This document shows, piece by piece, positions 1-56,073 of a stretch of 56,073 nt of DNA. The stretch covers positions 1 through 56,073 of the forward strand of contig JAKQWO010000074.1 of the NCBI GenBank assembly GCA_029561955.1. Reading direction: 5' to 3'. The translations under genes and the position numbers were made by a program. Positions within the stretch are counted from its first letter, which is position 1. Every line of letters starts with the position of its first letter. The stretch comes from Candidatus Cloacimonadota bacterium (GTDB lineage: Bacteria > Cloacimonadota > Cloacimonadia > Cloacimonadales > Cloacimonadaceae). Below the pieces are notes generated by a model that ran no database searches, was not told where the DNA came from, and saw nothing but the letters and a program-made list of their open reading frames with translations.

Positions 1-663
1 AACCGTAACGCTCGCATCCATCAGATTCGCCCCCAAGATGTAACTCAAGAAGAACTTGCCGGCTTCAGCTACATTGAGCATGCGGAGAATGTGCAACTGG
101 CCTTAGCCGTGTGTGCGGAAGCAGGTGTTCCCAGAGATGTAGCACTGAAGGGGATGCAGAGCGCTACTCCAGACCCAGGAGCGCTCAAGAAATACATCAT
201 CCCAGATCGTGGCAAATCCATCCACTTTTACAATGTCTTTGCCGCCAACGATCCCAGTTCCACAGCCTATATTATCCAAATGGTTACAGGTCACTTGAAG
301 GGTGTGGAAAAGATCATCATACTCAATAGCCGTTCCGACCGTCTCTTCAGAAGCCAGCAATTGGTGGATGCCATCAAGGACTTGGATTATAGCTATCTTT
401 TACTCACAGGTGAGATACCCGATAAGGTGGAAAGTTATGCCTTGAGTGCAGGTATTCCCCGCAATAAACTCATCGCCTTAGGTGAGCCCTCTCCAGATCA
501 TGTCTACGACAAGGTTTGGGAGCTTAGCAACCGGGAGTCCCATGTGTTGGGAATCGGAAACATAGCCGGAAGAATTCAATATGGAGCCCAGATTGTGGCT
601 CAATTTAAACATAAGATACAGCCAGGCAAAAATGCCCAGCAACAAGGAGCCGTAAGTGGTTGA
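1..663 (+). CDS. pgsB: Poly-gamma-glutamate synthase PgsB/CapB, C-terminal part (5' cut by window)
   Basis: The frame is open from base 1, so this is the last ~220 residues of a protein normally near 390 aa; the GTG at 91 is an internal codon, not a start. PgsB/CapB is a Mur-ligase-like, ATP-dependent amide ligase that joins glutamates through the gamma-carboxyl on the inner face of the cytoplasmic membrane. The visible part begins NRNARIHQIRPQDVTQE and runs into the C-terminal Mur-ligase-like domain, with an ILNSRSDRLFRSQQ segment typical of CapB. The ATP-binding P-loop lies upstream of the window. The end overlaps pgsC by 8 bases, and pgsC and pgsW follow directly, which supports the assignment. 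Confidence 0.85.
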   Translation, partial: NRNARIHQIRPQDVTQEELAGFSYIEHAENVQLALAVCAEAGVPRDVALKGMQSATPDPGALKKYIIPDRGKSIHFYNVFAANDPSSTAYIIQMVTGHLKGVEKIIILNSRSDRLFRSQQLVDAIKDLDYSYLLLTGEIPDKVESYALSAGIPRNKLIALGEPSPDHVYDKVWELSNRESHVLGIGNIAGRIQYGAQIVAQFKHKIQPGKNAQQQGAVSG

Positions 664-1111
664 TGCAGTAGTACAAGCCGCGGTTGGAATAGGCGTGATC
701 GTGAGCCTCGTGTTTAGCGAGCTCTTGGGCGCCTCAGCCGGAGGAATTGTGGTGCCAGGATATCTGGCACTTTATTTGGATAAGCCGATGCAGATAGTGG
801 GTACCCTTGTGGTGAGTTTGCTCACCTGGGGCATCATCCGCATCATCGGGCAATTCACTCTTCTATTTGGGAAAAGACGCATGGTGCTCAGCATCCTGAT
901 CGGATTCATCCTGGGATGGGCATCACGCCTTGTGGTGTTTGAAAGCGTCACTGTCTATACTTTGCAGATGCAATCAATTGGATACATTATCCCGGGTCTG
1001 ATCGCAAACTGGTTTGAACGGCAGGGATTTTGGAAGACCGTGACCACCATGGGTGTGGCAGCGATCTTGGTAAGGCTCACATTGATCGTAGTGTTCGGAG
1101 GTGAGTTATGA
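656..1111 (+). CDS. pgsC: Poly-gamma-glutamate biosynthesis protein PgsC/CapC
   Basis: A 151-aa, very hydrophobic protein, matching the ~149 aa of Bacillus PgsC. It has about four to five membrane segments, an N-terminal GVIVSLVFSELLGASAGGIVVPGY region typical in shape of CapC (Glu and small residues in the first helix), and a later PGLIANWFERQGF segment. PgsC partners PgsB in the membrane-bound synthase. The GTG start at 656 lies inside the end of pgsB, so the two are translationally coupled, and its stop overlaps the ATG of pgsW (ATGA). Function comes from family knowledge and gene order. Confidence 0.87.
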   Translation: MVDAVVQAAVGIGVIVSLVFSELLGASAGGIVVPGYLALYLDKPMQIVGTLVVSLLTWGIIRIIGQFTLLFGKRRMVLSILIGFILGWASRLVVFESVTVYTLQMQSIGYIIPGLIANWFERQGFWKTVTTMGVAAILVRLTLIVVFGGEL

Positions 1112-2235
1112 GTATGTACCGTCCCTCACTCAAATCCGGGTGGTCGCTGATCCTGTTGTTTATCCTTGCGGTAATCCTGTTTTTGGTGGCTCACAATAGT
1201 CATGTTCATATCAAAGCAGCTAACTACGATGAAAAGGTTGAAGCAGCCAAACTGATGAAGACTTTTATGGATAGCCTCAAGGTGGAGCTCGAAGCGAGGA
1301 ATTATGAGTTCGATCCCATTGACGATCCTTTCCATACCGGACTCATCGGATTGAGATTGTCCTCAATCACCACTGACAGGGGCTTACTTTCAGATAAACA
1401 AGCGGCGCTCAATCCCAACCTCGCTGCTATATTCATCGAAGAGTTTAAAAACGAGAGGCTCGAAGCTGGAGACCATATTGCGGTGGGTATCACAGGTTCT
1501 ACTCCGTCCGCAAACCTGGCTCTCTATGCAGCCATCAAAGTGTTGGGCCTAAAACCCAGCATCATTACCGCCGTTTCCAGTGCTTCCTATGGTGCCAATA
1601 GAGAAGATTTTACCTGGCTGGACATCGAAGCCATCCTCAATAAGAAGGGTCTCATAGACTTTAGCAGCTCCTATGCCTCTTTTGGCGGTAAGGATGACCT
1701 GGCAATCGGGCTTTCTGACAACGGTATCGCCAACATCAGAGCCGCAATGGCCCGCAATCAGGTGCCGCTGCTAATGGGCTCAACCTTGGAAGAAAACGTC
1801 GATCTGCGTGATGCGGCCTACAAGGAGCTGCTTCCCAAAGGCAAACGTTACCAGATGTTTGTAAACGTGGGAGCAGCCTTGGCCAATGTAGGGTCGGAAC
1901 CCAATGCCCGCCTGATTCCTGAAGGATTGAACAAGAAACTGGCCGAGAAGAGCTTTGAACGGGAAGGTGTGATGATGCTGATGGCTCGTCAAAATGTGCC
2001 TGTGTTGCATGTACGTCGTATTCAGCGCTGGGCAAAGAAGTATGACGTTGTTTCCCATCAGCAGGAGATTCCCACTCCGGGTGAAGGCCCCGCTTTCTCC
2101 AGAAGCCGCCACAATATCGTAGTCGCATCAATCTGTTTGACTTTACTCTTGGCTGCCATCATCGTGGTGATCGTTTTTGACAGGCACGATCGTAGGTTTA
2201 TGGCCAACATCGTGGACCCAGATGAAGAGCTTTAG
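1108..2235 (+). CDS. pgsW: Poly-gamma-glutamate system protein PgsW
   Basis: A 375-aa protein with one membrane helix near each end (about residues 13-29 and 338-358) and a large domain between them. It matches the poly-gamma-glutamate system protein found next to pgsB and pgsC in Gram-negative bacteria such as Leptospira and Fusobacteria, where it is thought to take the place of the Bacillus PgsA/PgsE components; the exact role is not established. The middle holds a GDHIAVGITGSTPSANLALY segment and a conserved VSSASYGANREDFTWLD stretch. The ATG overlaps the pgsC stop. The gene ends 35 bases before a secreted protein that may belong to the same operon. Confidence 0.8.
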   Translation: MSMYRPSLKSGWSLILLFILAVILFLVAHNSHVHIKAANYDEKVEAAKLMKTFMDSLKVELEARNYEFDPIDDPFHTGLIGLRLSSITTDRGLLSDKQAALNPNLAAIFIEEFKNERLEAGDHIAVGITGSTPSANLALYAAIKVLGLKPSIITAVSSASYGANREDFTWLDIEAILNKKGLIDFSSSYASFGGKDDLAIGLSDNGIANIRAAMARNQVPLLMGSTLEENVDLRDAAYKELLPKGKRYQMFVNVGAALANVGSEPNARLIPEGLNKKLAEKSFEREGVMMLMARQNVPVLHVRRIQRWAKKYDVVSHQQEIPTPGEGPAFSRSRHNIVVASICLTLLLAAIIVVIVFDRHDRRFMANIVDPDEEL

Positions 2236-2270
2236 CCCCACAACATCTTTATAATATATGGAGACAATAA

Positions 2271-3095
2271 ATGAATCTTAGAAAGATAACTGTTATCGCA
2301 ATCATGCTGATCCTGCTCACATCGGTTGCGGCGAAGACCAAAGTAATGACTTTCGACAACCCCGGCTCCAAACGGCTACTTAAAGATGAAAAGGCCGGCA
2401 ACTACTACTATTTCCGCTCTTTGCCGGAGCGTAGCATGAAACTGAACGTGGCTGGCATAGATAAGATAGAATTGCGCAGCTTCAGCTTGGAAAGAAAGAG
2501 AAAAGCAGAAGTGATCAGCATCATAGATCAGAAGCAGACCAAACACGCTCTCACTCCCGCTGGCGTGGTCTATGGATACCACACCTTTGAGGCTGTGGAG
2601 ATTACTATTCCCAAGGATACCAAAGAGATGCAGATACTCTGCTATGATAGAGACATCTATTTCAGAGCTTTCTACGATGAGCCGCCCAAACCCAAAGCTC
2701 CAGCAAGTAAGAAAACCCCAAACTTGGTGGTAGATGCACATAGCGGCATCCTTTCCATGACCCGTAATGGCTCCAGCAGTGACTACTACAGCTTCACGCC
2801 GGATCAACCTCTGCGCTTTACCCTCAACAACTCCCGCAATGCCGTCATCTACGTGCGTGCCAGGCTGTTAGATAGAGAGCTGCCCGTCTTTGAAGTCTAC
2901 GTAAACGGTAAGCTGCAGGAAAGCCATGAGTTTAGCATCAAACGCACCTCCACCTACTCCGTGATTGGCATCAGGCATCTATCTCTGGGCAAGAAGATTA
3001 CGTTACCCAAGAATAGTGGCAGAAGCGTCATTGAGCTGAGAGCCAAAACTGATCACCTGTTCCTGGGGCGGCCTGTCTTGCTCAAACGTAAATGA
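2271..3095 (+). CDS. Secreted protein of unknown function, PGA operon
   Basis: A 274-aa protein with a signal peptide (residues 1-22, MNLRKITVIAIMLILLTSVA then AKT). The rest is rich in beta-strand-like stretches, with a proline-rich linker (PPKPKAPASKK) near residue 145 that splits it into two similar-sized halves. I do not recognise the family. It starts 35 bases after pgsW and is followed after 9 bases by the barrel-like protein, so it is probably co-transcribed. A periplasmic or outer-membrane accessory role in capsule or polymer export is plausible from context only. The SD-like GGAGA upstream of the ATG supports the start. Confidence 0.6.
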   Translation: MNLRKITVIAIMLILLTSVAAKTKVMTFDNPGSKRLLKDEKAGNYYYFRSLPERSMKLNVAGIDKIELRSFSLERKRKAEVISIIDQKQTKHALTPAGVVYGYHTFEAVEITIPKDTKEMQILCYDRDIYFRAFYDEPPKPKAPASKKTPNLVVDAHSGILSMTRNGSSSDYYSFTPDQPLRFTLNNSRNAVIYVRARLLDRELPVFEVYVNGKLQESHEFSIKRTSTYSVIGIRHLSLGKKITLPKNSGRSVIELRAKTDHLFLGRPVLLKRK

Positions 3096-3104
3096 GGCAG
3101 ATAG

Positions 3105-4232
3105 ATGCGAATTCACAAACGGACATTTAGACCCAAAGACAAGGTCGAAATTGACATGAAGAAAGAGGGTAGGGAAAAGGCCAAAGCCGCAGGAGGAAGG
3201 CCTGTCTACAGAAACGGACAGGTGCGCTTTCTGCGCAGGTTTATGCCCATCATCATGATCATGATGTTTGGCTTTTTCAATTTGCCTCTTTGTGCTCAGA
3301 TGGATGTTTCCGTCAGCATGGGTGCTTGTTATTCAGACAATGTATTCAGGCTTTCTGACTATGATCTGCAGCGCTTTGAGGAAAGACATCCAAATCTGGA
3401 ATATGTCAAAACCACAGATGATCTGAGCATCAAAGCCAAGGTAGACCTCGCCTATGCCTTCGGATATAAATGGTACAAGATTGAGCCCTCGCTCACTGCT
3501 TCCTTCAGCCAGAATTTGTCCAATACCGAAAAGTGGAATAGGGATGTCATGGCACGTCTGGCTATAGTGCGTTACTATTGGGATGCGAAGCTGCTCTACG
3601 GCTACTATCCTCATGTTTATGTGCGGGATTATGTGGATACCGATGGAACTGGCAAGCTTGAACACTTCAGCTACGAGCGTAATCTCTACCGTGCTGATCT
3701 AAACGTTAAACCCCTGAAGAATACCACGGTCAGGGCCAACTTCCGCTATGAAGAACTCTTTTACAACAGCTACTGGATGGAGTATGATGGTGATGCCAAG
3801 ACTGCGGGATTGGGCTTGAGGCAAAACTTCCCCGTATTCGTATTGGATGCCATGTATGAATATCGCATCTTTGATAATTGGGACAAAGACCCCGAAGATT
3901 CCTCTTATGAGAGCAACAAATACAGCGGCACCCTGAGGCTGAAAGATTCACCTCTGGACAGCAGCAAGAAGGATTCACCAAAGTGGAGTCCCTCTCTGTC
4001 ATTGAGCTTTGAAGAGCGTTTTTATGGTGGCACTGACCCCAAAAATGCCTATCGTGTCGACAAGATTTACACCACCCAAGCCGGTATTAGATTTAAAATT
4101 AATAAACAATTTAACTTTACTCTTGACTATTCTCACCACCTCAGGAATATAGACTCACCTAACGCATCTGTCCGCAGGCTCAAGCCTTACAGCGAGAACC
4201 AGATCGAAGCGGTAGTCAATTATAACCTTTAG
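3105..4232 (+). CDS. Probable outer-membrane beta-barrel protein
   Basis: A 375-aa protein. A hydrophobic segment (about residues 47-64) followed by CAQ looks like a signal peptide. It sits unusually far from the ATG at 3105, so translation may start later: ATG at 3156 or 3243 would give a normal signal peptide. The mature part alternates aromatic and polar residues in amphipathic strands (for example YRADLNVKPLKNTTVRANFRY) separated by turns, and ends VNYNL, as expected of a barrel of roughly a dozen strands. It follows the PGA genes with 9-base spacing. A role as outer-membrane exit route for the polymer is an inference from position. Confidence 0.6.
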   Translation: MRIHKRTFRPKDKVEIDMKKEGREKAKAAGGRPVYRNGQVRFLRRFMPIIMIMMFGFFNLPLCAQMDVSVSMGACYSDNVFRLSDYDLQRFEERHPNLEYVKTTDDLSIKAKVDLAYAFGYKWYKIEPSLTASFSQNLSNTEKWNRDVMARLAIVRYYWDAKLLYGYYPHVYVRDYVDTDGTGKLEHFSYERNLYRADLNVKPLKNTTVRANFRYEELFYNSYWMEYDGDAKTAGLGLRQNFPVFVLDAMYEYRIFDNWDKDPEDSSYESNKYSGTLRLKDSPLDSSKKDSPKWSPSLSLSFEERFYGGTDPKNAYRVDKIYTTQAGIRFKINKQFNFTLDYSHHLRNIDSPNASVRRLKPYSENQIEAVVNYNL

Positions 4233-4245
4233 AGGATAGTGAGAA

Positions 4246-4575
4246 ATGGAATTTAAACAAGAAAGCTCTACGAAGAGGATCAAGGAGTTTCTCGATCTCG
4301 TAGAAAACGATAAGATCGAGATACGCCACTATCGAAACCCAGTCTTAGTTTGGGCTGTGGAAGAAGGAACCGTCTATTATTCCATATGGGAGCAATCCAT
4401 GTTGGATCAATATGGCTTGCAAAATGTAGACGGCTGGGATTTTAAAGAGGATGCTCTCTTTTGCCCTGACTGGATCTCCGATCTTGAAGACGAAGATTTT
4501 GATGATGATGACGACGATGATGACTTCAGCGTCATCTGCAATCTGAAATTCCCACCTCCTGAAAAAGATAGATAG
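4246..4575 (+). CDS. Small acidic protein of unknown function
   Basis: A 109-aa protein with no signal peptide or membrane segment. The N-terminal two thirds has a predicted helix and strands. Near residue 84 there is an uninterrupted run of eight aspartates inside a longer Asp/Glu stretch, followed by a short hydrophobic tail (FSVICNLKFPPP). I know no family for it. It sits 13 bases after the barrel gene and 6 bases before gpsA, so it is likely co-transcribed with both. The Asp run is coded by alternating GAT and GAC, so it is a real amino-acid bias rather than a simple one-codon repeat. Confidence 0.55.
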   Translation: MEFKQESSTKRIKEFLDLVENDKIEIRHYRNPVLVWAVEEGTVYYSIWEQSMLDQYGLQNVDGWDFKEDALFCPDWISDLEDEDFDDDDDDDDFSVICNLKFPPPEKDR

Positions 4576-4581
4576 AGGCTC

Positions 4582-5604
4582 ATGATGAAGGTCGCCTTTA
4601 TCGGTGGCGGAGCTTGGGGACTGGCCTTAGCCCGTCTTTTGGCGGTGAATTCACACGAGGTATTGGTGTGGGAGCACAATCCCCAGTGGCTCAAAAGCCT
4701 GATCGAGACCAGATCAAATCCCGTCCTGCTGCCAGATGTAATCATGCCTGAAAATGTGAGCTTGACCGGCTATATGCCTGACATCGCCAGCTTTAGCCCC
4801 GATGTGATCGTGCTGGCCACACCCACCCAATTCTTACGCTCTACGTTGAGAAGCATCGATGCCCAAACTGCATCTGCCATCTGGCAAAACCCCAACCTGA
4901 AAGCAATCGTCAACGTGGCCAAAGGCATGGAAGAAGGCAGCCTCAAGCGCATTGACCAGATTCTGATGGCTGAGCTGCCTGAATCTGCCCACTCCAAGAT
5001 CTGTGCGCTTTCGGGGCCTAGCCATGCGGAGGAGGTGAGCCGTCAGATTCCCACCACCGTGGTGGTGGCGGGCAGCGATCCGGATGTCTTGCTGCTTCTG
5101 CAAGAGATGTTTAGCAATGATTGGTTTCGGGTCTATAGAACCGATGACCTCATCGGAGTGGAAATAGGTGGCAGTATAAAGAACATCATCAGCATCGCTG
5201 CTGGCATCGTGGCTGGACTTGGTTTTGGAGATAACACCATGGGCGCACTGCTCACCCGCGGCATTGTGGAAATCATCCGCTTGGGGACAGCCATGGGCGC
5301 ACAGGCAGACACCTTCATGGGGCTTTCAGGGATTGGCGATCTGATCACCACTGCCATCAGCCCACACAGCCGCAACCGCTATGTTGGTTACCACATCGGC
5401 AAAGGGCAAAAGCTCTCCGAGATCTTGGCTGGCATGGATAAAGTTGCCGAGGGTGTCGCAACCACGCGCTCCATCCATGAAATTGCGGCTGTCTACAAGG
5501 TAGAAATGCCGATCACAAACGAAGTTTATAAGGTTTTATTTGAAGACAAATCCCCCGAGAAAGCCATCAGAGACTTGATGACTCGGGAGCTAAAACAAGA
5601 GTAA
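4582..5604 (+). CDS. gpsA: NAD(P)H-dependent glycerol-3-phosphate dehydrogenase
   Basis: A 340-aa cytoplasmic enzyme that reduces dihydroxyacetone phosphate to sn-glycerol 3-phosphate for phospholipid synthesis. The N-terminal Rossmann motif is AFIGGGAWGLALARLL. It also has the substrate-loop signature LSGPSHAEEV, the catalytic lysine region GGSIKNIISIAAGI, and NTMGALLTRGIVEI before the C-terminal helical domain. Length is normal for the family. Two adjacent ATG codons (4582 and 4585) could start it, with a GATAGAGG ribosome site just upstream. It lies directly after the acidic protein and 19 bases before a nitroreductase. Confidence 0.95.
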   Translation: MMKVAFIGGGAWGLALARLLAVNSHEVLVWEHNPQWLKSLIETRSNPVLLPDVIMPENVSLTGYMPDIASFSPDVIVLATPTQFLRSTLRSIDAQTASAIWQNPNLKAIVNVAKGMEEGSLKRIDQILMAELPESAHSKICALSGPSHAEEVSRQIPTTVVVAGSDPDVLLLLQEMFSNDWFRVYRTDDLIGVEIGGSIKNIISIAAGIVAGLGFGDNTMGALLTRGIVEIIRLGTAMGAQADTFMGLSGIGDLITTAISPHSRNRYVGYHIGKGQKLSEILAGMDKVAEGVATTRSIHEIAAVYKVEMPITNEVYKVLFEDKSPEKAIRDLMTRELKQE

Positions 5605-5623
5605 TCACAATGAGGAGAGAGCC

Positions 5624-6208
5624 ATGCTCAAAGATTTAGTTATCAAAAACCGTAGTTACCGCAAGTTTTACGCCTCCTTTGAGGTGAAAGACACCCTGCT
5701 TTTCGACCTGATAGATTTAGCCAGAATCTGCCCCAGTGCGGGCAATCTGCAGTCTTTACGTTTCATGCCCGTGTGGGAAAAACCACATCTGGACATTGTG
5801 TTTGAAAACCTCAGGTGGGCAGCCTATTTGAGCTATTGGGATGGGCCGGCGCCTGAGCAAAGACCTTCAGCTTACATCCTGATAATCAGCCCTATCCAAA
5901 CAAACAAGTATCACCTTACAGATGCTGGCATAGCGGCTCAGACCATACTTTTGGGTGCAACCGAGAAAGGCTTGGGAGGTTGCATCTTAGGCTCTGTAAA
6001 CAGGCAGAAGATTCAAGAGCACGTAGGTGTCCCGGAAGAAATGGAAATCAGCTTGGTTATTGCCTTGGGTAAACCCGCGGAGAAGGTGGTTATCGAGGAT
6101 GTGACCGATCCCGAAGATATAGAATACTGGCGTGATCCGGACGAAGTTCATCACGTCCCCAAACGTTCACTCAACGATCTAATTATCATGCCCATGGAGG
6201 AATCATGA
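5624..6208 (+). CDS. Nitroreductase-family flavoprotein
   Basis: A 194-aa protein of the FMN-dependent nitroreductase fold. The N-terminal IKNRSYRKF segment and ARICPSAGNLQSLRF are the FMN-contacting motifs (usual form R-S-x-R-x-F and P-S-x-x-N-x-Q). The later DAGIAAQTILLGATEKGLGGCIL is the typical second FMN region. These enzymes use NAD(P)H to reduce nitro groups, quinones or flavins; the natural substrate cannot be told from sequence. Its stop overlaps the start of the downstream lipoprotein gene (ATGA), so the two are translationally coupled. Confidence 0.88.
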   Translation: MLKDLVIKNRSYRKFYASFEVKDTLLFDLIDLARICPSAGNLQSLRFMPVWEKPHLDIVFENLRWAAYLSYWDGPAPEQRPSAYILIISPIQTNKYHLTDAGIAAQTILLGATEKGLGGCILGSVNRQKIQEHVGVPEEMEISLVIALGKPAEKVVIEDVTDPEDIEYWRDPDEVHHVPKRSLNDLIIMPMEES

Positions 6209-6489
6209 AAAAGATCATCATTATCCTGTCTTTAGCATTGTTGCTCATCCTGCTCAGTTCCTGTGCACCAGGTAATAGCGGTCATGATGAGAACTATCGC
6301 GCCGGCTTCTTCAGAGGTATCTGGCACGGCTGGATCGCTCCCATTACCTTAATCTGGCAGCTCTTCAACCCCAATGTGAGAATCTATGAGCCCTTCAACA
6401 CAGGTTGGTGGTATGATTTCGGCTATTATTTGGCTATTGTGGGAGGATTTGGTGCTCTAAGCATAAGCCGCAAGAGGGGAAAAGACTAA
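6205..6489 (+). CDS. Small lipoprotein with membrane helix
   Basis: A 94-aa protein. It begins with a charged n-region, a hydrophobic stretch and the lipobox LLSSC (Cys at about residue 20), so it should be a lipid-anchored protein. Residues 30-70 are rich in tryptophan and aromatics (GIWHGWIAP, NTGWWYDFGYYLAI) and the end holds a possible membrane helix followed by SRKRGKD. This looks like the small lipoproteins that carry a W-rich segment and a C-terminal helix in many bacteria. No function can be assigned. It overlaps the nitroreductase stop by 4 bases. Confidence 0.65.
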   Translation: MKKIIIILSLALLLILLSSCAPGNSGHDENYRAGFFRGIWHGWIAPITLIWQLFNPNVRIYEPFNTGWWYDFGYYLAIVGGFGALSISRKRGKD

Positions 6490-6511
6490 GCCCTAAGATC
6501 AACGTCGTCGC

Positions 6512-7432
6512 ATGAAAGCAAGGTCTGTCCCAGCAGGGAGTAGCAGTGTAATCCAGATATTTGAGCTCATATTGGCCTCCGCAATCTGGGGCTTTGCCTT
6601 CGTGGCTCAGAGGAAGGGTAACGAAAGCCTGCATCCGTTCCTCTTTAATGCTCTTCGCTTTGCAATCGGCAGTCTGTTTCTGCTCACTCTTATCCTGATC
6701 ACGGCACCCAAGAGCAAACCCAAGCTCAAGGCTGACCTACTGCTGCTTGGCTGCATCCTCTTCATCGCTGCAGCTTTACAGCAGATCGGTCTTTTGTGGA
6801 CAAGTGCCGGCAGTGGTGGCTTCATCACCGGACTCTATGTGGTTTTTATCCCCATCATCGGCGTCTTCAAAAAGCAAAAACAGAGCAAGCTGATCATCCT
6901 CTCAATCTTTTTAGCTGTTCCGGGTCTGTGGCTGATCAATTCCGGAGCTTCTGTCGATGCCTCATTTGGCAACCTCTTGGTGCTCGTCTCTGCTGTCTTT
7001 TGGGCTATGCATGTTCAGTATATAGACACCATTGTCACGCGCTATCCCAGCCTTTGGGTTGCTTTCAGCCAGTATTTTATCTGCGCCGTGATCAGCTTCA
7101 TCTTTTGGTTAGGAGGCATGGTGCTAAGGTTCATTGCTCCCATCACGATCACTACTCTTTCAGCAAATATCTCCCAAGCGACCATCCCCATTCTTTACTC
7201 CGGAATCTGTTCGGTGGGTATCGCCTACACCCTTCAGCTTCACGCACAGAAGAAGGTGGCTCCTGCACCGGCAGGCATCATCCTCTGCATGGAAGCGGTT
7301 TTTGCCCTCTTTGGTGGCTGGCTCTTGCTCGATGAACAGATCACCCTTTATTCGATCGGCGGTGCGGTTTTGCTCTTTGCAGCCATGTTGGTTTCCACTA
7401 TCCCAGGCTGGCGTACCAAGCATGCTACCTGA
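6512..7432 (+). CDS. EamA/DMT-family permease
   Basis: A 306-aa membrane protein with about ten hydrophobic helices arranged as two EamA repeats of five, typical of drug/metabolite transporters (RhaT/YdcZ-type superfamily). The first repeat has ASAIWGFAFVAQRKG and FLFNALRFAIGSLFLL; the second opens with VSAVFWAMHVQYID and ends with LLLDEQITLYSIGGAVLLF, the usual last-helix signature. The substrate is unknown. The ATG at 6512 follows the lipoprotein by 22 bases. A palindromic repeat lies just after the stop. Confidence 0.88.
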   Translation: MKARSVPAGSSSVIQIFELILASAIWGFAFVAQRKGNESLHPFLFNALRFAIGSLFLLTLILITAPKSKPKLKADLLLLGCILFIAAALQQIGLLWTSAGSGGFITGLYVVFIPIIGVFKKQKQSKLIILSIFLAVPGLWLINSGASVDASFGNLLVLVSAVFWAMHVQYIDTIVTRYPSLWVAFSQYFICAVISFIFWLGGMVLRFIAPITITTLSANISQATIPILYSGICSVGIAYTLQLHAQKKVAPAPAGIILCMEAVFALFGGWLLLDEQITLYSIGGAVLLFAAMLVSTIPGWRTKHAT

Positions 7433-7453
7433 AAATCATGTCTCTTGGATGCG

Positions 7454-7546
7454 CCTTCCTTGCTTAGCCGCCCGGTGATTACTCGGAGCCACTCGGGAAA
7501 AACCCGAGTATCACCACGGCATCACCGGGCGGGTAAGCAAGGGCGA
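7454..7546 (+). repeat. Nested palindromic element, copy 1
   Basis: About 93 bases between eamA and secG. The outer arms (CTTGCTTA at 7459 and TAAGCAAG ending 7541, each continuing inward through CCGCCCGGTGAT or its complement) pair over about 21 bases with one mismatch. An inner hairpin CTCGGG-AAAAA-CCCGAG sits at 7492-7508. Closely similar copies lie at 33853 and 44972. No open frame with a start spans it convincingly and no T-run follows it, so it is not a standard terminator. Confidence 0.85.
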
Positions 7547-7660
7547 AGCAACGAATCCAGCAAAAATCAAAGCTAAAGGGATAGCCCGCCCATAGTCAAG
7601 ATAAAGGCTTGCCAAAACTACAAATATCTGGCCAAATTGGTCAAGATTTAGTTTTTTTCA

Positions 7661-7688
7661 TTGACAGAAATGGCTTCTGTATTTCTTG
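7661..7688 (+). promoter_or_regulatory. Probable promoter of secG
   Basis: TTGACA at 7661-7666 is followed after 19 bases by TTG (7686-7688), the spacing pattern shared by several operon starts in this window. It lies 44 bases upstream of the secG ATG and just after an A/T-rich stretch. Start site not known. Confidence 0.5.
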
Positions 7689-7731
7689 TGATCGAACACG
7701 CGTTACAAATGAACAACTTTAAGGATAGATA

Positions 7732-8082
7732 ATGTTATACACAATTGCCCTGATCATTCACACTCTGATCTGCATCGGATTGGTGCTGGTCATCTTGGCG
7801 CAGACTTCCAAGGGAGGTCTTGATGCCAACCTCGGCGGTGCCGCCGTTAACGTTTTTGGCGGTAGCGGAGCTTCCGAGTTTTTGCGTAAGTGGACTCAAA
7901 TCTTGGGTTTGCTCTTCTTGGCATCCTGCATTTTGCTGGCCTTCCTGGTCAAAGATGTCAGAAAGGCAGATTTCAAAGACATCCAAAAGCGCCAAAGACA
8001 GCTTGGTCAGACTGAAGCTCCAGCCAAGCCTGCCCCTGTCAAACAGGCTCCAGCGCCGGCTCCCGCCCCACAAGGCGACTAA
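7732..8082 (+). CDS. secG: Preprotein translocase subunit SecG
   Basis: A 116-aa membrane protein with two helices (about residues 2-22 and 52-72) linked by a conserved glycine-rich loop, SKGGLDANLGGAAVNVFGGSGASEFL. This is the SecG signature, the small SecYEG subunit that assists SecA-driven export. The C-terminal tail after residue 75 is charged and ends in an Ala/Pro/Lys-rich stretch, longer than in E. coli but common. The gene ends 11 bases before tRNA-Leu, so both are probably transcribed from the promoter at 7661. Confidence 0.93.
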   Translation: MLYTIALIIHTLICIGLVLVILAQTSKGGLDANLGGAAVNVFGGSGASEFLRKWTQILGLLFLASCILLAFLVKDVRKADFKDIQKRQRQLGQTEAPAKPAPVKQAPAPAPAPQGD

Positions 8083-8093
8083 TCATACTTTTT

Positions 8094-8181
8094 GCAGAAG
8101 TGGTGGAACTGGCAGACACGTAAGACTAAGGATCTTATGCCCACTGCGGGTGTGCGGGTTCAAGTCCCGCCTTCTGCACCA
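8094..8181 (+). tRNA. tRNA-Leu (anticodon AAG)
   Basis: Full cloverleaf: acceptor stem GCAGAAG (8094-8100) with CTTCTGC (8171-8177), discriminator A, encoded CCA (8179-8181). D-arm GTG/CAC; anticodon stem TAAGA/TCTTA around loop CTAAGGA, giving anticodon AAG; long variable arm with a CCC/GGG stem, as in class II tRNAs; T-arm GCGGG-TTCAAGT-CCCGC. The long variable arm and A73 mark it as leucine. It directly follows secG, the position of leuU (anticodon GAG) in E. coli. Confidence 0.95.
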
Positions 8182-8187
8182 CATATC

Positions 8188-8218
8188 AAGCGCAACCTCA
8201 AATGGGTTGCGCTTTTTT
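8188..8218 (+). terminator. Rho-independent terminator after tRNA-Leu
   Basis: AAGCGCAACC (8188-8197) pairs perfectly with GGTTGCGCTT (8205-8214) over a 7-base loop, and the end runs into TTTTTT. It closes the secG-tRNA-Leu unit. Confidence 0.9.
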
Positions 8219-8258
8219 CATTCCGGCTTAAAATATCTAAAGACGAAAAGAGGATATT

Positions 8259-9119
8259 ATGAAAGCTAGAAACGAGAACCAAACAGCCGGCAGCCTGTAT
8301 TTGGTGCCAGTCCCCATTGGCAACTTGAGGGACATCACTCTGCGTGCTCTGGAAGTATTGAGCGGCGTAGAGCTGATCGCTGCAGAGGACACCCGCACCA
8401 CCTCTTTCCTCTTGAATCATCACGGGATAGCATACCAAGAGCTGATCAGCTACCACAAATTCAATGAACGTGCGCGCATAAACTTCCTAATCGAACATCT
8501 GCTGAGCGGCAAGGACTTGGCCGTGGTTTCCGATGCCGGAACTCCCGCCTTATCTGATCCCGCCTCGATCTTGGTTGATGCAGCTATTGAGGCAAACATC
8601 ACCGTGATAGCGCTTCCTGGCGCTTCAGCTCTATTGCCAGCCCTCACGGCCAGTGGCTTGAATGACGGACCTTTTCTCTTCTTGGGCTTTTTACCAACTA
8701 AAGCAAAGCTTAGGGATCAAGCTATTGGGCAAATAAAATCCAGCCCCTATCCCATTGTCCTCTACGAAGCGCCTCACAGGATAGAGAAGCTCATGGTTGA
8801 ACTGGAGCAGGTTCTGGGAGATAGGAAGGTCTGTCTTGCCAGAGAGATCACCAAGCTGCATGAGGAGTATATCCGCGGCACTTTGAAAGAGCTCAAAGAG
8901 CCTGGCAAGATCAAGACCAAAGGTGAATTTGTGGTGGTGATAGACAAAGCTCCGGAAATGGCTGAACCCAACTCCCATCAGATAGAACAACTTGCCACCC
9001 TGCTCAAACAAGAAAAGATCAGTATTTCCACAGCCACCAAGATACTGATGCAGGTCACAGGCATCAAGCGCAACCAAGCATATAACATACTGCTGGATAA
9101 TGAACACGAGGCTGATTGA
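8259..9119 (+). CDS. rsmI: 16S rRNA (cytidine(1402)-2'-O)-methyltransferase RsmI
   Basis: A 286-aa tetrapyrrole-methylase-fold enzyme that 2'-O-methylates C1402 of 16S rRNA in the decoding centre. Family motifs are clear: VPVPIGNLRDITLRALEVL near the N-terminus, AEDTRTTSFLLNHHGI, the SAM-binding VVSDAGTPALSDPA, and PGASALLPALTASGL. The later FLGFLP and YEAPHRIEKLM are also standard. Length is normal. The ATG follows AGAGGA. It is joined end to start with the next HAD gene (TGA at 9117, ATG at 9120). Confidence 0.95.
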   Translation: MKARNENQTAGSLYLVPVPIGNLRDITLRALEVLSGVELIAAEDTRTTSFLLNHHGIAYQELISYHKFNERARINFLIEHLLSGKDLAVVSDAGTPALSDPASILVDAAIEANITVIALPGASALLPALTASGLNDGPFLFLGFLPTKAKLRDQAIGQIKSSPYPIVLYEAPHRIEKLMVELEQVLGDRKVCLAREITKLHEEYIRGTLKELKEPGKIKTKGEFVVVIDKAPEMAEPNSHQIEQLATLLKQEKISISTATKILMQVTGIKRNQAYNILLDNEHEAD

Positions 9120-9764
9120 ATGAAAACCCCCTATCTGCTCTTTGATTTTGACGGTACCATTGCGGATTCTATCCACCCGCTCTTTGAGATGCTGAACAGG
9201 ATGGCTCCAAGTCTCAATATAGGACCTGTCACCTGGGAAGAGTTTGACCGCCTCCGAGACCTGAGTCCCAGGCAGATTCTCAAGGAGCTGAAGATTCCCC
9301 TCTACATGATGCCAAAACTGATCAGAATGGTGCTTGAGGAATACAGAGACATCATTTCCCATCTGCAGCCTTGTGAGGGTGTTCTGGAGCTGCTCTCAAA
9401 CCTAAAAGAGCGAAATATCCCACACGCGCTGCTCAGCTCAAATGCAGACCAAAATCTGGCAGCCTTCTTGGCCAAATATCAGATAGATAGCTTTGCCTGG
9501 GCAGAGGGAACCGAAGGCATCTTGAACAAAAACCGTTACTTGGGCAAACAGATCCGCAAACACAAGCTGCAGCAATATGATCTCTACTACATCGGAGATG
9601 AAATCCGAGACATAGAAGCTGCCATACACAACAGAATCAAATCCATCGCCGTATCTTGGGGTTTGCATAGCCACAATCACCTGCAAAAGCACAAGCCAGA
9701 CTATCTGGTGGACAAGCCCTTGGAGATACTGGAAATCATGAATCAAACCAACAAACATAAATGA
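9120..9764 (+). CDS. HAD-superfamily phosphatase (Gph/PpaX-like)
   Basis: A 214-aa haloacid-dehalogenase-type hydrolase. Motif I is LLFDFDGTIADS (nucleophile Asp in DFDGT), motif II is in ALLSSNAD, a lysine follows in the LGKQIRKH region, and motif IV is YIGDEIRDIEAA. A helical cap domain lies between motifs I and II. This arrangement fits phosphoglycolate phosphatase or pyrophosphatase PpaX relatives, but the substrate cannot be read from sequence. It starts immediately after rsmI and ends 18 bases before the first of the HAF proteins. Confidence 0.85.
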   Translation: MKTPYLLFDFDGTIADSIHPLFEMLNRMAPSLNIGPVTWEEFDRLRDLSPRQILKELKIPLYMMPKLIRMVLEEYRDIISHLQPCEGVLELLSNLKERNIPHALLSSNADQNLAAFLAKYQIDSFAWAEGTEGILNKNRYLGKQIRKHKLQQYDLYYIGDEIRDIEAAIHNRIKSIAVSWGLHSHNHLQKHKPDYLVDKPLEILEIMNQTNKHK

Positions 9765-9782
9765 ATACTAAAGAGGTTTAAA

Positions 9783-12119
9783 ATGAAGAAAAAACTAACA
9801 GCGGTAGTCATCCTGATGATGCTACTATCACTCGCATTTGGCAATGACCACTATTACAAGTTGAAGCCAAGTTACATGACTGTAAACGGAGTATCCAATG
9901 CCGGCTTGGTTGTCGGAAACGAGGAATACGCCGGCCCATTTGTGTTCTGGAATCCAGAAACAGACGAAGTCACAAGTATCGGTGGCCTATCTGCCGGTGA
10001 CGGTGTGGGCGGCATGGCACGTTTTTCTGCAGACGGCAACTATCTTTCCGGAAGTGCCATGACGGAATTGCCCGTGGATATGGCTTGGCAAAAAGAAGAG
10101 CTGAGCCAATATGACTACATCTTTACCTCCATCAGCTTTCCCTGGGATGGTGATGTGGGTTTTGCTGCGGGGCAATCCTCCACTTACCAGGGCCATGGCA
10201 TCGTGCTGATGACCTATAACGGCGGTGAAAACTGGTTCCCCATCTGGGAAGACACCCAAAACCGTGGCCTGGAGAGCATGTGTTTCCTCGATGAATACAC
10301 CGGCTACGTCTGTGGCTGGAGCGGCTATTTTGCCCAAACTACAGACGGAGGCTCTACTTGGAACACCATCGACCCCACCGGTGGACAATCTGTCTATCTC
10401 TGGACTTCTGTGGTGTTTAAAGATGAAAACAACGGCGTGATTGGCGGCGTGTTAGATAGCGGTATAGCAGTGTATTACACCTCTAATGGTGGTCATACCT
10501 GGAGCCTTGCTACCGGACTCAGTGGTGCGCCAGCAGCCATTGGCTATGCCGGTGGAGACACTTACTACCTCACCACCGCCACAGGTAAGATCCAAAAATC
10601 CACAAACAACGGCCAAAGCTGGGTAGACGTGTACAACCTGCCCATGGGCATCTTTTTGGGTATGGACTTTATCAACCCCAACACCGGCTATGTGGTGGGC
10701 GAAGGCACTATCTATCACACTACCGATGGTGGAAGTAACTGGGAGGCGCAAAGCGTCTGTCCAGACGCCATCTGGCAGGACATCTATTACCTTGATGAGC
10801 AAAACATTGTGCTCTGTGGCACACCAGATGTGATCTATGAATCCACCGATGGCGGAACCACCTGGCAATGGGCAAACCAAGCCACTTCCACCGGCGATCC
10901 CGGACTTTATGGCATTGCCAAATCCGGAAACAAGCTGCTCATCTGTGGCTCCGGCGGCACATTCTACCATCGCTCCACCATTGACTCTGAAATAGTGTCC
11001 GAAATGGCGCGCTATAACGTGCAAACCGGAGAATGGACTACCTTGGGCAACCTCGGCTACAATCTGGAAGGAAACTACAGCTCCGGCTGGTCTATCTCAG
11101 CCGATGGCGGCACGGTGGGCGGAAACGCCTGGAAGGGCGGCTGGTATGCTCATGCAGTGGCTTGGAACGCAGACGAAGGTTTCATGGATTTGGGCACCCT
11201 GTATCCTGATGATAATGCCAGCACTAGAGCTGAAGCTATCAGCGGTGACGGCTCCATCATCGTGGGATATCAAGATTACAACGGCCCTTGGAAAGCCGCA
11301 GTGTGGAGAAAGAACCCTGCAGGTGGCTACTATCCCAACGTTCATCTGCTGTTTGATCCTCAGGGCGACCCTAATGATGAAGAAAACCAGCTTGCCATGG
11401 CTACAGCTATTTCTTCAAATGGAGTGTGGATCGGCGGTCAGGGAGACTACGTTACCAACGGTCAGCCCTGGATCTGGAGCGAAGACACCGGTGTCGTGCT
11501 CTTGGGCACGATTGATGATCTGGAAGGCACCGTCACAGGTATCAACCATGATGGCAGCATTGTGATAGGCTTCTTCGGAGGCCCACCCTGGATTCCCAGA
11601 GTTCCCTTCATCTGGACACAGGCCAGTGGCATCCAAAACCTGAATGAATATGTTACCCAAACCTTGGGAGTAAATATGGCCGGCACGACGATTGAGACTC
11701 CCATGGACCTTTCCGAGAATGGCATATTTATTGTAGGAATGGCATTTGATCCCAACTTTGGTGAATGGGGAGGCGAACAACGAGCCTTTAGACTTCAACT
11801 GGGCGAAACCTCCACTCCTCAAGACACAGTTGTCCCAGCTACTTTGAGCTTGAGCCGTGTCTATCCAAACCCCTTCAGTTCAGATGCCAAGATTGAGTAT
11901 AAACTTGAAGAGGCTGCCCAAGTAAAACTGTCTGTTTACAACCAACGTGGTCAGCTTGTGAAGCAGCTTGTTTCCGGAGGCAAAAGTGCCGGAACCTACA
12001 CAGCGAACTGGGATGGAAGAGATACCAAAGGCCGTAAGGTGAGCAATGGTATCTATTTTGCCCGTCTGATTTCCGGAAAAGAAAGCAGCCAGAAGAAGCT
12101 GATCTATCTGTCTGAGTAA
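9783..12119 (+). CDS. Secreted HAF-repeat protein with inserted Asp-box propeller and sorting domain
   Basis: A 778-aa exported protein, first and longest of four tandem paralogues. Residues 1-20 are a signal peptide. Residues 21-98 and about 405-680 form the HAF-like repeat region shared by all four (units such as SADGGTVGG and HDGSIVIG). Between them, about residues 105-398, is an insert with six Asp-box motifs (TYNGGENW, TTDGGSTW, TSNGGHTW, STNNGQSW, TTDGGSNW, STDGGTTW), as in Ycf48/BNR-type propellers. About residues 690-778 form a type A / FlgD-like C-terminal sorting domain with VYPNPF and WDGRDTKG, ending in KKLIYLSE. It is therefore probably a surface-attached or released protein. Ligand unknown. 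Confidence 0.82.
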   Translation: MKKKLTAVVILMMLLSLAFGNDHYYKLKPSYMTVNGVSNAGLVVGNEEYAGPFVFWNPETDEVTSIGGLSAGDGVGGMARFSADGNYLSGSAMTELPVDMAWQKEELSQYDYIFTSISFPWDGDVGFAAGQSSTYQGHGIVLMTYNGGENWFPIWEDTQNRGLESMCFLDEYTGYVCGWSGYFAQTTDGGSTWNTIDPTGGQSVYLWTSVVFKDENNGVIGGVLDSGIAVYYTSNGGHTWSLATGLSGAPAAIGYAGGDTYYLTTATGKIQKSTNNGQSWVDVYNLPMGIFLGMDFINPNTGYVVGEGTIYHTTDGGSNWEAQSVCPDAIWQDIYYLDEQNIVLCGTPDVIYESTDGGTTWQWANQATSTGDPGLYGIAKSGNKLLICGSGGTFYHRSTIDSEIVSEMARYNVQTGEWTTLGNLGYNLEGNYSSGWSISADGGTVGGNAWKGGWYAHAVAWNADEGFMDLGTLYPDDNASTRAEAISGDGSIIVGYQDYNGPWKAAVWRKNPAGGYYPNVHLLFDPQGDPNDEENQLAMATAISSNGVWIGGQGDYVTNGQPWIWSEDTGVVLLGTIDDLEGTVTGINHDGSIVIGFFGGPPWIPRVPFIWTQASGIQNLNEYVTQTLGVNMAGTTIETPMDLSENGIFIVGMAFDPNFGEWGGEQRAFRLQLGETSTPQDTVVPATLSLSRVYPNPFSSDAKIEYKLEEAAQVKLSVYNQRGQLVKQLVSGGKSAGTYTANWDGRDTKGRKVSNGIYFARLISGKESSQKKLIYLSE
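11838..11995 (+). repeat. Near-identical segment of HAF sorting domain, copy A
   Basis: 158 bases with only three differences from 13598-13755 in the next paralogue, covering the first half of the C-terminal sorting domain. The two genes are much less alike elsewhere. Confidence 0.9.
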
Positions 12120-12138
12120 GTTAACTATCATATGATAT

Positions 12139-12169
12139 AAAGGTGGTGGCAAGCTCCATCGCCTTTTTA
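12139..12169 (+). terminator. Terminator after first HAF gene
   Basis: AAGGTGGTGG pairs with CCATCGCCTT (two G-T pairs) around a CAAGCT loop, followed by TTTTTAT. A related but diverged hairpin follows the second HAF gene at 13908. Confidence 0.75.
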
Positions 12170-12189
12170 TTATATATGCGAAATAAAGC

Positions 12190-12220
12190 TTGACCGATTT
12201 CACTACCTTGATAATCCTTG
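12190..12220 (+). promoter_or_regulatory. Probable promoter of second HAF gene
   Basis: TTGACC at 12190-12195, then after 22 bases TTG within AATCCTTGC (12214-12222). The same pair of boxes with the same spacing occurs at 13956 before the third HAF gene, consistent with duplicated regulatory DNA. Confidence 0.45.
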
Positions 12221-12355
12221 CGCCGTGTTTGATTTACCACTCCGGTTCATTGGTGAAAGCCAAATGAGCATGTCCCACAACACACTATTTTTAAGTTTAT
12301 TAACCCCATTAGCACCAACTCTTAACGCACAAAACACAAGTCACAGGAGATGATA

Positions 12356-13879
12356 ATGAAACCCAAAGTAACCGCAGTAGTTATCCTAACGATGCTAATA
12401 TCGTTTGCTTTTGGCCAAAGCCAATTCAACTTGTTGCAGACTTACCTGTATGTCGATGGAGTATCAAATGACGGTACGGTATATGGAAGCAGGGATTGGG
12501 ATAGTCCATTGTACATCTGGGATCCTGATACAGGTCAGTTTTCCGACATAGGTGGGATATCAGGCAATTCTGAGGCTCATTGTTCAGCAGATGGCAATTA
12601 TGTTTCGGGTGCTTTCTACGAACAATTACCTGCAGTTACGGGAATTCAGCCAGAGGTGCAACTGACGAATAACCGAGTATTATCCTCAATATACCATCGC
12701 TACATCTATAGAAGTGCCAGATTTGCACATAGGCTAAAGCCTTCCGATTCACAAAGCGTTCTCTATCAAAGCTATGCCAGAAATCAAAACCCACAAATGG
12801 CTCGCTATAACGTGTCAACTGGCGAATGGACTACTTTGGGGACATTTGAAAACAGCAATGGTTATGGAACCTGTATCTCAGGCGATGGCAATACGGTAGC
12901 TGGTATTATACTTGGAAGTGGTTACCAAAAAGCTGTGGTTTGGAATGAAAATGAAGGGTTGCTGCTTTTGGATGATAGCGATAGTGCTACCGCTGCGTCT
13001 GGCGTCAGTCACGACGGTTCTGTCATTGTTGGGATGCAACTATTCGATAATGAGCACTTTAAGTCTGCTGTATGGAGAAAGAATCCTGCGGGTGGATACT
13101 TTCCATTCGAAACGCTGTTAGTGGATCCTTCAGGAGATCCCAATGATCCAAATAACATTTTAGGTGATGCTTGGGCTGTATCTGGAGATGGAGAATGGAT
13201 AGGTGGCTTTGGAGATGAAGCCTCCGGCAACCAACCTTGGATCTGGAGCGAGGCTACAGGATGTATACTTTTGGGGAATTTGGGACTAAGTGATGGTTAT
13301 ATTGGGACAGTTTCAGCATTTGATCATCAGGGTACCACCGTGGTAGGCTATCTCTCCAATTTTGGGGGACGCCCCTGGCCTGTAACTCCCTTCATTTGGA
13401 CTCAAGAGAATGGCATGCAAGACTTGAACGTTTATGCCACGCAAAACTTGGGGATAGACTTGGGCTCAGCGACGCTTAAGTGGGTCGAGGCAATCTCCGC
13501 CAATGGTCAATATCTCGCCGGCAGAATAGCTGTTGGACATAGAGGATTTAGGATTCAAATTAGCGATTCATCCACTCCCGAGGATACTGTTACACCCGCT
13601 ACTTTGAGCTTGAGCCGTGTCTATCCAAACCCCTTCAGTTCAGATACCAAGATTGAGTATAAACTTGAAGAAGCTGCCCAAGTAAAACTGTCTGTTTACA
13701 ACCAACGTGGTCAGCTTGTGAAGCAGCTTGTCTCCGGAGGCAAAAGTGCCGGAACTCATACTGTTAGCTGGGATGGCAGGGATACGCAAGGTCGTAAGGT
13801 GAGCAATGGTATCTACTTTGCCCGTCTGATTTCCGGAAAAGAAAGCAGCCAAAGAAAATTGATCTACATAGCTGATTAG
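12356..13879 (+). CDS. Secreted HAF-repeat protein with sorting domain (paralogue 2)
   Basis: A 507-aa paralogue of the 9783 gene without the Asp-box propeller. An upstream ATG at 12350 is possible, but the AGGAG at 12345-12349 is correctly spaced only from 12356. It has a signal peptide (to about residue 20, ending AFG), the N-terminal YVDGVSNDGTVYG and SADGNYVSG units, and then a unique insert of about 45 residues, rich in basic and aromatic residues, at the hinge where paralogue 1 has the propeller. The shared MARYNVSTGEWTTLG region follows, with more HAF units and a C-terminal YPNPF sorting domain. The DNA of that last domain is nearly identical to paralogue 1. Function unknown; probably displayed at the cell surface. 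Confidence 0.8.
   Translation: MKPKVTAVVILTMLISFAFGQSQFNLLQTYLYVDGVSNDGTVYGSRDWDSPLYIWDPDTGQFSDIGGISGNSEAHCSADGNYVSGAFYEQLPAVTGIQPEVQLTNNRVLSSIYHRYIYRSARFAHRLKPSDSQSVLYQSYARNQNPQMARYNVSTGEWTTLGTFENSNGYGTCISGDGNTVAGIILGSGYQKAVVWNENEGLLLLDDSDSATAASGVSHDGSVIVGMQLFDNEHFKSAVWRKNPAGGYFPFETLLVDPSGDPNDPNNILGDAWAVSGDGEWIGGFGDEASGNQPWIWSEATGCILLGNLGLSDGYIGTVSAFDHQGTTVVGYLSNFGGRPWPVTPFIWTQENGMQDLNVYATQNLGIDLGSATLKWVEAISANGQYLAGRIAVGHRGFRIQISDSSTPEDTVTPATLSLSRVYPNPFSSDTKIEYKLEEAAQVKLSVYNQRGQLVKQLVSGGKSAGTHTVSWDGRDTQGRKVSNGIYFARLISGKESSQRKLIYIAD
13598..13755 (+). repeat. Near-identical segment of HAF sorting domain, copy B
   Basis: Partner of 11838-11995. The three differences are G/A, G/A and T/C transitions. 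Indicates a recent exchange or copy event. Confidence 0.9.
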
Positions 13880-13907
13880 ACATCCACAATCACGATATAA
13901 AAAGCGG

Positions 13908-13932
13908 TGGAGACTTCCATCGCCTTGTTATT
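13908..13932 (+). terminator. Possible terminator after second HAF gene
   Basis: GCGGTGG pairs with CCATCGC (one G-T pair) around a loop containing AGACTT, followed by CTTGTTATTT. The T-run is imperfect. It is related in sequence to the hairpin at 12139. Confidence 0.55.
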
Positions 13933-13955
13933 TCTCTCATCAGAGGAGAAAGTGC

Positions 13956-13986
13956 TTGACCACTTTAACTGTCTAAAAAATCCTTG
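13956..13986 (+). promoter_or_regulatory. Probable promoter of third HAF gene
   Basis: TTGACC at 13956-13961 and TTG after 22 bases, within AATCCTTGC, as upstream of the second HAF gene. It probably drives the 14118 and 15524 pair, which have only 14 bases between them. Confidence 0.45.
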
Positions 13987-14117
13987 CATCTGGGTGGACT
14001 TGTCCCTCCTGCTCTGTGTTTTAGCCAAATACTGAGAAGGGGGAGTTGCAGCCTGTTCTTGAAACTCTCTAACTGTTTTGAACTAACCTTGAGTAACTAA
14101 TACAATAAGAGGTCATC

Positions 14118-15509
14118 ATGAAAAACAAACTGACAGTAGCAGCTATTCTGAGCGTGCTGTTATCGCTTGTCTACGGCTATAGTCAATTCGATTTATTGCT
14201 GACAGATATGTACGTCTGTGCAGTGTCCAACGACGGCATGGTATCAGGTTATATTGAACATGAGGGGCCTTATTATCTTTGGAATCCTGATACCGGCCAG
14301 TTTACCAACATTGGTGGTTCCTCTGACAGTGGTGGTGCTGATTTTTCAGCAGATGGAAATTATCTTGCCGGCTCCGCCTACACAGCATTTCCCTCTCCTG
14401 AAGGCGGACATCACAGAGGGCTGGAAATGGCTCGCTATAACGTTTCAACGGGGGTCTGGACTACCTTGGGTAACCTCGGTATGGGCCCTAGTGTTGGATG
14501 GGCGATTTCATCTGATGGGAAAACTGTAGCCGGAGTTGCATATGATTCTGTCGAATCTATTAGCGCTGTCGCCTGGAACGAAAGCGAAGGACTTATCAAT
14601 TTGGGCAATGACACCACTTATACTACGGTTAGCGATATAAGTTATGACGGTTCCATCATCGTGGGCTTTCAACTGGTCAACAGCTCTATAGGATCCGCTG
14701 TCTGGAGAAAAAACCCTGCAGGCGGTTACCTCCCATTAGAGCCCCTCCTATTAAGCCCTATAGAAAGCCCTGATGATCCAAGCCAAGAATTGGGTATTCC
14801 TCTTGCAATATCGGCGAGCGGAGAGTGGATAGGCGGTAGCGGAAGCTCGTTGACCAATTACCTACCCTGGATCTGGAGTGAAGCAACCGGATGCATAGTT
14901 CTGGGAAACCTTGATGATGGTGAATATGTTGGCGGAGCTGTTAATGGGATGGATTATCACGGTAACAAGGTGATAGGCCGCTTTCAAGAGACTAACAAAC
15001 CACCAATTCCTTTCATCTGGACACCGGAGCATGGACTTCGCAACTTGAATACCTATGCCACACAATCTTTGGGTGTAGGCTTAGCTGGAACCACAATACG
15101 CTCTGCCACTATCTCAGACAATGGAGAGTATATTGCCGGCATGACATTTGATCCAAGCAGTGATAAAGAAAGAGCCTATAGGTTGAAAATTGGCAATACA
15201 TCGACTCCTGAAGAAGTCCTTATCCCTGCCGCTTTGAGTCTGGATAGGATTTATCCCAACCCTTTTACTGACGAAACAAAAATCGAATACAATCTCAAAG
15301 AAGCTGCCCCGGTAAGGCTGTCCATCTACAATCAGCGCGGCCAGCTTGTGAGGAAATTAGTATCTGAATGCAAAGTGGCTGGAACCCACACTGTGAGCTG
15401 GAATGGCAGTGATACTAAAGGCCGCAAGGTGAGCAGTGGCATCTATTTTGCCCATCTGAATTCAGGCAATTTTAACAGCCAAAAAAAGCTAATCTACCTA
15501 TCAGATTAA
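14118..15509 (+). CDS. Secreted HAF-repeat protein with sorting domain (paralogue 3)
   Basis: A 463-aa paralogue with signal peptide (1-20), HAF-type repeats through the centre and a C-terminal sorting domain containing IYPNPF and WNGSDTKG, ending in KKLIYLSD. At the hinge used for insertions in paralogues 1 and 2 it has only a short linker (SPEGGHHRGLE). It is closest to paralogue 4, which has the same length and the same short linker. It has AGAGG before the ATG and is followed by paralogue 4 after 14 bases with no terminator between, so these two form an operon. Function unknown. Confidence 0.82.
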   Translation: MKNKLTVAAILSVLLSLVYGYSQFDLLLTDMYVCAVSNDGMVSGYIEHEGPYYLWNPDTGQFTNIGGSSDSGGADFSADGNYLAGSAYTAFPSPEGGHHRGLEMARYNVSTGVWTTLGNLGMGPSVGWAISSDGKTVAGVAYDSVESISAVAWNESEGLINLGNDTTYTTVSDISYDGSIIVGFQLVNSSIGSAVWRKNPAGGYLPLEPLLLSPIESPDDPSQELGIPLAISASGEWIGGSGSSLTNYLPWIWSEATGCIVLGNLDDGEYVGGAVNGMDYHGNKVIGRFQETNKPPIPFIWTPEHGLRNLNTYATQSLGVGLAGTTIRSATISDNGEYIAGMTFDPSSDKERAYRLKIGNTSTPEEVLIPAALSLDRIYPNPFTDETKIEYNLKEAAPVRLSIYNQRGQLVRKLVSECKVAGTHTVSWNGSDTKGRKVSSGIYFAHLNSGNFNSQKKLIYLSD

Positions 15510-15523
15510 CAAAGGAGTTTGGC

Positions 15524-16915
15524 ATGAAAACAAAAGTAACTGCTGCGCTCTTTTTGAGTGCGCTTTTATCGCTTGCCTTTGGGCAAAGCTGTTTCGATCT
15601 GTTACCGACTTATATGGACGTCGGTGGAGTATCCAATGAGGGCATAGTATTTGGGCCTATTGAATATGAAGGCACGTTTTATCTTTGGAATCCCGATACC
15701 GGCAAGGTTACCAACATCGGTGGATTCTCTGGTGGCAGCAGAGCTCAGTGTTCCGCAGACGGCAACTACATTGCTGGAGCCACCTACACAGAATTTCCTT
15801 CGCCCCAGGGCCAGCGTCACAGAGGCTTGGAAATGGCTCGCTATAACATCTCAACTGGTGTTTGGACTCCCTTGGGTTTTCTCGGGCAAGGCTCCAGTTT
15901 TGCAACTGCGATTTCATCCGACGGTAATACTGTGGGCGGATATGCAATCGGTGTTAACTGCGATGCCGTGGCTTGGAATGAAAGTGAGGGAATTATCAAT
16001 TTGGGCATTGCTGCCAATCAATATACCGCAGTTTGTGATATCAGTCATGATGGCTCCGTTATAGTGGGTATTCAGTTTGTTGACAATAGAATAAGGTCGG
16101 CAGTCTGGAGGAAAAACCCTGCAGGCGGTTACTTCCCTGCTGAACCCATTCTATTAAACCTTGTAGAAGGCCCCGATGATCCAAATTACATATTGGGAAA
16201 TGCCTTAGCTGTGTCTGGGGACGGGGTGTGGATAGGCGGTATTGGAGATGAAGAGACAAGTGAACAACCTTGGATCTGGAGCGAAGCAACCGGAGGCATA
16301 CTTTTGGGGAGCTTGTGCGATACTTATAATACGCCGTGTGTAAATGGAATAGATTTTCACGGTAATAAGGTGATAGGAGTCTTTCAGCTACCTAATAATG
16401 CTCCCGGGGTTCCTTTCATCTGGACACAAGAGAATGGCATGCAAAACTTGAATGACTATGCCACGCAAACTTTGGGAGTAGACTTGCTCGGAACCACGCT
16501 AACAGGTGTTAATGCTATCTCAGATAATGGAAAGTATATTGCCGGAATAGCATACGATCCAAATAGTGGTGGGGAGCGAGCCTTTAGACTACAGATTGGT
16601 GACACATCCACTCCTGAAGATGTCCTTTTATCCGCCATATTGAGCTTGAGCAGGGTCTATCCCAATCCCTTCACTGAGGACGCCAAAATCGAGTGCAGGC
16701 TAAAAGAAGCTTCCCAAGTGAAGCTGTCCATCTACAACCAACGTGGTCAGCTTGTGAAGCAATTAGTCTCTGAAGGCAAAATGGCCGGAACCCACACAGC
16801 GAACTGGGATGGCAGAGACGCGAAAGGTCGAAAGGTCAGCAGTGGCATCTACTTTGTTCGTCTGATTGCCGGAAAAGAAAGCAGCCAAAAGAAGTTGATC
16901 TATATGGCTGAGTAA
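15524..16915 (+). CDS. Secreted HAF-repeat protein with sorting domain (paralogue 4)
   Basis: A 463-aa paralogue of the 14118 gene, same length and layout: signal peptide (1-20, ending AFG), YMDVGGVSNEGIVFG opening unit, SPQGQRHRGLE linker, a run of HAF-like units (SDGNTVGG, HDGSVIVG, GDGVWIGG, DNGKYIAG), and a sorting domain with VYPNPF and WDGRDAKG. AAAGGAG lies upstream of the ATG. It is the last gene of the array. The sequence after its stop keeps a degraded match to the flank that follows paralogues 1 and 2. Confidence 0.82.
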   Translation: MKTKVTAALFLSALLSLAFGQSCFDLLPTYMDVGGVSNEGIVFGPIEYEGTFYLWNPDTGKVTNIGGFSGGSRAQCSADGNYIAGATYTEFPSPQGQRHRGLEMARYNISTGVWTPLGFLGQGSSFATAISSDGNTVGGYAIGVNCDAVAWNESEGIINLGIAANQYTAVCDISHDGSVIVGIQFVDNRIRSAVWRKNPAGGYFPAEPILLNLVEGPDDPNYILGNALAVSGDGVWIGGIGDEETSEQPWIWSEATGGILLGSLCDTYNTPCVNGIDFHGNKVIGVFQLPNNAPGVPFIWTQENGMQNLNDYATQTLGVDLLGTTLTGVNAISDNGKYIAGIAYDPNSGGERAFRLQIGDTSTPEDVLLSAILSLSRVYPNPFTEDAKIECRLKEASQVKLSIYNQRGQLVKQLVSEGKMAGTHTANWDGRDAKGRKVSSGIYFVRLIAGKESSQKKLIYMAE

Positions 16916-17067
16916 ACAAATCACGATACAGTATTAAGGTGGCCGAATTCTCTTACTGTCCTGTCACGAAAACAATGAGACTGTTTTGGGCCAATCTCTC
17001 TTCTGAGATAATAAGTGCATGATCAAGACGTAAATTTCCGCTTTGCTAAGTGCCTTTTTCAATTCTA

Positions 17068-17096
17068 TTGACAGATATCCTGCTTATCATAACTTG
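17068..17096 (+). promoter_or_regulatory. Probable promoter of prfB operon
   Basis: TTGACA at 17068-17073 and TAACTT at 17090-17095 with a 16-base spacer, close to the sigma70-type consensus, 32 bases upstream of the prfB ATG. Confidence 0.6.
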
Positions 17097-17127
17097 GTCG
17101 TGATGCAAAATGATACAAGGATAAGCT

Positions 17128-18244
17128 ATGGATATTATAGATTATAAAAAGCAAGCAGGGGAGATGATCTCCCAGATTTCCGAGATTCGGAGGTTACTTT
17201 GATCTCGGAGCTTTGGAGACAGAGCAATCCAGATTGGAGCTGATCACCAATAGCCCAGGTTTTTGGGATGATCAGAATAAAGCACGTAAAATCAGCAAAC
17301 AGCTCAGCATCATCAATTCTGAGATAGAACACATCCATTCCCTCGATCGCCTTAAAGATGATATCTCTGTCTATCTAGAGCTTTTGGAGGATGAATTTAG
17401 CCAGGGGTTGCTCAATGAAGCGATAGCCGAACTTCCGACACAGGAAGCATTTATCGAAAAGGCAGAGATTGAGTGTCTCCTAAACGAGAAGTATGATACT
17501 CAGGATGCCGTCTTCACCATTCATGCCGGAGCGGGTGGTACCGAGGCTCAAGATTGGGCAGAGATGCTGTTTCGGATGTATACGCGTTGGGCGGAAAAGC
17601 AAGGTTTTGCCTATACAGTGATAGATTCGCTTCCGGGTGAAGAGGCGGGCTTAAAGAACGTCAGCATGGAAATAGAAGGCAATTTTGCCTATGGTATGCT
17701 TAAGGCTGAGATAGGTGTGCATCGTTTGGTGAGGATTTCGCCCTTCAATGCACAAGGCAAGCGGCAAACTTCCTTTGCCTCTGTGTTTGTCTATCCCGTG
17801 TTTGATGACGACATTGAGGTGGAGATTGATCCCAAAGATTTGAAGATAGACACTTACAGATCCAGTGGAGCCGGCGGTCAACATGTCAATACTACGGATT
17901 CAGCGGTGAGGATCACACATCTGCCCACCAATATCGTGGTTAGTTGTCAAAATGAGCGTTCGCAGATCCAAAACCGTGAGAAGGCGATGGCCATCCTCAA
18001 AAGCCGTATTTATCAGCATCTGGAAGAAATGAGAGAGAAAGAAAAGCAAAAGCTGGAAAACTCTAAGACAGACATAGGCTGGGGAAACCAGATCCGGTCC
18101 TACGTGTTCCAGCCCTATCAAATGGTGAAAGATTTGCGCACCGATCATGAGACGGGGCAGGTGGACAAGGTGATGGATGGTGATTTGGATCCCTTTATCT
18201 ATGCGTGGCTCAAATTAAGGGCCAAAGAGCGCAACAGGAGCTAA
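17128..18244 (+). CDS. prfB: Peptide chain release factor 2, with programmed +1 frameshift
   Basis: RF2, which releases the peptide at UGA and UAA. Translation starts at ATG 17128, runs 24 codons to CTT, and meets in-frame TGA at 17200-17202. After a +1 shift it continues DLGALE and on to 18244, about 371 residues in all. The slippery CTT-TGA is preceded by GGAGG (17189-17193) with a 3-base gap, matching the E. coli prfB site. The body has the GTEAQDWAEML region, the stop-codon-reading SPF tripeptide (ISPFNAQGK) and the catalytic GGQ (SGAGGQHVNTTDS). The segment from 17213 alone would lack the true N-terminus. Confidence 0.94.
17188..17203 (+). promoter_or_regulatory. RF2 autoregulatory frameshift site
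   Basis: CGGAGGTTACTTTGAT: an internal Shine-Dalgarno-like GGAGG, three bases, then CTT TGA. When RF2 is scarce the ribosome pauses at TGA, shifts +1 on CTT and makes full-length RF2. This is the well-known bacterial prfB feedback switch. Confidence 0.92.
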
Positions 18245-18245
18245 G

Positions 18246-18971
18246 ATGAGCTACAAAAAACTAATCCCAAAATTGGATATGGATAGGCTTCCCGTCCACA
18301 CAGGCATCATTATGGACGGGAATGGACGCTGGGCCAAGAAGCGCTTTCTGCCCAGGTTACAGGGACATAATGCGGGAGCCAAGTCCATCCGACAAGTTAC
18401 GGAATTGGCGGTGGAAATTGGGCTGAAATACCTCACCTTTTACGCCTTTTCCACGGAAAACTGGTCACGGCCTGCAGATGAGGTTAGAGGCTTGCTTAAG
18501 CTGTTGAAAGAGCGTTTGTACGAGCAGATACCAGAGCTGAATGAGAAGAATATCGAGGTGGGATTCATCGGCAGCAAGAGTGGTTTGGATCCAGATTATC
18601 TGGCTGACATCACAAACTTGGCTGCGATGACCAAAGGCAACACCGGCATGAGGGTAAATATCGCCTTCAACTATGGGGGACGATTAGAGATCGTGGAAGG
18701 GATCAAGAGGTTGGCAAAAGAGGGCCCTGAAGCAATCGATAAGCTCACGCCTGAAGGTTTTGCAGACTACCTCTACACGGCTGGGCAGCCTGAGCCAGAC
18801 CTCATCATCCGCACCAGCGGAGAGATGCGGATTTCAAACTTTCTGATCTGGCAAAGTGCCTACTCAGAGATCTATTTTACGGATACCCTCTGGCCAGATT
18901 TTGGTAAAGCAGAAATGTTAAAAGCCATCCTCGACTTTCAGCAGCGCACCCGGAGATGGGGAGGGCTTTGA
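18246..18971 (+). CDS. uppS: Isoprenyl (undecaprenyl) diphosphate synthase
   Basis: A 241-aa cis-prenyltransferase that extends farnesyl diphosphate with isopentenyl diphosphate to give the lipid carrier for peptidoglycan and other cell-wall polymers. Signatures are GIIMDGNGRWAKKR (catalytic Asp), GHNAGAKSIR, YAFSTENWSRP, and near the C-terminus IIRTSGEMRISNFLIWQ followed by AYSEIYFTD. Length is typical. It starts one base after prfB and overlaps cdsA, which makes the substrate-linked enzyme of phospholipid synthesis; the uppS-cdsA pair is conserved in many bacteria. Confidence 0.95.
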   Translation: MSYKKLIPKLDMDRLPVHTGIIMDGNGRWAKKRFLPRLQGHNAGAKSIRQVTELAVEIGLKYLTFYAFSTENWSRPADEVRGLLKLLKERLYEQIPELNEKNIEVGFIGSKSGLDPDYLADITNLAAMTKGNTGMRVNIAFNYGGRLEIVEGIKRLAKEGPEAIDKLTPEGFADYLYTAGQPEPDLIIRTSGEMRISNFLIWQSAYSEIYFTDTLWPDFGKAEMLKAILDFQQRTRRWGGL

Positions 18972-19759
18972 TCTTGAGCGAACTGCAAAAACGCATTCTC
19001 GTCTCAGTTGTCTTTGGGCCTATCCTGCTCTTTGCCCTGTGGATGCAGGGTGTCTATACGGTGCTGCTTTTTGCCCTGATCAGCGTAGTGGGTGGATATG
19101 AGTATTTGAAAATGATGCGCTTGGGGAAGTGGGATTTACTCTGGATTCTTTATGGCTTGGCGCTGTATATCACGCTGATCACGATTCGTGGCTATGATCT
19201 GGAGTTAGTTTGGTTAACTTTTCTTGTTTTAATGCTTCAGACGCTGTTTACTTGGAACGAGGGAAGTAGCATTCCCAGAGCATTTAAGATTGCTTTTGGC
19301 TTGTTTTATGCGGGTGTCCTACCCGCACTGATAGTGAGAATAGGACTTGACCATTATGGGCGTCCTTTATTATTGGTTTTGGTCTTGATGATCTGGCTTG
19401 TGGATAGTGTCGCCTACTTCATCGGGATGCGCTTTGGCAAACACAGAAACCTGTTTTCTGTGAGTCCGAACAAGTCCTTGGAAGGTTTTTTGGCGGGCAT
19501 GCTTGCACCGGCTATCGTCATGATTATATTGTATATGTGTAAAGTAGCTTGGCTCCCAGCAAGGGAAATGATCCTGATCGCTGTTGCAGCGGGAATCTTT
19601 GGTCAATTGGGAGACCTTTTAGAGAGTATGCTCAAGCGCTATTCAGGCGTGAAAGACAGCTCTCATCTCATTCCCGGTCACGGCGGCGTTTTGGATCGTA
19701 CCGATAGCTTACTCTTGGCGGGATCCTTTCTCTACATTGCTTTGCAGGTTTTGCCATGA
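18956..19759 (+). CDS. cdsA: Phosphatidate cytidylyltransferase (CDP-diglyceride synthase)
   Basis: A 267-aa integral membrane protein with about eight helices. It makes CDP-diacylglycerol from phosphatidate and CTP. The C-terminal region has DLLESMLKRYSGVKDSS followed by IPGHGGVLDRTDSLL, the CdsA signature. The ATG at 18956 overlaps uppS by 16 bases but has poor ribosome-site spacing. TTG at 18974, eight bases after GGGGAGGG and giving MSELQKRILV, may be the true start. It ends four bases into the long upstream frame of the next gene, but that gene really begins at 19813. Confidence 0.92.
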   Translation: MGRALILSELQKRILVSVVFGPILLFALWMQGVYTVLLFALISVVGGYEYLKMMRLGKWDLLWILYGLALYITLITIRGYDLELVWLTFLVLMLQTLFTWNEGSSIPRAFKIAFGLFYAGVLPALIVRIGLDHYGRPLLLVLVLMIWLVDSVAYFIGMRFGKHRNLFSVSPNKSLEGFLAGMLAPAIVMIILYMCKVAWLPAREMILIAVAAGIFGQLGDLLESMLKRYSGVKDSSHLIPGHGGVLDRTDSLLLAGSFLYIALQVLP

Positions 19760-19812
19760 GGGCGGAACCTGTAGTTAAAGAACAAAATATAAGTGTAATT
19801 CTTGGAGGAATT

Positions 19813-21546
19813 ATGAAAAAGATATTGTTAGTGCTCGCCGTGCTGCTAACCCTCGGCATGGTGTATGGTCAGACCTTGGTGTATTACTGGAACTTCAATA
19901 CCGGTACACCAGGCCAGGATCAGACTTGGCCTCAGCCAATTGCGTCAACGATTGGCGATGCTGAGTTGACCTATTCTTTTACCGAAGCTTTTTCCTTTGC
20001 CGGAACCACAATCAACGGGATAGACGGTGAAGTAAATGGCGGAAGTTTCGCTCCCAGAGGTGGCCCAGACGTTCAAGACGATGGTGAGTATTTTACACTC
20101 ACTTTCTCAACAGTTGGCTATGACAACATCGTGATCAGCTATCCCAGCCGTCGCACCTCAACCGGTTTCCTCACTCAGACCTTTGAATATAGCGTCAATG
20201 GTCAAGACTGGATTACCAAAGAAGTTGTAAGCCTTGAAGGTTGGGAGAATAATTGGGTCGCCGGCCAAATGGTGGAAGTGGATTTCAGCGGTATTGCTGG
20301 CGTAGCAAACAATCCCAACTTTGCCGTAAGAGTAGTGTTGAACGGAGCTACTTCTGCTGCTGGAAACAACCGCATAGACAATATCCGCATCACCGCATCC
20401 TCTCAAGGTGCAGCGGCTATGCCTGTGTTTAATCCCCCAGCCGGTGTATATGGTTCTGCCATAGATGTCTCTATTACCACAGCTACCGATGGTGCCGAGA
20501 TCCGATATACAACAGATGGCACCATCCCCAGTGCATCTTCCACGCTCTATAGCGGCCCTATTTATCTGTCGCAAAATACTACCATCAAGGCCAGAGCTTT
20601 TGCCGATGGTTATGAGCCCAGTGAAGTGGCTTCTGCAGCATATTTCTTTCCCATCGTGGTGCAAAACATCTCCCAGTTGAGGCAGCAAACTGAAGGAACT
20701 GGCGCCGTTTATATGATCACCGGTGAAGTTGTGCTCACCTTCAAGCAAAGCTTTAGAAACCAAAAGTGGGTGCAGGATTCAGGCGGTGGACTCGTTATTG
20801 ATGACACCGAAGGCAGAATTACTACACTTTATCAGATCGGTGACGGCATCACCGGTTTGGCTGGAACTATCAGCCGCTATGCAAACCTGCTGCAGTTTAC
20901 TCCTATGTCCGACCCCGGCGCTCCCAGCTCAACCGGCAATAATGTCACACCTCTCGATGTGAACATCGCGACCGTTAACGCAAACCCTGAGCGCTTTCAG
21001 AGCCGTTTGGTGAGGTTTAACAACGCTCACTTTGTGGGTGCCTCTGGCAACTTTGAAACGGGCACAAACTACACCTTGGCAGACGGCAGCGGTGAGATTG
21101 TTTTACGTACTGCCTTCTTTAATGCAGATTACATTGGCACCGAGATTCCTTCCGGTGACTTTTCTCTCATGGGTCTGGTGGGACAATTCAATCAAACCGC
21201 CCAGTTTACCCCTCGCTCTTTGGAAGACTGGGGCCCTGTGCCAAATGATGACAACGTGATCAATCCTGTGCAGACCCAGCTCTTGGGCAACTATCCCAAC
21301 CCCTTCAATCCCAGCACCACCATTGAATTCAACCTGGCCAAGGCTGATAAGGCTGAAATCGTTATCTTCAACATCAAAGGCCAAGCCATCCGTCATTACA
21401 GTATCACAGATGCCAAATCCGGCATCAACCGCATTTCTTGGGATGGACGTGATGACAATGGAAACCTGCAATCCAGTGGAGCTTATCTGTTCCGTTTGCG
21501 CTCTGGCAGGTTCACCAGCACCAGAAAGATGATCATGATGAAGTGA
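19813..21546 (+). CDS. Secreted multidomain protein with chitobiase-like C-terminal and sorting domains
   Basis: A 577-aa exported protein; ATG 19813 is preceded by GGAGGAA, and the longer frame from 19756 adds an implausible leader. Signal peptide at 1-20 (ending VYGQ). An N-terminal beta-rich domain is followed by a chitobiase/hexosaminidase C-terminal-like segment (about residues 205-275, with EIRYTTDGTIPSASSTLYSGP), then an OB-like or DUF5689-like region (VYMITGEVVLTFKQ), and finally a type A sorting domain (NYPNPFNPSTTIEF, WDGRDDNGN). No catalytic domain is evident, so a binding or structural surface role is likely. The sorting domain resembles those of the HAF cluster but is a diverged version. 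Confidence 0.78.
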   Translation: MKKILLVLAVLLTLGMVYGQTLVYYWNFNTGTPGQDQTWPQPIASTIGDAELTYSFTEAFSFAGTTINGIDGEVNGGSFAPRGGPDVQDDGEYFTLTFSTVGYDNIVISYPSRRTSTGFLTQTFEYSVNGQDWITKEVVSLEGWENNWVAGQMVEVDFSGIAGVANNPNFAVRVVLNGATSAAGNNRIDNIRITASSQGAAAMPVFNPPAGVYGSAIDVSITTATDGAEIRYTTDGTIPSASSTLYSGPIYLSQNTTIKARAFADGYEPSEVASAAYFFPIVVQNISQLRQQTEGTGAVYMITGEVVLTFKQSFRNQKWVQDSGGGLVIDDTEGRITTLYQIGDGITGLAGTISRYANLLQFTPMSDPGAPSSTGNNVTPLDVNIATVNANPERFQSRLVRFNNAHFVGASGNFETGTNYTLADGSGEIVLRTAFFNADYIGTEIPSGDFSLMGLVGQFNQTAQFTPRSLEDWGPVPNDDNVINPVQTQLLGNYPNPFNPSTTIEFNLAKADKAEIVIFNIKGQAIRHYSITDAKSGINRISWDGRDDNGNLQSSGAYLFRLRSGRFTSTRKMIMMK

Positions 21547-21572
21547 TCTAAAAAACAAAGAAGCTTGAAATA

Positions 21573-21608
21573 GGGGGGGAGCCCAGTGAATGCTGGACTC
21601 TCCCTTTT
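21573..21608 (+). terminator. Terminator before second EamA gene
   Basis: GGGGAG-C-CCAG (about 21575-21584) pairs with CTGG-A-CTCTCCC (21591-21604) around TGAATG, an 11-pair stem with one mismatch, then TTTT. It closes the 19813 gene and covers the GTG at 21586. Confidence 0.75.
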
Positions 21609-21618
21609 ACGTAACTTG

Positions 21619-22539
21619 ATGAAACAACTGAGTAATTATAAGAGTCACCTCTTCTGCTTCGTCACCATTCTGATGTGGAGCACGCTGGAGGTGTCTGGTA
21701 AACTGCTATCTGATGATGTGACTCCCTATGCGATCACAGCTTGGAGGTTTTTGATCGGTGGCTTGCTGCTGCTTCCCTTTGCGTTCAAATCTTCGGCTGA
21801 ACATGAAAAGCCAGGGCTTAAAGGCATTCTGCATCTGGGCTTTTTGGGCTTTTTCAACGTTTGCCTCAGTATGCTGATCCTACAGCTTTCCGTCTATTAT
21901 GGCAAGGCATCGGTTACCGCTATCATCCTCAGCATCAATCCCCTATTTGTGGCTATCTTTGCCGGATTGATCATCAAAGAAAAGCTGAATAAAACGGATG
22001 TGCTGGCTTTGATCGTGGGTATATTGGGCATTTTGGTCTTGGTTTTGGGTGAAGTGGAAATGGATGATAGCAAGTATCGAAACCTGCCTTTAGGAGTGGT
22101 TTTAGCAATCACAGCAGCACTCACCTTTGGCCTGTATACCGTGCTTACCAAAAGTGCGGTGCAAAGATACGGAAATATCAGAGCCAATGCCATTTCCTTT
22201 CTTTTGGGCTCCGTGTCGTTGTTTGCCTACAACTTCATCGTTGGCAAGGACAGCTTGATCAGTCTATCGCTTACCAACTTTGCAGTGACTGCCTATATGG
22301 GTTTGTTTATCACTGGTATCGCTTATCTGCTCTATTTTGAAGGGATGCAAAGTATCGGAGCCTCTAAGGCGTCTATGTACTTCTTTCTCAAGCCGCTGTT
22401 TGCGACTCTACTGGCTTGGTTGCTGCTGAGTGAGAGCTTGCATGGCATTCAAATTGTGGCAGTTATGCTCATTGTTTTGGCGATGCTGATTCCCCGCTTC
22501 AGCACATTCAAGATAAACTCAAAGAAAAGTCTTGACTAA
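21619..22539 (+). CDS. EamA/DMT-family permease
   Basis: A 306-aa membrane protein from ATG 21619 (MKQLSNYKSH), with ten helices in two EamA repeats: LMWSTLEVSGKLL and AWRFLIGGLLLLPF open the first; ALTFGLYTVLTKSA opens the second; LLLSESLHGIQIVAVMLI ends it. An in-frame GTG at 21586 gives 11 more residues, but it lies within the terminator hairpin at 21573-21608, so I prefer the ATG. No clear ribosome site precedes it. Substrate unknown. It shares its fold with, but is not closely similar to, the permease at 6512. Confidence 0.85.
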   Translation: MKQLSNYKSHLFCFVTILMWSTLEVSGKLLSDDVTPYAITAWRFLIGGLLLLPFAFKSSAEHEKPGLKGILHLGFLGFFNVCLSMLILQLSVYYGKASVTAIILSINPLFVAIFAGLIIKEKLNKTDVLALIVGILGILVLVLGEVEMDDSKYRNLPLGVVLAITAALTFGLYTVLTKSAVQRYGNIRANAISFLLGSVSLFAYNFIVGKDSLISLSLTNFAVTAYMGLFITGIAYLLYFEGMQSIGASKASMYFFLKPLFATLLAWLLLSESLHGIQIVAVMLIVLAMLIPRFSTFKINSKKSLD

Positions 22540-22562
22540 AAGGCTTATGCACAATTTGTTGG
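22532..22562 (+). promoter_or_regulatory. Probable promoter of rpsP operon
   Basis: TTGACT at 22532-22537, overlapping the end of the EamA gene, then AAAAGG and TTG 18-22 bases on. The box and following AAAAGG resemble those before the restriction genes (45373) and the oxidoreductase operon (47895). Confidence 0.4.
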
Positions 22563-22606
22563 ACTACAATCCAAAATAATCTGTGGAAAATACTTAAGGA
22601 GATATA

Positions 22607-22903
22607 ATGGTCAAACTGAGACTGAGAAGGATGGGAGCCAACGACCAACCTTTTTATCGTATCGTTGCGGTGGACTCACGCGTCAAACGCGATGGCAAAT
22701 ACATAGAAAGTGTTGGCTGGTACGATCCCAAGCCGGATCCCAGCAAAATCAATATAGATACCGAACGGGCTATCTATTGGCTGAGCGTTGGTGCTCAACC
22801 TACAGATACCGTGCGTTCGCTGCTTCGTAAAGCTGGTGTTTTGCAGATCTGGCATGAACGTAAAGTTCAAGATAGAAAAAACATAGAAACTGAAACCCAA
22901 TAA
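22607..22903 (+). CDS. rpsP: 30S ribosomal protein S16
   Basis: A 98-aa S16 protein of the small ribosomal subunit. The N-terminal [24 protein letters not shown] and the following [12 protein letters not shown] are the S16 signature. The last ~18 residues (after VLQIWHERK) form a charged tail. AAGGAGATATA precedes the ATG. It heads the translation operon rpsP-khpA-rimM-trmD-methyltransferase-rplS, a gene order conserved in many bacteria. Confidence 0.97.
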
Positions 22904-22915
22904 ACGAGGTGAGAA

Positions 22916-23146
22916 ATGAAAGAACTGATCGAATTCATGGTGAAGGCATTGGTGGATGACCCCAGTGCTGTCAACATCTCCGAAGTTGCTGGCGATAGAT
23001 TCACCATTTATCAACTTCGCGTCGCTAAGGAAGATATTGGAAAAGTCATAGGCAAGCGTGGTCGTACCGCAGGCGCCATCCGTACAATTATTAACGCCGT
23101 AAGCACCAAACAAGGAAAGCGAGCGGAGCTAGAAATTATCGAATAG
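22916..23146 (+). CDS. khpA: KH-domain RNA-binding protein KhpA
   Basis: A 76-aa single KH-domain protein, containing the GXXG loop in VIGKRGRTAGAIRTIINAV. KhpA binds RNA, with KhpB in many bacteria, and is usually encoded between rpsP and rimM, as here. GAGGTGAGAA precedes the ATG. It ends directly before rimM (TAG, then ATG at 23147). Confidence 0.93.
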   Translation: MKELIEFMVKALVDDPSAVNISEVAGDRFTIYQLRVAKEDIGKVIGKRGRTAGAIRTIINAVSTKQGKRAELEIIE

Positions 23147-23668
23147 ATGGAATCGTCCGATCTTATCGGAATTGGCAGATTAGGGGGGTCTGACCCTGAC
23201 GGTTTTCACCGTGTATTGGTCAAGCCCCGCTTTCGTGCCTTTTTTGAAGACGTTACAAACGTCTTTTTGATCTTTAACAGCCATAGAGTGTTTTACGTAA
23301 CTATATGTGAGAGAAATGTAGAAGGCCAAAAAGTTTTGGTTCGTTTTGCTGAAGATGGCGTCGAGGTCGAGCGTCGCTTGCATAAAGAGACGATCGTAGC
23401 TATAGACCCGGTGGATTTGGCCGAGGATGATGCCTTGGACTATCTTCTGGGCTATAAGGTGATCTTCGCCGAGCAGGATTTGGGTGAAGTGAGAGACTAC
23501 TTTCACAACAACGCCCAATATGTCTTAGAGATTGAGCTGCCGGATGGAAGCGAGCTCTTGGTGCCTTTTGTTGATCACTATGTGCAGGCTGTGTTGGATG
23601 ATCCGCAGGTGTTAGTCCTTCACAATGTGCAAGACCTGATAGACTTGGCATTGGACTCCAATCAATAG
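23147..23668 (+). CDS. rimM: Ribosome maturation factor RimM
   Basis: A 173-aa protein with the N-terminal RimM barrel (IGIGRLGGSDPDGFHRVLVKP, usually IGKIxGxHGxxG) and a C-terminal PRC-barrel (GYKVIFAEQDLGEVRDYF, LLVPFVDHYVQAVLDDPQVLVL). RimM assists late 30S assembly by binding S19. The N-terminal histidine-glycine pair is less conserved here. It begins immediately after the khpA stop and is followed by trmD after 13 bases. Confidence 0.9.
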   Translation: MESSDLIGIGRLGGSDPDGFHRVLVKPRFRAFFEDVTNVFLIFNSHRVFYVTICERNVEGQKVLVRFAEDGVEVERRLHKETIVAIDPVDLAEDDALDYLLGYKVIFAEQDLGEVRDYFHNNAQYVLEIELPDGSELLVPFVDHYVQAVLDDPQVLVLHNVQDLIDLALDSNQ

Positions 23669-23681
23669 GAGTATCCCAAAA

Positions 23682-24398
23682 GTGCAGATAGACGTGTTGA
23701 GCCTTTTCCCAGAGATGTTCTCTGGCTTTTTGAGCTCCAGCATCGTAGCCCGTGCTATCGACAAGGAAGCGATAGACGTGAAGCTCACTGACTTTCGCTC
23801 TTTTAGCACCAACAAGCATCGCAAGGTGGATGACTATGCCTATGGAGGTTTTGCCGGCTTGGTGTTGCAGGCTCAGCCTATCTGGGATGCTCTTGAAGCT
23901 CTTTTAGAACAAGGTCCAGCACCGGTGATCTATTTCACGCCTCAAGGACGCAAGCTAAGCCAATCTATCCTGGAACATTATGCCAAGCTTCCCAGAGTGA
24001 TTCTGCTTTGTGGACACTACAAAGAACTTGATCAACGAGTCAGGGACATGGCCGTATCAGATGAAATCTCTCTGGGAGACTATGTGCTCTCCGGAGGCGA
24101 GTTGGCCGGTATGGTGTTTATCGATGGAGTGGCAAGATTGCAAGAAGACGTGCTAAGCGATGTTCAATCCGCTGTTAGTGACTCCTTCTCAGACGGCAAG
24201 GATGGCCTGGGCTTTCCCTGCTATACACGTCCTGAAGAGTGGATGGGAGTGAAAGTTCCAAAGGAATTGACCAGTGGAGACCATGCTCAGATTGAGGCTT
24301 GGGCACAATCTCAAGCTCGGAGCCTGACGCACACCCGCAGAGCGAACGAAATCCAACCCAAGCTGAAAGGCCCCATGCGATTGGGGAGTAAATCCTAA
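23682..24398 (+). CDS. trmD: tRNA (guanine-N1)-methyltransferase TrmD
   Basis: A 238-aa SPOUT methyltransferase that makes m1G37 in tRNAs with G36, preventing frameshifts. It starts at GTG 23682 behind AATAGGAG. Motifs: IDVLSLFPEMF, DDYAYGGFAGLVLQAQPI, the knotted SAM site VILLCGHYKELDQRV and LGDYVLSGGELAGMVFIDGVARL. The length is typical. It sits in its usual place between rimM and rplS. Confidence 0.95.
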   Translation: MQIDVLSLFPEMFSGFLSSSIVARAIDKEAIDVKLTDFRSFSTNKHRKVDDYAYGGFAGLVLQAQPIWDALEALLEQGPAPVIYFTPQGRKLSQSILEHYAKLPRVILLCGHYKELDQRVRDMAVSDEISLGDYVLSGGELAGMVFIDGVARLQEDVLSDVQSAVSDSFSDGKDGLGFPCYTRPEEWMGVKVPKELTSGDHAQIEAWAQSQARSLTHTRRANEIQPKLKGPMRLGSKS

Positions 24399-24402
24399 CG
24401 CA

Positions 24403-24957
24403 ATGGCTTCAATACATATAGCACTGATCCATTATCCAGTCTTGAACAAGGCAGGCGAACAGATCTGTTCCTCGCTCACCAATCTGGATATTCACGACAT
24501 CGCCAGGCTTTCACTGTTTTATGGCGTGACCAACTACTGGATCGTGCATCCGAAGCCAGAACAACAAAAGCTTTTATCTACTATCTTGGATTTTTGGAAC
24601 ACCTCAAAGGATTTACCCTACAATCCATCACGCTCGGAGGCACTTGGCCTTATCAAGCATACTCACAATTTTGAAAGTCTAATAGATAACATTACAACGC
24701 AGGAAGCGATACGTCCCACAATAATTACAACGACGGCGCGCACCATGCCCAACCAAATCAGCTTCAAAGATCTGAAAGCTCTTTATCAATCCCCCCGTCC
24801 CTTACTACTTATCTTCGGGACGGCATATGGGCTTGATGATGAGATACACAAGCGGGCAGACCACATCCTGGCTCCATTAACCGGAGCTGGAGACTATAAT
24901 CACTTATCAGTGCGCAGCGCCGTTGCCGTCATTTTGGACAGAGTCAATTCCGGCTAA
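24403..24957 (+). CDS. SAM-dependent RNA methyltransferase, TrmD-associated (PF09936-like)
   Basis: A 184-aa protein of the SPOUT-like family annotated as Methyltrn_RNA_4, which is often encoded between trmD and rplS (for example in Thermotogae and FCB groups). It has an N-terminal [31 protein letters not shown], a [11 protein letters not shown] segment and a C-terminal knot region [16 protein letters not shown] followed by [15 protein letters not shown]. The modified RNA is unknown. It is co-transcribed with trmD, four bases away. Confidence 0.82.
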
Positions 24958-24974
24958 TATATATGGGAGGAACC

Positions 24975-25328
24975 ATGGATATTCTGCAACAAGTTGGCAG
25001 AGACCAATTCAGGACCGACTTTCCCGAGTATCGCGTCGGCGATACCGTCAAAGTCCACTATAAAATCAAAGAAGGTGGCAAAGAACGCATCCAAGTGTTT
25101 CAGGGCATAGTGATCCAGAAACGCGGAGCTGGTGTATCCAAGACCTTCACAGTGCGAAAAGTATCCAACGGTATCGGCGTGGAGAGGATTTTTCCTCAGC
25201 ATTCACCCAATATCGACAAGCTTGAGATCGTTCGCTTTGGCAGAGTCCGCAGAGCTAAGCTATTTTATCTGCGTCATGCCAAGGGAAAGGCTTCAAGGAT
25301 CAAGGAACGTCGCAGATTTACCGCATAG
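24975..25328 (+). CDS. rplS: 50S ribosomal protein L19
   Basis: A 117-aa L19, starting at ATG 24975; the earlier in-frame ATG at 24963 lies just before the GGGAGGA that serves as the ribosome site. L19 lies at the subunit interface. Typical segments: [53 protein letters not shown] and [20 protein letters not shown]. It ends the operon, with a terminator just after. Confidence 0.96.
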
Positions 25329-25346
25329 TTGCTTAAATATCAAAAC

Positions 25347-25384
25347 AAGCCCGTCTCTTGCATCGCTTGAGGCGGGCTCTTTTG
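25347..25384 (+). terminator. Rho-independent terminator of rpsP-rplS operon
   Basis: AGCCCG followed by TCTC (25348-25357) pairs with GAG followed by GCGGGCT (ending 25378), then CTTTTG. Stem of about ten pairs with a small bulge. Confidence 0.85.
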
Positions 25385-25437
25385 CTAATTCATGGATGAT
25401 CAATACATAGCTTTTACCTCTAAGGAGCAGATAAAAC

Positions 25438-25899
25438 ATGACAAACAACACTCACACAATCTACTATCGTTTATACAAGATAGCTCTGCGGATCACTTTA
25501 TCCGGCAAATTTGTGGTTAAGATCGAGTTTATCAATCCGGAAGACCCTCAGATAGACCTCAGTATTCAGCATATCTATCTGCAAAAGGTGGATGATTACT
25601 TCTGGAGAAGGAGCAAGGGCTTGGATTTGCCCTATTTATTGGAGACCACGCCTTTTAGGGCCAAGGTCTATGAGGTCGTTAGACAAATACCCTACGGGAG
25701 GATGGTGTCCTATGGAGAAGTTGCAGCCAGAGTGGGCGCACCCAAGGCAGCGAGAGCTGTGGGAGCTGCACTGGCGGTCAATCCTCTGCCTTTAATCATC
25801 CCCTGTCATAGAGTGATGGGCGCAAGGGGACAGCTCGTTGGCTACGTGGGCGGCTTGATCATCAAAAACAACCTCTTGGACTTGGAAGATGCAACATGA
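25438..25899 (+). CDS. ogt: Methylated-DNA-protein cysteine methyltransferase
   Basis: A 153-aa protein of the O6-alkylguanine repair family, which removes alkyl groups from guanine by transferring them to its own cysteine. The active-site motif is IIPCHRVMG (canonical PCHRV). The DNA-binding helix region is QIPYGRMVSYGEVAARVG and ARAVGAALAVNP. The N-terminal ribonuclease-like half is short. The ATG follows AAGGAG. It overlaps acpS by four bases (ATGA). A DNA-transferase-like non-repair homologue is less likely because Cys is present. Confidence 0.88.
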   Translation: MTNNTHTIYYRLYKIALRITLSGKFVVKIEFINPEDPQIDLSIQHIYLQKVDDYFWRRSKGLDLPYLLETTPFRAKVYEVVRQIPYGRMVSYGEVAARVGAPKAARAVGAALAVNPLPLIIPCHRVMGARGQLVGYVGGLIIKNNLLDLEDAT

Positions 25900-26279
25900 T
25901 TTATGGCATCGGCACGGATATCGTGAAAATAGCAAGACTGCAGAGAAGCATGGAACAAAACACTCGCATGGCGCAGAAGCTCTTCACAGAAGCGGAGATC
26001 AGCTACTGTGAATCCAGAGCATCCAAATATCAATCCTATGCGGCTCGCTTTGCAGCCAAAGAAGCGGTGATGAAAGCTTTGGGAACGGGATGGGATGAGC
26101 GAGTCCATTGGCAAAACATTGAGATTATCAAGCCTGATGACTCTGCTCCCTGCGTGGTGCTGCACAATGATACCAAGGCTTTTGCTATCGAGCAAGGTTT
26201 GGGTAAAATCCATCTCAGTATCAGCCATGAAAAGGACTATGCCACGGCCTTTGTGGTGGTCGAAAAAACGAATTCTTGA
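25896..26279 (+). CDS. acpS: Holo-[acyl-carrier-protein] synthase
   Basis: A 127-aa enzyme that moves 4'-phosphopantetheine from CoA to ACP. It has the N-terminal GIGTDIVKIARL (Mg-binding Asp), FTEAEISYCESR, and AARFAAKEAVMKALGTG with the KEA signature, and ends in LSISHEKDYATAFVVVE. The length is normal. The ATG overlaps the ogt stop. The following adk promoter overlaps its last codons. Confidence 0.94.
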   Translation: MIYGIGTDIVKIARLQRSMEQNTRMAQKLFTEAEISYCESRASKYQSYAARFAAKEAVMKALGTGWDERVHWQNIEIIKPDDSAPCVVLHNDTKAFAIEQGLGKIHLSISHEKDYATAFVVVEKTNS

Positions 26280-26304
26280 CATATATCGGAAGTTTGAACC
26301 ATTG
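26276..26304 (+). promoter_or_regulatory. Probable promoter of adk
   Basis: TTGACA at 26276-26281 overlaps the acpS stop, and TTG follows after 20 bases, 21 bases before the adk ATG. The -10 hexamer is weak (CCATTG). Confidence 0.4.
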
Positions 26305-26324
26305 TTCTAGAAAAGGCGGTTTTT

Positions 26325-26960
26325 ATGCAATGTATAGTATTATTCGGGATCCAAGGCAGTGGCAAAGGCACACAAGCCAAGCGCTTAAGCGAGGCTCTGG
26401 GCTATAGTCACATCAATATGGGAGACCTCCTGAGAGACCACGTAGCCAGAAACACCAAGCTCGGTCTCAAAGTAAAGAGTATCATTTCAGCGGGTGCGCT
26501 GGTGGATGATGATGTGATCTTTGATCTCTTGGAAAGCATCCTGCACGAACATGTAAATGGGATCATCTTTGATGGTTTCCCGCGCACCGTTGCACAGGCA
26601 GATTATCTGGTGCATCACTTTGAAGTGCATGAGGTTTTCTTTTTGGATCTCTCCGAAGAAGAGGCGGTAAAGCGCATCAGCTCCAGAAGAGTGTGCCCTG
26701 AGTGCGCTGCAAATTACAATATCTTTACCAAAAAGCCACGCGTGGAGGGCGTCTGCGATGTATGTGGAACCGAGCTTGAGATACGTGCAGATGATACACC
26801 GGAAGCCATACATAGAAGATTTGAACAGTATTTTGAGCAGACACATCAGCTCATCGACTACTTTGATGATTTGGGCATTCTCTACAGGGTCAATGCTTCC
26901 CGTAGCGAACAGGAAATCTTTGCAGACATCAGGGATCACTTGAGCAAAAAAGGTTTTTAA
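26325..26960 (+). CDS. adk: Adenylate kinase
   Basis: A 211-aa enzyme interconverting ATP + AMP and 2 ADP. Walker A is LFGIQGSGKGTQAKRL (usually GxPGxGKGT, here IQGSGKGT). It also has INMGDLLRDHV, IIFDGFPRTVAQADYL, and a zinc-type LID with four cysteines (CPEC and CDVC, about residues 126-148). The GDLLR and FPRT motifs are standard. It is followed with no gap by trkH (TAA then ATG). Confidence 0.95.
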   Translation: MQCIVLFGIQGSGKGTQAKRLSEALGYSHINMGDLLRDHVARNTKLGLKVKSIISAGALVDDDVIFDLLESILHEHVNGIIFDGFPRTVAQADYLVHHFEVHEVFFLDLSEEEAVKRISSRRVCPECAANYNIFTKKPRVEGVCDVCGTELEIRADDTPEAIHRRFEQYFEQTHQLIDYFDDLGILYRVNASRSEQEIFADIRDHLSKKGF

Positions 26961-28652
26961 ATGGACACATCCAAAGCTCGCAGAATCCTTGGCAAGGTAG
27001 AGATCTTAGCCTATATACTGGCTATCTGGAGCTTTTTGGTCTTGTTTTTCGAGCCTGTTATTTCATATTACGCTGATTTTGCGCAGGTGGAATACTACAC
27101 AGCTTGGGCAAACTTAGCGATCTTGATGCTCACCATCTTCAACCATGTAGTCAATCCTGCAGACGAAAGGCGAAAGGGACTCATCCTTTTCGATGTTTTC
27201 ATCTTGGTCTTGGGCTTTCTGCTGCTCTTTTATAATGCCAAGTTTGTGGTGTTTTTCCTGCTGATCAGACAGACTTGGTATATCATGCAGTTTCTGCTCT
27301 TTAGGGCCTTTGATGGACGTCTTTACAAGCTGCTGACCGAAAACCCGCCCATCACAGTGATGCTGAGCTTTATCTTGGTGATCTTTGTGGGAACCATACT
27401 TTTGATGATGCCGGTCTCATCTACGCAAGGTCAAGTGACAAATCCAGTGGATGCGCTCTTTATCGCCACATCTGCCACCTGTGTGACAGGTCTCGTGGTG
27501 GTGGATATAGGCAGCCACTTCAGTCTCTTTGGGCAGATTGTGATCCTGCTTTTGATCCAGGTCGGTGGTCTTGGTTTGATGACCATCTCTACCGCTTTCG
27601 CCATAGTTCTGGGTCAGAGGCTTACTCTGAAACTGGAAAGTGCCATGTACAAGGTGGTGGGCGGTAGCCAAAGCTTAAATGTGTTGGTGCTGCTCAAAAA
27701 CATCATGCTGGCCACTCTGATTATTGAGAGTCTGGGAGCCGCCTTTTTGTTCATCCGCTTCAGGACGGATTTTACCCCCATGAAAGCTTTTTACTTCAGC
27801 ATCTTTCACGCGGTGAGCGCATTCTGTAATGCTGGCATCTCACCTTTACCAGGTAACCTAAGCGGCTATGTGGGCGATTATATCGTCAATATCGGTATCA
27901 CGGGGCTCATCATCTTGGGTGGGCTTGGCTTTAACGTGATCATAGATTTGCAACGCTTTATCTTCCGCAGAGACAAGGTGCGCAAGCTGGCTCTGCACAG
28001 TAAGATCGTGCTGCTGGTTACCTCTCTGCTCCTGGTCTTGGGAACCCTTACCTTTTTCTTCACGGAATATCATGGAGCTATGAAGGGTTTTAGCGTGAGC
28101 AACAGGGTTTTAGCATCATGGTTTCAGAGTGTGACTTCCAGAACCGCAGGCTTTAACACCATAGATAACGGTGCTCTGTGTAAGGGATCGCTATTGATTA
28201 CCATAATTCTGATGTTTATCGGAGCTTCGCCCGGTTCTACCGGAGGCGGTATCAAGACCACCACCTTCGCCGTGCTCGTCCTTTCCATCGTAGGTATGTT
28301 TAAAGGAACGAGGGACTTGAGTATCTTTAACCGCAGGATTCCCAATAGCAACTCACGAGAAGCTACGTCTCTGATCGTGCTTTCTGCCATGATCATCTTT
28401 ATCGTGCTCTTTGTGCTTTTACTTGTGGAACCATTTGTTTTTGAGGATCTTATGTTTGAAGCAGTTTCTGCCTTCGGAACAGTGGGGCTTTCGACCGGTA
28501 TCACGCCCTTGCTAACAACCTTAGGTAAACTGCTGATAGCATTACTTATGTATGTGGGACGCATCGGCCCGCTTACATTGATCTACGCTTTTGCGATCAA
28601 AAAGAGCACTGTAAACTTGGGCTATGCTGAAGAAAAGATCGCTATCGGATAA
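26961..28652 (+). CDS. trkH: TrkH/KtrB-family potassium uptake protein
   Basis: A 563-aa membrane transporter whose four P-loop repeats are recognisable by their filter glycines: TCVTGL, FCNAGI, SRTAGFNT and FGTVGLST. About the first 120 residues carry extra helices before the first repeat (starting ILVIFVGTILLMMPVSSTQ). The K+ selectivity signature and the neighbour trkA make the K+ assignment firm; Na+-coupling cannot be decided. It begins directly after adk and is followed by trkA after 14 bases. Confidence 0.93.
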   Translation: MDTSKARRILGKVEILAYILAIWSFLVLFFEPVISYYADFAQVEYYTAWANLAILMLTIFNHVVNPADERRKGLILFDVFILVLGFLLLFYNAKFVVFFLLIRQTWYIMQFLLFRAFDGRLYKLLTENPPITVMLSFILVIFVGTILLMMPVSSTQGQVTNPVDALFIATSATCVTGLVVVDIGSHFSLFGQIVILLLIQVGGLGLMTISTAFAIVLGQRLTLKLESAMYKVVGGSQSLNVLVLLKNIMLATLIIESLGAAFLFIRFRTDFTPMKAFYFSIFHAVSAFCNAGISPLPGNLSGYVGDYIVNIGITGLIILGGLGFNVIIDLQRFIFRRDKVRKLALHSKIVLLVTSLLLVLGTLTFFFTEYHGAMKGFSVSNRVLASWFQSVTSRTAGFNTIDNGALCKGSLLITIILMFIGASPGSTGGGIKTTTFAVLVLSIVGMFKGTRDLSIFNRRIPNSNSREATSLIVLSAMIIFIVLFVLLLVEPFVFEDLMFEAVSAFGTVGLSTGITPLLTTLGKLLIALLMYVGRIGPLTLIYAFAIKKSTVNLGYAEEKIAIG

Positions 28653-28666
28653 AATAAGGAGAATAT

Positions 28667-29371
28667 ATGGCCAGATACGCTGTAATTGGATTGGGTAGGT
28701 TTGGGATGACGGTTGCCACCATCTTGGCAGAATATGGCATGGAAGTGCTTGCCATCGATAGGAAGCAAGATTTGATCGATGAAGTGAGCTCCAAGGTGGC
28801 CAATGCTGTGTGTATGGACAGCACAGATGAAACTGCCTTGCGGACGCTGAACTTAAACGAGATGGATGCCGTGATCATCGGCATAGGAAGCGACATCCAG
28901 GAGTGCATCCTCACCGCTGCCATCCTCAAAAAGATAGGCGTGAGCATGATTTACTCCAAGGTGGAAGACCATCTGCATGGACGCATCATGGAGCTGATCG
29001 GCGTACAGCATGTGCTGCTTCCGGAAGAGATCGTAGGCAATCAATTGGCAAAGAAGCTGATTTCTACAAACATCCTCGAATATATCAATCTCTCCAGTGG
29101 TCATACCATCATTGAGCTTGTCGCACCCGCAGAATTTGTGGGTAAGACCCTGCAAGAGCTCTCGTTACCACTCAATAGGGGTATCAATGTGATTGCCATT
29201 AAATTCAAGTATCTCTCCGTCACAGAAGAGGGCGAGAACGTGATCGAAAACCGCCTCAACGATATGCCCGGAGCCAACGATGTGATCAACGAAGGAGACG
29301 TCCTGATCCTGTTGGGTTCCAAAGGCAATGTGGATAAACTCATCTACGATACCGGTGGGAAGAAGGAATAA
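28667..29371 (+). CDS. trkA: Trk/Ktr potassium channel regulator TrkA (RCK)
   Basis: A 234-aa cytoplasmic protein with an N-terminal RCK Rossmann domain (YAVIGLGRFGMTVATILAEYG, then the acidic AIDRKQ strand) and a C-terminal TrkA_C domain (HTIIELVAPAEFVGKTLQEL). It binds nucleotide and gates the TrkH partner. This single-RCK form is the Ktr-like type rather than the tandem-RCK E. coli TrkA. Its TAA touches the next start. Confidence 0.93.
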   Translation: MARYAVIGLGRFGMTVATILAEYGMEVLAIDRKQDLIDEVSSKVANAVCMDSTDETALRTLNLNEMDAVIIGIGSDIQECILTAAILKKIGVSMIYSKVEDHLHGRIMELIGVQHVLLPEEIVGNQLAKKLISTNILEYINLSSGHTIIELVAPAEFVGKTLQELSLPLNRGINVIAIKFKYLSVTEEGENVIENRLNDMPGANDVINEGDVLILLGSKGNVDKLIYDTGGKKE

Positions 29372-29372
29372 C

Positions 29373-30128
29373 ATGAAAAAATCATTTAAAAGACGTTTCC
29401 AGCTCTCCATGCTGCTCATGCTGGCATTGGTGATCCTTCAGACGGTGCTGGTCTTCATCATCCTCAATAGTTCCAACAAGCTCAACGAGCTGGTTAACGA
29501 CCTCCAGACCATCCTCATCATCTTCCTGTTTATTATCTTTGTAATCTTCATCGTGATGCTCTATTACCTGCCTCACAAATTGCGCAAGTCGCTCAAGGAG
29601 GTGGAGGATTTGATCGAGCAGATCTCGCAAGGTGACTATAAGATAGATATAGACTTCACTACCTACGATCAGGATGCCGATAGCCTGAGGCTGATTTTGG
29701 CGCTTGATAGAATGCTAAAAATCATCATGCGTTTCGATCAGGTGAAAGCTGATAAGATCTTTGAGCACCATCAGAGGATCAACCAACTCATCAACATCCT
29801 GCCTCAGGGTGTGATGATCATCAGCACTTCGGGTGAAGTGGCCTATTGCAACGACCGGCTGCGTGTGATGTATCCCATCCTCAATGAAGTCAGCAATATC
29901 AACGAGTTTATCCTCAACGATGTCTTTGATTCCAGGCTGTTCAACTCCATCAGCTTAGCTCTCAGGCACGGGAAGAACCTCTACAATGAGAAGGTGAGGG
30001 GAGATTCTCCTGCGACCAAAGCTATCCTCAATGGTTCTATCATACGCGACCGTAAAGGCTTTGCCACGGGTGCGGTATTTGTAATTGATTTTATCAGCAA
30101 TGCGACAGCAGATCAAGATAGTATTTGA
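29373..30128 (+). CDS. Membrane HAMP-PAS sensor-like protein without output domain
   Basis: A 252-aa protein from ATG 29373; an upstream in-frame codon at 29328 lies inside trkA. Two close helices (about residues 10-32 and 45-66) enclose only a short external loop. A HAMP-like helical region follows (about 68-120, KEVEDLIEQISQGDYKIDI), then a PAS-like domain (from about 143, INILPQGVMIISTSGEVAYCNDRL) to the end. There is no histidine kinase, GGDEF or methyl-accepting region. The position right after trkA suggests a signalling role tied to K+ uptake, but this is inference. It overlaps the next gene. Confidence 0.68.
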   Translation: MKKSFKRRFQLSMLLMLALVILQTVLVFIILNSSNKLNELVNDLQTILIIFLFIIFVIFIVMLYYLPHKLRKSLKEVEDLIEQISQGDYKIDIDFTTYDQDADSLRLILALDRMLKIIMRFDQVKADKIFEHHQRINQLINILPQGVMIISTSGEVAYCNDRLRVMYPILNEVSNINEFILNDVFDSRLFNSISLALRHGKNLYNEKVRGDSPATKAILNGSIIRDRKGFATGAVFVIDFISNATADQDSI

Positions 30129-31128
30129 AGAAGAGAGGCCTTGCCGGCTGGATAAACACCTGAGTGAGCTCAGGATACAGGAGCTCTACAGCCGCACCTT
30201 TATCGAAAAACTGATAGACCAAGACCGCATCCTGGTAAACCAGATCCCCGTGAAAAAGAGCTACCTCTTGGAAGCGGGAGATGTGGTAAGCATCAATCTG
30301 CCCGAACCCGAACCTCAGGATATCGAACCTCAAGACATCCCACTTGATATCGTGTATGAAGATAAAGACTTGGCGGTGATCAACAAAGCTGCAGGCATGA
30401 TCGTGCATCCCGGTTTTGGCAACCCCAAGGACACGCTGGTGAACGCCATGCTCTATCACTTTAAAGACAATCTATCCCGCGGAAGAGCAATTGACAGACC
30501 TGGCATCGTGCATCGCTTAGATAGCGGTACCAGCGGTTTGATGATCATCGCCAAAAACGATATCGCCCAGAGCAAGCTCAACGACATGTTTGCCCACAGA
30601 GAGGTGAAAAAGACCTATCTGGCGATCTGCTGCGGTGTTCCGGATGAGGCAGAAGGAACCATCATCACCAATATCGGACGCTCTATTAACAACCCGAGAA
30701 AGATGTGCGTGACAAACCAGGGCAGGCAGGCCATCACTCACTACAAGGTGCTGCATTTCTTTGATTTCTTTGCCTTTCTTGCAGTGGATTTGGAGACAGG
30801 CAGGATGCATCAGATCCGGGTGCATTTTGATCATTTGGGACATCCTCTTTTGGGAGATTTGCTCTATAATACACGTTCCAGAGTGCATTCAATCGTGCCC
30901 CCAAACATGAAGCGCAAGGTCTCTGAACTCCTGGTTAACCATCTGCGCCGTCAGGCCTTACACGCTTGGAGGCTGGAGTTTGAGCATCCCATTACCGGGA
31001 AGACTTTAGACATCCACGTCCCACCACCGGAAGACATGCTCTATGCACTTTCCTGGCTGGATGCAAACTTTGCTATTGACAAACCAAGCCTAAATTTAGA
31101 AGCTATACTCAAAGACGAATTACAGTGA
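30100..31128 (+). CDS. rluD: RluA-family pseudouridine synthase (RluD-like)
   Basis: A 342-aa RluA-type pseudouridine synthase with an N-terminal S4-like RNA-binding domain (RLDKHLSEL to GDVVSINL) and the catalytic domain with [18 protein letters not shown] (Asp nucleophile in HRLD). The later [22 protein letters not shown] is standard. It most resembles RluD, which modifies helix 69 of 23S rRNA, though RluC-type specificity cannot be excluded. ATG 30100 is preferred over 30085. It overlaps the PAS gene by 29 bases and ribBA by 4. Confidence 0.9.
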
Positions 31129-32357
31129 TTAACATGAATAACAACCATACTAACGACCCCTTTGTGACAGTGGAAGAAGCGGTGCAGATCGTCGCTTCCG
31201 GCCAGATGCTGATCGTTGTTGATGACGAAAACCGTGAGAATGAGGGAGACCTCGTCATGGCGGCAGACCTCATCACCAGCGAAGCTGTAAATTTTATGAT
31301 CACCAAAGGTAAAGGCCTCCTCTGCGTGCCCATGCGTGAAGAAGCTCTCAAGCGCTTGGATATCCCGCTCATGACGCGCCACAGCACAGATAGACACGGC
31401 ACCAAATTTACCATCACGGTGGATGCAGCGGTCGGCACCACCACCGGCATTTCCGCTCCAGAACGTGCGATCACGATCCGAAACTTGGCCGATCCCAATG
31501 CTAAGGCGGAAGACTTCGTACGTCCCGGGCATATCTTCCCTCTCTGTGCAGAGCGAGGTGGGGTGCTCAAAAGAGCGGGACACACCGAAGCTTCCGTAGA
31601 CCTGGCCGAAATGGCTGGCAGGGCTCCCGTAGCGGCAATTTGTGAGATCATCCGTGACGATGGCGAGATGGCCAGAATGGACGACCTCATCCTCTTTGCC
31701 AAAGAGCATGGATTCAAGATTTTGACGATTGCTGACCTGATCCGCTATCGCCGTCATCAAGAATGCCTGGTGGAGCAGGTTGCCAGAGCTAAACTACCCA
31801 CTCCTTACGGTGAGTTTGATATCTACACCTTTGTTTCCACCATTTCGGATGAATACCATCTGGCCCTGGTTTTGGGAGAGATTGATCCTACCCAGCCGGT
31901 GCTCACTCGTGTGCACTCCGAATGCCTCACCGGAGACGCTCTCCATTCTCTACGCTGTGATTGCGGTCAGCAGCTTACCCGTGCTTTTGAGATGATTTCT
32001 GCCGAGGGCAGAGGTGTGATCCTCTATATGAGGCAAGAGGGGAGAGGTATAGGCTTGCTCAATAAGATCCGGGCTTATCATCTGCAAGATAATGGTATGG
32101 ACACCGTGCAGGCCAACATCAAATTGGGCTTTCCACCGGATTTGCGAGATTATGGTATTGGGGCTCAGATACTGAAACGCCTGGGTGTCAAGAAGATGCG
32201 CCTGCTTACCAACAACCCCACCAAGATCGTGGGCTTGAAGGGCTATGGCATCGAGATCGTTGAGCGCGTTCCCATCGAGATAAAGGCTCAGGCAGAAAAC
32301 CACGATTACCTAAAAACCAAGAAAGACAAAATGGGGCACATCCTACATGACTTATAA
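31125..32357 (+). CDS. ribBA: Bifunctional DHBP synthase / GTP cyclohydrolase II
   Basis: A 410-aa riboflavin enzyme. Residues about 1-205 are RibB ([52 protein letters not shown]), making 3,4-dihydroxy-2-butanone 4-phosphate from ribulose 5-phosphate. Residues about 210-410 are RibA with zinc ligands ([10 protein letters not shown], then LRCDCG) and [10 protein letters not shown], opening GTP. The start may be GTG 31125 or ATG 31134. No FMN riboswitch precedes it and no other rib gene is nearby. It overlaps the TPM gene. Confidence 0.93.
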
Positions 32358-33153
32358 GAACAAACTCATTGCCATCCTGTTACTTGTGCTTGCGTTCAGC
32401 CTCTTTAGCAAGCTCAACATTCCAGAACCGGTAGGTTTTGTAAACGACTTTGCCAAGGTGATGAGCGAAGAAACGGTAAATCAAATCAACGATTGGTGCA
32501 TCGAGCTCAAAGAAAAGACGGATGTGGAATTGGCTATCGGCACCTTTGAATCCGTAGGAGAAGCTCAGGATGAGAAAGAATTTGCTGTGAAAGCCTTTGA
32601 GCAGTGGAAGGTGGGTAACAAGAAGGATGAAGGCATACTCATCATCATGGGGCTCAAAGAACGCCGGCTCAGGATCGAAGTTGGTTATGGTGCAGAGGGT
32701 TACATCACAGACAGCTACGCAAGCCGAGTGTATAGAGAGATGGCTGCGATGCTAACCAAAGGTAGTGAAGATTGGGATGGTGCTTTCACACAAGGCAGCC
32801 TGATGCTGATCAGCGAAGTTGCCAAGGAGAAGGGAGTTACCATCACCGGTGTATCAGACTTTAGCAAAGGAAAAACAACGAAAAAGGACGATGAAGGTGG
32901 CGGTGCCGTCTTGATAGTCTTTTTTATCATCTTCATCTTTCTCATCATCATCACGCGTGGAAAGATACTTGCATGGCTATGGGCTTGGTTTATTCTGAGC
33001 GGTGGCCCTGGAAGTGGTGGCAGTGGTGGCAGCGGCGGCTTTGGAGGCGGAAGTTCATCAGGTAGCAGCTCAAGCAGTTCCGGCGGTTTTGGAGGCTTCG
33101 GTGGCTTTGGAGGCGGGCGTTCAGGTGGCGGCGGAGCAGGAGGAGGTTTTTAA
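32347..33153 (+). CDS. TPM-domain membrane protein with glycine-rich tail
   Basis: A 268-aa protein with a signal-like N-terminus (1-20), a TPM phosphatase-like domain (about residues 25-170, [47 protein letters not shown]), one membrane helix (about 192-212) and a Gly/Ser-rich tail (about 225-268) with GGFGG repeats. TPM proteins of this form (YgcG type) are common and their role is unsettled. The start overlaps ribBA by 11 bases. The following DUF445-like gene starts at the very next base. Confidence 0.86.
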
Positions 33154-33732
33154 ATGATTGCTCTCAAATCTATCAGTTTCATCCTATGGAATATGTTATT
33201 AGGCACCCTAATACTACTTTCCGTAGATTGGCTTTTGTTCAACCTGAAAAGAAGACATTTCTTGGGGATTCATATCCCATTTACCCCAGGTTTCATTGTC
33301 AGAAAGCGTGAATGGCTCTTCAATAAGGTTAGAGACCTACTTCACGATTATTTGGAACAAGCGGAAAACAAGCAGAATAAAAGTGGCTATTTGAGCAAAT
33401 GGGAACAGAAGATACGAGATACCGTCTATGAAAAGGCAGAGTTTGTCAATGGCTGGCCTTTGCTACCCAAGAAGCTCAAAGATAAGATACGCAATATGCT
33501 TGCCGATTCGGTGAAGGGAATCGCTTCCAAGATTCTCAGACGCACCGTTCCGCATCTGATCGAGCAGTGGAGAGTGGAATACCGTATCGATGAATTTGAT
33601 GCCAAGTTTGATGTCGCCTTCTTGAAGAAATACTGGCGTAAGTATGTGCTCAAGTACCTCTTATGGTTCTTTTGGGTCATCAATTTCCTCATTGGCATCA
33701 TGAACATGATCTGGTTTTTGATCCTGATCTAA
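33154..33732 (+). CDS. DUF445-like membrane protein
   Basis: A 192-aa protein with an N-terminal helix (about 1-24), a soluble middle part and a C-terminal hydrophobic hairpin (about 168-192). The segment IPFTPGFIVRKREWLFNKVRDLL resembles the conserved IPFTPGLIPRRR of DUF445/UPF0754 proteins, but this protein is shorter than typical members, so the call is tentative. It starts directly after the TPM gene, as if co-translated, and a terminator follows. Confidence 0.6.
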   Translation: MIALKSISFILWNMLLGTLILLSVDWLLFNLKRRHFLGIHIPFTPGFIVRKREWLFNKVRDLLHDYLEQAENKQNKSGYLSKWEQKIRDTVYEKAEFVNGWPLLPKKLKDKIRNMLADSVKGIASKILRRTVPHLIEQWRVEYRIDEFDAKFDVAFLKKYWRKYVLKYLLWFFWVINFLIGIMNMIWFLILI

Positions 33733-33746
33733 TCTGGCACTATATC

Positions 33747-33782
33747 GCTGGGTGGCTTGCATGTAGAGCTGCCCAGCTTTTT
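33747..33782 (+). terminator. Strong Rho-independent terminator
   Basis: GCTGGGTGGCT (33747-33757) pairs over all 11 positions (two G-T pairs) with AGCTGCCCAGC (33767-33777) around TGCATGTAG, followed by TTTTT. It ends the long plus-strand run from adk to the DUF445-like gene. Confidence 0.88.
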
Positions 33783-33852
33783 ATCCCAGAGAATAGCGGC
33801 GGTTCAGCGACTGCTGACTACCTTTTGGTCGCTACAGTAAGCGATCCTATCT

Positions 33853-33946
33853 CTTCCTTGCTTAGCCGCCCGGTGATTACTCGGAGCCACTCGGGAAAAA
33901 CCCGAGTATCACCACGGCATCGCCCTGCGGGTAAGCAAGAGCGAAG
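33853..33946 (+). repeat. Nested palindromic element, copy 2
   Basis: The same element as at 7454, here in the convergent gap before lptG. The left arm and inner hairpin CTCGGG-AAAAA-CCCGAG are identical to copy 1. The right arm is decayed (CGCCCTGCGGG in place of CACCGGGCGGG). No T-run follows. Confidence 0.85.
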
Positions 33947-33993
33947 GGGGTGACGAGTGAGAAAGCTCAACTTTGGGAAGGAACCTATTGGGC

Positions 33994-35085
33994 TTAGATC
34001 TCAGCTTTCTTTAAGAAGCCAAATCCCAGGATTGTGAAAAAGATATTGGGTAACCATGCCGCCCAGACCGGATGTAAGACACCGCCGTAGCCCAAGCTTT
34101 GGCTCACTCTCACCACGATGAGGTAGGTAAAACACACCACCAAACCCAAGAGGAAGATCAAGCCTCGTCCTTTGGAGCGAATGTTGCTGGTGGCTACCGG
34201 GATAAAGAAGAAGATCACGATCAAGTTGGTGAGCGGGAAGGCGATTTTCATATGCAAATCTACCACCTCACGGTTTGTCTCTTCGCCCATCTTTTCCAAT
34301 CTGGCGATATATTCTCTGAGCTCCATAAAGTTTAGGCTCAAGGTCTTCTTGGTGATGCGGATAAAGTCTTGTGGTACCACATCCAAGAACTTCTTATCTG
34401 TTCTCGGATAATGCTGCCAGTTCACCTGTTTTCCATCCTTAAAATTCCGCACAACGCAATCCTGTAGAATCCAGTTATTGCCATCCCAAGATGCAGCAGT
34501 TGCGGTGAGATGCTGAATCACCTCTTCGTTATCTTCATCCAGTTTTACCAGATCTATGACCCTGAGTGTGTTTTGATAGCCATCAAAGAAGCCGAAATAG
34601 TAAAAGTCGTTTTCTTTGCCCTGATAGTGCACCCCGGCCTTCAGCATCTGATCATCAGGCTGCTCGCCTTTGATCTGCACATTATACACATATGAGCGTG
34701 TAGACTCCGCCCAGGGAAGCAGGTATTCTCCCATAACAGCTACACCAACGCTGATGAGCAAGCCGATCACAAAGAGAGGCAGCATAGCCCTTTTGATGCT
34801 CACGCCTGCAGCTCTGATCGCCACACTTTCGTTGTGTTTGGAAAGCGAGTTCATCATAAAGAGTCCGGTAAGAAGCACGGTCACAGGTGAAGTCAGCACC
34901 AATAAATAGGGCAAGCGCAGGAGGTAGTAGACGAATGCCTGTTGCGTATTGGCTCCGGCGCGCATCAGCCTGGGCAGGTTATCTATCACATCGATGACGA
35001 TAAAAACGGCGGCAAAGCTAAGGAAGATGATCAGATAGGTGCGCAGAAACTCACGGATGATGTAGCGGTCAAGTTTGCGGATCAT
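33994..35085 (-). CDS. lptG: LptG-type lipopolysaccharide permease (YjgQ/YjgP)
   Basis: A 363-aa membrane protein of the LptF/LptG family: three helices near each end and a periplasmic beta-jellyroll-like middle. Opening KLDRYIIREFLRTYLIIF, then VLLTGLFMMNSLSKHNESVAIRAAGVSI (the coupling-helix motif) are family marks. It forms half of the inner-membrane LptB2FG transporter that extracts LPS. It is last in a minus-strand run with lptF and ligA. The lptF/lptG labels are by order and length and could be swapped. Confidence 0.85.
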   Translation of the reverse strand: MIRKLDRYIIREFLRTYLIIFLSFAAVFIVIDVIDNLPRLMRAGANTQQAFVYYLLRLPYLLVLTSPVTVLLTGLFMMNSLSKHNESVAIRAAGVSIKRAMLPLFVIGLLISVGVAVMGEYLLPWAESTRSYVYNVQIKGEQPDDQMLKAGVHYQGKENDFYYFGFFDGYQNTLRVIDLVKLDEDNEEVIQHLTATAASWDGNNWILQDCVVRNFKDGKQVNWQHYPRTDKKFLDVVPQDFIRITKKTLSLNFMELREYIARLEKMGEETNREVVDLHMKIAFPLTNLIVIFFFIPVATSNIRSKGRGLIFLLGLVVCFTYLIVVRVSQSLGYGGVLHPVWAAWLPNIFFTILGFGFLKKAEI

Positions 35086-35097
35086 TTTACTCCCCTC

Positions 35098-36426
35098 TTA
35101 ATGGAGCAGCTCATCGGGGGCGCTGCCTTTCCTGCGTCTGAAGTTCTTGAGCTTCCAGGCTAGCAGGTTCAGGTTGATCAGTTGTTTTTCCTTGATGGAA
35201 GCCCAGATCAGAGCCAGCGCCAAGACCAAAAACACGATATTGGAGAGCCACATGGAAAGAAATGGATTCATGCTACCTTTATCTGCCAAGTTTTCGCCTG
35301 CATTGAGGGCTACATAGTAGATGAGGAAGATGATGGAAGAAACCGAAAAGGCCATGCCGATGCCGCTGGAACGGGTCATCAAACCCAAGGGGATGCCAAC
35401 CAAAACAAAGATGATGATGGCAAAGGAGAGGGAGAACTTTTTGTGATATTCCACCTGAAGAGCGTTGTAGTCGTGCCTGAGCTCGGAAAGTCTGTCTTGC
35501 GTCATCTTACGCATCATGCCTACTCTTCTGTATTCCAGATCCTTTTTGGGATCGCCGCTGGGGCCATCTAACTTCTCAAAACGCTCACTCAAAGAAGCAT
35601 ACTCTTTTTCTACCAGCTTCAGCTCTTGCCGCTTCTCTTTCAGTTCGTTCACAAGCTGGTTGTAGGTCATTTCCCTATCTGATCTATAACTGCTTTCGCC
35701 TACGTCTATCTCGTAACCCAAATCCCTGATATTCACCAAATAGGTATCAAAACGGCGCAGGGAATACTTGCTGGGGTCTTTTTCGCTCCGCTCGTGCATT
35801 TCTCCATCTAAGAGCGTGAGCTGTAAGGTGTTGCCTCCATCCATTTGTTTAACGCTGCCAGTCTTGGCGCGGATCAATCTGGGGAAACTGCTCATGCTAC
35901 GGTCATAGATCAGCAAGTCCCGCAGCTCATCTTCTTCATTTTCTTTCACATACACCGTATAATCCGTCACTTGGTTAAATTCGCCCTCTTTGATGATGGT
36001 CATGGGCTTGTAGTAGGCAATCTTCACCATCAGGTTTTTGAGCTTGTGGTTGGTCTGAGGTAAAAACCAGTGGTTGAAATATACCATCAGACCGGTGAGC
36101 ACAATTGCGACGATCACTAAGGGCTTGGTCATGGAATAGACATTGATGCCGCTGGATTTCATGGCGATGGTTTCCCTGTCAACCGTCATGCGTCCAAAGG
36201 CCAAAATCGTGGCTACCAATACAGCCATAGGAATGGATAAGGCGAGCATATAGGGCAGCGAGAGTGTAAAGAGTTCAAACACGATGGAGGCGGGTAACTT
36301 CTTCTCTATGATCAGATTGAGCAGATCTATCACCCGATCAATCAAAAGCACCATCGTCACTACCAGCAGTGAGATAAAGAAAGGCGAGACGTGCTCTTTG
36401 AGGATGTAACGTGAGAGGATTTTCAC
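35098..36426 (-). CDS. lptF: LptF-type lipopolysaccharide permease
   Basis: A 442-aa partner of the neighbouring LptG-like protein. It has ILSRYILKEHVSPFFISLL at the N-terminus and MAVLVATILAFGRMTVDRETIAMKSSGI as the coupling-helix motif. The periplasmic part contains a long coiled-coil-like insertion (about residues 245-325, rich in Glu, Lys and Arg, with LKEKRQELKLVEKEY), which explains the extra length over typical ~360 aa LptF. It overlaps neither gene and starts directly after ligA. Confidence 0.85.
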   Translation of the reverse strand: MKILSRYILKEHVSPFFISLLVVTMVLLIDRVIDLLNLIIEKKLPASIVFELFTLSLPYMLALSIPMAVLVATILAFGRMTVDRETIAMKSSGINVYSMTKPLVIVAIVLTGLMVYFNHWFLPQTNHKLKNLMVKIAYYKPMTIIKEGEFNQVTDYTVYVKENEEDELRDLLIYDRSMSSFPRLIRAKTGSVKQMDGGNTLQLTLLDGEMHERSEKDPSKYSLRRFDTYLVNIRDLGYEIDVGESSYRSDREMTYNQLVNELKEKRQELKLVEKEYASLSERFEKLDGPSGDPKKDLEYRRVGMMRKMTQDRLSELRHDYNALQVEYHKKFSLSFAIIIFVLVGIPLGLMTRSSGIGMAFSVSSIIFLIYYVALNAGENLADKGSMNPFLSMWLSNIVFLVLALALIWASIKEKQLINLNLLAWKLKNFRRRKGSAPDELLH

Positions 36427-39200
<2,774 letters not shown>

Positions 39201-39272
39201 GGGATCACTCCTAAAATTGATATGAGGGGCAGCTTCGCAGGATGTGGGTATTACGTCAATAGCTTTGTTAGT

Positions 39273-39896
39273 TCAGGGCTGTAGATACTTCATGGGAGCA
39301 AAGCCCTTCCTATGGATCGGGCAGGGGCCATACTTATAGATAGCTTCCAGATGTGCTTTAGTTCCATAGGCTTTATGAGTGGCAAAGCCATAGAGTGGAT
39401 ACTCTTTATCCAGTTCTTCCATGAGCTGATCCCTATACACTTTTGCCAAGATGGATGCTGCAGCGATACAGGCATGCAGATCATCCCCATGCACTACGCT
39501 ATTTAACCGCAAATCTTCTGTCTCAGAAGACGTTAGCGTAGGCAGTCTGTTTCCATCCACCAGACACAGTCCTTGCGTGATGCCCAAAGCCAAAATAGCC
39601 CGTCTCATTCCCTCCATGGTAGCGTTTAGGATGTTGTGTTCATCTATATACTCCACTGGAATCACCTGAATGCTGTAGGTGATGCAGGAATCAACTATCT
39701 GCTGATAGAGCTCTTCTCTGACGGTAGGGGAGAGCTGCTTACTATCCTTGAGCTTGTCAAATACCACCTCATAATCCAAGACAACTGCAGCACAGACCAA
39801 TGGGCCAGCCAAGCAGCCTCTACCCGCTTCATCCACTCCTATGATGATAGGATTCCCCTCTAATAACTTCAGATCAGCTTCGTATAAGGGATTCAT
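39273..39896 (-). CDS. rnhB: Ribonuclease HII
   Basis: A 207-aa RNase HII that cuts RNA in RNA/DNA hybrids and removes ribonucleotides from DNA. The N-terminal IIGVDEAGRGCLAGPLVCAAVVL has the DEAGRG catalytic motif, and HGDDLHACIAAASILAKVYRD carries further acidic residues. The usual DSK is KDSKQLS. It overlaps by four bases with the upstream methyltransferase gene, with which it forms part of a minus-strand operon. Confidence 0.95.
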   Translation of the reverse strand: MNPLYEADLKLLEGNPIIIGVDEAGRGCLAGPLVCAAVVLDYEVVFDKLKDSKQLSPTVREELYQQIVDSCITYSIQVIPVEYIDEHNILNATMEGMRRAILALGITQGLCLVDGNRLPTLTSSETEDLRLNSVVHGDDLHACIAAASILAKVYRDQLMEELDKEYPLYGFATHKAYGTKAHLEAIYKYGPCPIHRKGFAPMKYLQP

Positions 39897-41284
39897 GACT
39901 GACTTTTCTGCAGCATATAAAAGAGCCGAGGATAGCGATTATCCAAATCTTGCTGTCTTTTGCCTATGAGATTACCACGCACTTCTGTGGTAAAGATGCC
40001 CTTGAGCTCCAAAGAACTGTCTTTGATGATGGATATGATTTCCCGATGATAATAGACTCTCTGGCAATGCTCTTCCTGGCTCATCACAAAGGCTGTGCCT
40101 CTGCGTCTATAGAGCGTCAAAAAAGACCTCTGCCTGAGGCGAAGCTCATCAAAGAAGGCGTGCTGCACGATCGTGGCATCCCCAAACTGATGATTGTTGA
40201 TCTCATCGTAAAAATGGTTTCTGCTGTTGTAGATGGTAGAGATGTCAAAGACAAACAGTCCACCCGGCTGGAGCGCTAAGTGAGCATTGTTCATAGTTTT
40301 CAGCACCTCTTCCTCCTTAAGCAGATAGTTGATGCTATCAAAGAGACAGAGGATAAGCTCATAGTGGTTTTCTCTTATGGGTGCATCAGTCAGGGAAGCC
40401 AGATATAGATTGGGTTTAAAGCTCTTTTTATTCGCCTCATGCAACATGAAAGGAGAGCTGTCAAAGCCATCCACTTCCATGCCCTTAAACACCAATTGCT
40501 CAGAGATTTTGGCGGTGCCACAAGCTGCTTCCAGCACCACCTTTGGCGTGCTCTGCATGAAATGACAAGCCCAACTGAGAATCATCTCTATCCACTCGGA
40601 GTAATCCACATGCGCCATATAGCGATCATAAAACTCAGCAAAGAAGCCATAGGAGCCGGCATTATTCTGATAACAGCGGCTCAACGAGAGCCTTTCTATC
40701 TCTTCATAGTACTCCAGACACATGCACCAGACTGCCAATTGAGAATGAGCCCTGTAATGTGCTTGACTGCTATCATCCAGCCTCAGATCCAAAACCAGAG
40801 CATCATCATCAAAAGCGATTAGCCACAGATCATCCGGTTCATTGATTAAAAGAGCTTCAGGTATATATGCTTGAGAAGTGACCAATAGAGTATCTTTGGG
40901 AATATCAGCCAGCCAAGCCTTGAGTTCAGGATAGTGTCTCTTGATTTGAGGGAAGTGACCCGCTTCCGAAGCCAGACAGCAGAGCTCCAAGTCAGCAAAG
41001 AGAGCCGGACCAAGCTCAGGCAGATTACCTCTAACCAAAAGACATCTGAAATAGGAGCAAAAGTAGAATTGATTTAGCTCTGCCCGCTGTTCTTTGCTTT
41101 GGTTCGCCACCACTCTCATCTTGCTGTAAGCTTCATTTTCTTTGAGTTCCCAGCCAGCAGGAACCCTATTCTCAAATCCATGTGGTAAACTCAGGCTCGG
41201 CTTCGGGTTCTCAGGCGGCTTAAAAAAGCGCAACAGCTCTAGCAGCAGCCTTGTGTCTTGCTCTCCAAAAGCGGCGATGTTCAC
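39893..41284 (-). CDS. Class I SAM-dependent methyltransferase with unknown N-terminal domain
   Basis: A 463-aa protein. The C-terminal half (about residues 210-460) is a Rossmann methyltransferase: YDRYMAHVDYSEWIEMIL, motif I VVLEAACGTAKISEQL, ELILCLFDSINYLL and GGLFVFDIST. About the first 200 residues have no recognised fold; they contain several Cys/Trp and end near residue 205. The substrate is unknown. It overlaps pyrE by 4 bases upstream and rnhB by 4 bases downstream, so all three are translationally coupled. Confidence 0.78.
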   Translation of the reverse strand: MNIAAFGEQDTRLLLELLRFFKPPENPKPSLSLPHGFENRVPAGWELKENEAYSKMRVVANQSKEQRAELNQFYFCSYFRCLLVRGNLPELGPALFADLELCCLASEAGHFPQIKRHYPELKAWLADIPKDTLLVTSQAYIPEALLINEPDDLWLIAFDDDALVLDLRLDDSSQAHYRAHSQLAVWCMCLEYYEEIERLSLSRCYQNNAGSYGFFAEFYDRYMAHVDYSEWIEMILSWACHFMQSTPKVVLEAACGTAKISEQLVFKGMEVDGFDSSPFMLHEANKKSFKPNLYLASLTDAPIRENHYELILCLFDSINYLLKEEEVLKTMNNAHLALQPGGLFVFDISTIYNSRNHFYDEINNHQFGDATIVQHAFFDELRLRQRSFLTLYRRRGTAFVMSQEEHCQRVYYHREIISIIKDSSLELKGIFTTEVRGNLIGKRQQDLDNRYPRLFYMLQKSQS

Positions 41285-42066
41285 TTCTTATCGCTACTGC
41301 CTGGTTGGGTGATGGGGATACCTGCAGAGCAAAGTGGGCAGGCTTCAGGATCGTAGGTAGGGATGTCGAGTTTGAGCAAGCTCACAAAAGGCACTCCAAA
41401 ATCAACAGTGCCGCCGCTGCGATCTACCAAAGCACCTACCTTGATTACCTCAATGTTTCTATCTTGAAGGCATTGGATCACTTCTTTCACACTACCGCCG
41501 GTGGTCACGATGTCTTCGATCACGACAGCCTTTTTGATCTCAGAGAGGTCAAAGCCGCTGCGGATCACCATCTCGCCATCTTTCCTCTGGCTAAAAACGA
41601 AGCTCTTATCCAAGATGGAGGCCACTTCAAAGGCCAAAGCAATGCCACCATAGGCAGGCCCCACCACACAGTCTACATCGTCATCCGTGATCAGAGCAGC
41701 AAGTCTGGAGCATAAGGTCTTAGCCAGCAGGGGATTTTGCAAAAGTCTGATCTTCTCTATATAGAGGTTGCTATGGCGTCCGGAGGTGAGTTTGAAATGC
41801 CCCTCCAAGATGGCGCCCTCGTTTTTGAGCAAGTATTCGGTATCAGAACCATTTTCTGATTCAGTGAGAAGAGCTTTAGCCTTAGCTTCCTGACTCTCAA
41901 GCACCTGCAGCTCCAAAGAAAGTCTGCTGCTGGCTATACCCGGAGCCAAAGACACCACTCTTTCGTTTAAAAGATTCACGTCAAAGCCGTTGTCTTCCAA
42001 GAGACTACGAGCCAAATCCGCTTCAAAGATGTTTTCAAACTTAGCGATCGTTACATAGTTTTCCAT
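41281..42066 (-). CDS. pyrE: Orotate phosphoribosyltransferase with N-terminal DUF2007-like domain
   Basis: A 261-aa protein. Residues about 1-70 (VTIAKFENIFEADLARSLLEDNGFDV) look like the DUF2007 'putative signal-transducing protein' domain, normally separate. Residues about 78-261 are a standard PyrE: EGHFKLTSGRHSNLYIEKIRLL, GPAYGGIALA, the PRPP loop VVIEDIVTTGGSVKE, and a C-terminal CPLCSAG found in related PyrE proteins. PyrE transfers ribose-5-phosphate from PRPP to orotate in UMP synthesis. It overlaps the methyltransferase gene and follows the M55 peptidase by 16 bases. Confidence 0.9.
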   Translation of the reverse strand: MENYVTIAKFENIFEADLARSLLEDNGFDVNLLNERVVSLAPGIASSRLSLELQVLESQEAKAKALLTESENGSDTEYLLKNEGAILEGHFKLTSGRHSNLYIEKIRLLQNPLLAKTLCSRLAALITDDDVDCVVGPAYGGIALAFEVASILDKSFVFSQRKDGEMVIRSGFDLSEIKKAVVIEDIVTTGGSVKEVIQCLQDRNIEVIKVGALVDRSGGTVDFGVPFVSLLKLDIPTYDPEACPLCSAGIPITQPGSSDKK

Positions 42067-42082
42067 GATTTACACCTCACAT

Positions 42083-42925
42083 TTATAGGTTTGCCGTGCT
42101 GGCCAAAGTCACCAAAGCCATGATAGCTTCAAAGATCACGGCATAGTCGTCATCCACATATTCTACACAGCGTCCGTCCAAGCGCTTCACATAAGGCATC
42201 AAGCAGGCCTGATCCGCCATCGCAGTGCTCTGAAATTCGATAAAGAGCCTGATGGGCTTGGGGAAAGTGAAAAGCGGAATCTGTTCTTGGGGTGTGTTAA
42301 GTGCCCTATCCACAGCCTGTTCTATGCTCTTTTGAATTGCCAAAGCAGAGTAACTGAGTGCCGAGAATTTGCCCATAGCCCTCTTTGTGCAGATGTAATT
42401 GATCCAAGGCATTGCGTCTTTAACAGTTAGCTCTGCCGCCAAAGCACTGTCTCCACTTACCAAATTAACACCTACTCCCAAATGCCCTGCATATGCTGCA
42501 TTTATCAAAGCTTCACTCATGGGTTGGCCATTTATCCTGATCTTGTGGATACGGCTGTTGGAATAGCTGTGATCCATATTGGCTCTCAGTGTTCCCGTGG
42601 AAGCGTGATAGCCCAAAAGCCATACCTGATCGAAGTCCGGCTCCAGAGCGGGCATCATATAAAGAGGCCTGGGTGCGCCCGAGATCAGAGAGATGCGCTC
42701 ATCCAGATGCGTGATTTCGTAGTCCAGATTATCACCTGCACTATGAGAATCTGCAATGCGGATTTCTTTGATTTCGGTAGACAAAGGATGCGCCAAAACA
42801 GCGTTAAGCACATTTCCTACATGAGCCCTGTAGTAACGCTTAACGCTGGCTCTATCTGCCTTTTCGTGTTCCCAATTGAAGGTGCCAGGCATGCCCTCCA
42901 TATCCAAGGATAGGTATAGTTTCAT
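42083..42925 (-). CDS. M55-family (DppA-like) metallo-aminopeptidase
   Basis: A 280-aa protein beginning KLYLSLDMEGMPGTFNWEH, matching the DMEG zinc-ligand motif of D-aminopeptidase DppA. A second ligand region RIADSHSAGDN (usually DSHG) and DHSYSN, with histidines, follow; SGDSALAAELTVKDAMPWI is a late family motif. M55 enzymes cleave D-amino-acid-containing or other peptides; the substrate here is unknown. It lies between psuG and pyrE on the minus strand. Confidence 0.85.
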   Translation of the reverse strand: MKLYLSLDMEGMPGTFNWEHEKADRASVKRYYRAHVGNVLNAVLAHPLSTEIKEIRIADSHSAGDNLDYEITHLDERISLISGAPRPLYMMPALEPDFDQVWLLGYHASTGTLRANMDHSYSNSRIHKIRINGQPMSEALINAAYAGHLGVGVNLVSGDSALAAELTVKDAMPWINYICTKRAMGKFSALSYSALAIQKSIEQAVDRALNTPQEQIPLFTFPKPIRLFIEFQSTAMADQACLMPYVKRLDGRCVEYVDDDYAVIFEAIMALVTLASTANL

Positions 42926-42942
42926 AAGTATGGTGAATTCCT

Positions 42943-43860
42943 TTAAAGTGCTTTTGCCAAGACAGATGCCAAGCGGGCATTATGCTCCAACAAGGCAATA
43001 TTGGCTTTAACGGATTCACCTTTTGTAATCTGGGCTAAAAGGTCAAGCAGAAAAGGTGTGAGCTCTTTTCCTTTGATCCCCACATGCTTTGCCTCCGCGA
43101 TTGCCTGGTTGATAAACGGTTCGATCTGGCTACTGTGGATGCCATATTCTTTGGGGATGGGGTTGGCTACCAACATCCCAGAGCCGTTATCCCGAAGAAT
43201 TTTGTGCGCTTTCCAGCTCTGTGCCAAGAGATCGAGGTCATCGCATCTGGATATATGATAGTTGCTCTCGGGTGTATAAAAGAGCGGGAAAGTATCCGTC
43301 TGCCAGCCAACCACCGGAACGCCGAAACTTTCTAACATCTCCAAGGTGGCTTCCACGTCCAGGATAGCTTTGCAGCCAGCCGAGACCACGATCACGGGCA
43401 TGCGGCTCAAGGCGATCAGATCCATAGAGACATCCCAACTGTCCTGCCAGAACCTATGCACTCCACCAATCCCACCGGTGGCAAAAACCTCAATCCCCGC
43501 TCTGTGAGCCAAGCCCATCGTTGCCGAAACCGTGGTACCACCTGAGTCCTTCCTGGCAAAAGCCAGTGGCAGGTCTCTCAAAGATAGCTTGTTAAAAGGG
43601 ATATCGGTGTTTTGCAGTTCTTCTTTGAGGCTATCATCAATGCCAATATGCGCTACGCCTCGATGCACGATGATGGTGGCTGCAGTGCAATCCTCTTCAG
43701 AAATCACCTGCTGCAGTCGTGCTAACACCTCCCAGTTCAGAGGCTTGGGCAAGCCATGCGTGATCACGGTGGATTCCAAGGCCACCACCTGACGTTTCTC
43801 ACTCAAGGCACAGTGTACCTCTTCGCTCAACTTGATTGGCAAACCTTCACTATTATACAT
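42943..43860 (-). CDS. psuG: Pseudouridine-5'-phosphate glycosidase
   Basis: A 305-aa enzyme splitting pseudouridine 5'-phosphate to uracil and ribose 5-phosphate. Family motifs are VVALESTVITHGLPKP (catalytic Glu), TAATIIVHRGVAHIGI, SGGTTVSATMGLAHRAGI, VFATGGIGGVHR and CKAILDVEATLEMLE. The next gene is the M55 peptidase, 17 bases on, and a kinase (PsuK) is not present in the window. The M55 gene and pyrE follow. Confidence 0.93.
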   Translation of the reverse strand: MYNSEGLPIKLSEEVHCALSEKRQVVALESTVITHGLPKPLNWEVLARLQQVISEEDCTAATIIVHRGVAHIGIDDSLKEELQNTDIPFNKLSLRDLPLAFARKDSGGTTVSATMGLAHRAGIEVFATGGIGGVHRFWQDSWDVSMDLIALSRMPVIVVSAGCKAILDVEATLEMLESFGVPVVGWQTDTFPLFYTPESNYHISRCDDLDLLAQSWKAHKILRDNGSGMLVANPIPKEYGIHSSQIEPFINQAIAEAKHVGIKGKELTPFLLDLLAQITKGESVKANIALLEHNARLASVLAKAL

Positions 43861-43971
43861 CCAAGCTCCTGTTAGACATAATGATACCTACAGCGGATTG
43901 CATATAAGGGGATGCTTTTGACTAATGTGCGATCAATCTTCTACATTGAAGGATCGATCTATGAGGTGAAA

Positions 43972-44487
43972 TCACCTAATTGTAATGGATGAATCTGATG
44001 ATGTGTCTTCCAAAGTGATTTCTGAGGGCGCTTCCGGATTGGGTTCTAAAACCACCACATCCACAGGAAGTACGCCAGCCTGGATCATGTCGATCTCTTT
44101 GGCTGCTGCGTAAGAGAGGTCTACATCTCTGCCACGTGTGAAAGGTCCGCGGTCGTTCACTCGAACGGTTACGGATTTCCCGTTTTTGGGGTTTGTTACG
44201 ATTAAAATAGTGTCAAAAGGAAGTGATCTGTGTGCGCAAGTGAGCGCATTTTTATCATAACGCTCTCCACTTGCGGTTTTTCGACCGTGAAATCTGCCTC
44301 CGTAAAAAGAGGCTACCATGCGTTCAGGGGGTTCCGAGTTGTGTTGCGAATCGATTAGCAAGGCAGAATTCTGCTGACTGATCTCATCGCTGCCAAGACC
44401 GACCACACTTTCGGCTATTACTGGCACTATAATTAGCATCTGAAAGCCTAAAATTGTGGCGATCAATTTCTTGATTTGATTACTCAT
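43972..44487 (-). CDS. rlpA: RlpA-like DPBB septal-ring lipoprotein family protein
   Basis: A 171-aa protein from ATG 44487 ([16 protein letters not shown]), preceded by a GGAAA ribosome site; the longer frame from 44568 lacks support. Signal peptide ~1-25 without a convincing lipobox. Residues about 55-150 form a double-psi beta-barrel: [48 protein letters not shown]. RlpA proteins cleave denuded glycan at the septum; here the SPOR domain is missing. A probable promoter lies just upstream. Confidence 0.85.
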
Positions 44488-44524
44488 AATGTTATTTCCA
44501 ATAGATTTGCTTAAAGCAGGAATC

Positions 44525-44553
44525 CTATTTTCCGACAGAGGGCTTTTTGTCAA
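44525..44553 (-). promoter_or_regulatory. Probable promoter of rlpA
   Basis: On the minus strand TTGACA (44553-44548) is followed after 17 bases by AAATAG (44530-44525). The TTGACAAAAAG start is identical to the one before the restriction genes (45373). Confidence 0.45.
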
Positions 44554-44568
44554 GACATATTTCCCCAA

Positions 44569-45372
44569 AAATTGTGTAACTTATAGCGATATAGATGATT
44601 AGCCCTACTTTTGTCTGCCGTAAGAAGGCTTGTTGGGGCTCTGTTAACGATTTTAAAAGATGTCTAACCTATTGAGTATGAATACAATAGAACTTTTTAA
44701 AGCTTTCTGAACCCAGACTGAGTTTAGATAAAATGACTTGCCATTTTATGTGGAGATATTTCCATCGTCCGGTCTAGACTAAGCTGCCCTCCGCACTACC
44801 AACAGATTTGACGCATCCCAAGGTTTTTTTCCTGTCAGCGGCCTAAATGTGTGAGTCGGGTCTCCCTTGCTTCCCTCCTTAAATCCTCCTTAATTCAACA
44901 AGGGTGGATGAGAGGAGGGTGGTCTGTTAAAGACGCTTTCAAATGGCACATCTCTCCAACTCTACCTGCGTCTTCCTTGCTTAGCCGACCGGTGATTACT
45001 CGGAGCCACTCGGGAAAAACCCGAGTATCACCGAGTAATCACCGGGCGGGTGAATAAGGAGGGAAGGGGAAAGACACATGAATAGTGGATTTAGGAGGTG
45101 GCGAAGATGGAGCTTTAGTTTTTCTTTCTACGATAATGAGTTAGCTGTGGATTTTGCCTAGCTTTTTCGAGTGCCAGAGCTGAGACATAATCTCCTGCCT
45201 TTTTGGAAGGTATTGGTTACTAGGGGCGGTTCAGATTTTCAAGAAAAGGCTGTTCGGAATGCTTATAACACTACGGGATGATAACTAATTTGAGTGAGAG
45301 CATTGTAAACGATTATGCAACCAAACAAAACCATAAACTGACCATTTCATCGCTGCAGACCACTAAAAGCAA
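44569..45372. other. Long intergenic stretch without genes
   Basis: About 800 bases between rlpA and the restriction island. I see no gene with a start, ribosome site and known domain. It contains a short AT hairpin (ATAAAATG...CATTTTAT, 44728-44749), a polypurine/polypyrimidine-rich stretch near 44870-44930 and the third palindromic element. No integrase, tRNA or direct repeats mark it. Confidence 0.6.
44972..45066 (+). repeat. Nested palindromic element, copy 3
   Basis: The same element as at 7454 and 33853. Here the central right half reads CCGAGTAATCACCGGGCGG, which restores exact complementarity to the left arm up to GATTACTCGG, in contrast to copies 1 and 2 (CACCACGGC). The outer right end is decayed (TGAATAAGG in place of TAAGCAAG). 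The left end shares CTTCCTTGCTTAGCCG with copies 1 and 2 apart from one base. Confidence 0.83.
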
Positions 45373-45402
45373 TTGACAAAAAGGACTCCTTAAAATACCT
45401 TG
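45373..45402 (+). promoter_or_regulatory. Promoter of the restriction-modification operon
   Basis: TTGACA (45373-45378), a 17-base spacer and TACCTT (45396-45401): a near-consensus sigma70-type promoter, 19 bases before the methyltransferase ATG at 45421. Confidence 0.6.
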
Positions 45403-45420
45403 CGTACATGGAGAAGACAA

Positions 45421-46791
45421 ATGATAGAATCAAGAAATGATGTTATAGAACAACTAAAGAAGCTATTGACCAACAAGATGGTGACAGATCAACAGCTTGT
45501 TTCCTTATTGAGCAGGGTTGGCTATATAAAACCTGGTTGCGACTGCTCAGTTTTTATCAACTTGCAGGCATCTGCAAACCCCAAAATAAGGACACTTGCA
45601 TTAAAGAATCTCGCCAAGACAGCTAACTACAACTATATGTCTCACTACATGCAAGTGTTGAGGTCGGAAGACTCGTCTGAAGTTAGGAAGGAAGCTGTAT
45701 CAGCCATCGGCAGACTTAGAGATCCGCGCACAATTGATGTGATGAAGTATTTGTTGGATGATAAAGACCCAGAGGTTGTGCTGCAAGCCTTGAGAGGTTT
45801 GATTTGTTTCAAAAAGAGAGACGACATATTTTCAATTTTGCTTTCCATGCAATCTCATAGTAACGAAATTATCCGGAGCTTTATAGACAAAGAGCTAAAT
45901 TCATCCAAAGATACAGGTAGCAAGTCTGACGAAGTGAGTTCACCAGACAAATTGAAGAATCTTGTTATTGAGGGTGACGTAGCGAGGATTCTCGATTTTA
46001 TTCCAGATGAGTCGATCCATTTAACCTTTACTTCACCGCCATATTACAATGCGAGGGATTACTCTATCTATCAGAGCTACCAAGAGTATTTAGGCTTTTT
46101 AGAAGGTATATTTAAAAAAATACACCGAGTTACTAAAGAGGGGAGGTTTTTTGCCCTAAACACCTCACCTATTATAATACCACGTGTCAGCAGGCAGCAT
46201 TCAAGTATAAGATATCCTATACCTTTTGATATACACCCCTTGTTGGTAGATATGGGGTGGGAGTTTATCGATGATATAGTATGGGTGAAGCCTGAAGCAA
46301 GCGTCAAGAATCGAGTCGCCGGCTTTGATATGCACAGAAAACCACTCGCTTATAAGCCTAATCCACGTACAGAATATGTGATGGTGTATCGCAAAAAAAC
46401 GCACAAACTGATAGACTGGAATATCCGAAATTATCCTTACAGTACAGTGGCAAAAAGCAAGGTTGAAGGTGAGTATGATACGTCCAATGTTTGGGAGATA
46501 GACCCCGTTTATGATCGTGTTCATTCAGCGGTATTCCCGTTTCTGCTGTGTGAAAAGGTTATCAGATATTACTCTTACATGGGTGATTTGGTTTTTGATC
46601 CTTTCGGTGGTAGTGGGACATTTGCAAAGGCAGCCTTGTCTTTGAATAGATATTTCATAACCACAGAGATTCACAGCGACTATGTAAGACGCATTAAGGC
46701 GAATCTGACACAAAAAGACATATTACAAGACACCAAAGATATAAGCTTTTTAAATACAGAAAGTTTCCAAGAAAGAATGGGGGAGAAATGA
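45421..46791 (+). CDS. DNA methyltransferase (beta-class) with N-terminal HEAT-like domain
   Basis: A 456-aa protein starting at ATG 45421 (GGAGAAGACA before it); the longer TTG frame at 45400 is unlikely. Residues ~50-160 are helical repeats of HEAT/PBS-lyase type (for example SSEVRKEAVSAIGRLRDPRT and DPEVVLQALRGL). The catalytic part holds motif IV TSPPYYN (204-210) before motif I FDPFGGSGT (392-400), a beta-class order typical of N4-cytosine or N6-adenine DNA methyltransferases. It overlaps the nuclease by four bases. The gene is A/T-richer than its neighbours, suggesting transfer. HEAT repeats fused to such an enzyme are unusual. Confidence 0.82.
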   Translation: MIESRNDVIEQLKKLLTNKMVTDQQLVSLLSRVGYIKPGCDCSVFINLQASANPKIRTLALKNLAKTANYNYMSHYMQVLRSEDSSEVRKEAVSAIGRLRDPRTIDVMKYLLDDKDPEVVLQALRGLICFKKRDDIFSILLSMQSHSNEIIRSFIDKELNSSKDTGSKSDEVSSPDKLKNLVIEGDVARILDFIPDESIHLTFTSPPYYNARDYSIYQSYQEYLGFLEGIFKKIHRVTKEGRFFALNTSPIIIPRVSRQHSSIRYPIPFDIHPLLVDMGWEFIDDIVWVKPEASVKNRVAGFDMHRKPLAYKPNPRTEYVMVYRKKTHKLIDWNIRNYPYSTVAKSKVEGEYDTSNVWEIDPVYDRVHSAVFPFLLCEKVIRYYSYMGDLVFDPFGGSGTFAKAALSLNRYFITTEIHSDYVRRIKANLTQKDILQDTKDISFLNTESFQERMGEK

Positions 46792-47714
46792 CTGCTGAAC
46801 AGACGCTCACCAAAAAAGTACTTTCACGGTTGATGAACGGAAGGGATTATCGTAGCCTTGTTATCCAAGATATTAATGAGAAGTTTCTTCGCCAGACAAT
46901 AGACTTCTTCATGAAAGTATGTGAGGCAAAGGCTAATAATCAAGAGATCACGATAGATTGGTACAAAGCCAATTTTATTAAATCTGAGCATATGTCAAAA
47001 GGTGAAGTCATAATAAACTCTGGGTTGAATCAGAAAACCATTACCAACATCTATAAAAGCTGCACGAGAGAAATCGCACTACAGGTTTCTGAAGAACATT
47101 ATGATGATCTGTTGCTGCTTATCGAATCACTTATTGAAGAATACTCTGAGATTGATATCACTTTAACCATTAGATTCAACAGGGTTGCTGTTGAGCTTAC
47201 AGTAAACGAAAGCCTCATTGTAATCAATGCGATAGCAGTGAAAAGATCAGCTTTGCGGGGTGGGGCTTGGAGTATGATAGGGAAACAGGTAGAAAAACCT
47301 CTGATGTTATCACTTTGTGAACTGTTTGGTGTCACAGAAGAGTATTATGAAACTAAGTCTGATATGACAGGCTACCCAGTTTTAGATAGCGGTGATCCTG
47401 CCAGAGAAGTTGATTTCCTGTTGAAAAATGGGGATATGAGATACAATTGTGAGGTTAAATTGATGGGAAAGGGCAATCCTGAAAGTGAGGATTCTGCTTA
47501 TGCAAGGGTAACTCATCTTTTTGTTGCTCAGACCTTATCTCAAGCTAATAAAGAAAGACTGGATAGTAGCGGGATAAAGTGGATTGAGCTTAGTTCAGTA
47601 GAGGGCATAAGTAAATTCAAGACCGTGCTAACTGAGTTTGGTATACCCCACAATGACATTCAGGTAAGTGAGCAGCTTATTGGTGAGGCGATCGATAAAA
47701 TCATGGGGTCATAA
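46788..47714 (+). CDS. Type II restriction endonuclease, PD-(D/E)XK-like
   Basis: A 308-aa protein translated from the overlapping ATGA of the methyltransferase. The region REVDFLL (Asp 209) followed by CEVKLMG (Glu 222, Lys 224) fits a PD-(D/E)XK nuclease core. The N-terminal ~150 residues are mainly helical with no recognised fold. It looks like the CfrBI family, whose members restrict a CCWWGG-type site with an N4-cytosine methyltransferase partner, but I am unsure of that assignment. With the methyltransferase it makes a compact type II system. Confidence 0.68.
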   Translation: MTAEQTLTKKVLSRLMNGRDYRSLVIQDINEKFLRQTIDFFMKVCEAKANNQEITIDWYKANFIKSEHMSKGEVIINSGLNQKTITNIYKSCTREIALQVSEEHYDDLLLLIESLIEEYSEIDITLTIRFNRVAVELTVNESLIVINAIAVKRSALRGGAWSMIGKQVEKPLMLSLCELFGVTEEYYETKSDMTGYPVLDSGDPAREVDFLLKNGDMRYNCEVKLMGKGNPESEDSAYARVTHLFVAQTLSQANKERLDSSGIKWIELSSVEGISKFKTVLTEFGIPHNDIQVSEQLIGEAIDKIMGS

Positions 47715-47894
47715 ACATCAGTGTGGATTACTGCTCATTGCTACAGATAAGAGTATCCTCTACCTCACATTGAAATGCAAGGGATGAACATTATTCAATT
47801 TGTAGCTATCCGATTGGCTCACTTCCCAGTATTGGGAGAATCGTTATAACTTCCCATATACCTCTAAGATAGCGGCTTTGACAAAAGAAAAGGT

Positions 47895-47923
47895 TTGACA
47901 TAAAAGGCTATCTACGATATTGA
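47895..47923 (+). promoter_or_regulatory. Probable promoter of 2-oxoacid oxidoreductase operon
   Basis: TTGACA (47895-47900), a 17-base spacer, TATTGA (47918-47923). It lies 43 bases before the ferredoxin ATG. The rest of the 250-base gap from 47715 holds nothing recognisable. Confidence 0.55.
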
Positions 47924-47965
47924 TGGTCGCATGAAGAAATTAAAGAAAGTAGAAGGAGCACAACC

Positions 47966-48169
47966 ATGCCAAGAATGACGGTTGACCCATATTATTGCAA
48001 AGGTTGTGGGCTCTGCATTTCTGTCTGCCCGAAGAAGATCATCCGCTTCTCGGAAAACATTAATGCCAAGGGTTACCACTACGCCGAGTGTTTCAATCAA
48101 GATGCTTGTATCGCCTGTAAAATGTGTTACAACATCTGCCCAGACGTAGCCATTACCGTGGAAAAGTGA
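47966..48169 (+). CDS. 2-oxoacid:ferredoxin oxidoreductase, ferredoxin (delta) subunit
   Basis: A 67-aa protein with two 4Fe-4S clusters: CKGCGLCISVCP and CIACKMCYNICP. It supplies electrons between the oxidoreductase core and soluble ferredoxin. AGAAGGAG precedes the ATG. Together with the next three genes it forms the standard delta-alpha-beta-gamma arrangement of the KorDABC/VorDBA group. Confidence 0.92.
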   Translation: MPRMTVDPYYCKGCGLCISVCPKKIIRFSENINAKGYHYAECFNQDACIACKMCYNICPDVAITVEK

Positions 48170-48178
48170 GGAAAGAAA

Positions 48179-49258
48179 ATGAGTAAAGTATTAATGAAAG
48201 GTAATGAAGCCGTGGCCAAAGCTGCGATCAACGCAGGTTGCAGATTATATTTCGCCTATCCTATCACCCCTCAGAGCGAATTGATCGAATATATGGCCAA
48301 GATGATGCCCACCGTTGGTGGAACTTTTTTGCAAGCAGAAAGTGAAGTTGCTGCTATTAACATGGTCTATGGAGCTGCCGGTGCCGGTAAGCGGGTGATG
48401 ACCTCTTCCTCTTCTCCTGGAATTTCCCTCAAGGCCGAAGGAATGTCCTATCTTGCCGGAGCACAGCTTCCCTGCGTGATCATCAACGTTCAGCGTGGCG
48501 GCCCCGGATTGGGAGACATTCAGCCCGCACAAGGTGACTATTTCCAAGCTACCAAGGGTGGCGGACATGGAGATTATCGCCTCATCGTGCTTGCCCCATC
48601 CAGCGTGCAAGAATTTGCCGATATGGCTTCCGAAGCTTTTGATCTGGCAGATAAGTATCGCAACCCTGTGATGATTTTGGCAGACGGAATGCTGGGTCAG
48701 ATGATGGAGCCGGTGGATTTCAAACCTGCCAAGACAGATCAGGAAATCGAGGCAATGGGGCATCAGCATGAATCATGGTGCATTCATCCAAACCAAGATG
48801 GAGACCTAAAACATCATCATGAGATCAACTCGCTTGAGATTGACCCCGTAGTGCTGGAGAAACATGTCACCAAGCTCTATGAAAAATATGCCCAGATCGA
48901 AGCCAACGAGACACGTCATGAGCTCTACAACATCAATGACGATAACGAAATCTTGGTGGTGGCTTTCGGTACCGCTTCCCGTGTGGTTCGTTCCGCCGTG
49001 GATGAATTGAATGCAGAAGGCAAAAACATCGGCCTTTTCCGTCCCATCACAGTTTGGCCTTATCCTTATGAGGAGCTCGCCAAGTGCATTGGTCCCAGGG
49101 TCAAACAAGTGTATGTGTTTGAGCTGAATACCGGCCAAATGGTGGAAGATGTGAAAATCGCCGTAAATGGCAAAGTTCCAGTCAATTTCTGGGGCAGAGT
49201 GGGAGGCATGGTCTTCACACCTGAACAGATCAAAGAAAAGCTACAAGCTTGTTTTTAA
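48179..49258 (+). CDS. vorB: 2-oxoacid:ferredoxin oxidoreductase alpha subunit (VorB/KorA-like)
   Basis: A 359-aa subunit of the thiamine-dependent oxidoreductase. It has the conserved YPITPQSELIEYMA motif, FLQAESEVAAINMVYGAAGAG, TSSSSPGISLKAEG and GGPGLGDIQPAQGDYFQATKGGGHGDYR, typical of proteins annotated VorB (3-methyl-2-oxobutanoate dehydrogenase). In amino-acid fermenters this group oxidises branched-chain or other 2-oxoacids to acyl-CoA with reduced ferredoxin. Substrate specificity cannot be settled from sequence; 2-oxoglutarate is the main alternative. It follows the ferredoxin gene by 9 bases. Confidence 0.88.
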   Translation: MSKVLMKGNEAVAKAAINAGCRLYFAYPITPQSELIEYMAKMMPTVGGTFLQAESEVAAINMVYGAAGAGKRVMTSSSSPGISLKAEGMSYLAGAQLPCVIINVQRGGPGLGDIQPAQGDYFQATKGGGHGDYRLIVLAPSSVQEFADMASEAFDLADKYRNPVMILADGMLGQMMEPVDFKPAKTDQEIEAMGHQHESWCIHPNQDGDLKHHHEINSLEIDPVVLEKHVTKLYEKYAQIEANETRHELYNINDDNEILVVAFGTASRVVRSAVDELNAEGKNIGLFRPITVWPYPYEELAKCIGPRVKQVYVFELNTGQMVEDVKIAVNGKVPVNFWGRVGGMVFTPEQIKEKLQACF

Positions 49259-49270
49259 TGGGAGGAAATA

Positions 49271-50017
49271 GTGGAAGTAATCGCAACTAGACCCAAATCG
49301 TTAAGGGATGTACCGTTCACCTATTGTCCAGGATGTACCCACGGTATAGCCCATCGCTTGATTGCAGAATCCATTGATGAACATGGATTGATCAATAAAA
49401 TGGCTGGTGTAGCTCCTGTTGGCTGCAGCGTGTTTGCCTATAAATTCTTCAATTTTGATATGGCGGAAGCCGCACATGGACGTGCTCCAGCCGTGGCTAC
49501 CGGTATCAAGAGAGCCCGCCCCGATATGCACGTCTTCACCTATCAAGGTGATGGAGACTTAGCCGCTATCGGAACTGCTGAGATCGTCCATGCCGCAAAC
49601 CGTGGTGAACACATCAGCGTCTTCTTCGTCAACAACGCCATCTACGGCATGACGGGCGGACAGATGGCTCCCACCACGCTGCCTGATATGAAGACAACCA
49701 CCAGTCCCTACGGACGTAAAGTCGATGACATCGGCTATCCCATCCGCGTGTGTGAGCTGCTCGATACCCTTGTAGCACCTTACTACATCGAAAGAGTATC
49801 ACTGCTCAGTGGTCCCGATATCATCAAAGCAAAAAAAGCCGTAAGCAAAGCCATTCAATACAACAAAGAAGGCCGCGGCTTTACCTTTATAGAATTCGTG
49901 AGCACCTGCCCCACAAACTGGGGTATTGAGCCCGTCAAAGCACTGGTATGGGCCAAAGAAAATATGCTGCCCTTCTATAAACCAGGTGTATTCAGAGATA
50001 AAGGAGCCCCAGAATGA
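49271..50017 (+). CDS. 2-oxoacid:ferredoxin oxidoreductase beta subunit (TPP-binding)
   Basis: A 248-aa TPP-binding subunit, starting at GTG 49271 behind GGAGGAA. YCPGCTHGIAHRLIAE, PVGCSVFAYKFFNFD and AHGRAPAVATGIKRARPD are family marks. The TPP/Mg motif is QGDGDLAAIGTAEIVHAANRGE followed by VNNAIYGMTGGQMAPTT. Acts with the alpha subunit to decarboxylate the 2-oxoacid. It ends by overlapping the gamma subunit (ATGA). Confidence 0.92.
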   Translation: MEVIATRPKSLRDVPFTYCPGCTHGIAHRLIAESIDEHGLINKMAGVAPVGCSVFAYKFFNFDMAEAAHGRAPAVATGIKRARPDMHVFTYQGDGDLAAIGTAEIVHAANRGEHISVFFVNNAIYGMTGGQMAPTTLPDMKTTTSPYGRKVDDIGYPIRVCELLDTLVAPYYIERVSLLSGPDIIKAKKAVSKAIQYNKEGRGFTFIEFVSTCPTNWGIEPVKALVWAKENMLPFYKPGVFRDKGAPE

Positions 50018-50553
50018 AAACAGAAATAATCTGCTCAGGTTTCGGTGGTCAAGGTGTGTTGACCATTGGTAAATTCATCGCTCAAGCGGGAATGAAAGAA
50101 GGGAAACACGTTTCATGGCTTCCCTCTTACGGACCAGAAATGAGAGGTGGCACCGCAAACGTTTCCGCCGTGGTATCCGATCAACCCATCGCTTCACCCA
50201 TCGTGAGCACACCAGACATCTTAGTCGCCCTAAACCAGCCCTCAATCGAGAAATTCGCACCCCATATCCGCCCCGGCGGAGTGCTTGTCTATGATACAGG
50301 CATGTGTCCCGACGGCTGTAAACGCACGGATATCCAGATCATCTCTGCACCAATCTCAAGCCTGGCAAAAGAGATTGGATCAGACAAAGTGGTAAATATG
50401 ATTGCCATCGGCATGGTGATAGGCAGAACCAACGTGATTAAATACGAATCCATGGAGGAAGACCTCACTAGCTTCCTCAAGGAAAGAGACCCAGACCTTT
50501 TGGAGAAAAACCTGATTGCCATCAAGAAAGGAATGGAACTGGGTAAAGCCTAA
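50014..50553 (+). CDS. 2-oxoacid:ferredoxin oxidoreductase gamma subunit
   Basis: A 179-aa subunit with the signature IICSGFGGQGVLTIGKFIAQAG and SYGPEMRGGTANVSAVVS, the gamma domain that contributes to CoA binding. It is translationally coupled to the beta subunit (4-base overlap) and completes the four-gene set. A terminator lies 17 bases after the stop. Confidence 0.93.
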   Translation: MKTEIICSGFGGQGVLTIGKFIAQAGMKEGKHVSWLPSYGPEMRGGTANVSAVVSDQPIASPIVSTPDILVALNQPSIEKFAPHIRPGGVLVYDTGMCPDGCKRTDIQIISAPISSLAKEIGSDKVVNMIAIGMVIGRTNVIKYESMEEDLTSFLKERDPDLLEKNLIAIKKGMELGKA

Positions 50554-50570
50554 ACCTGTGTAAGAATGAT

Positions 50571-50603
50571 AAAGGGACTCGTTTTTATGCGAGTCCCTTT
50601 TTG
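50571..50603 (+). terminator. Rho-independent terminator, probably bidirectional
   Basis: AAAGGGACTCG (50571-50581) pairs perfectly with CGAGTCCCTTT (50590-50600) around TTTTTATG, with T's on the plus-strand side and a run of A's upstream. It lies between the convergent oxidoreductase and lipoprotein genes. Confidence 0.9.
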
Positions 50604-50622
50604 GTGTTTTCAAATATGTGGG

Positions 50623-51552
50623 TTATTCTACGGGCTTTGGTAGGGCTTTGTCCATTGCGGCACCCTGAAGCTTATTCAGTAGATAATCGCTCAGACTCAC
50701 TGGCACGGAGCCGGAGTATTCGTAGGGTTTACGGATTTCCATGCCAAAGGCGTCAATGATCACGGTTCCTTTGACGGTGTAAGGTATTTCGCCTTTGATG
50801 ACTCCCTTGATGGCAGACCATAAGGCTTTGAAATTGGAAACCTTAAAATACATTGAGCCATCTTTGGAGTGGATGGTTTCGTCAAAGCGCATCTGGGTAG
50901 CCAGGTTGCCCCTGCCCACCAGCGTGTTGTTGAGCCATAATTCTGCAGGAAAGCCTTTAAGGTTGAAGCCTAGGCCAAAGGGATTCATAAGCATAAAATC
51001 TACACTCATGGTGGCTTGACTCAAACCCAGTTCCTTGATATAGCTGCGTTTGAGCTTGAAGATGTTTTGTCCGTCCGCTTGAAAGCGCGGGATGAGGGCT
51101 TCCAGATACTCTTTCAAGTTCAGTTCGTAGGGTTCTTCAAAGTCAAACTTCTTGCCAAAGCCGAGCACCTTGCCGTGTCCTTTGCCTGAGATGTAGAAAT
51201 AGACGCTTTGATTTGACATGCTCACCATTTTGGCGGTGGGACGGGTCTGCAGGGTAACGCTAAAATAGAGGGCATTACTGCGGCGTTTGGGGATGTTGAC
51301 CTTCTTCTGTAATGTGGCACTGCCGATCTTTATCCTGTCTTTATTGAGCAGATCCACATCCAGTTTGTCGATTTTGAGCTGATAGCAGTTTGGATTGTGT
51401 ATGCTGATGGACAGCAAAACGTCTATCTCATCCACACCGAACTTGGTGATCTTTACATCATGGACTTTTTCCAGAGTGGGTTGCTTGAAAAGCTTACAGG
51501 CACTGAGGAGCATCGTAATGATGATTAAGGAGATAATGCTAAGTCTCTTCAT
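50623..51552 (-). CDS. LEA-type (WHy domain) lipoprotein
   Basis: A 309-aa protein with signal peptide and lipobox LLSAC (Cys at residue 19), so it is lipid-anchored in the periplasm. It contains two stretches of the LEA_2/WHy kind (VKITKFGVDEIDVLLSISIHNPN and later MSVDFMLMNPFGLGFNLKGF), each with the typical N-P-N/N-P-F turn. LEA_2 proteins in bacteria are linked to stress or envelope stability, without a defined reaction. It sits downstream of asnB, with an 18-base gap. Confidence 0.8.
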   Translation of the reverse strand: MKRLSIISLIIITMLLSACKLFKQPTLEKVHDVKITKFGVDEIDVLLSISIHNPNCYQLKIDKLDVDLLNKDRIKIGSATLQKKVNIPKRRSNALYFSVTLQTRPTAKMVSMSNQSVYFYISGKGHGKVLGFGKKFDFEEPYELNLKEYLEALIPRFQADGQNIFKLKRSYIKELGLSQATMSVDFMLMNPFGLGFNLKGFPAELWLNNTLVGRGNLATQMRFDETIHSKDGSMYFKVSNFKALWSAIKGVIKGEIPYTVKGTVIIDAFGMEIRKPYEYSGSVPVSLSDYLLNKLQGAAMDKALPKPVE

Positions 51553-51570
51553 GGTGACCTCACAATTTGT

Positions 51571-53466
51571 TTATATGATTTTGAAAGTTTCTAACCAGAT
51601 ATGGGTGGCAAGCACCTGATAAAGCATCTGGGCGTCTTTATCGTTGCCGTTTAGGTAGGATTGCCATTTGGTCATGATTTTGCTCAAATTCCAGTATCCA
51701 GAGCTTCTGAAGCTGTCGCTGGTAAAAAGGGCAAACACTCTGTCTTTGAGCTCGTTACGCATCCAGCTCTGAGTGAAAGGAGTGCCGAAGATGGCTTTAT
51801 CTTTGCGCTCCAAGATGGGCTTGGGGACTAAATGCTGGATGGCAGCACGGTGAATACGTTTACCCTGAGGTGGTTCGAGCTTGTAGCTGGAAGGCAGGCT
51901 AAAAGCGAGCTCAACCAAGCGGTGATCCAGAAAGGGGCTACGACTCTGCAAACCTACCATGGCGCTCATTCTGTCCTCAAAATGGAGCAAGGTTTGCAGG
52001 GTGGTGTTGTAGACCATGTTGTAGGAAAAGCTGCTCAAGCGGCTGATGTCAGGCATGTCTAAAGCTTCCATGTCAGCGCCCTTTGCGCTCTTGAGGAAGT
52101 CGGCGCTGAAGGGTTCAAAGTGTAGATGCTTCATCTCCTGCCTGTAGAGCTGGCTTTCGGGGAAGAGTAGGGATAAGCCGCTTTTGGCGATGATGGAGAG
52201 GAGTTTTGCTGGGCTTTTAGCGTGGGAGATGTTCTTGAGGGAGCTGATTAACTGAGGGATTTGGCCACTGTGAGCCAAATCCGCCAAGTAGCGGTATTGA
52301 GCGTGTCTGTAGCCAGCGGTGAGCTCATCACTGCCTTGACCGCCGATCAATACTTTGAATCCCTGTTCTTGCGCTGCTCTAAACACGGATATCTGTGCAG
52401 GGCAACCACTCCCAAGCGGGAGATCGTTGTACCAAGTGGCGTCCAGCAAGCTCTGCCAGGCTTCTTCAGCAGTGGGGGCGAGCAGCGTGCCTTGAGCCTT
52501 GAAGCTCTCGTTGGCAAGCGAGATATACTCTCTTTCGTCGAGTTGGGATTCTTTGAACCAACTGGAAAAGGTGCTGACCGGACTTGATTTGAGCTTGGAG
52601 AGAATGGCTAAGATGGCGGTTGAGTCAAGTCCACCACTCAAAGCGCAGGCTATAGCAGCAGGTTCAGCAGTGGAGAGGCGAACGCTTTCCTTAAAGAGTT
52701 CAAGATAGTATTCGGTAGCATGCTCAAAGCTGAGCTGGGAGGTCTCAAACTTCTCTGGGTCCAGCCTGTAATAGCATTCCTTTTGGATTTTGCCATGTTT
52801 GATGCTCAAGATTTGGCCGGGTTCCAAGATTTTGATCTGCTCAAAAAGCGTCTGATCCTGATAAAGGTGCATGCCATTAACTTTATTCAAGCGCCACAGC
52901 ATCTGGGCGTTGATCTCTTTATTCTCCAAAACGGGTAAGAGCTGCTTGATCTCGCTGGCAAAGTAGAATGCCTGGTCTTGAACGAGGTAGCAGAGCGGCT
53001 TGCAGCCAAAGCGATCGCGAGAGCAAAAGAGATGCTGTGTGTTGTTATCCCAGATGGCTAAGGTCCAGATGCCCAAAAGCTTGTTTACAAAGCTGTCACC
53101 CCACTTTTGATAGGCGGTGAGTATAAGCTGGGAATTGGTAGTGTCCTCATCCAGCGCTAAACTGGCTTTCAACTCCGGAGCGTTGAAGATAGCACCATCA
53201 AAGAGCAAATAAAGCCCCTGTTGGTGTAGTATTTTTGGGTTAAACTCATCATGACCTAAGTCTAAATGACGGTAGCCTAAACCACAATAGATTGGTTCAT
53301 CTTTTGTGGGAGTTGAAGTGCTCGCTTCTGAACCAGCATCTTTCCAAGTGAAATAGGCTGTGGCATCGGGACCACGGTGTGCACCAAGATCGGAGATTTC
53401 CCGTAAGCGCATGGCTGGCAAACGCTTTTCTTTATTTAAACAGATGAATCCTGATATGGCGCTCAT
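51571..53466 (-). CDS. asnB: Asparagine synthetase B-like amidotransferase, N-terminal Cys missing
   Basis: A 631-aa protein. The N-terminal glutaminase-like domain opens MSAISGFICL where glutamine-dependent enzymes read MCGIAGF, so the catalytic Cys is replaced by Ser, and the family motif AHRGPDATAYF follows intact. The C-terminal synthetase domain has CALSGGLDSTAILAIL (SGGLDS, ATP-binding), LIGGQGSDELTAGYRHAQY and SRSPFLDHRLVELAFSLP. It should adenylate aspartate or another substrate, but without glutamine hydrolysis it would need free ammonia or another amine donor. ATG start is at 53466. Neighbours give no further clue. Confidence 0.85.
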   Translation of the reverse strand: MSAISGFICLNKEKRLPAMRLREISDLGAHRGPDATAYFTWKDAGSEASTSTPTKDEPIYCGLGYRHLDLGHDEFNPKILHQQGLYLLFDGAIFNAPELKASLALDEDTTNSQLILTAYQKWGDSFVNKLLGIWTLAIWDNNTQHLFCSRDRFGCKPLCYLVQDQAFYFASEIKQLLPVLENKEINAQMLWRLNKVNGMHLYQDQTLFEQIKILEPGQILSIKHGKIQKECYYRLDPEKFETSQLSFEHATEYYLELFKESVRLSTAEPAAIACALSGGLDSTAILAILSKLKSSPVSTFSSWFKESQLDEREYISLANESFKAQGTLLAPTAEEAWQSLLDATWYNDLPLGSGCPAQISVFRAAQEQGFKVLIGGQGSDELTAGYRHAQYRYLADLAHSGQIPQLISSLKNISHAKSPAKLLSIIAKSGLSLLFPESQLYRQEMKHLHFEPFSADFLKSAKGADMEALDMPDISRLSSFSYNMVYNTTLQTLLHFEDRMSAMVGLQSRSPFLDHRLVELAFSLPSSYKLEPPQGKRIHRAAIQHLVPKPILERKDKAIFGTPFTQSWMRNELKDRVFALFTSDSFRSSGYWNLSKIMTKWQSYLNGNDKDAQMLYQVLATHIWLETFKII

Positions 53467-53497
53467 AACGGTATATGATAATTATATCACGGCTCTA

Positions 53498-54496
53498 TTA
53501 TTCGTCTCTGAGGTCTAATTTACGGGATTTGAAGCCGTAACCCAGCACGTCGTAGACGTCTGTAACGATCATGAAGGCATTGCGATCTATGTCTTTGACC
53601 AGGTCTGTGAGCACGGGCACCTGACCACGGCTCATCACGCAAAAGAGGATGTCCACTTCTTTTTTGGCATAACCGCCCATGCCTTTGAAATAGGTGATGC
53701 CTCTATCCAGTTTTTGATAGATCTCTTCCTTAATCTCGTCTGAGTGCTGACTGATGATAAACACACCTTTAACGTAAGGCATACCTTCAGAGGCGAGGTC
53801 TGTGACCCTGGATGCCAAAAATAGGTTCATGCTGCCCCAGATGAGGATTTTGGGGTCTTTAAAGAAGGCAGCTACCAGAATGATGATGCCTGTTTCCACG
53901 ATGTAATATGCGTTACCGATGGAAAGACCAGATTTCTGTTTGATCAGGGCTACGGGGATGTCTGTGCCACCGGTGGAACCTCTGAAGCGGAAGATGATGC
54001 CCAAGCCTATGCCCAATAGCACCGAGCCGGCAACCGCTGAAAGCAACATGTCTTCCGGGCCAAACATGGCATAGATAGTGCGACCGTTAACTACAAATGT
54101 ATGTTTGGCCAGGTCATGAAAAATAACGCCCATTCTATGTAACATGGGAATGCTCATCAGGTCTGTCATCGTGGCCGATACCAGCATTCCATAGATGGAT
54201 TTTGCGCCGAATTGTTTGCCTACCAGCATGATGGCTACTACAAACAGGGGTATATTGATGATAATCATCAAGACACCATTTGGTAAGCCGGTAAACTGAG
54301 CCAAAATCTGGCTGATACCTCCCACGCCGCCCGGAGCGATGTTGTGAGGCAGCAAAAACCATGAATATCCCATGGCAAAGAATATCGAACCAAACAGGAT
54401 GCCCAAAAGATGTGAGGCTTCCCGTCTGATCTTTTGAAGTTTGGTAAGTTTTTTCAAGTTAGTCTCCTTAATGCTTGACGTTAAACCTTGGTTCAA
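53498..54496 (-). CDS. YitT-family membrane protein (DUF161/DUF2179)
   Basis: A 332-aa protein with five to six helices in its first ~220 residues (SHLLGILFGSIFFAMGYSWFLLP, GVGGISQILAQFTGLPNG, IINIPLFVVAIML) and a C-terminal soluble DUF2179 domain (about 245-325, VFIISQHSDEIKEEIYQKLDRGITYF, VLCRGQVPVLTDLVKDID in adapted form). YitT proteins are common and uncharacterised. The long N-terminus before the first helix may mean a later start, but the ATG is preceded by AAGGAG on the minus strand. Confidence 0.85.
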   Translation of the reverse strand: MNQGLTSSIKETNLKKLTKLQKIRREASHLLGILFGSIFFAMGYSWFLLPHNIAPGGVGGISQILAQFTGLPNGVLMIIINIPLFVVAIMLVGKQFGAKSIYGMLVSATMTDLMSIPMLHRMGVIFHDLAKHTFVVNGRTIYAMFGPEDMLLSAVAGSVLLGIGLGIIFRFRGSTGGTDIPVALIKQKSGLSIGNAYYIVETGIIILVAAFFKDPKILIWGSMNLFLASRVTDLASEGMPYVKGVFIISQHSDEIKEEIYQKLDRGITYFKGMGGYAKKEVDILFCVMSRGQVPVLTDLVKDIDRNAFMIVTDVYDVLGYGFKSRKLDLRDE

Positions 54497-54540
54497 AAGA
54501 CTGGCATTTCACACTAAAAACAAGTAGGAATACCAGAATA

Positions 54541-56073
54541 ATGATTATAGACCTAAGACTTAACGGAATACGTCATAGTAAGATAGAGCTGGAGGATCAG
54601 AGGTCGATTGCAGAGCTTATCGCCAGCACGGACATCAATCCCAACTCTGTTTTGTCCTATAAAATAAACCACACCCAATATGTCAATGATGAATATCAGT
54701 TGCAGCACAACACTTTGGTCAATTGCATCACTTTTCATCATCCGCAAGGCTATCGTATTTACCAAGATAGCGTGATTTTCATTTTAGGTAAAGCCATTTA
54801 TAGCATCTTTGGCGATGAGTATGGTTTGGTGGTGGAGCATAGCGTGGGAGATGGCGTCTATTGCGAGATAAAGAGCGAAGATGAGTTCACCGCATCCGAT
54901 TGCGAGAGAGTGAAAGAAGAGATGATGAAGATCGTGGCTGCAGACTTACCGATCGTGAAAGAAGAAATGAAGTTATCTGAGGCTTTGGAGATATTCAAGA
55001 GTATGGGGCGCAAGGACTTGGTAGCCAATTTCAGCCGTGACTACAGGGAGTGTGTGAGCCTCTACCGTTGCGGGAAGTATTATGACTTTTACATCCGACC
55101 CTTGGCAGACCGCAGCACGATGATCCAAAAGTTTGATCTTGTCTATCATGCACCCGGCTTCTTCCTGCGCTTCCCAGCAGAAAAGAGCTATGAAATCAGC
55201 TATCCCTTCGAGATTCCCACCAAGATATTCAGCCTGCACCAAGAGCATGACAAGTGGCTGGATATCCTTAAAGTGCACCATCTTGCAGACCTCAATGCAC
55301 TGGTGGATGAGTATGAGATCTCCCAGTTTATCTTGGTGGAAGAAGCGCTACATGAGCAAAAGATAGCTTCCATTGCCGTGGATATTGCTCAGAATCCTCA
55401 GGTGAAATTGATACTGATCGCCGGGCCTTCTTCCAGCGGCAAGACCACCTTCGCCAAGCGGCTTTCAGTGCAGTTGCAAGCCTGTAAAAAGCGTCCCATC
55501 GTGCTGGGTTTGGATGATTACTTCCTGCCCAGAGATCAAACTGCCCGTAAGCCCAATGGGGAATATGACTTTGAATCAATCAGGGCCTTGGACTTGCCTT
55601 TCTTGAATAAACAGCTCACGGACATCTTAGCCGGCAAAGAGGTAGAGCTGCCCATGTACGACTTTCAAAGAGGCGTGCGTCGGCGCAGCCACAACTTTGT
55701 GCAACTGGGTGAGGATGATCTTTTGGTGATGGAAGGGATTCACGGCTTGAACGACCTGCTCACCTCGTCCATCGAATCACAGCGCAAGGCGAAGATCTAT
55801 ATCAGTGCCCTGAATCAGCTCAATATCGACGATCATAACCGCATCCCAACCACGGACTGCCGCCTTTTGCGCAGGATTATCCGAGACCACCAATATCGAG
55901 GCTACTCTGCCACAGCCACGATCCAACGTTGGCAGGATGTGCGTGATGGCGAGATCCAAAACATCTTTCCCTTTCAGGAAAACGCAGACTACATGTTCAA
56001 TAGCAGCCTCACCTACGAGCTGGGCATCCTGAAGAAGCATGCCTGGAAAATCCTGCATCAGGTATCCAAAAAC
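54541..56073 (+). CDS. Uridine-kinase-family nucleoside kinase with TGS/SAD-like N-terminus (3' cut by window)
   Basis: The frame is open from ATG 54541 to the window end, 511 codons, so it is incomplete. The first ~65 residues resemble a TGS domain, and residues ~100-210 resemble the threonyl-tRNA-synthetase second additional domain (HSVGDGVYCEI). The kinase part has a P-loop, IAGPSSSGKTTFAKRL (from about residue 293), LDDYFLPRD, YDFESIRALDLPFL and MEGIHGLND. This layout matches a known nucleoside/uridine kinase family with a ThrRS-like N-terminus. It begins 44 bases from the divergent yitT gene. The C-terminus lies outside the window. Confidence 0.85.
   Translation, partial: MIIDLRLNGIRHSKIELEDQRSIAELIASTDINPNSVLSYKINHTQYVNDEYQLQHNTLVNCITFHHPQGYRIYQDSVIFILGKAIYSIFGDEYGLVVEHSVGDGVYCEIKSEDEFTASDCERVKEEMMKIVAADLPIVKEEMKLSEALEIFKSMGRKDLVANFSRDYRECVSLYRCGKYYDFYIRPLADRSTMIQKFDLVYHAPGFFLRFPAEKSYEISYPFEIPTKIFSLHQEHDKWLDILKVHHLADLNALVDEYEISQFILVEEALHEQKIASIAVDIAQNPQVKLILIAGPSSSGKTTFAKRLSVQLQACKKRPIVLGLDDYFLPRDQTARKPNGEYDFESIRALDLPFLNKQLTDILAGKEVELPMYDFQRGVRRRSHNFVQLGEDDLLVMEGIHGLNDLLTSSIESQRKAKIYISALNQLNIDDHNRIPTTDCRLLRRIIRDHQYRGYSATATIQRWQDVRDGEIQNIFPFQENADYMFNSSLTYELGILKKHAWKILHQVSKN

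What the first reader, a model, noticed from the sequence alone, without database searches (positions are those of the whole stretch)
45373..47714. Compact restriction-modification system with a HEAT-repeat methyltransferase
A beta-class DNA methyltransferase with ~110 residues of HEAT/PBS-lyase-like repeats at its N-terminus is coupled (ATGA) to a PD-(D/E)XK-like nuclease. HEAT repeats usually bind protein or nucleic acid; they may replace a missing target-recognition or regulate contact with the nuclease. The pair sits beside the third palindromic element and is A/T-richer than its flanks, suggesting acquisition.
Basis: partly seen in the sequence, partly recalled or inferred. Interest (0 to 1): 0.6.

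Follow-up and report, generated by a model that had tools for sequence, protein, structure and literature searches.

The report
CfrBI-like restriction-modification pair, HEAT-fused methyltransferase
This is an ordinary two-gene bacterial DNA-cutting and DNA-protecting system of the CfrBI kind, gained by this genome but not by its sister species, whose protecting enzyme carries an unusual helical-repeat front domain that stays with that enzyme even in relatives where the cutting partner is gone.

Summary
A 456-aa methyltransferase gene (45421-46791) overlaps by ATGA a 308-aa nuclease gene (46788-47714). The nuclease belongs to Pfam RE_CfrBI (1e-24), with an intact E169...D209...E222-x-K224 site. 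The methyltransferase is beta-class; its catalytic half is 51% identical to plasmid CfrBI-family methyltransferases. The cassette is acquired: all five other congeneric genomes lack it, one shows a clean empty site, and its GC is 0.396 against 0.48. The palindrome beside it is a dispersed repeat also present at the empty site, so unrelated. The HEAT fusion recurs in three of 125 phylum genomes and three viral contigs. Enterobacterial CfrBI methyltransferases carry another N-terminus, one phage relative none. Two HEAT-methyltransferases lack a working nuclease yet keep HEAT, and the recognition region is intact and shared with HEAT-less relatives. So HEAT most likely serves the methyltransferase itself (perhaps as a DNA clamp, inferred), not nuclease contact or a missing recognition domain. 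Target CCWWGG is likely but unproven. PADLOC already models this nuclease as type II. A new variant of a known kind, of modest interest.

The parts
45421..46791 (+). M: beta-class DNA methyltransferase with N-terminal HEAT repeats, 456 aa
45478..45900 (+). HEAT solenoid of M (residues ~20-160, about five helical hairpins)
   Evidence: HEAT_2 41.8 bits against cut-off 27.7; ten helices in the model
45952..46710 (+). Catalytic methyltransferase domain of M (residues 178-430); TSPPYY 204-209 precedes DPFGGSGT 393-400
   Evidence: N6_N4_Mtase 1.2e-39; invariant motifs; PDB matches
46788..47714 (+). R: CfrBI-family restriction endonuclease, 308 aa, overlapping M by ATGA
   Evidence: RE_CfrBI 1e-24; PADLOC REase_II PDLC03496 3.2e-90
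47292..47459 (+). Predicted PD-(D/E)XK active site of R: E169 (47292), D209 (47412), E222 (47451), K224 (47457)
   Evidence: invariant in six relatives; on helix and beta-hairpin of the model
45068..47811 (.). DNA absent from congener G033, which has about 70 bp of unrelated DNA here: extent of the acquired cassette
   Evidence: empty-site comparison; GC 0.396

Best explanation
A horizontally acquired type II restriction-modification system of the CfrBI kind. M methylates, and R (a PD-(D/E)XK enzyme) cleaves, the same site when unmodified, so incoming unmodified DNA is cut. M is translated first and R follows by translational coupling through ATGA. The target is most likely CCWWGG or a close variant and the mark most likely N4-methylcytosine. 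The HEAT domain is an accessory module of M itself, standing where plasmid CfrBI methyltransferases carry a different N-terminal domain; its most likely job is to grip DNA next to the catalytic domain and so raise affinity or processivity. Shown: gene pair, families, catalytic motifs, HEAT fold by model, acquisition, recurrence of the fusion, HEAT kept without R. Inferred: enzymatic activity, site, methylated base, expression order, and HEAT as a DNA clamp (this last step at about 0.4).
For: Pfam and PADLOC matches. Active-site residues and folds. Same pair in G039, G105 and L012. Catalytic part of M 51% identical to M of plasmid CfrBI systems, whose promoter gap carries CCATGG as published for CfrBI (PMC12707154, PMC3978073). 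Empty site in G033 and absence in all five congeners. CCWWGG 0.88/0.91/0.47 of expectation in carriers against 0.99/0.95/0.97 in non-carriers. HEAT retained in L013 without R and in L011 with R decayed. Nine HEAT positions basic in all six homologues.
Against: CCWWGG depletion is weak, and in G105 other patterns are depleted too. HEAT net charge is only -1 to +6, not the strongly basic surface expected of a DNA clamp. R is only 16% identical to the plasmid R and its PDB fold search was not significant. Target recognition can change within such families.
Confidence: 0.8

Rival explanations
1. HEAT is a protein-protein module that holds M to R or regulates R.
For: HEAT repeats often bind proteins (general knowledge); M and R are translationally coupled in the window, L005 and L012.
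Against: HEAT is intact where R is absent (L013) or decayed (L011); plasmid CfrBI systems work without it.
Confidence: 0.12
2. HEAT mediates M self-association or binds another host or phage protein, not DNA.
For: Net charge near zero; HEAT diverges faster (40% mean identity) than the catalytic part (71%), as for a surface facing a changing partner.
Against: No constant partner gene besides R was seen in the loci read; nine invariantly basic positions.
Confidence: 0.3
3. HEAT substitutes for a missing target-recognition region.
For: Accessory N-terminus on an otherwise compact enzyme.
Against: Region 290-355 is present, 72% identical on average in the group and 52% identical to HEAT-less CfrBI-type M; L014 has the core with no N-terminus.
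Confidence: 0.05
4. The pair recognises CAGCTG, not CCWWGG, which would explain the near loss of CAGCTG from this genome.
For: G000 has 20 CAGCTG in 2.13 Mb against 628-812 in its five congeners, and the cassette is found only in G000 among them.
Against: Carrier G105 shows no CAGCTG depletion (1.07). G000 has other methyltransferases without close congeneric counterparts on C47, C78 and C79. Recognition region 52% identical to CfrBI-type M.
Confidence: 0.12

Closest known systems
CfrBI-family type II systems of enterobacterial plasmids (e.g. pEC158, NC_019076)
   Same: R in Pfam RE_CfrBI; M beta order, 51% identical over the catalytic domain including the recognition region
   Different: R and M divergent with a shared promoter gap; M N-terminus about 110 aa, no HEAT match; R 355 aa with D-x-G where the window has E-x-K
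PADLOC REase_II PDLC03496 and MTase_II PDLC03276
   Same: R matches over the full length (3.2e-90); M matches from residue 61 (1.5e-68), so part of HEAT may be included; isolated HEAT of L005 matches weakly (8e-4)
   Different: Model N-terminus is shorter than the HEAT part here; the source enzymes are not named in the library
G120 (L002) RE_CfrBI pair in the same phylum
   Same: RE_CfrBI nuclease next to a methyltransferase
   Different: Methyltransferase has the catalytic motifs in the opposite order and no HEAT
HEAT-like DNA-binding proteins (AlkD family, PMC4433238)
   Same: Helical HEAT-like solenoid; precedent for HEAT binding DNA
   Different: No AlkD-type family among the Pfam matches; analogy only

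Membership tests
Type II restriction-modification system | Adjacent methyltransferase and restriction endonuclease of type II families | tested here: met
Type II restriction-modification system | Both enzymes act on the same site; M protects against R | not testable with these tools
   needs expression, methylation calling and digestion
CfrBI family | R above the RE_CfrBI gathering score | tested here: met
   87.7 bits against 25
CfrBI family | M homologous to the CfrBI-type methyltransferase over the catalytic domain | tested here: met
   51% identity to M of plasmid CfrBI-family systems
CfrBI family | Target CCWWGG | tested here: inconclusive
   weak depletion in carriers
CfrBI family | Divergent R and M genes with a CCWWGG site in the overlapping promoters | tested here: not met
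   same-strand overlapping genes; no CCWWGG from 44824 to 48065. This is the regulation of CfrBI, not a condition of the enzyme family
PD-(D/E)XK nuclease | E...D...(D/E)-x-K on the alpha-beta-beta core | tested here: met
   invariant residues on the predicted helix and hairpin; PDB fold search not significant
Beta-class N4-cytosine methyltransferase | SPPY motif before the FxGxG motif | tested here: met
   TSPPYY 204-209, DPFGGSGT 393-400
Beta-class N4-cytosine methyltransferase | Product is N4-methylcytosine | not testable with these tools
   sequence class does not separate 4mC from 6mA
HEAT repeat | Tandem helical hairpins matching HEAT_2 above cut-off | tested here: met
   41.8 bits against 27.7; ten helices in the model

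The most novel reading that the evidence does not exclude
HEAT is an exchangeable N-terminal module that changes how a restriction methyltransferase finds, or is tethered to, DNA or a host protein, and lets a CfrBI-type modification enzyme live on as a stand-alone phage or host methylation factor without a nuclease.
Probability: 0.15. Interest if true: 0.5.

Novelty: new variant of a known kind. Interest (0 to 1): 0.3.

Why it matters
Six genes from different genomes and viral contigs share a HEAT solenoid fused to a type II methyltransferase, a combination for which no description was found in the searched open papers. Because the same catalytic core exists with HEAT, with another N-terminus and with none, the group offers a clean comparison to test what N-terminal modules do for DNA methyltransferases. 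Otherwise it is a routine restriction-modification system in a genome that holds several.

Tried and rejected
Link to the palindrome rejected: it is a dispersed repeat with many copies in the sampled G000 contigs, and it is present at the empty site of G033. HEAT as substitute for a missing recognition domain rejected: residues 290-355 are conserved. The genome-contig scan returned two false loci, a DWYKANF peptide in an unrelated protein. RE_CfrBI in 398 genomes of another phylum: one over cut-off, a truncated R without a methyltransferase in the 3.5-kb locus read. R and HEAT queries found nothing in plasmids or phages. A 16-nt imperfect direct repeat around the cassette (45124 and 47908) is about what chance gives in a region of this size (own estimate), so not taken as a target-site duplication. 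PDB fold search of R uninformative. PvuII-type R search in the own genome negative, but with no positive control. Promoter and terminator scan at chance level. M alignments used residues 1-455; the true last residue is K456 (no effect on conclusions).

Full report
Anatomy. The first gene, M, runs from ATG 45421 (behind GGAGAAG) to the stop at 46789-46791 and encodes 456 aa. The second, R, runs 46788-47714, 308 aa, and overlaps M by ATGA. Pfam gives N6_N4_Mtase (1.2e-39) and HEAT_2 (1.3e-10) for M, and RE_CfrBI (1e-24, 87.7 bits, cut-off 25) for R. In M, TSPPYY comes before DPFGGSGT, the beta order. The AlphaFold2 model of M shows ten helices from residue 6 to 160, mostly at pLDDT about 90, followed by a methyltransferase fold. 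Its best PDB matches are TTHA0409, a rotifer N4-cytosine methyltransferase and CcrM, with PvuII methyltransferase lower down. The model of R (mean pLDDT 83) places D209 and E222-x-K224 on a beta-hairpin, with E169 on a long helix before it. All four residues are invariant in six relatives. The PDB fold search for R was not significant; its weak top hit was the Nt.BspD6I nickase.

Family. In 125 genomes of the phylum, RE_CfrBI occurs in four. Besides this genome, G039 and G105 carry the same HEAT-methyltransferase followed by R (M 55% and 49% identical). The fourth, G120, pairs a canonical RE_CfrBI (1e-105) with a methyltransferase of the opposite motif order and no HEAT. Among plasmids, the closest M relatives belong to small, mostly 5-13 kb, enterobacterial plasmids whose neighbouring gene is annotated 'CfrBI family restriction endonuclease'. 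Their M is 376 aa, 51% identical in the catalytic part, with a different N-terminus that gives no HEAT match. Their divergent promoter gap holds one CCATGG, as published for CfrBI, where methylation of a site in the overlapping promoters shifts transcription from M to R (PMC12707154, PMC3978073).

Viral contigs gave three more full HEAT-methyltransferases. L012, beside virion protein genes, keeps M-ATGA-R. L011 has a helix-turn-helix domain (HTH_31 6e-12) fused in frame ahead of HEAT-M, and only about 30 residues of R remain, followed by an unrelated nuclease-like gene and methyltransferase. L013 has HEAT-M next to a second, phage-type methyltransferase and no R match in its 148-kb contig. L014 has the catalytic core, 51% identical, with no N-terminal domain at all. 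HEAT therefore belongs to M, is exchangeable, and does not depend on R.

What HEAT may do. Across the six, HEAT is 40% identical on average, the catalytic part 71%. Nine HEAT positions are basic in all six: 57, 62, 66, 89, 90, 98, 100, 125, 157; some of these are also common in ordinary HEAT repeats (and general knowledge). Net charge is only -1 to +6. DNA-binding HEAT-like proteins are known (AlkD family, PMC4433238). A backbone clamp is my first choice at about 0.4; self-association or another protein partner is close behind at about 0.3; nuclease contact is disfavoured.

Acquisition. All five other genomes of the genus lack the cassette and keep both flanks near each other. In G033 the left flank with the palindrome and the right flank are separated by about 70 bp, against about 2.75 kb here. 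Cassette GC is 0.396 against 0.48. The palindrome is a dispersed element, three copies in the window and many in the sampled contigs, so its position beside the cassette is coincidental.

Target. In samples of six genomes, CCWWGG is 0.88, 0.91 and 0.47 of Markov expectation in carriers and 0.99, 0.95 and 0.97 in non-carriers, rank 5 of 434 palindromic patterns for carrier-specific depletion. The hypothesis came from homology, but G105 is low in several other patterns too, so this is weak support. The stretch 44824-48065, which contains the cassette, holds no CCWWGG. CAGCTG is almost absent from G000 (20 copies against 628-812 in congeners). G000 has other methyltransferases without close counterparts in its congeners, on C78 (solitary), C47 (beside a nuclease-like gene) and C79, so the cause cannot be assigned, and carrier G105 is not depleted.

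Known or new. PADLOC's REase_II model PDLC03496 matches R over its whole length at 3.2e-90, and MTase_II PDLC03276 covers M from residue 61, hence possibly part of HEAT. The isolated HEAT of L005 also hits it, weakly (8e-4). So relatives are already catalogued as type II, perhaps with the HEAT part. No held paper describing HEAT-fused restriction methyltransferases was found. I rate it a new variant of a known kind.

Noticed in passing
whole genome G000: CAGCTG is nearly absent: 20 copies in 2.13 Mb against 628-812 in five congeners, the lowest density of 125 phylum genomes; 3 observed against 163 expected in 364 kb. Suggests strong recent restriction at CAGCTG by an unidentified system.
   Followed up: partly
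G000 contigs C67 (L101), C32 (L103), C47 (L104), C78 (L100), C79 (L102): Other methyltransferases in the genome: an MvaI/BcnI-type pair, a TdeIII-type pair, a 696-aa methyltransferase beside an unmatched nuclease-like gene, a solitary beta-class methyltransferase, and a methyltransferase near a contig end.
   Followed up: partly
window 44974-45060, 7450-7542, 33852-33946: A ~95-bp palindromic element dispersed through this genome and its relative G033, present at the empty site as well.
   Followed up: partly
L011:4623-6314: A helix-turn-helix (XRE-like) domain fused in frame to HEAT plus methyltransferase, with R decayed to about 30 residues; possibly a self-regulating methyltransferase.
   Followed up: no
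window 45381-45391: Perfect 11-bp palindrome AAGGACTCCTT just downstream of a TTGACA hexamer upstream of M, operator-like; not found upstream of the other HEAT-methyltransferases.
   Followed up: partly
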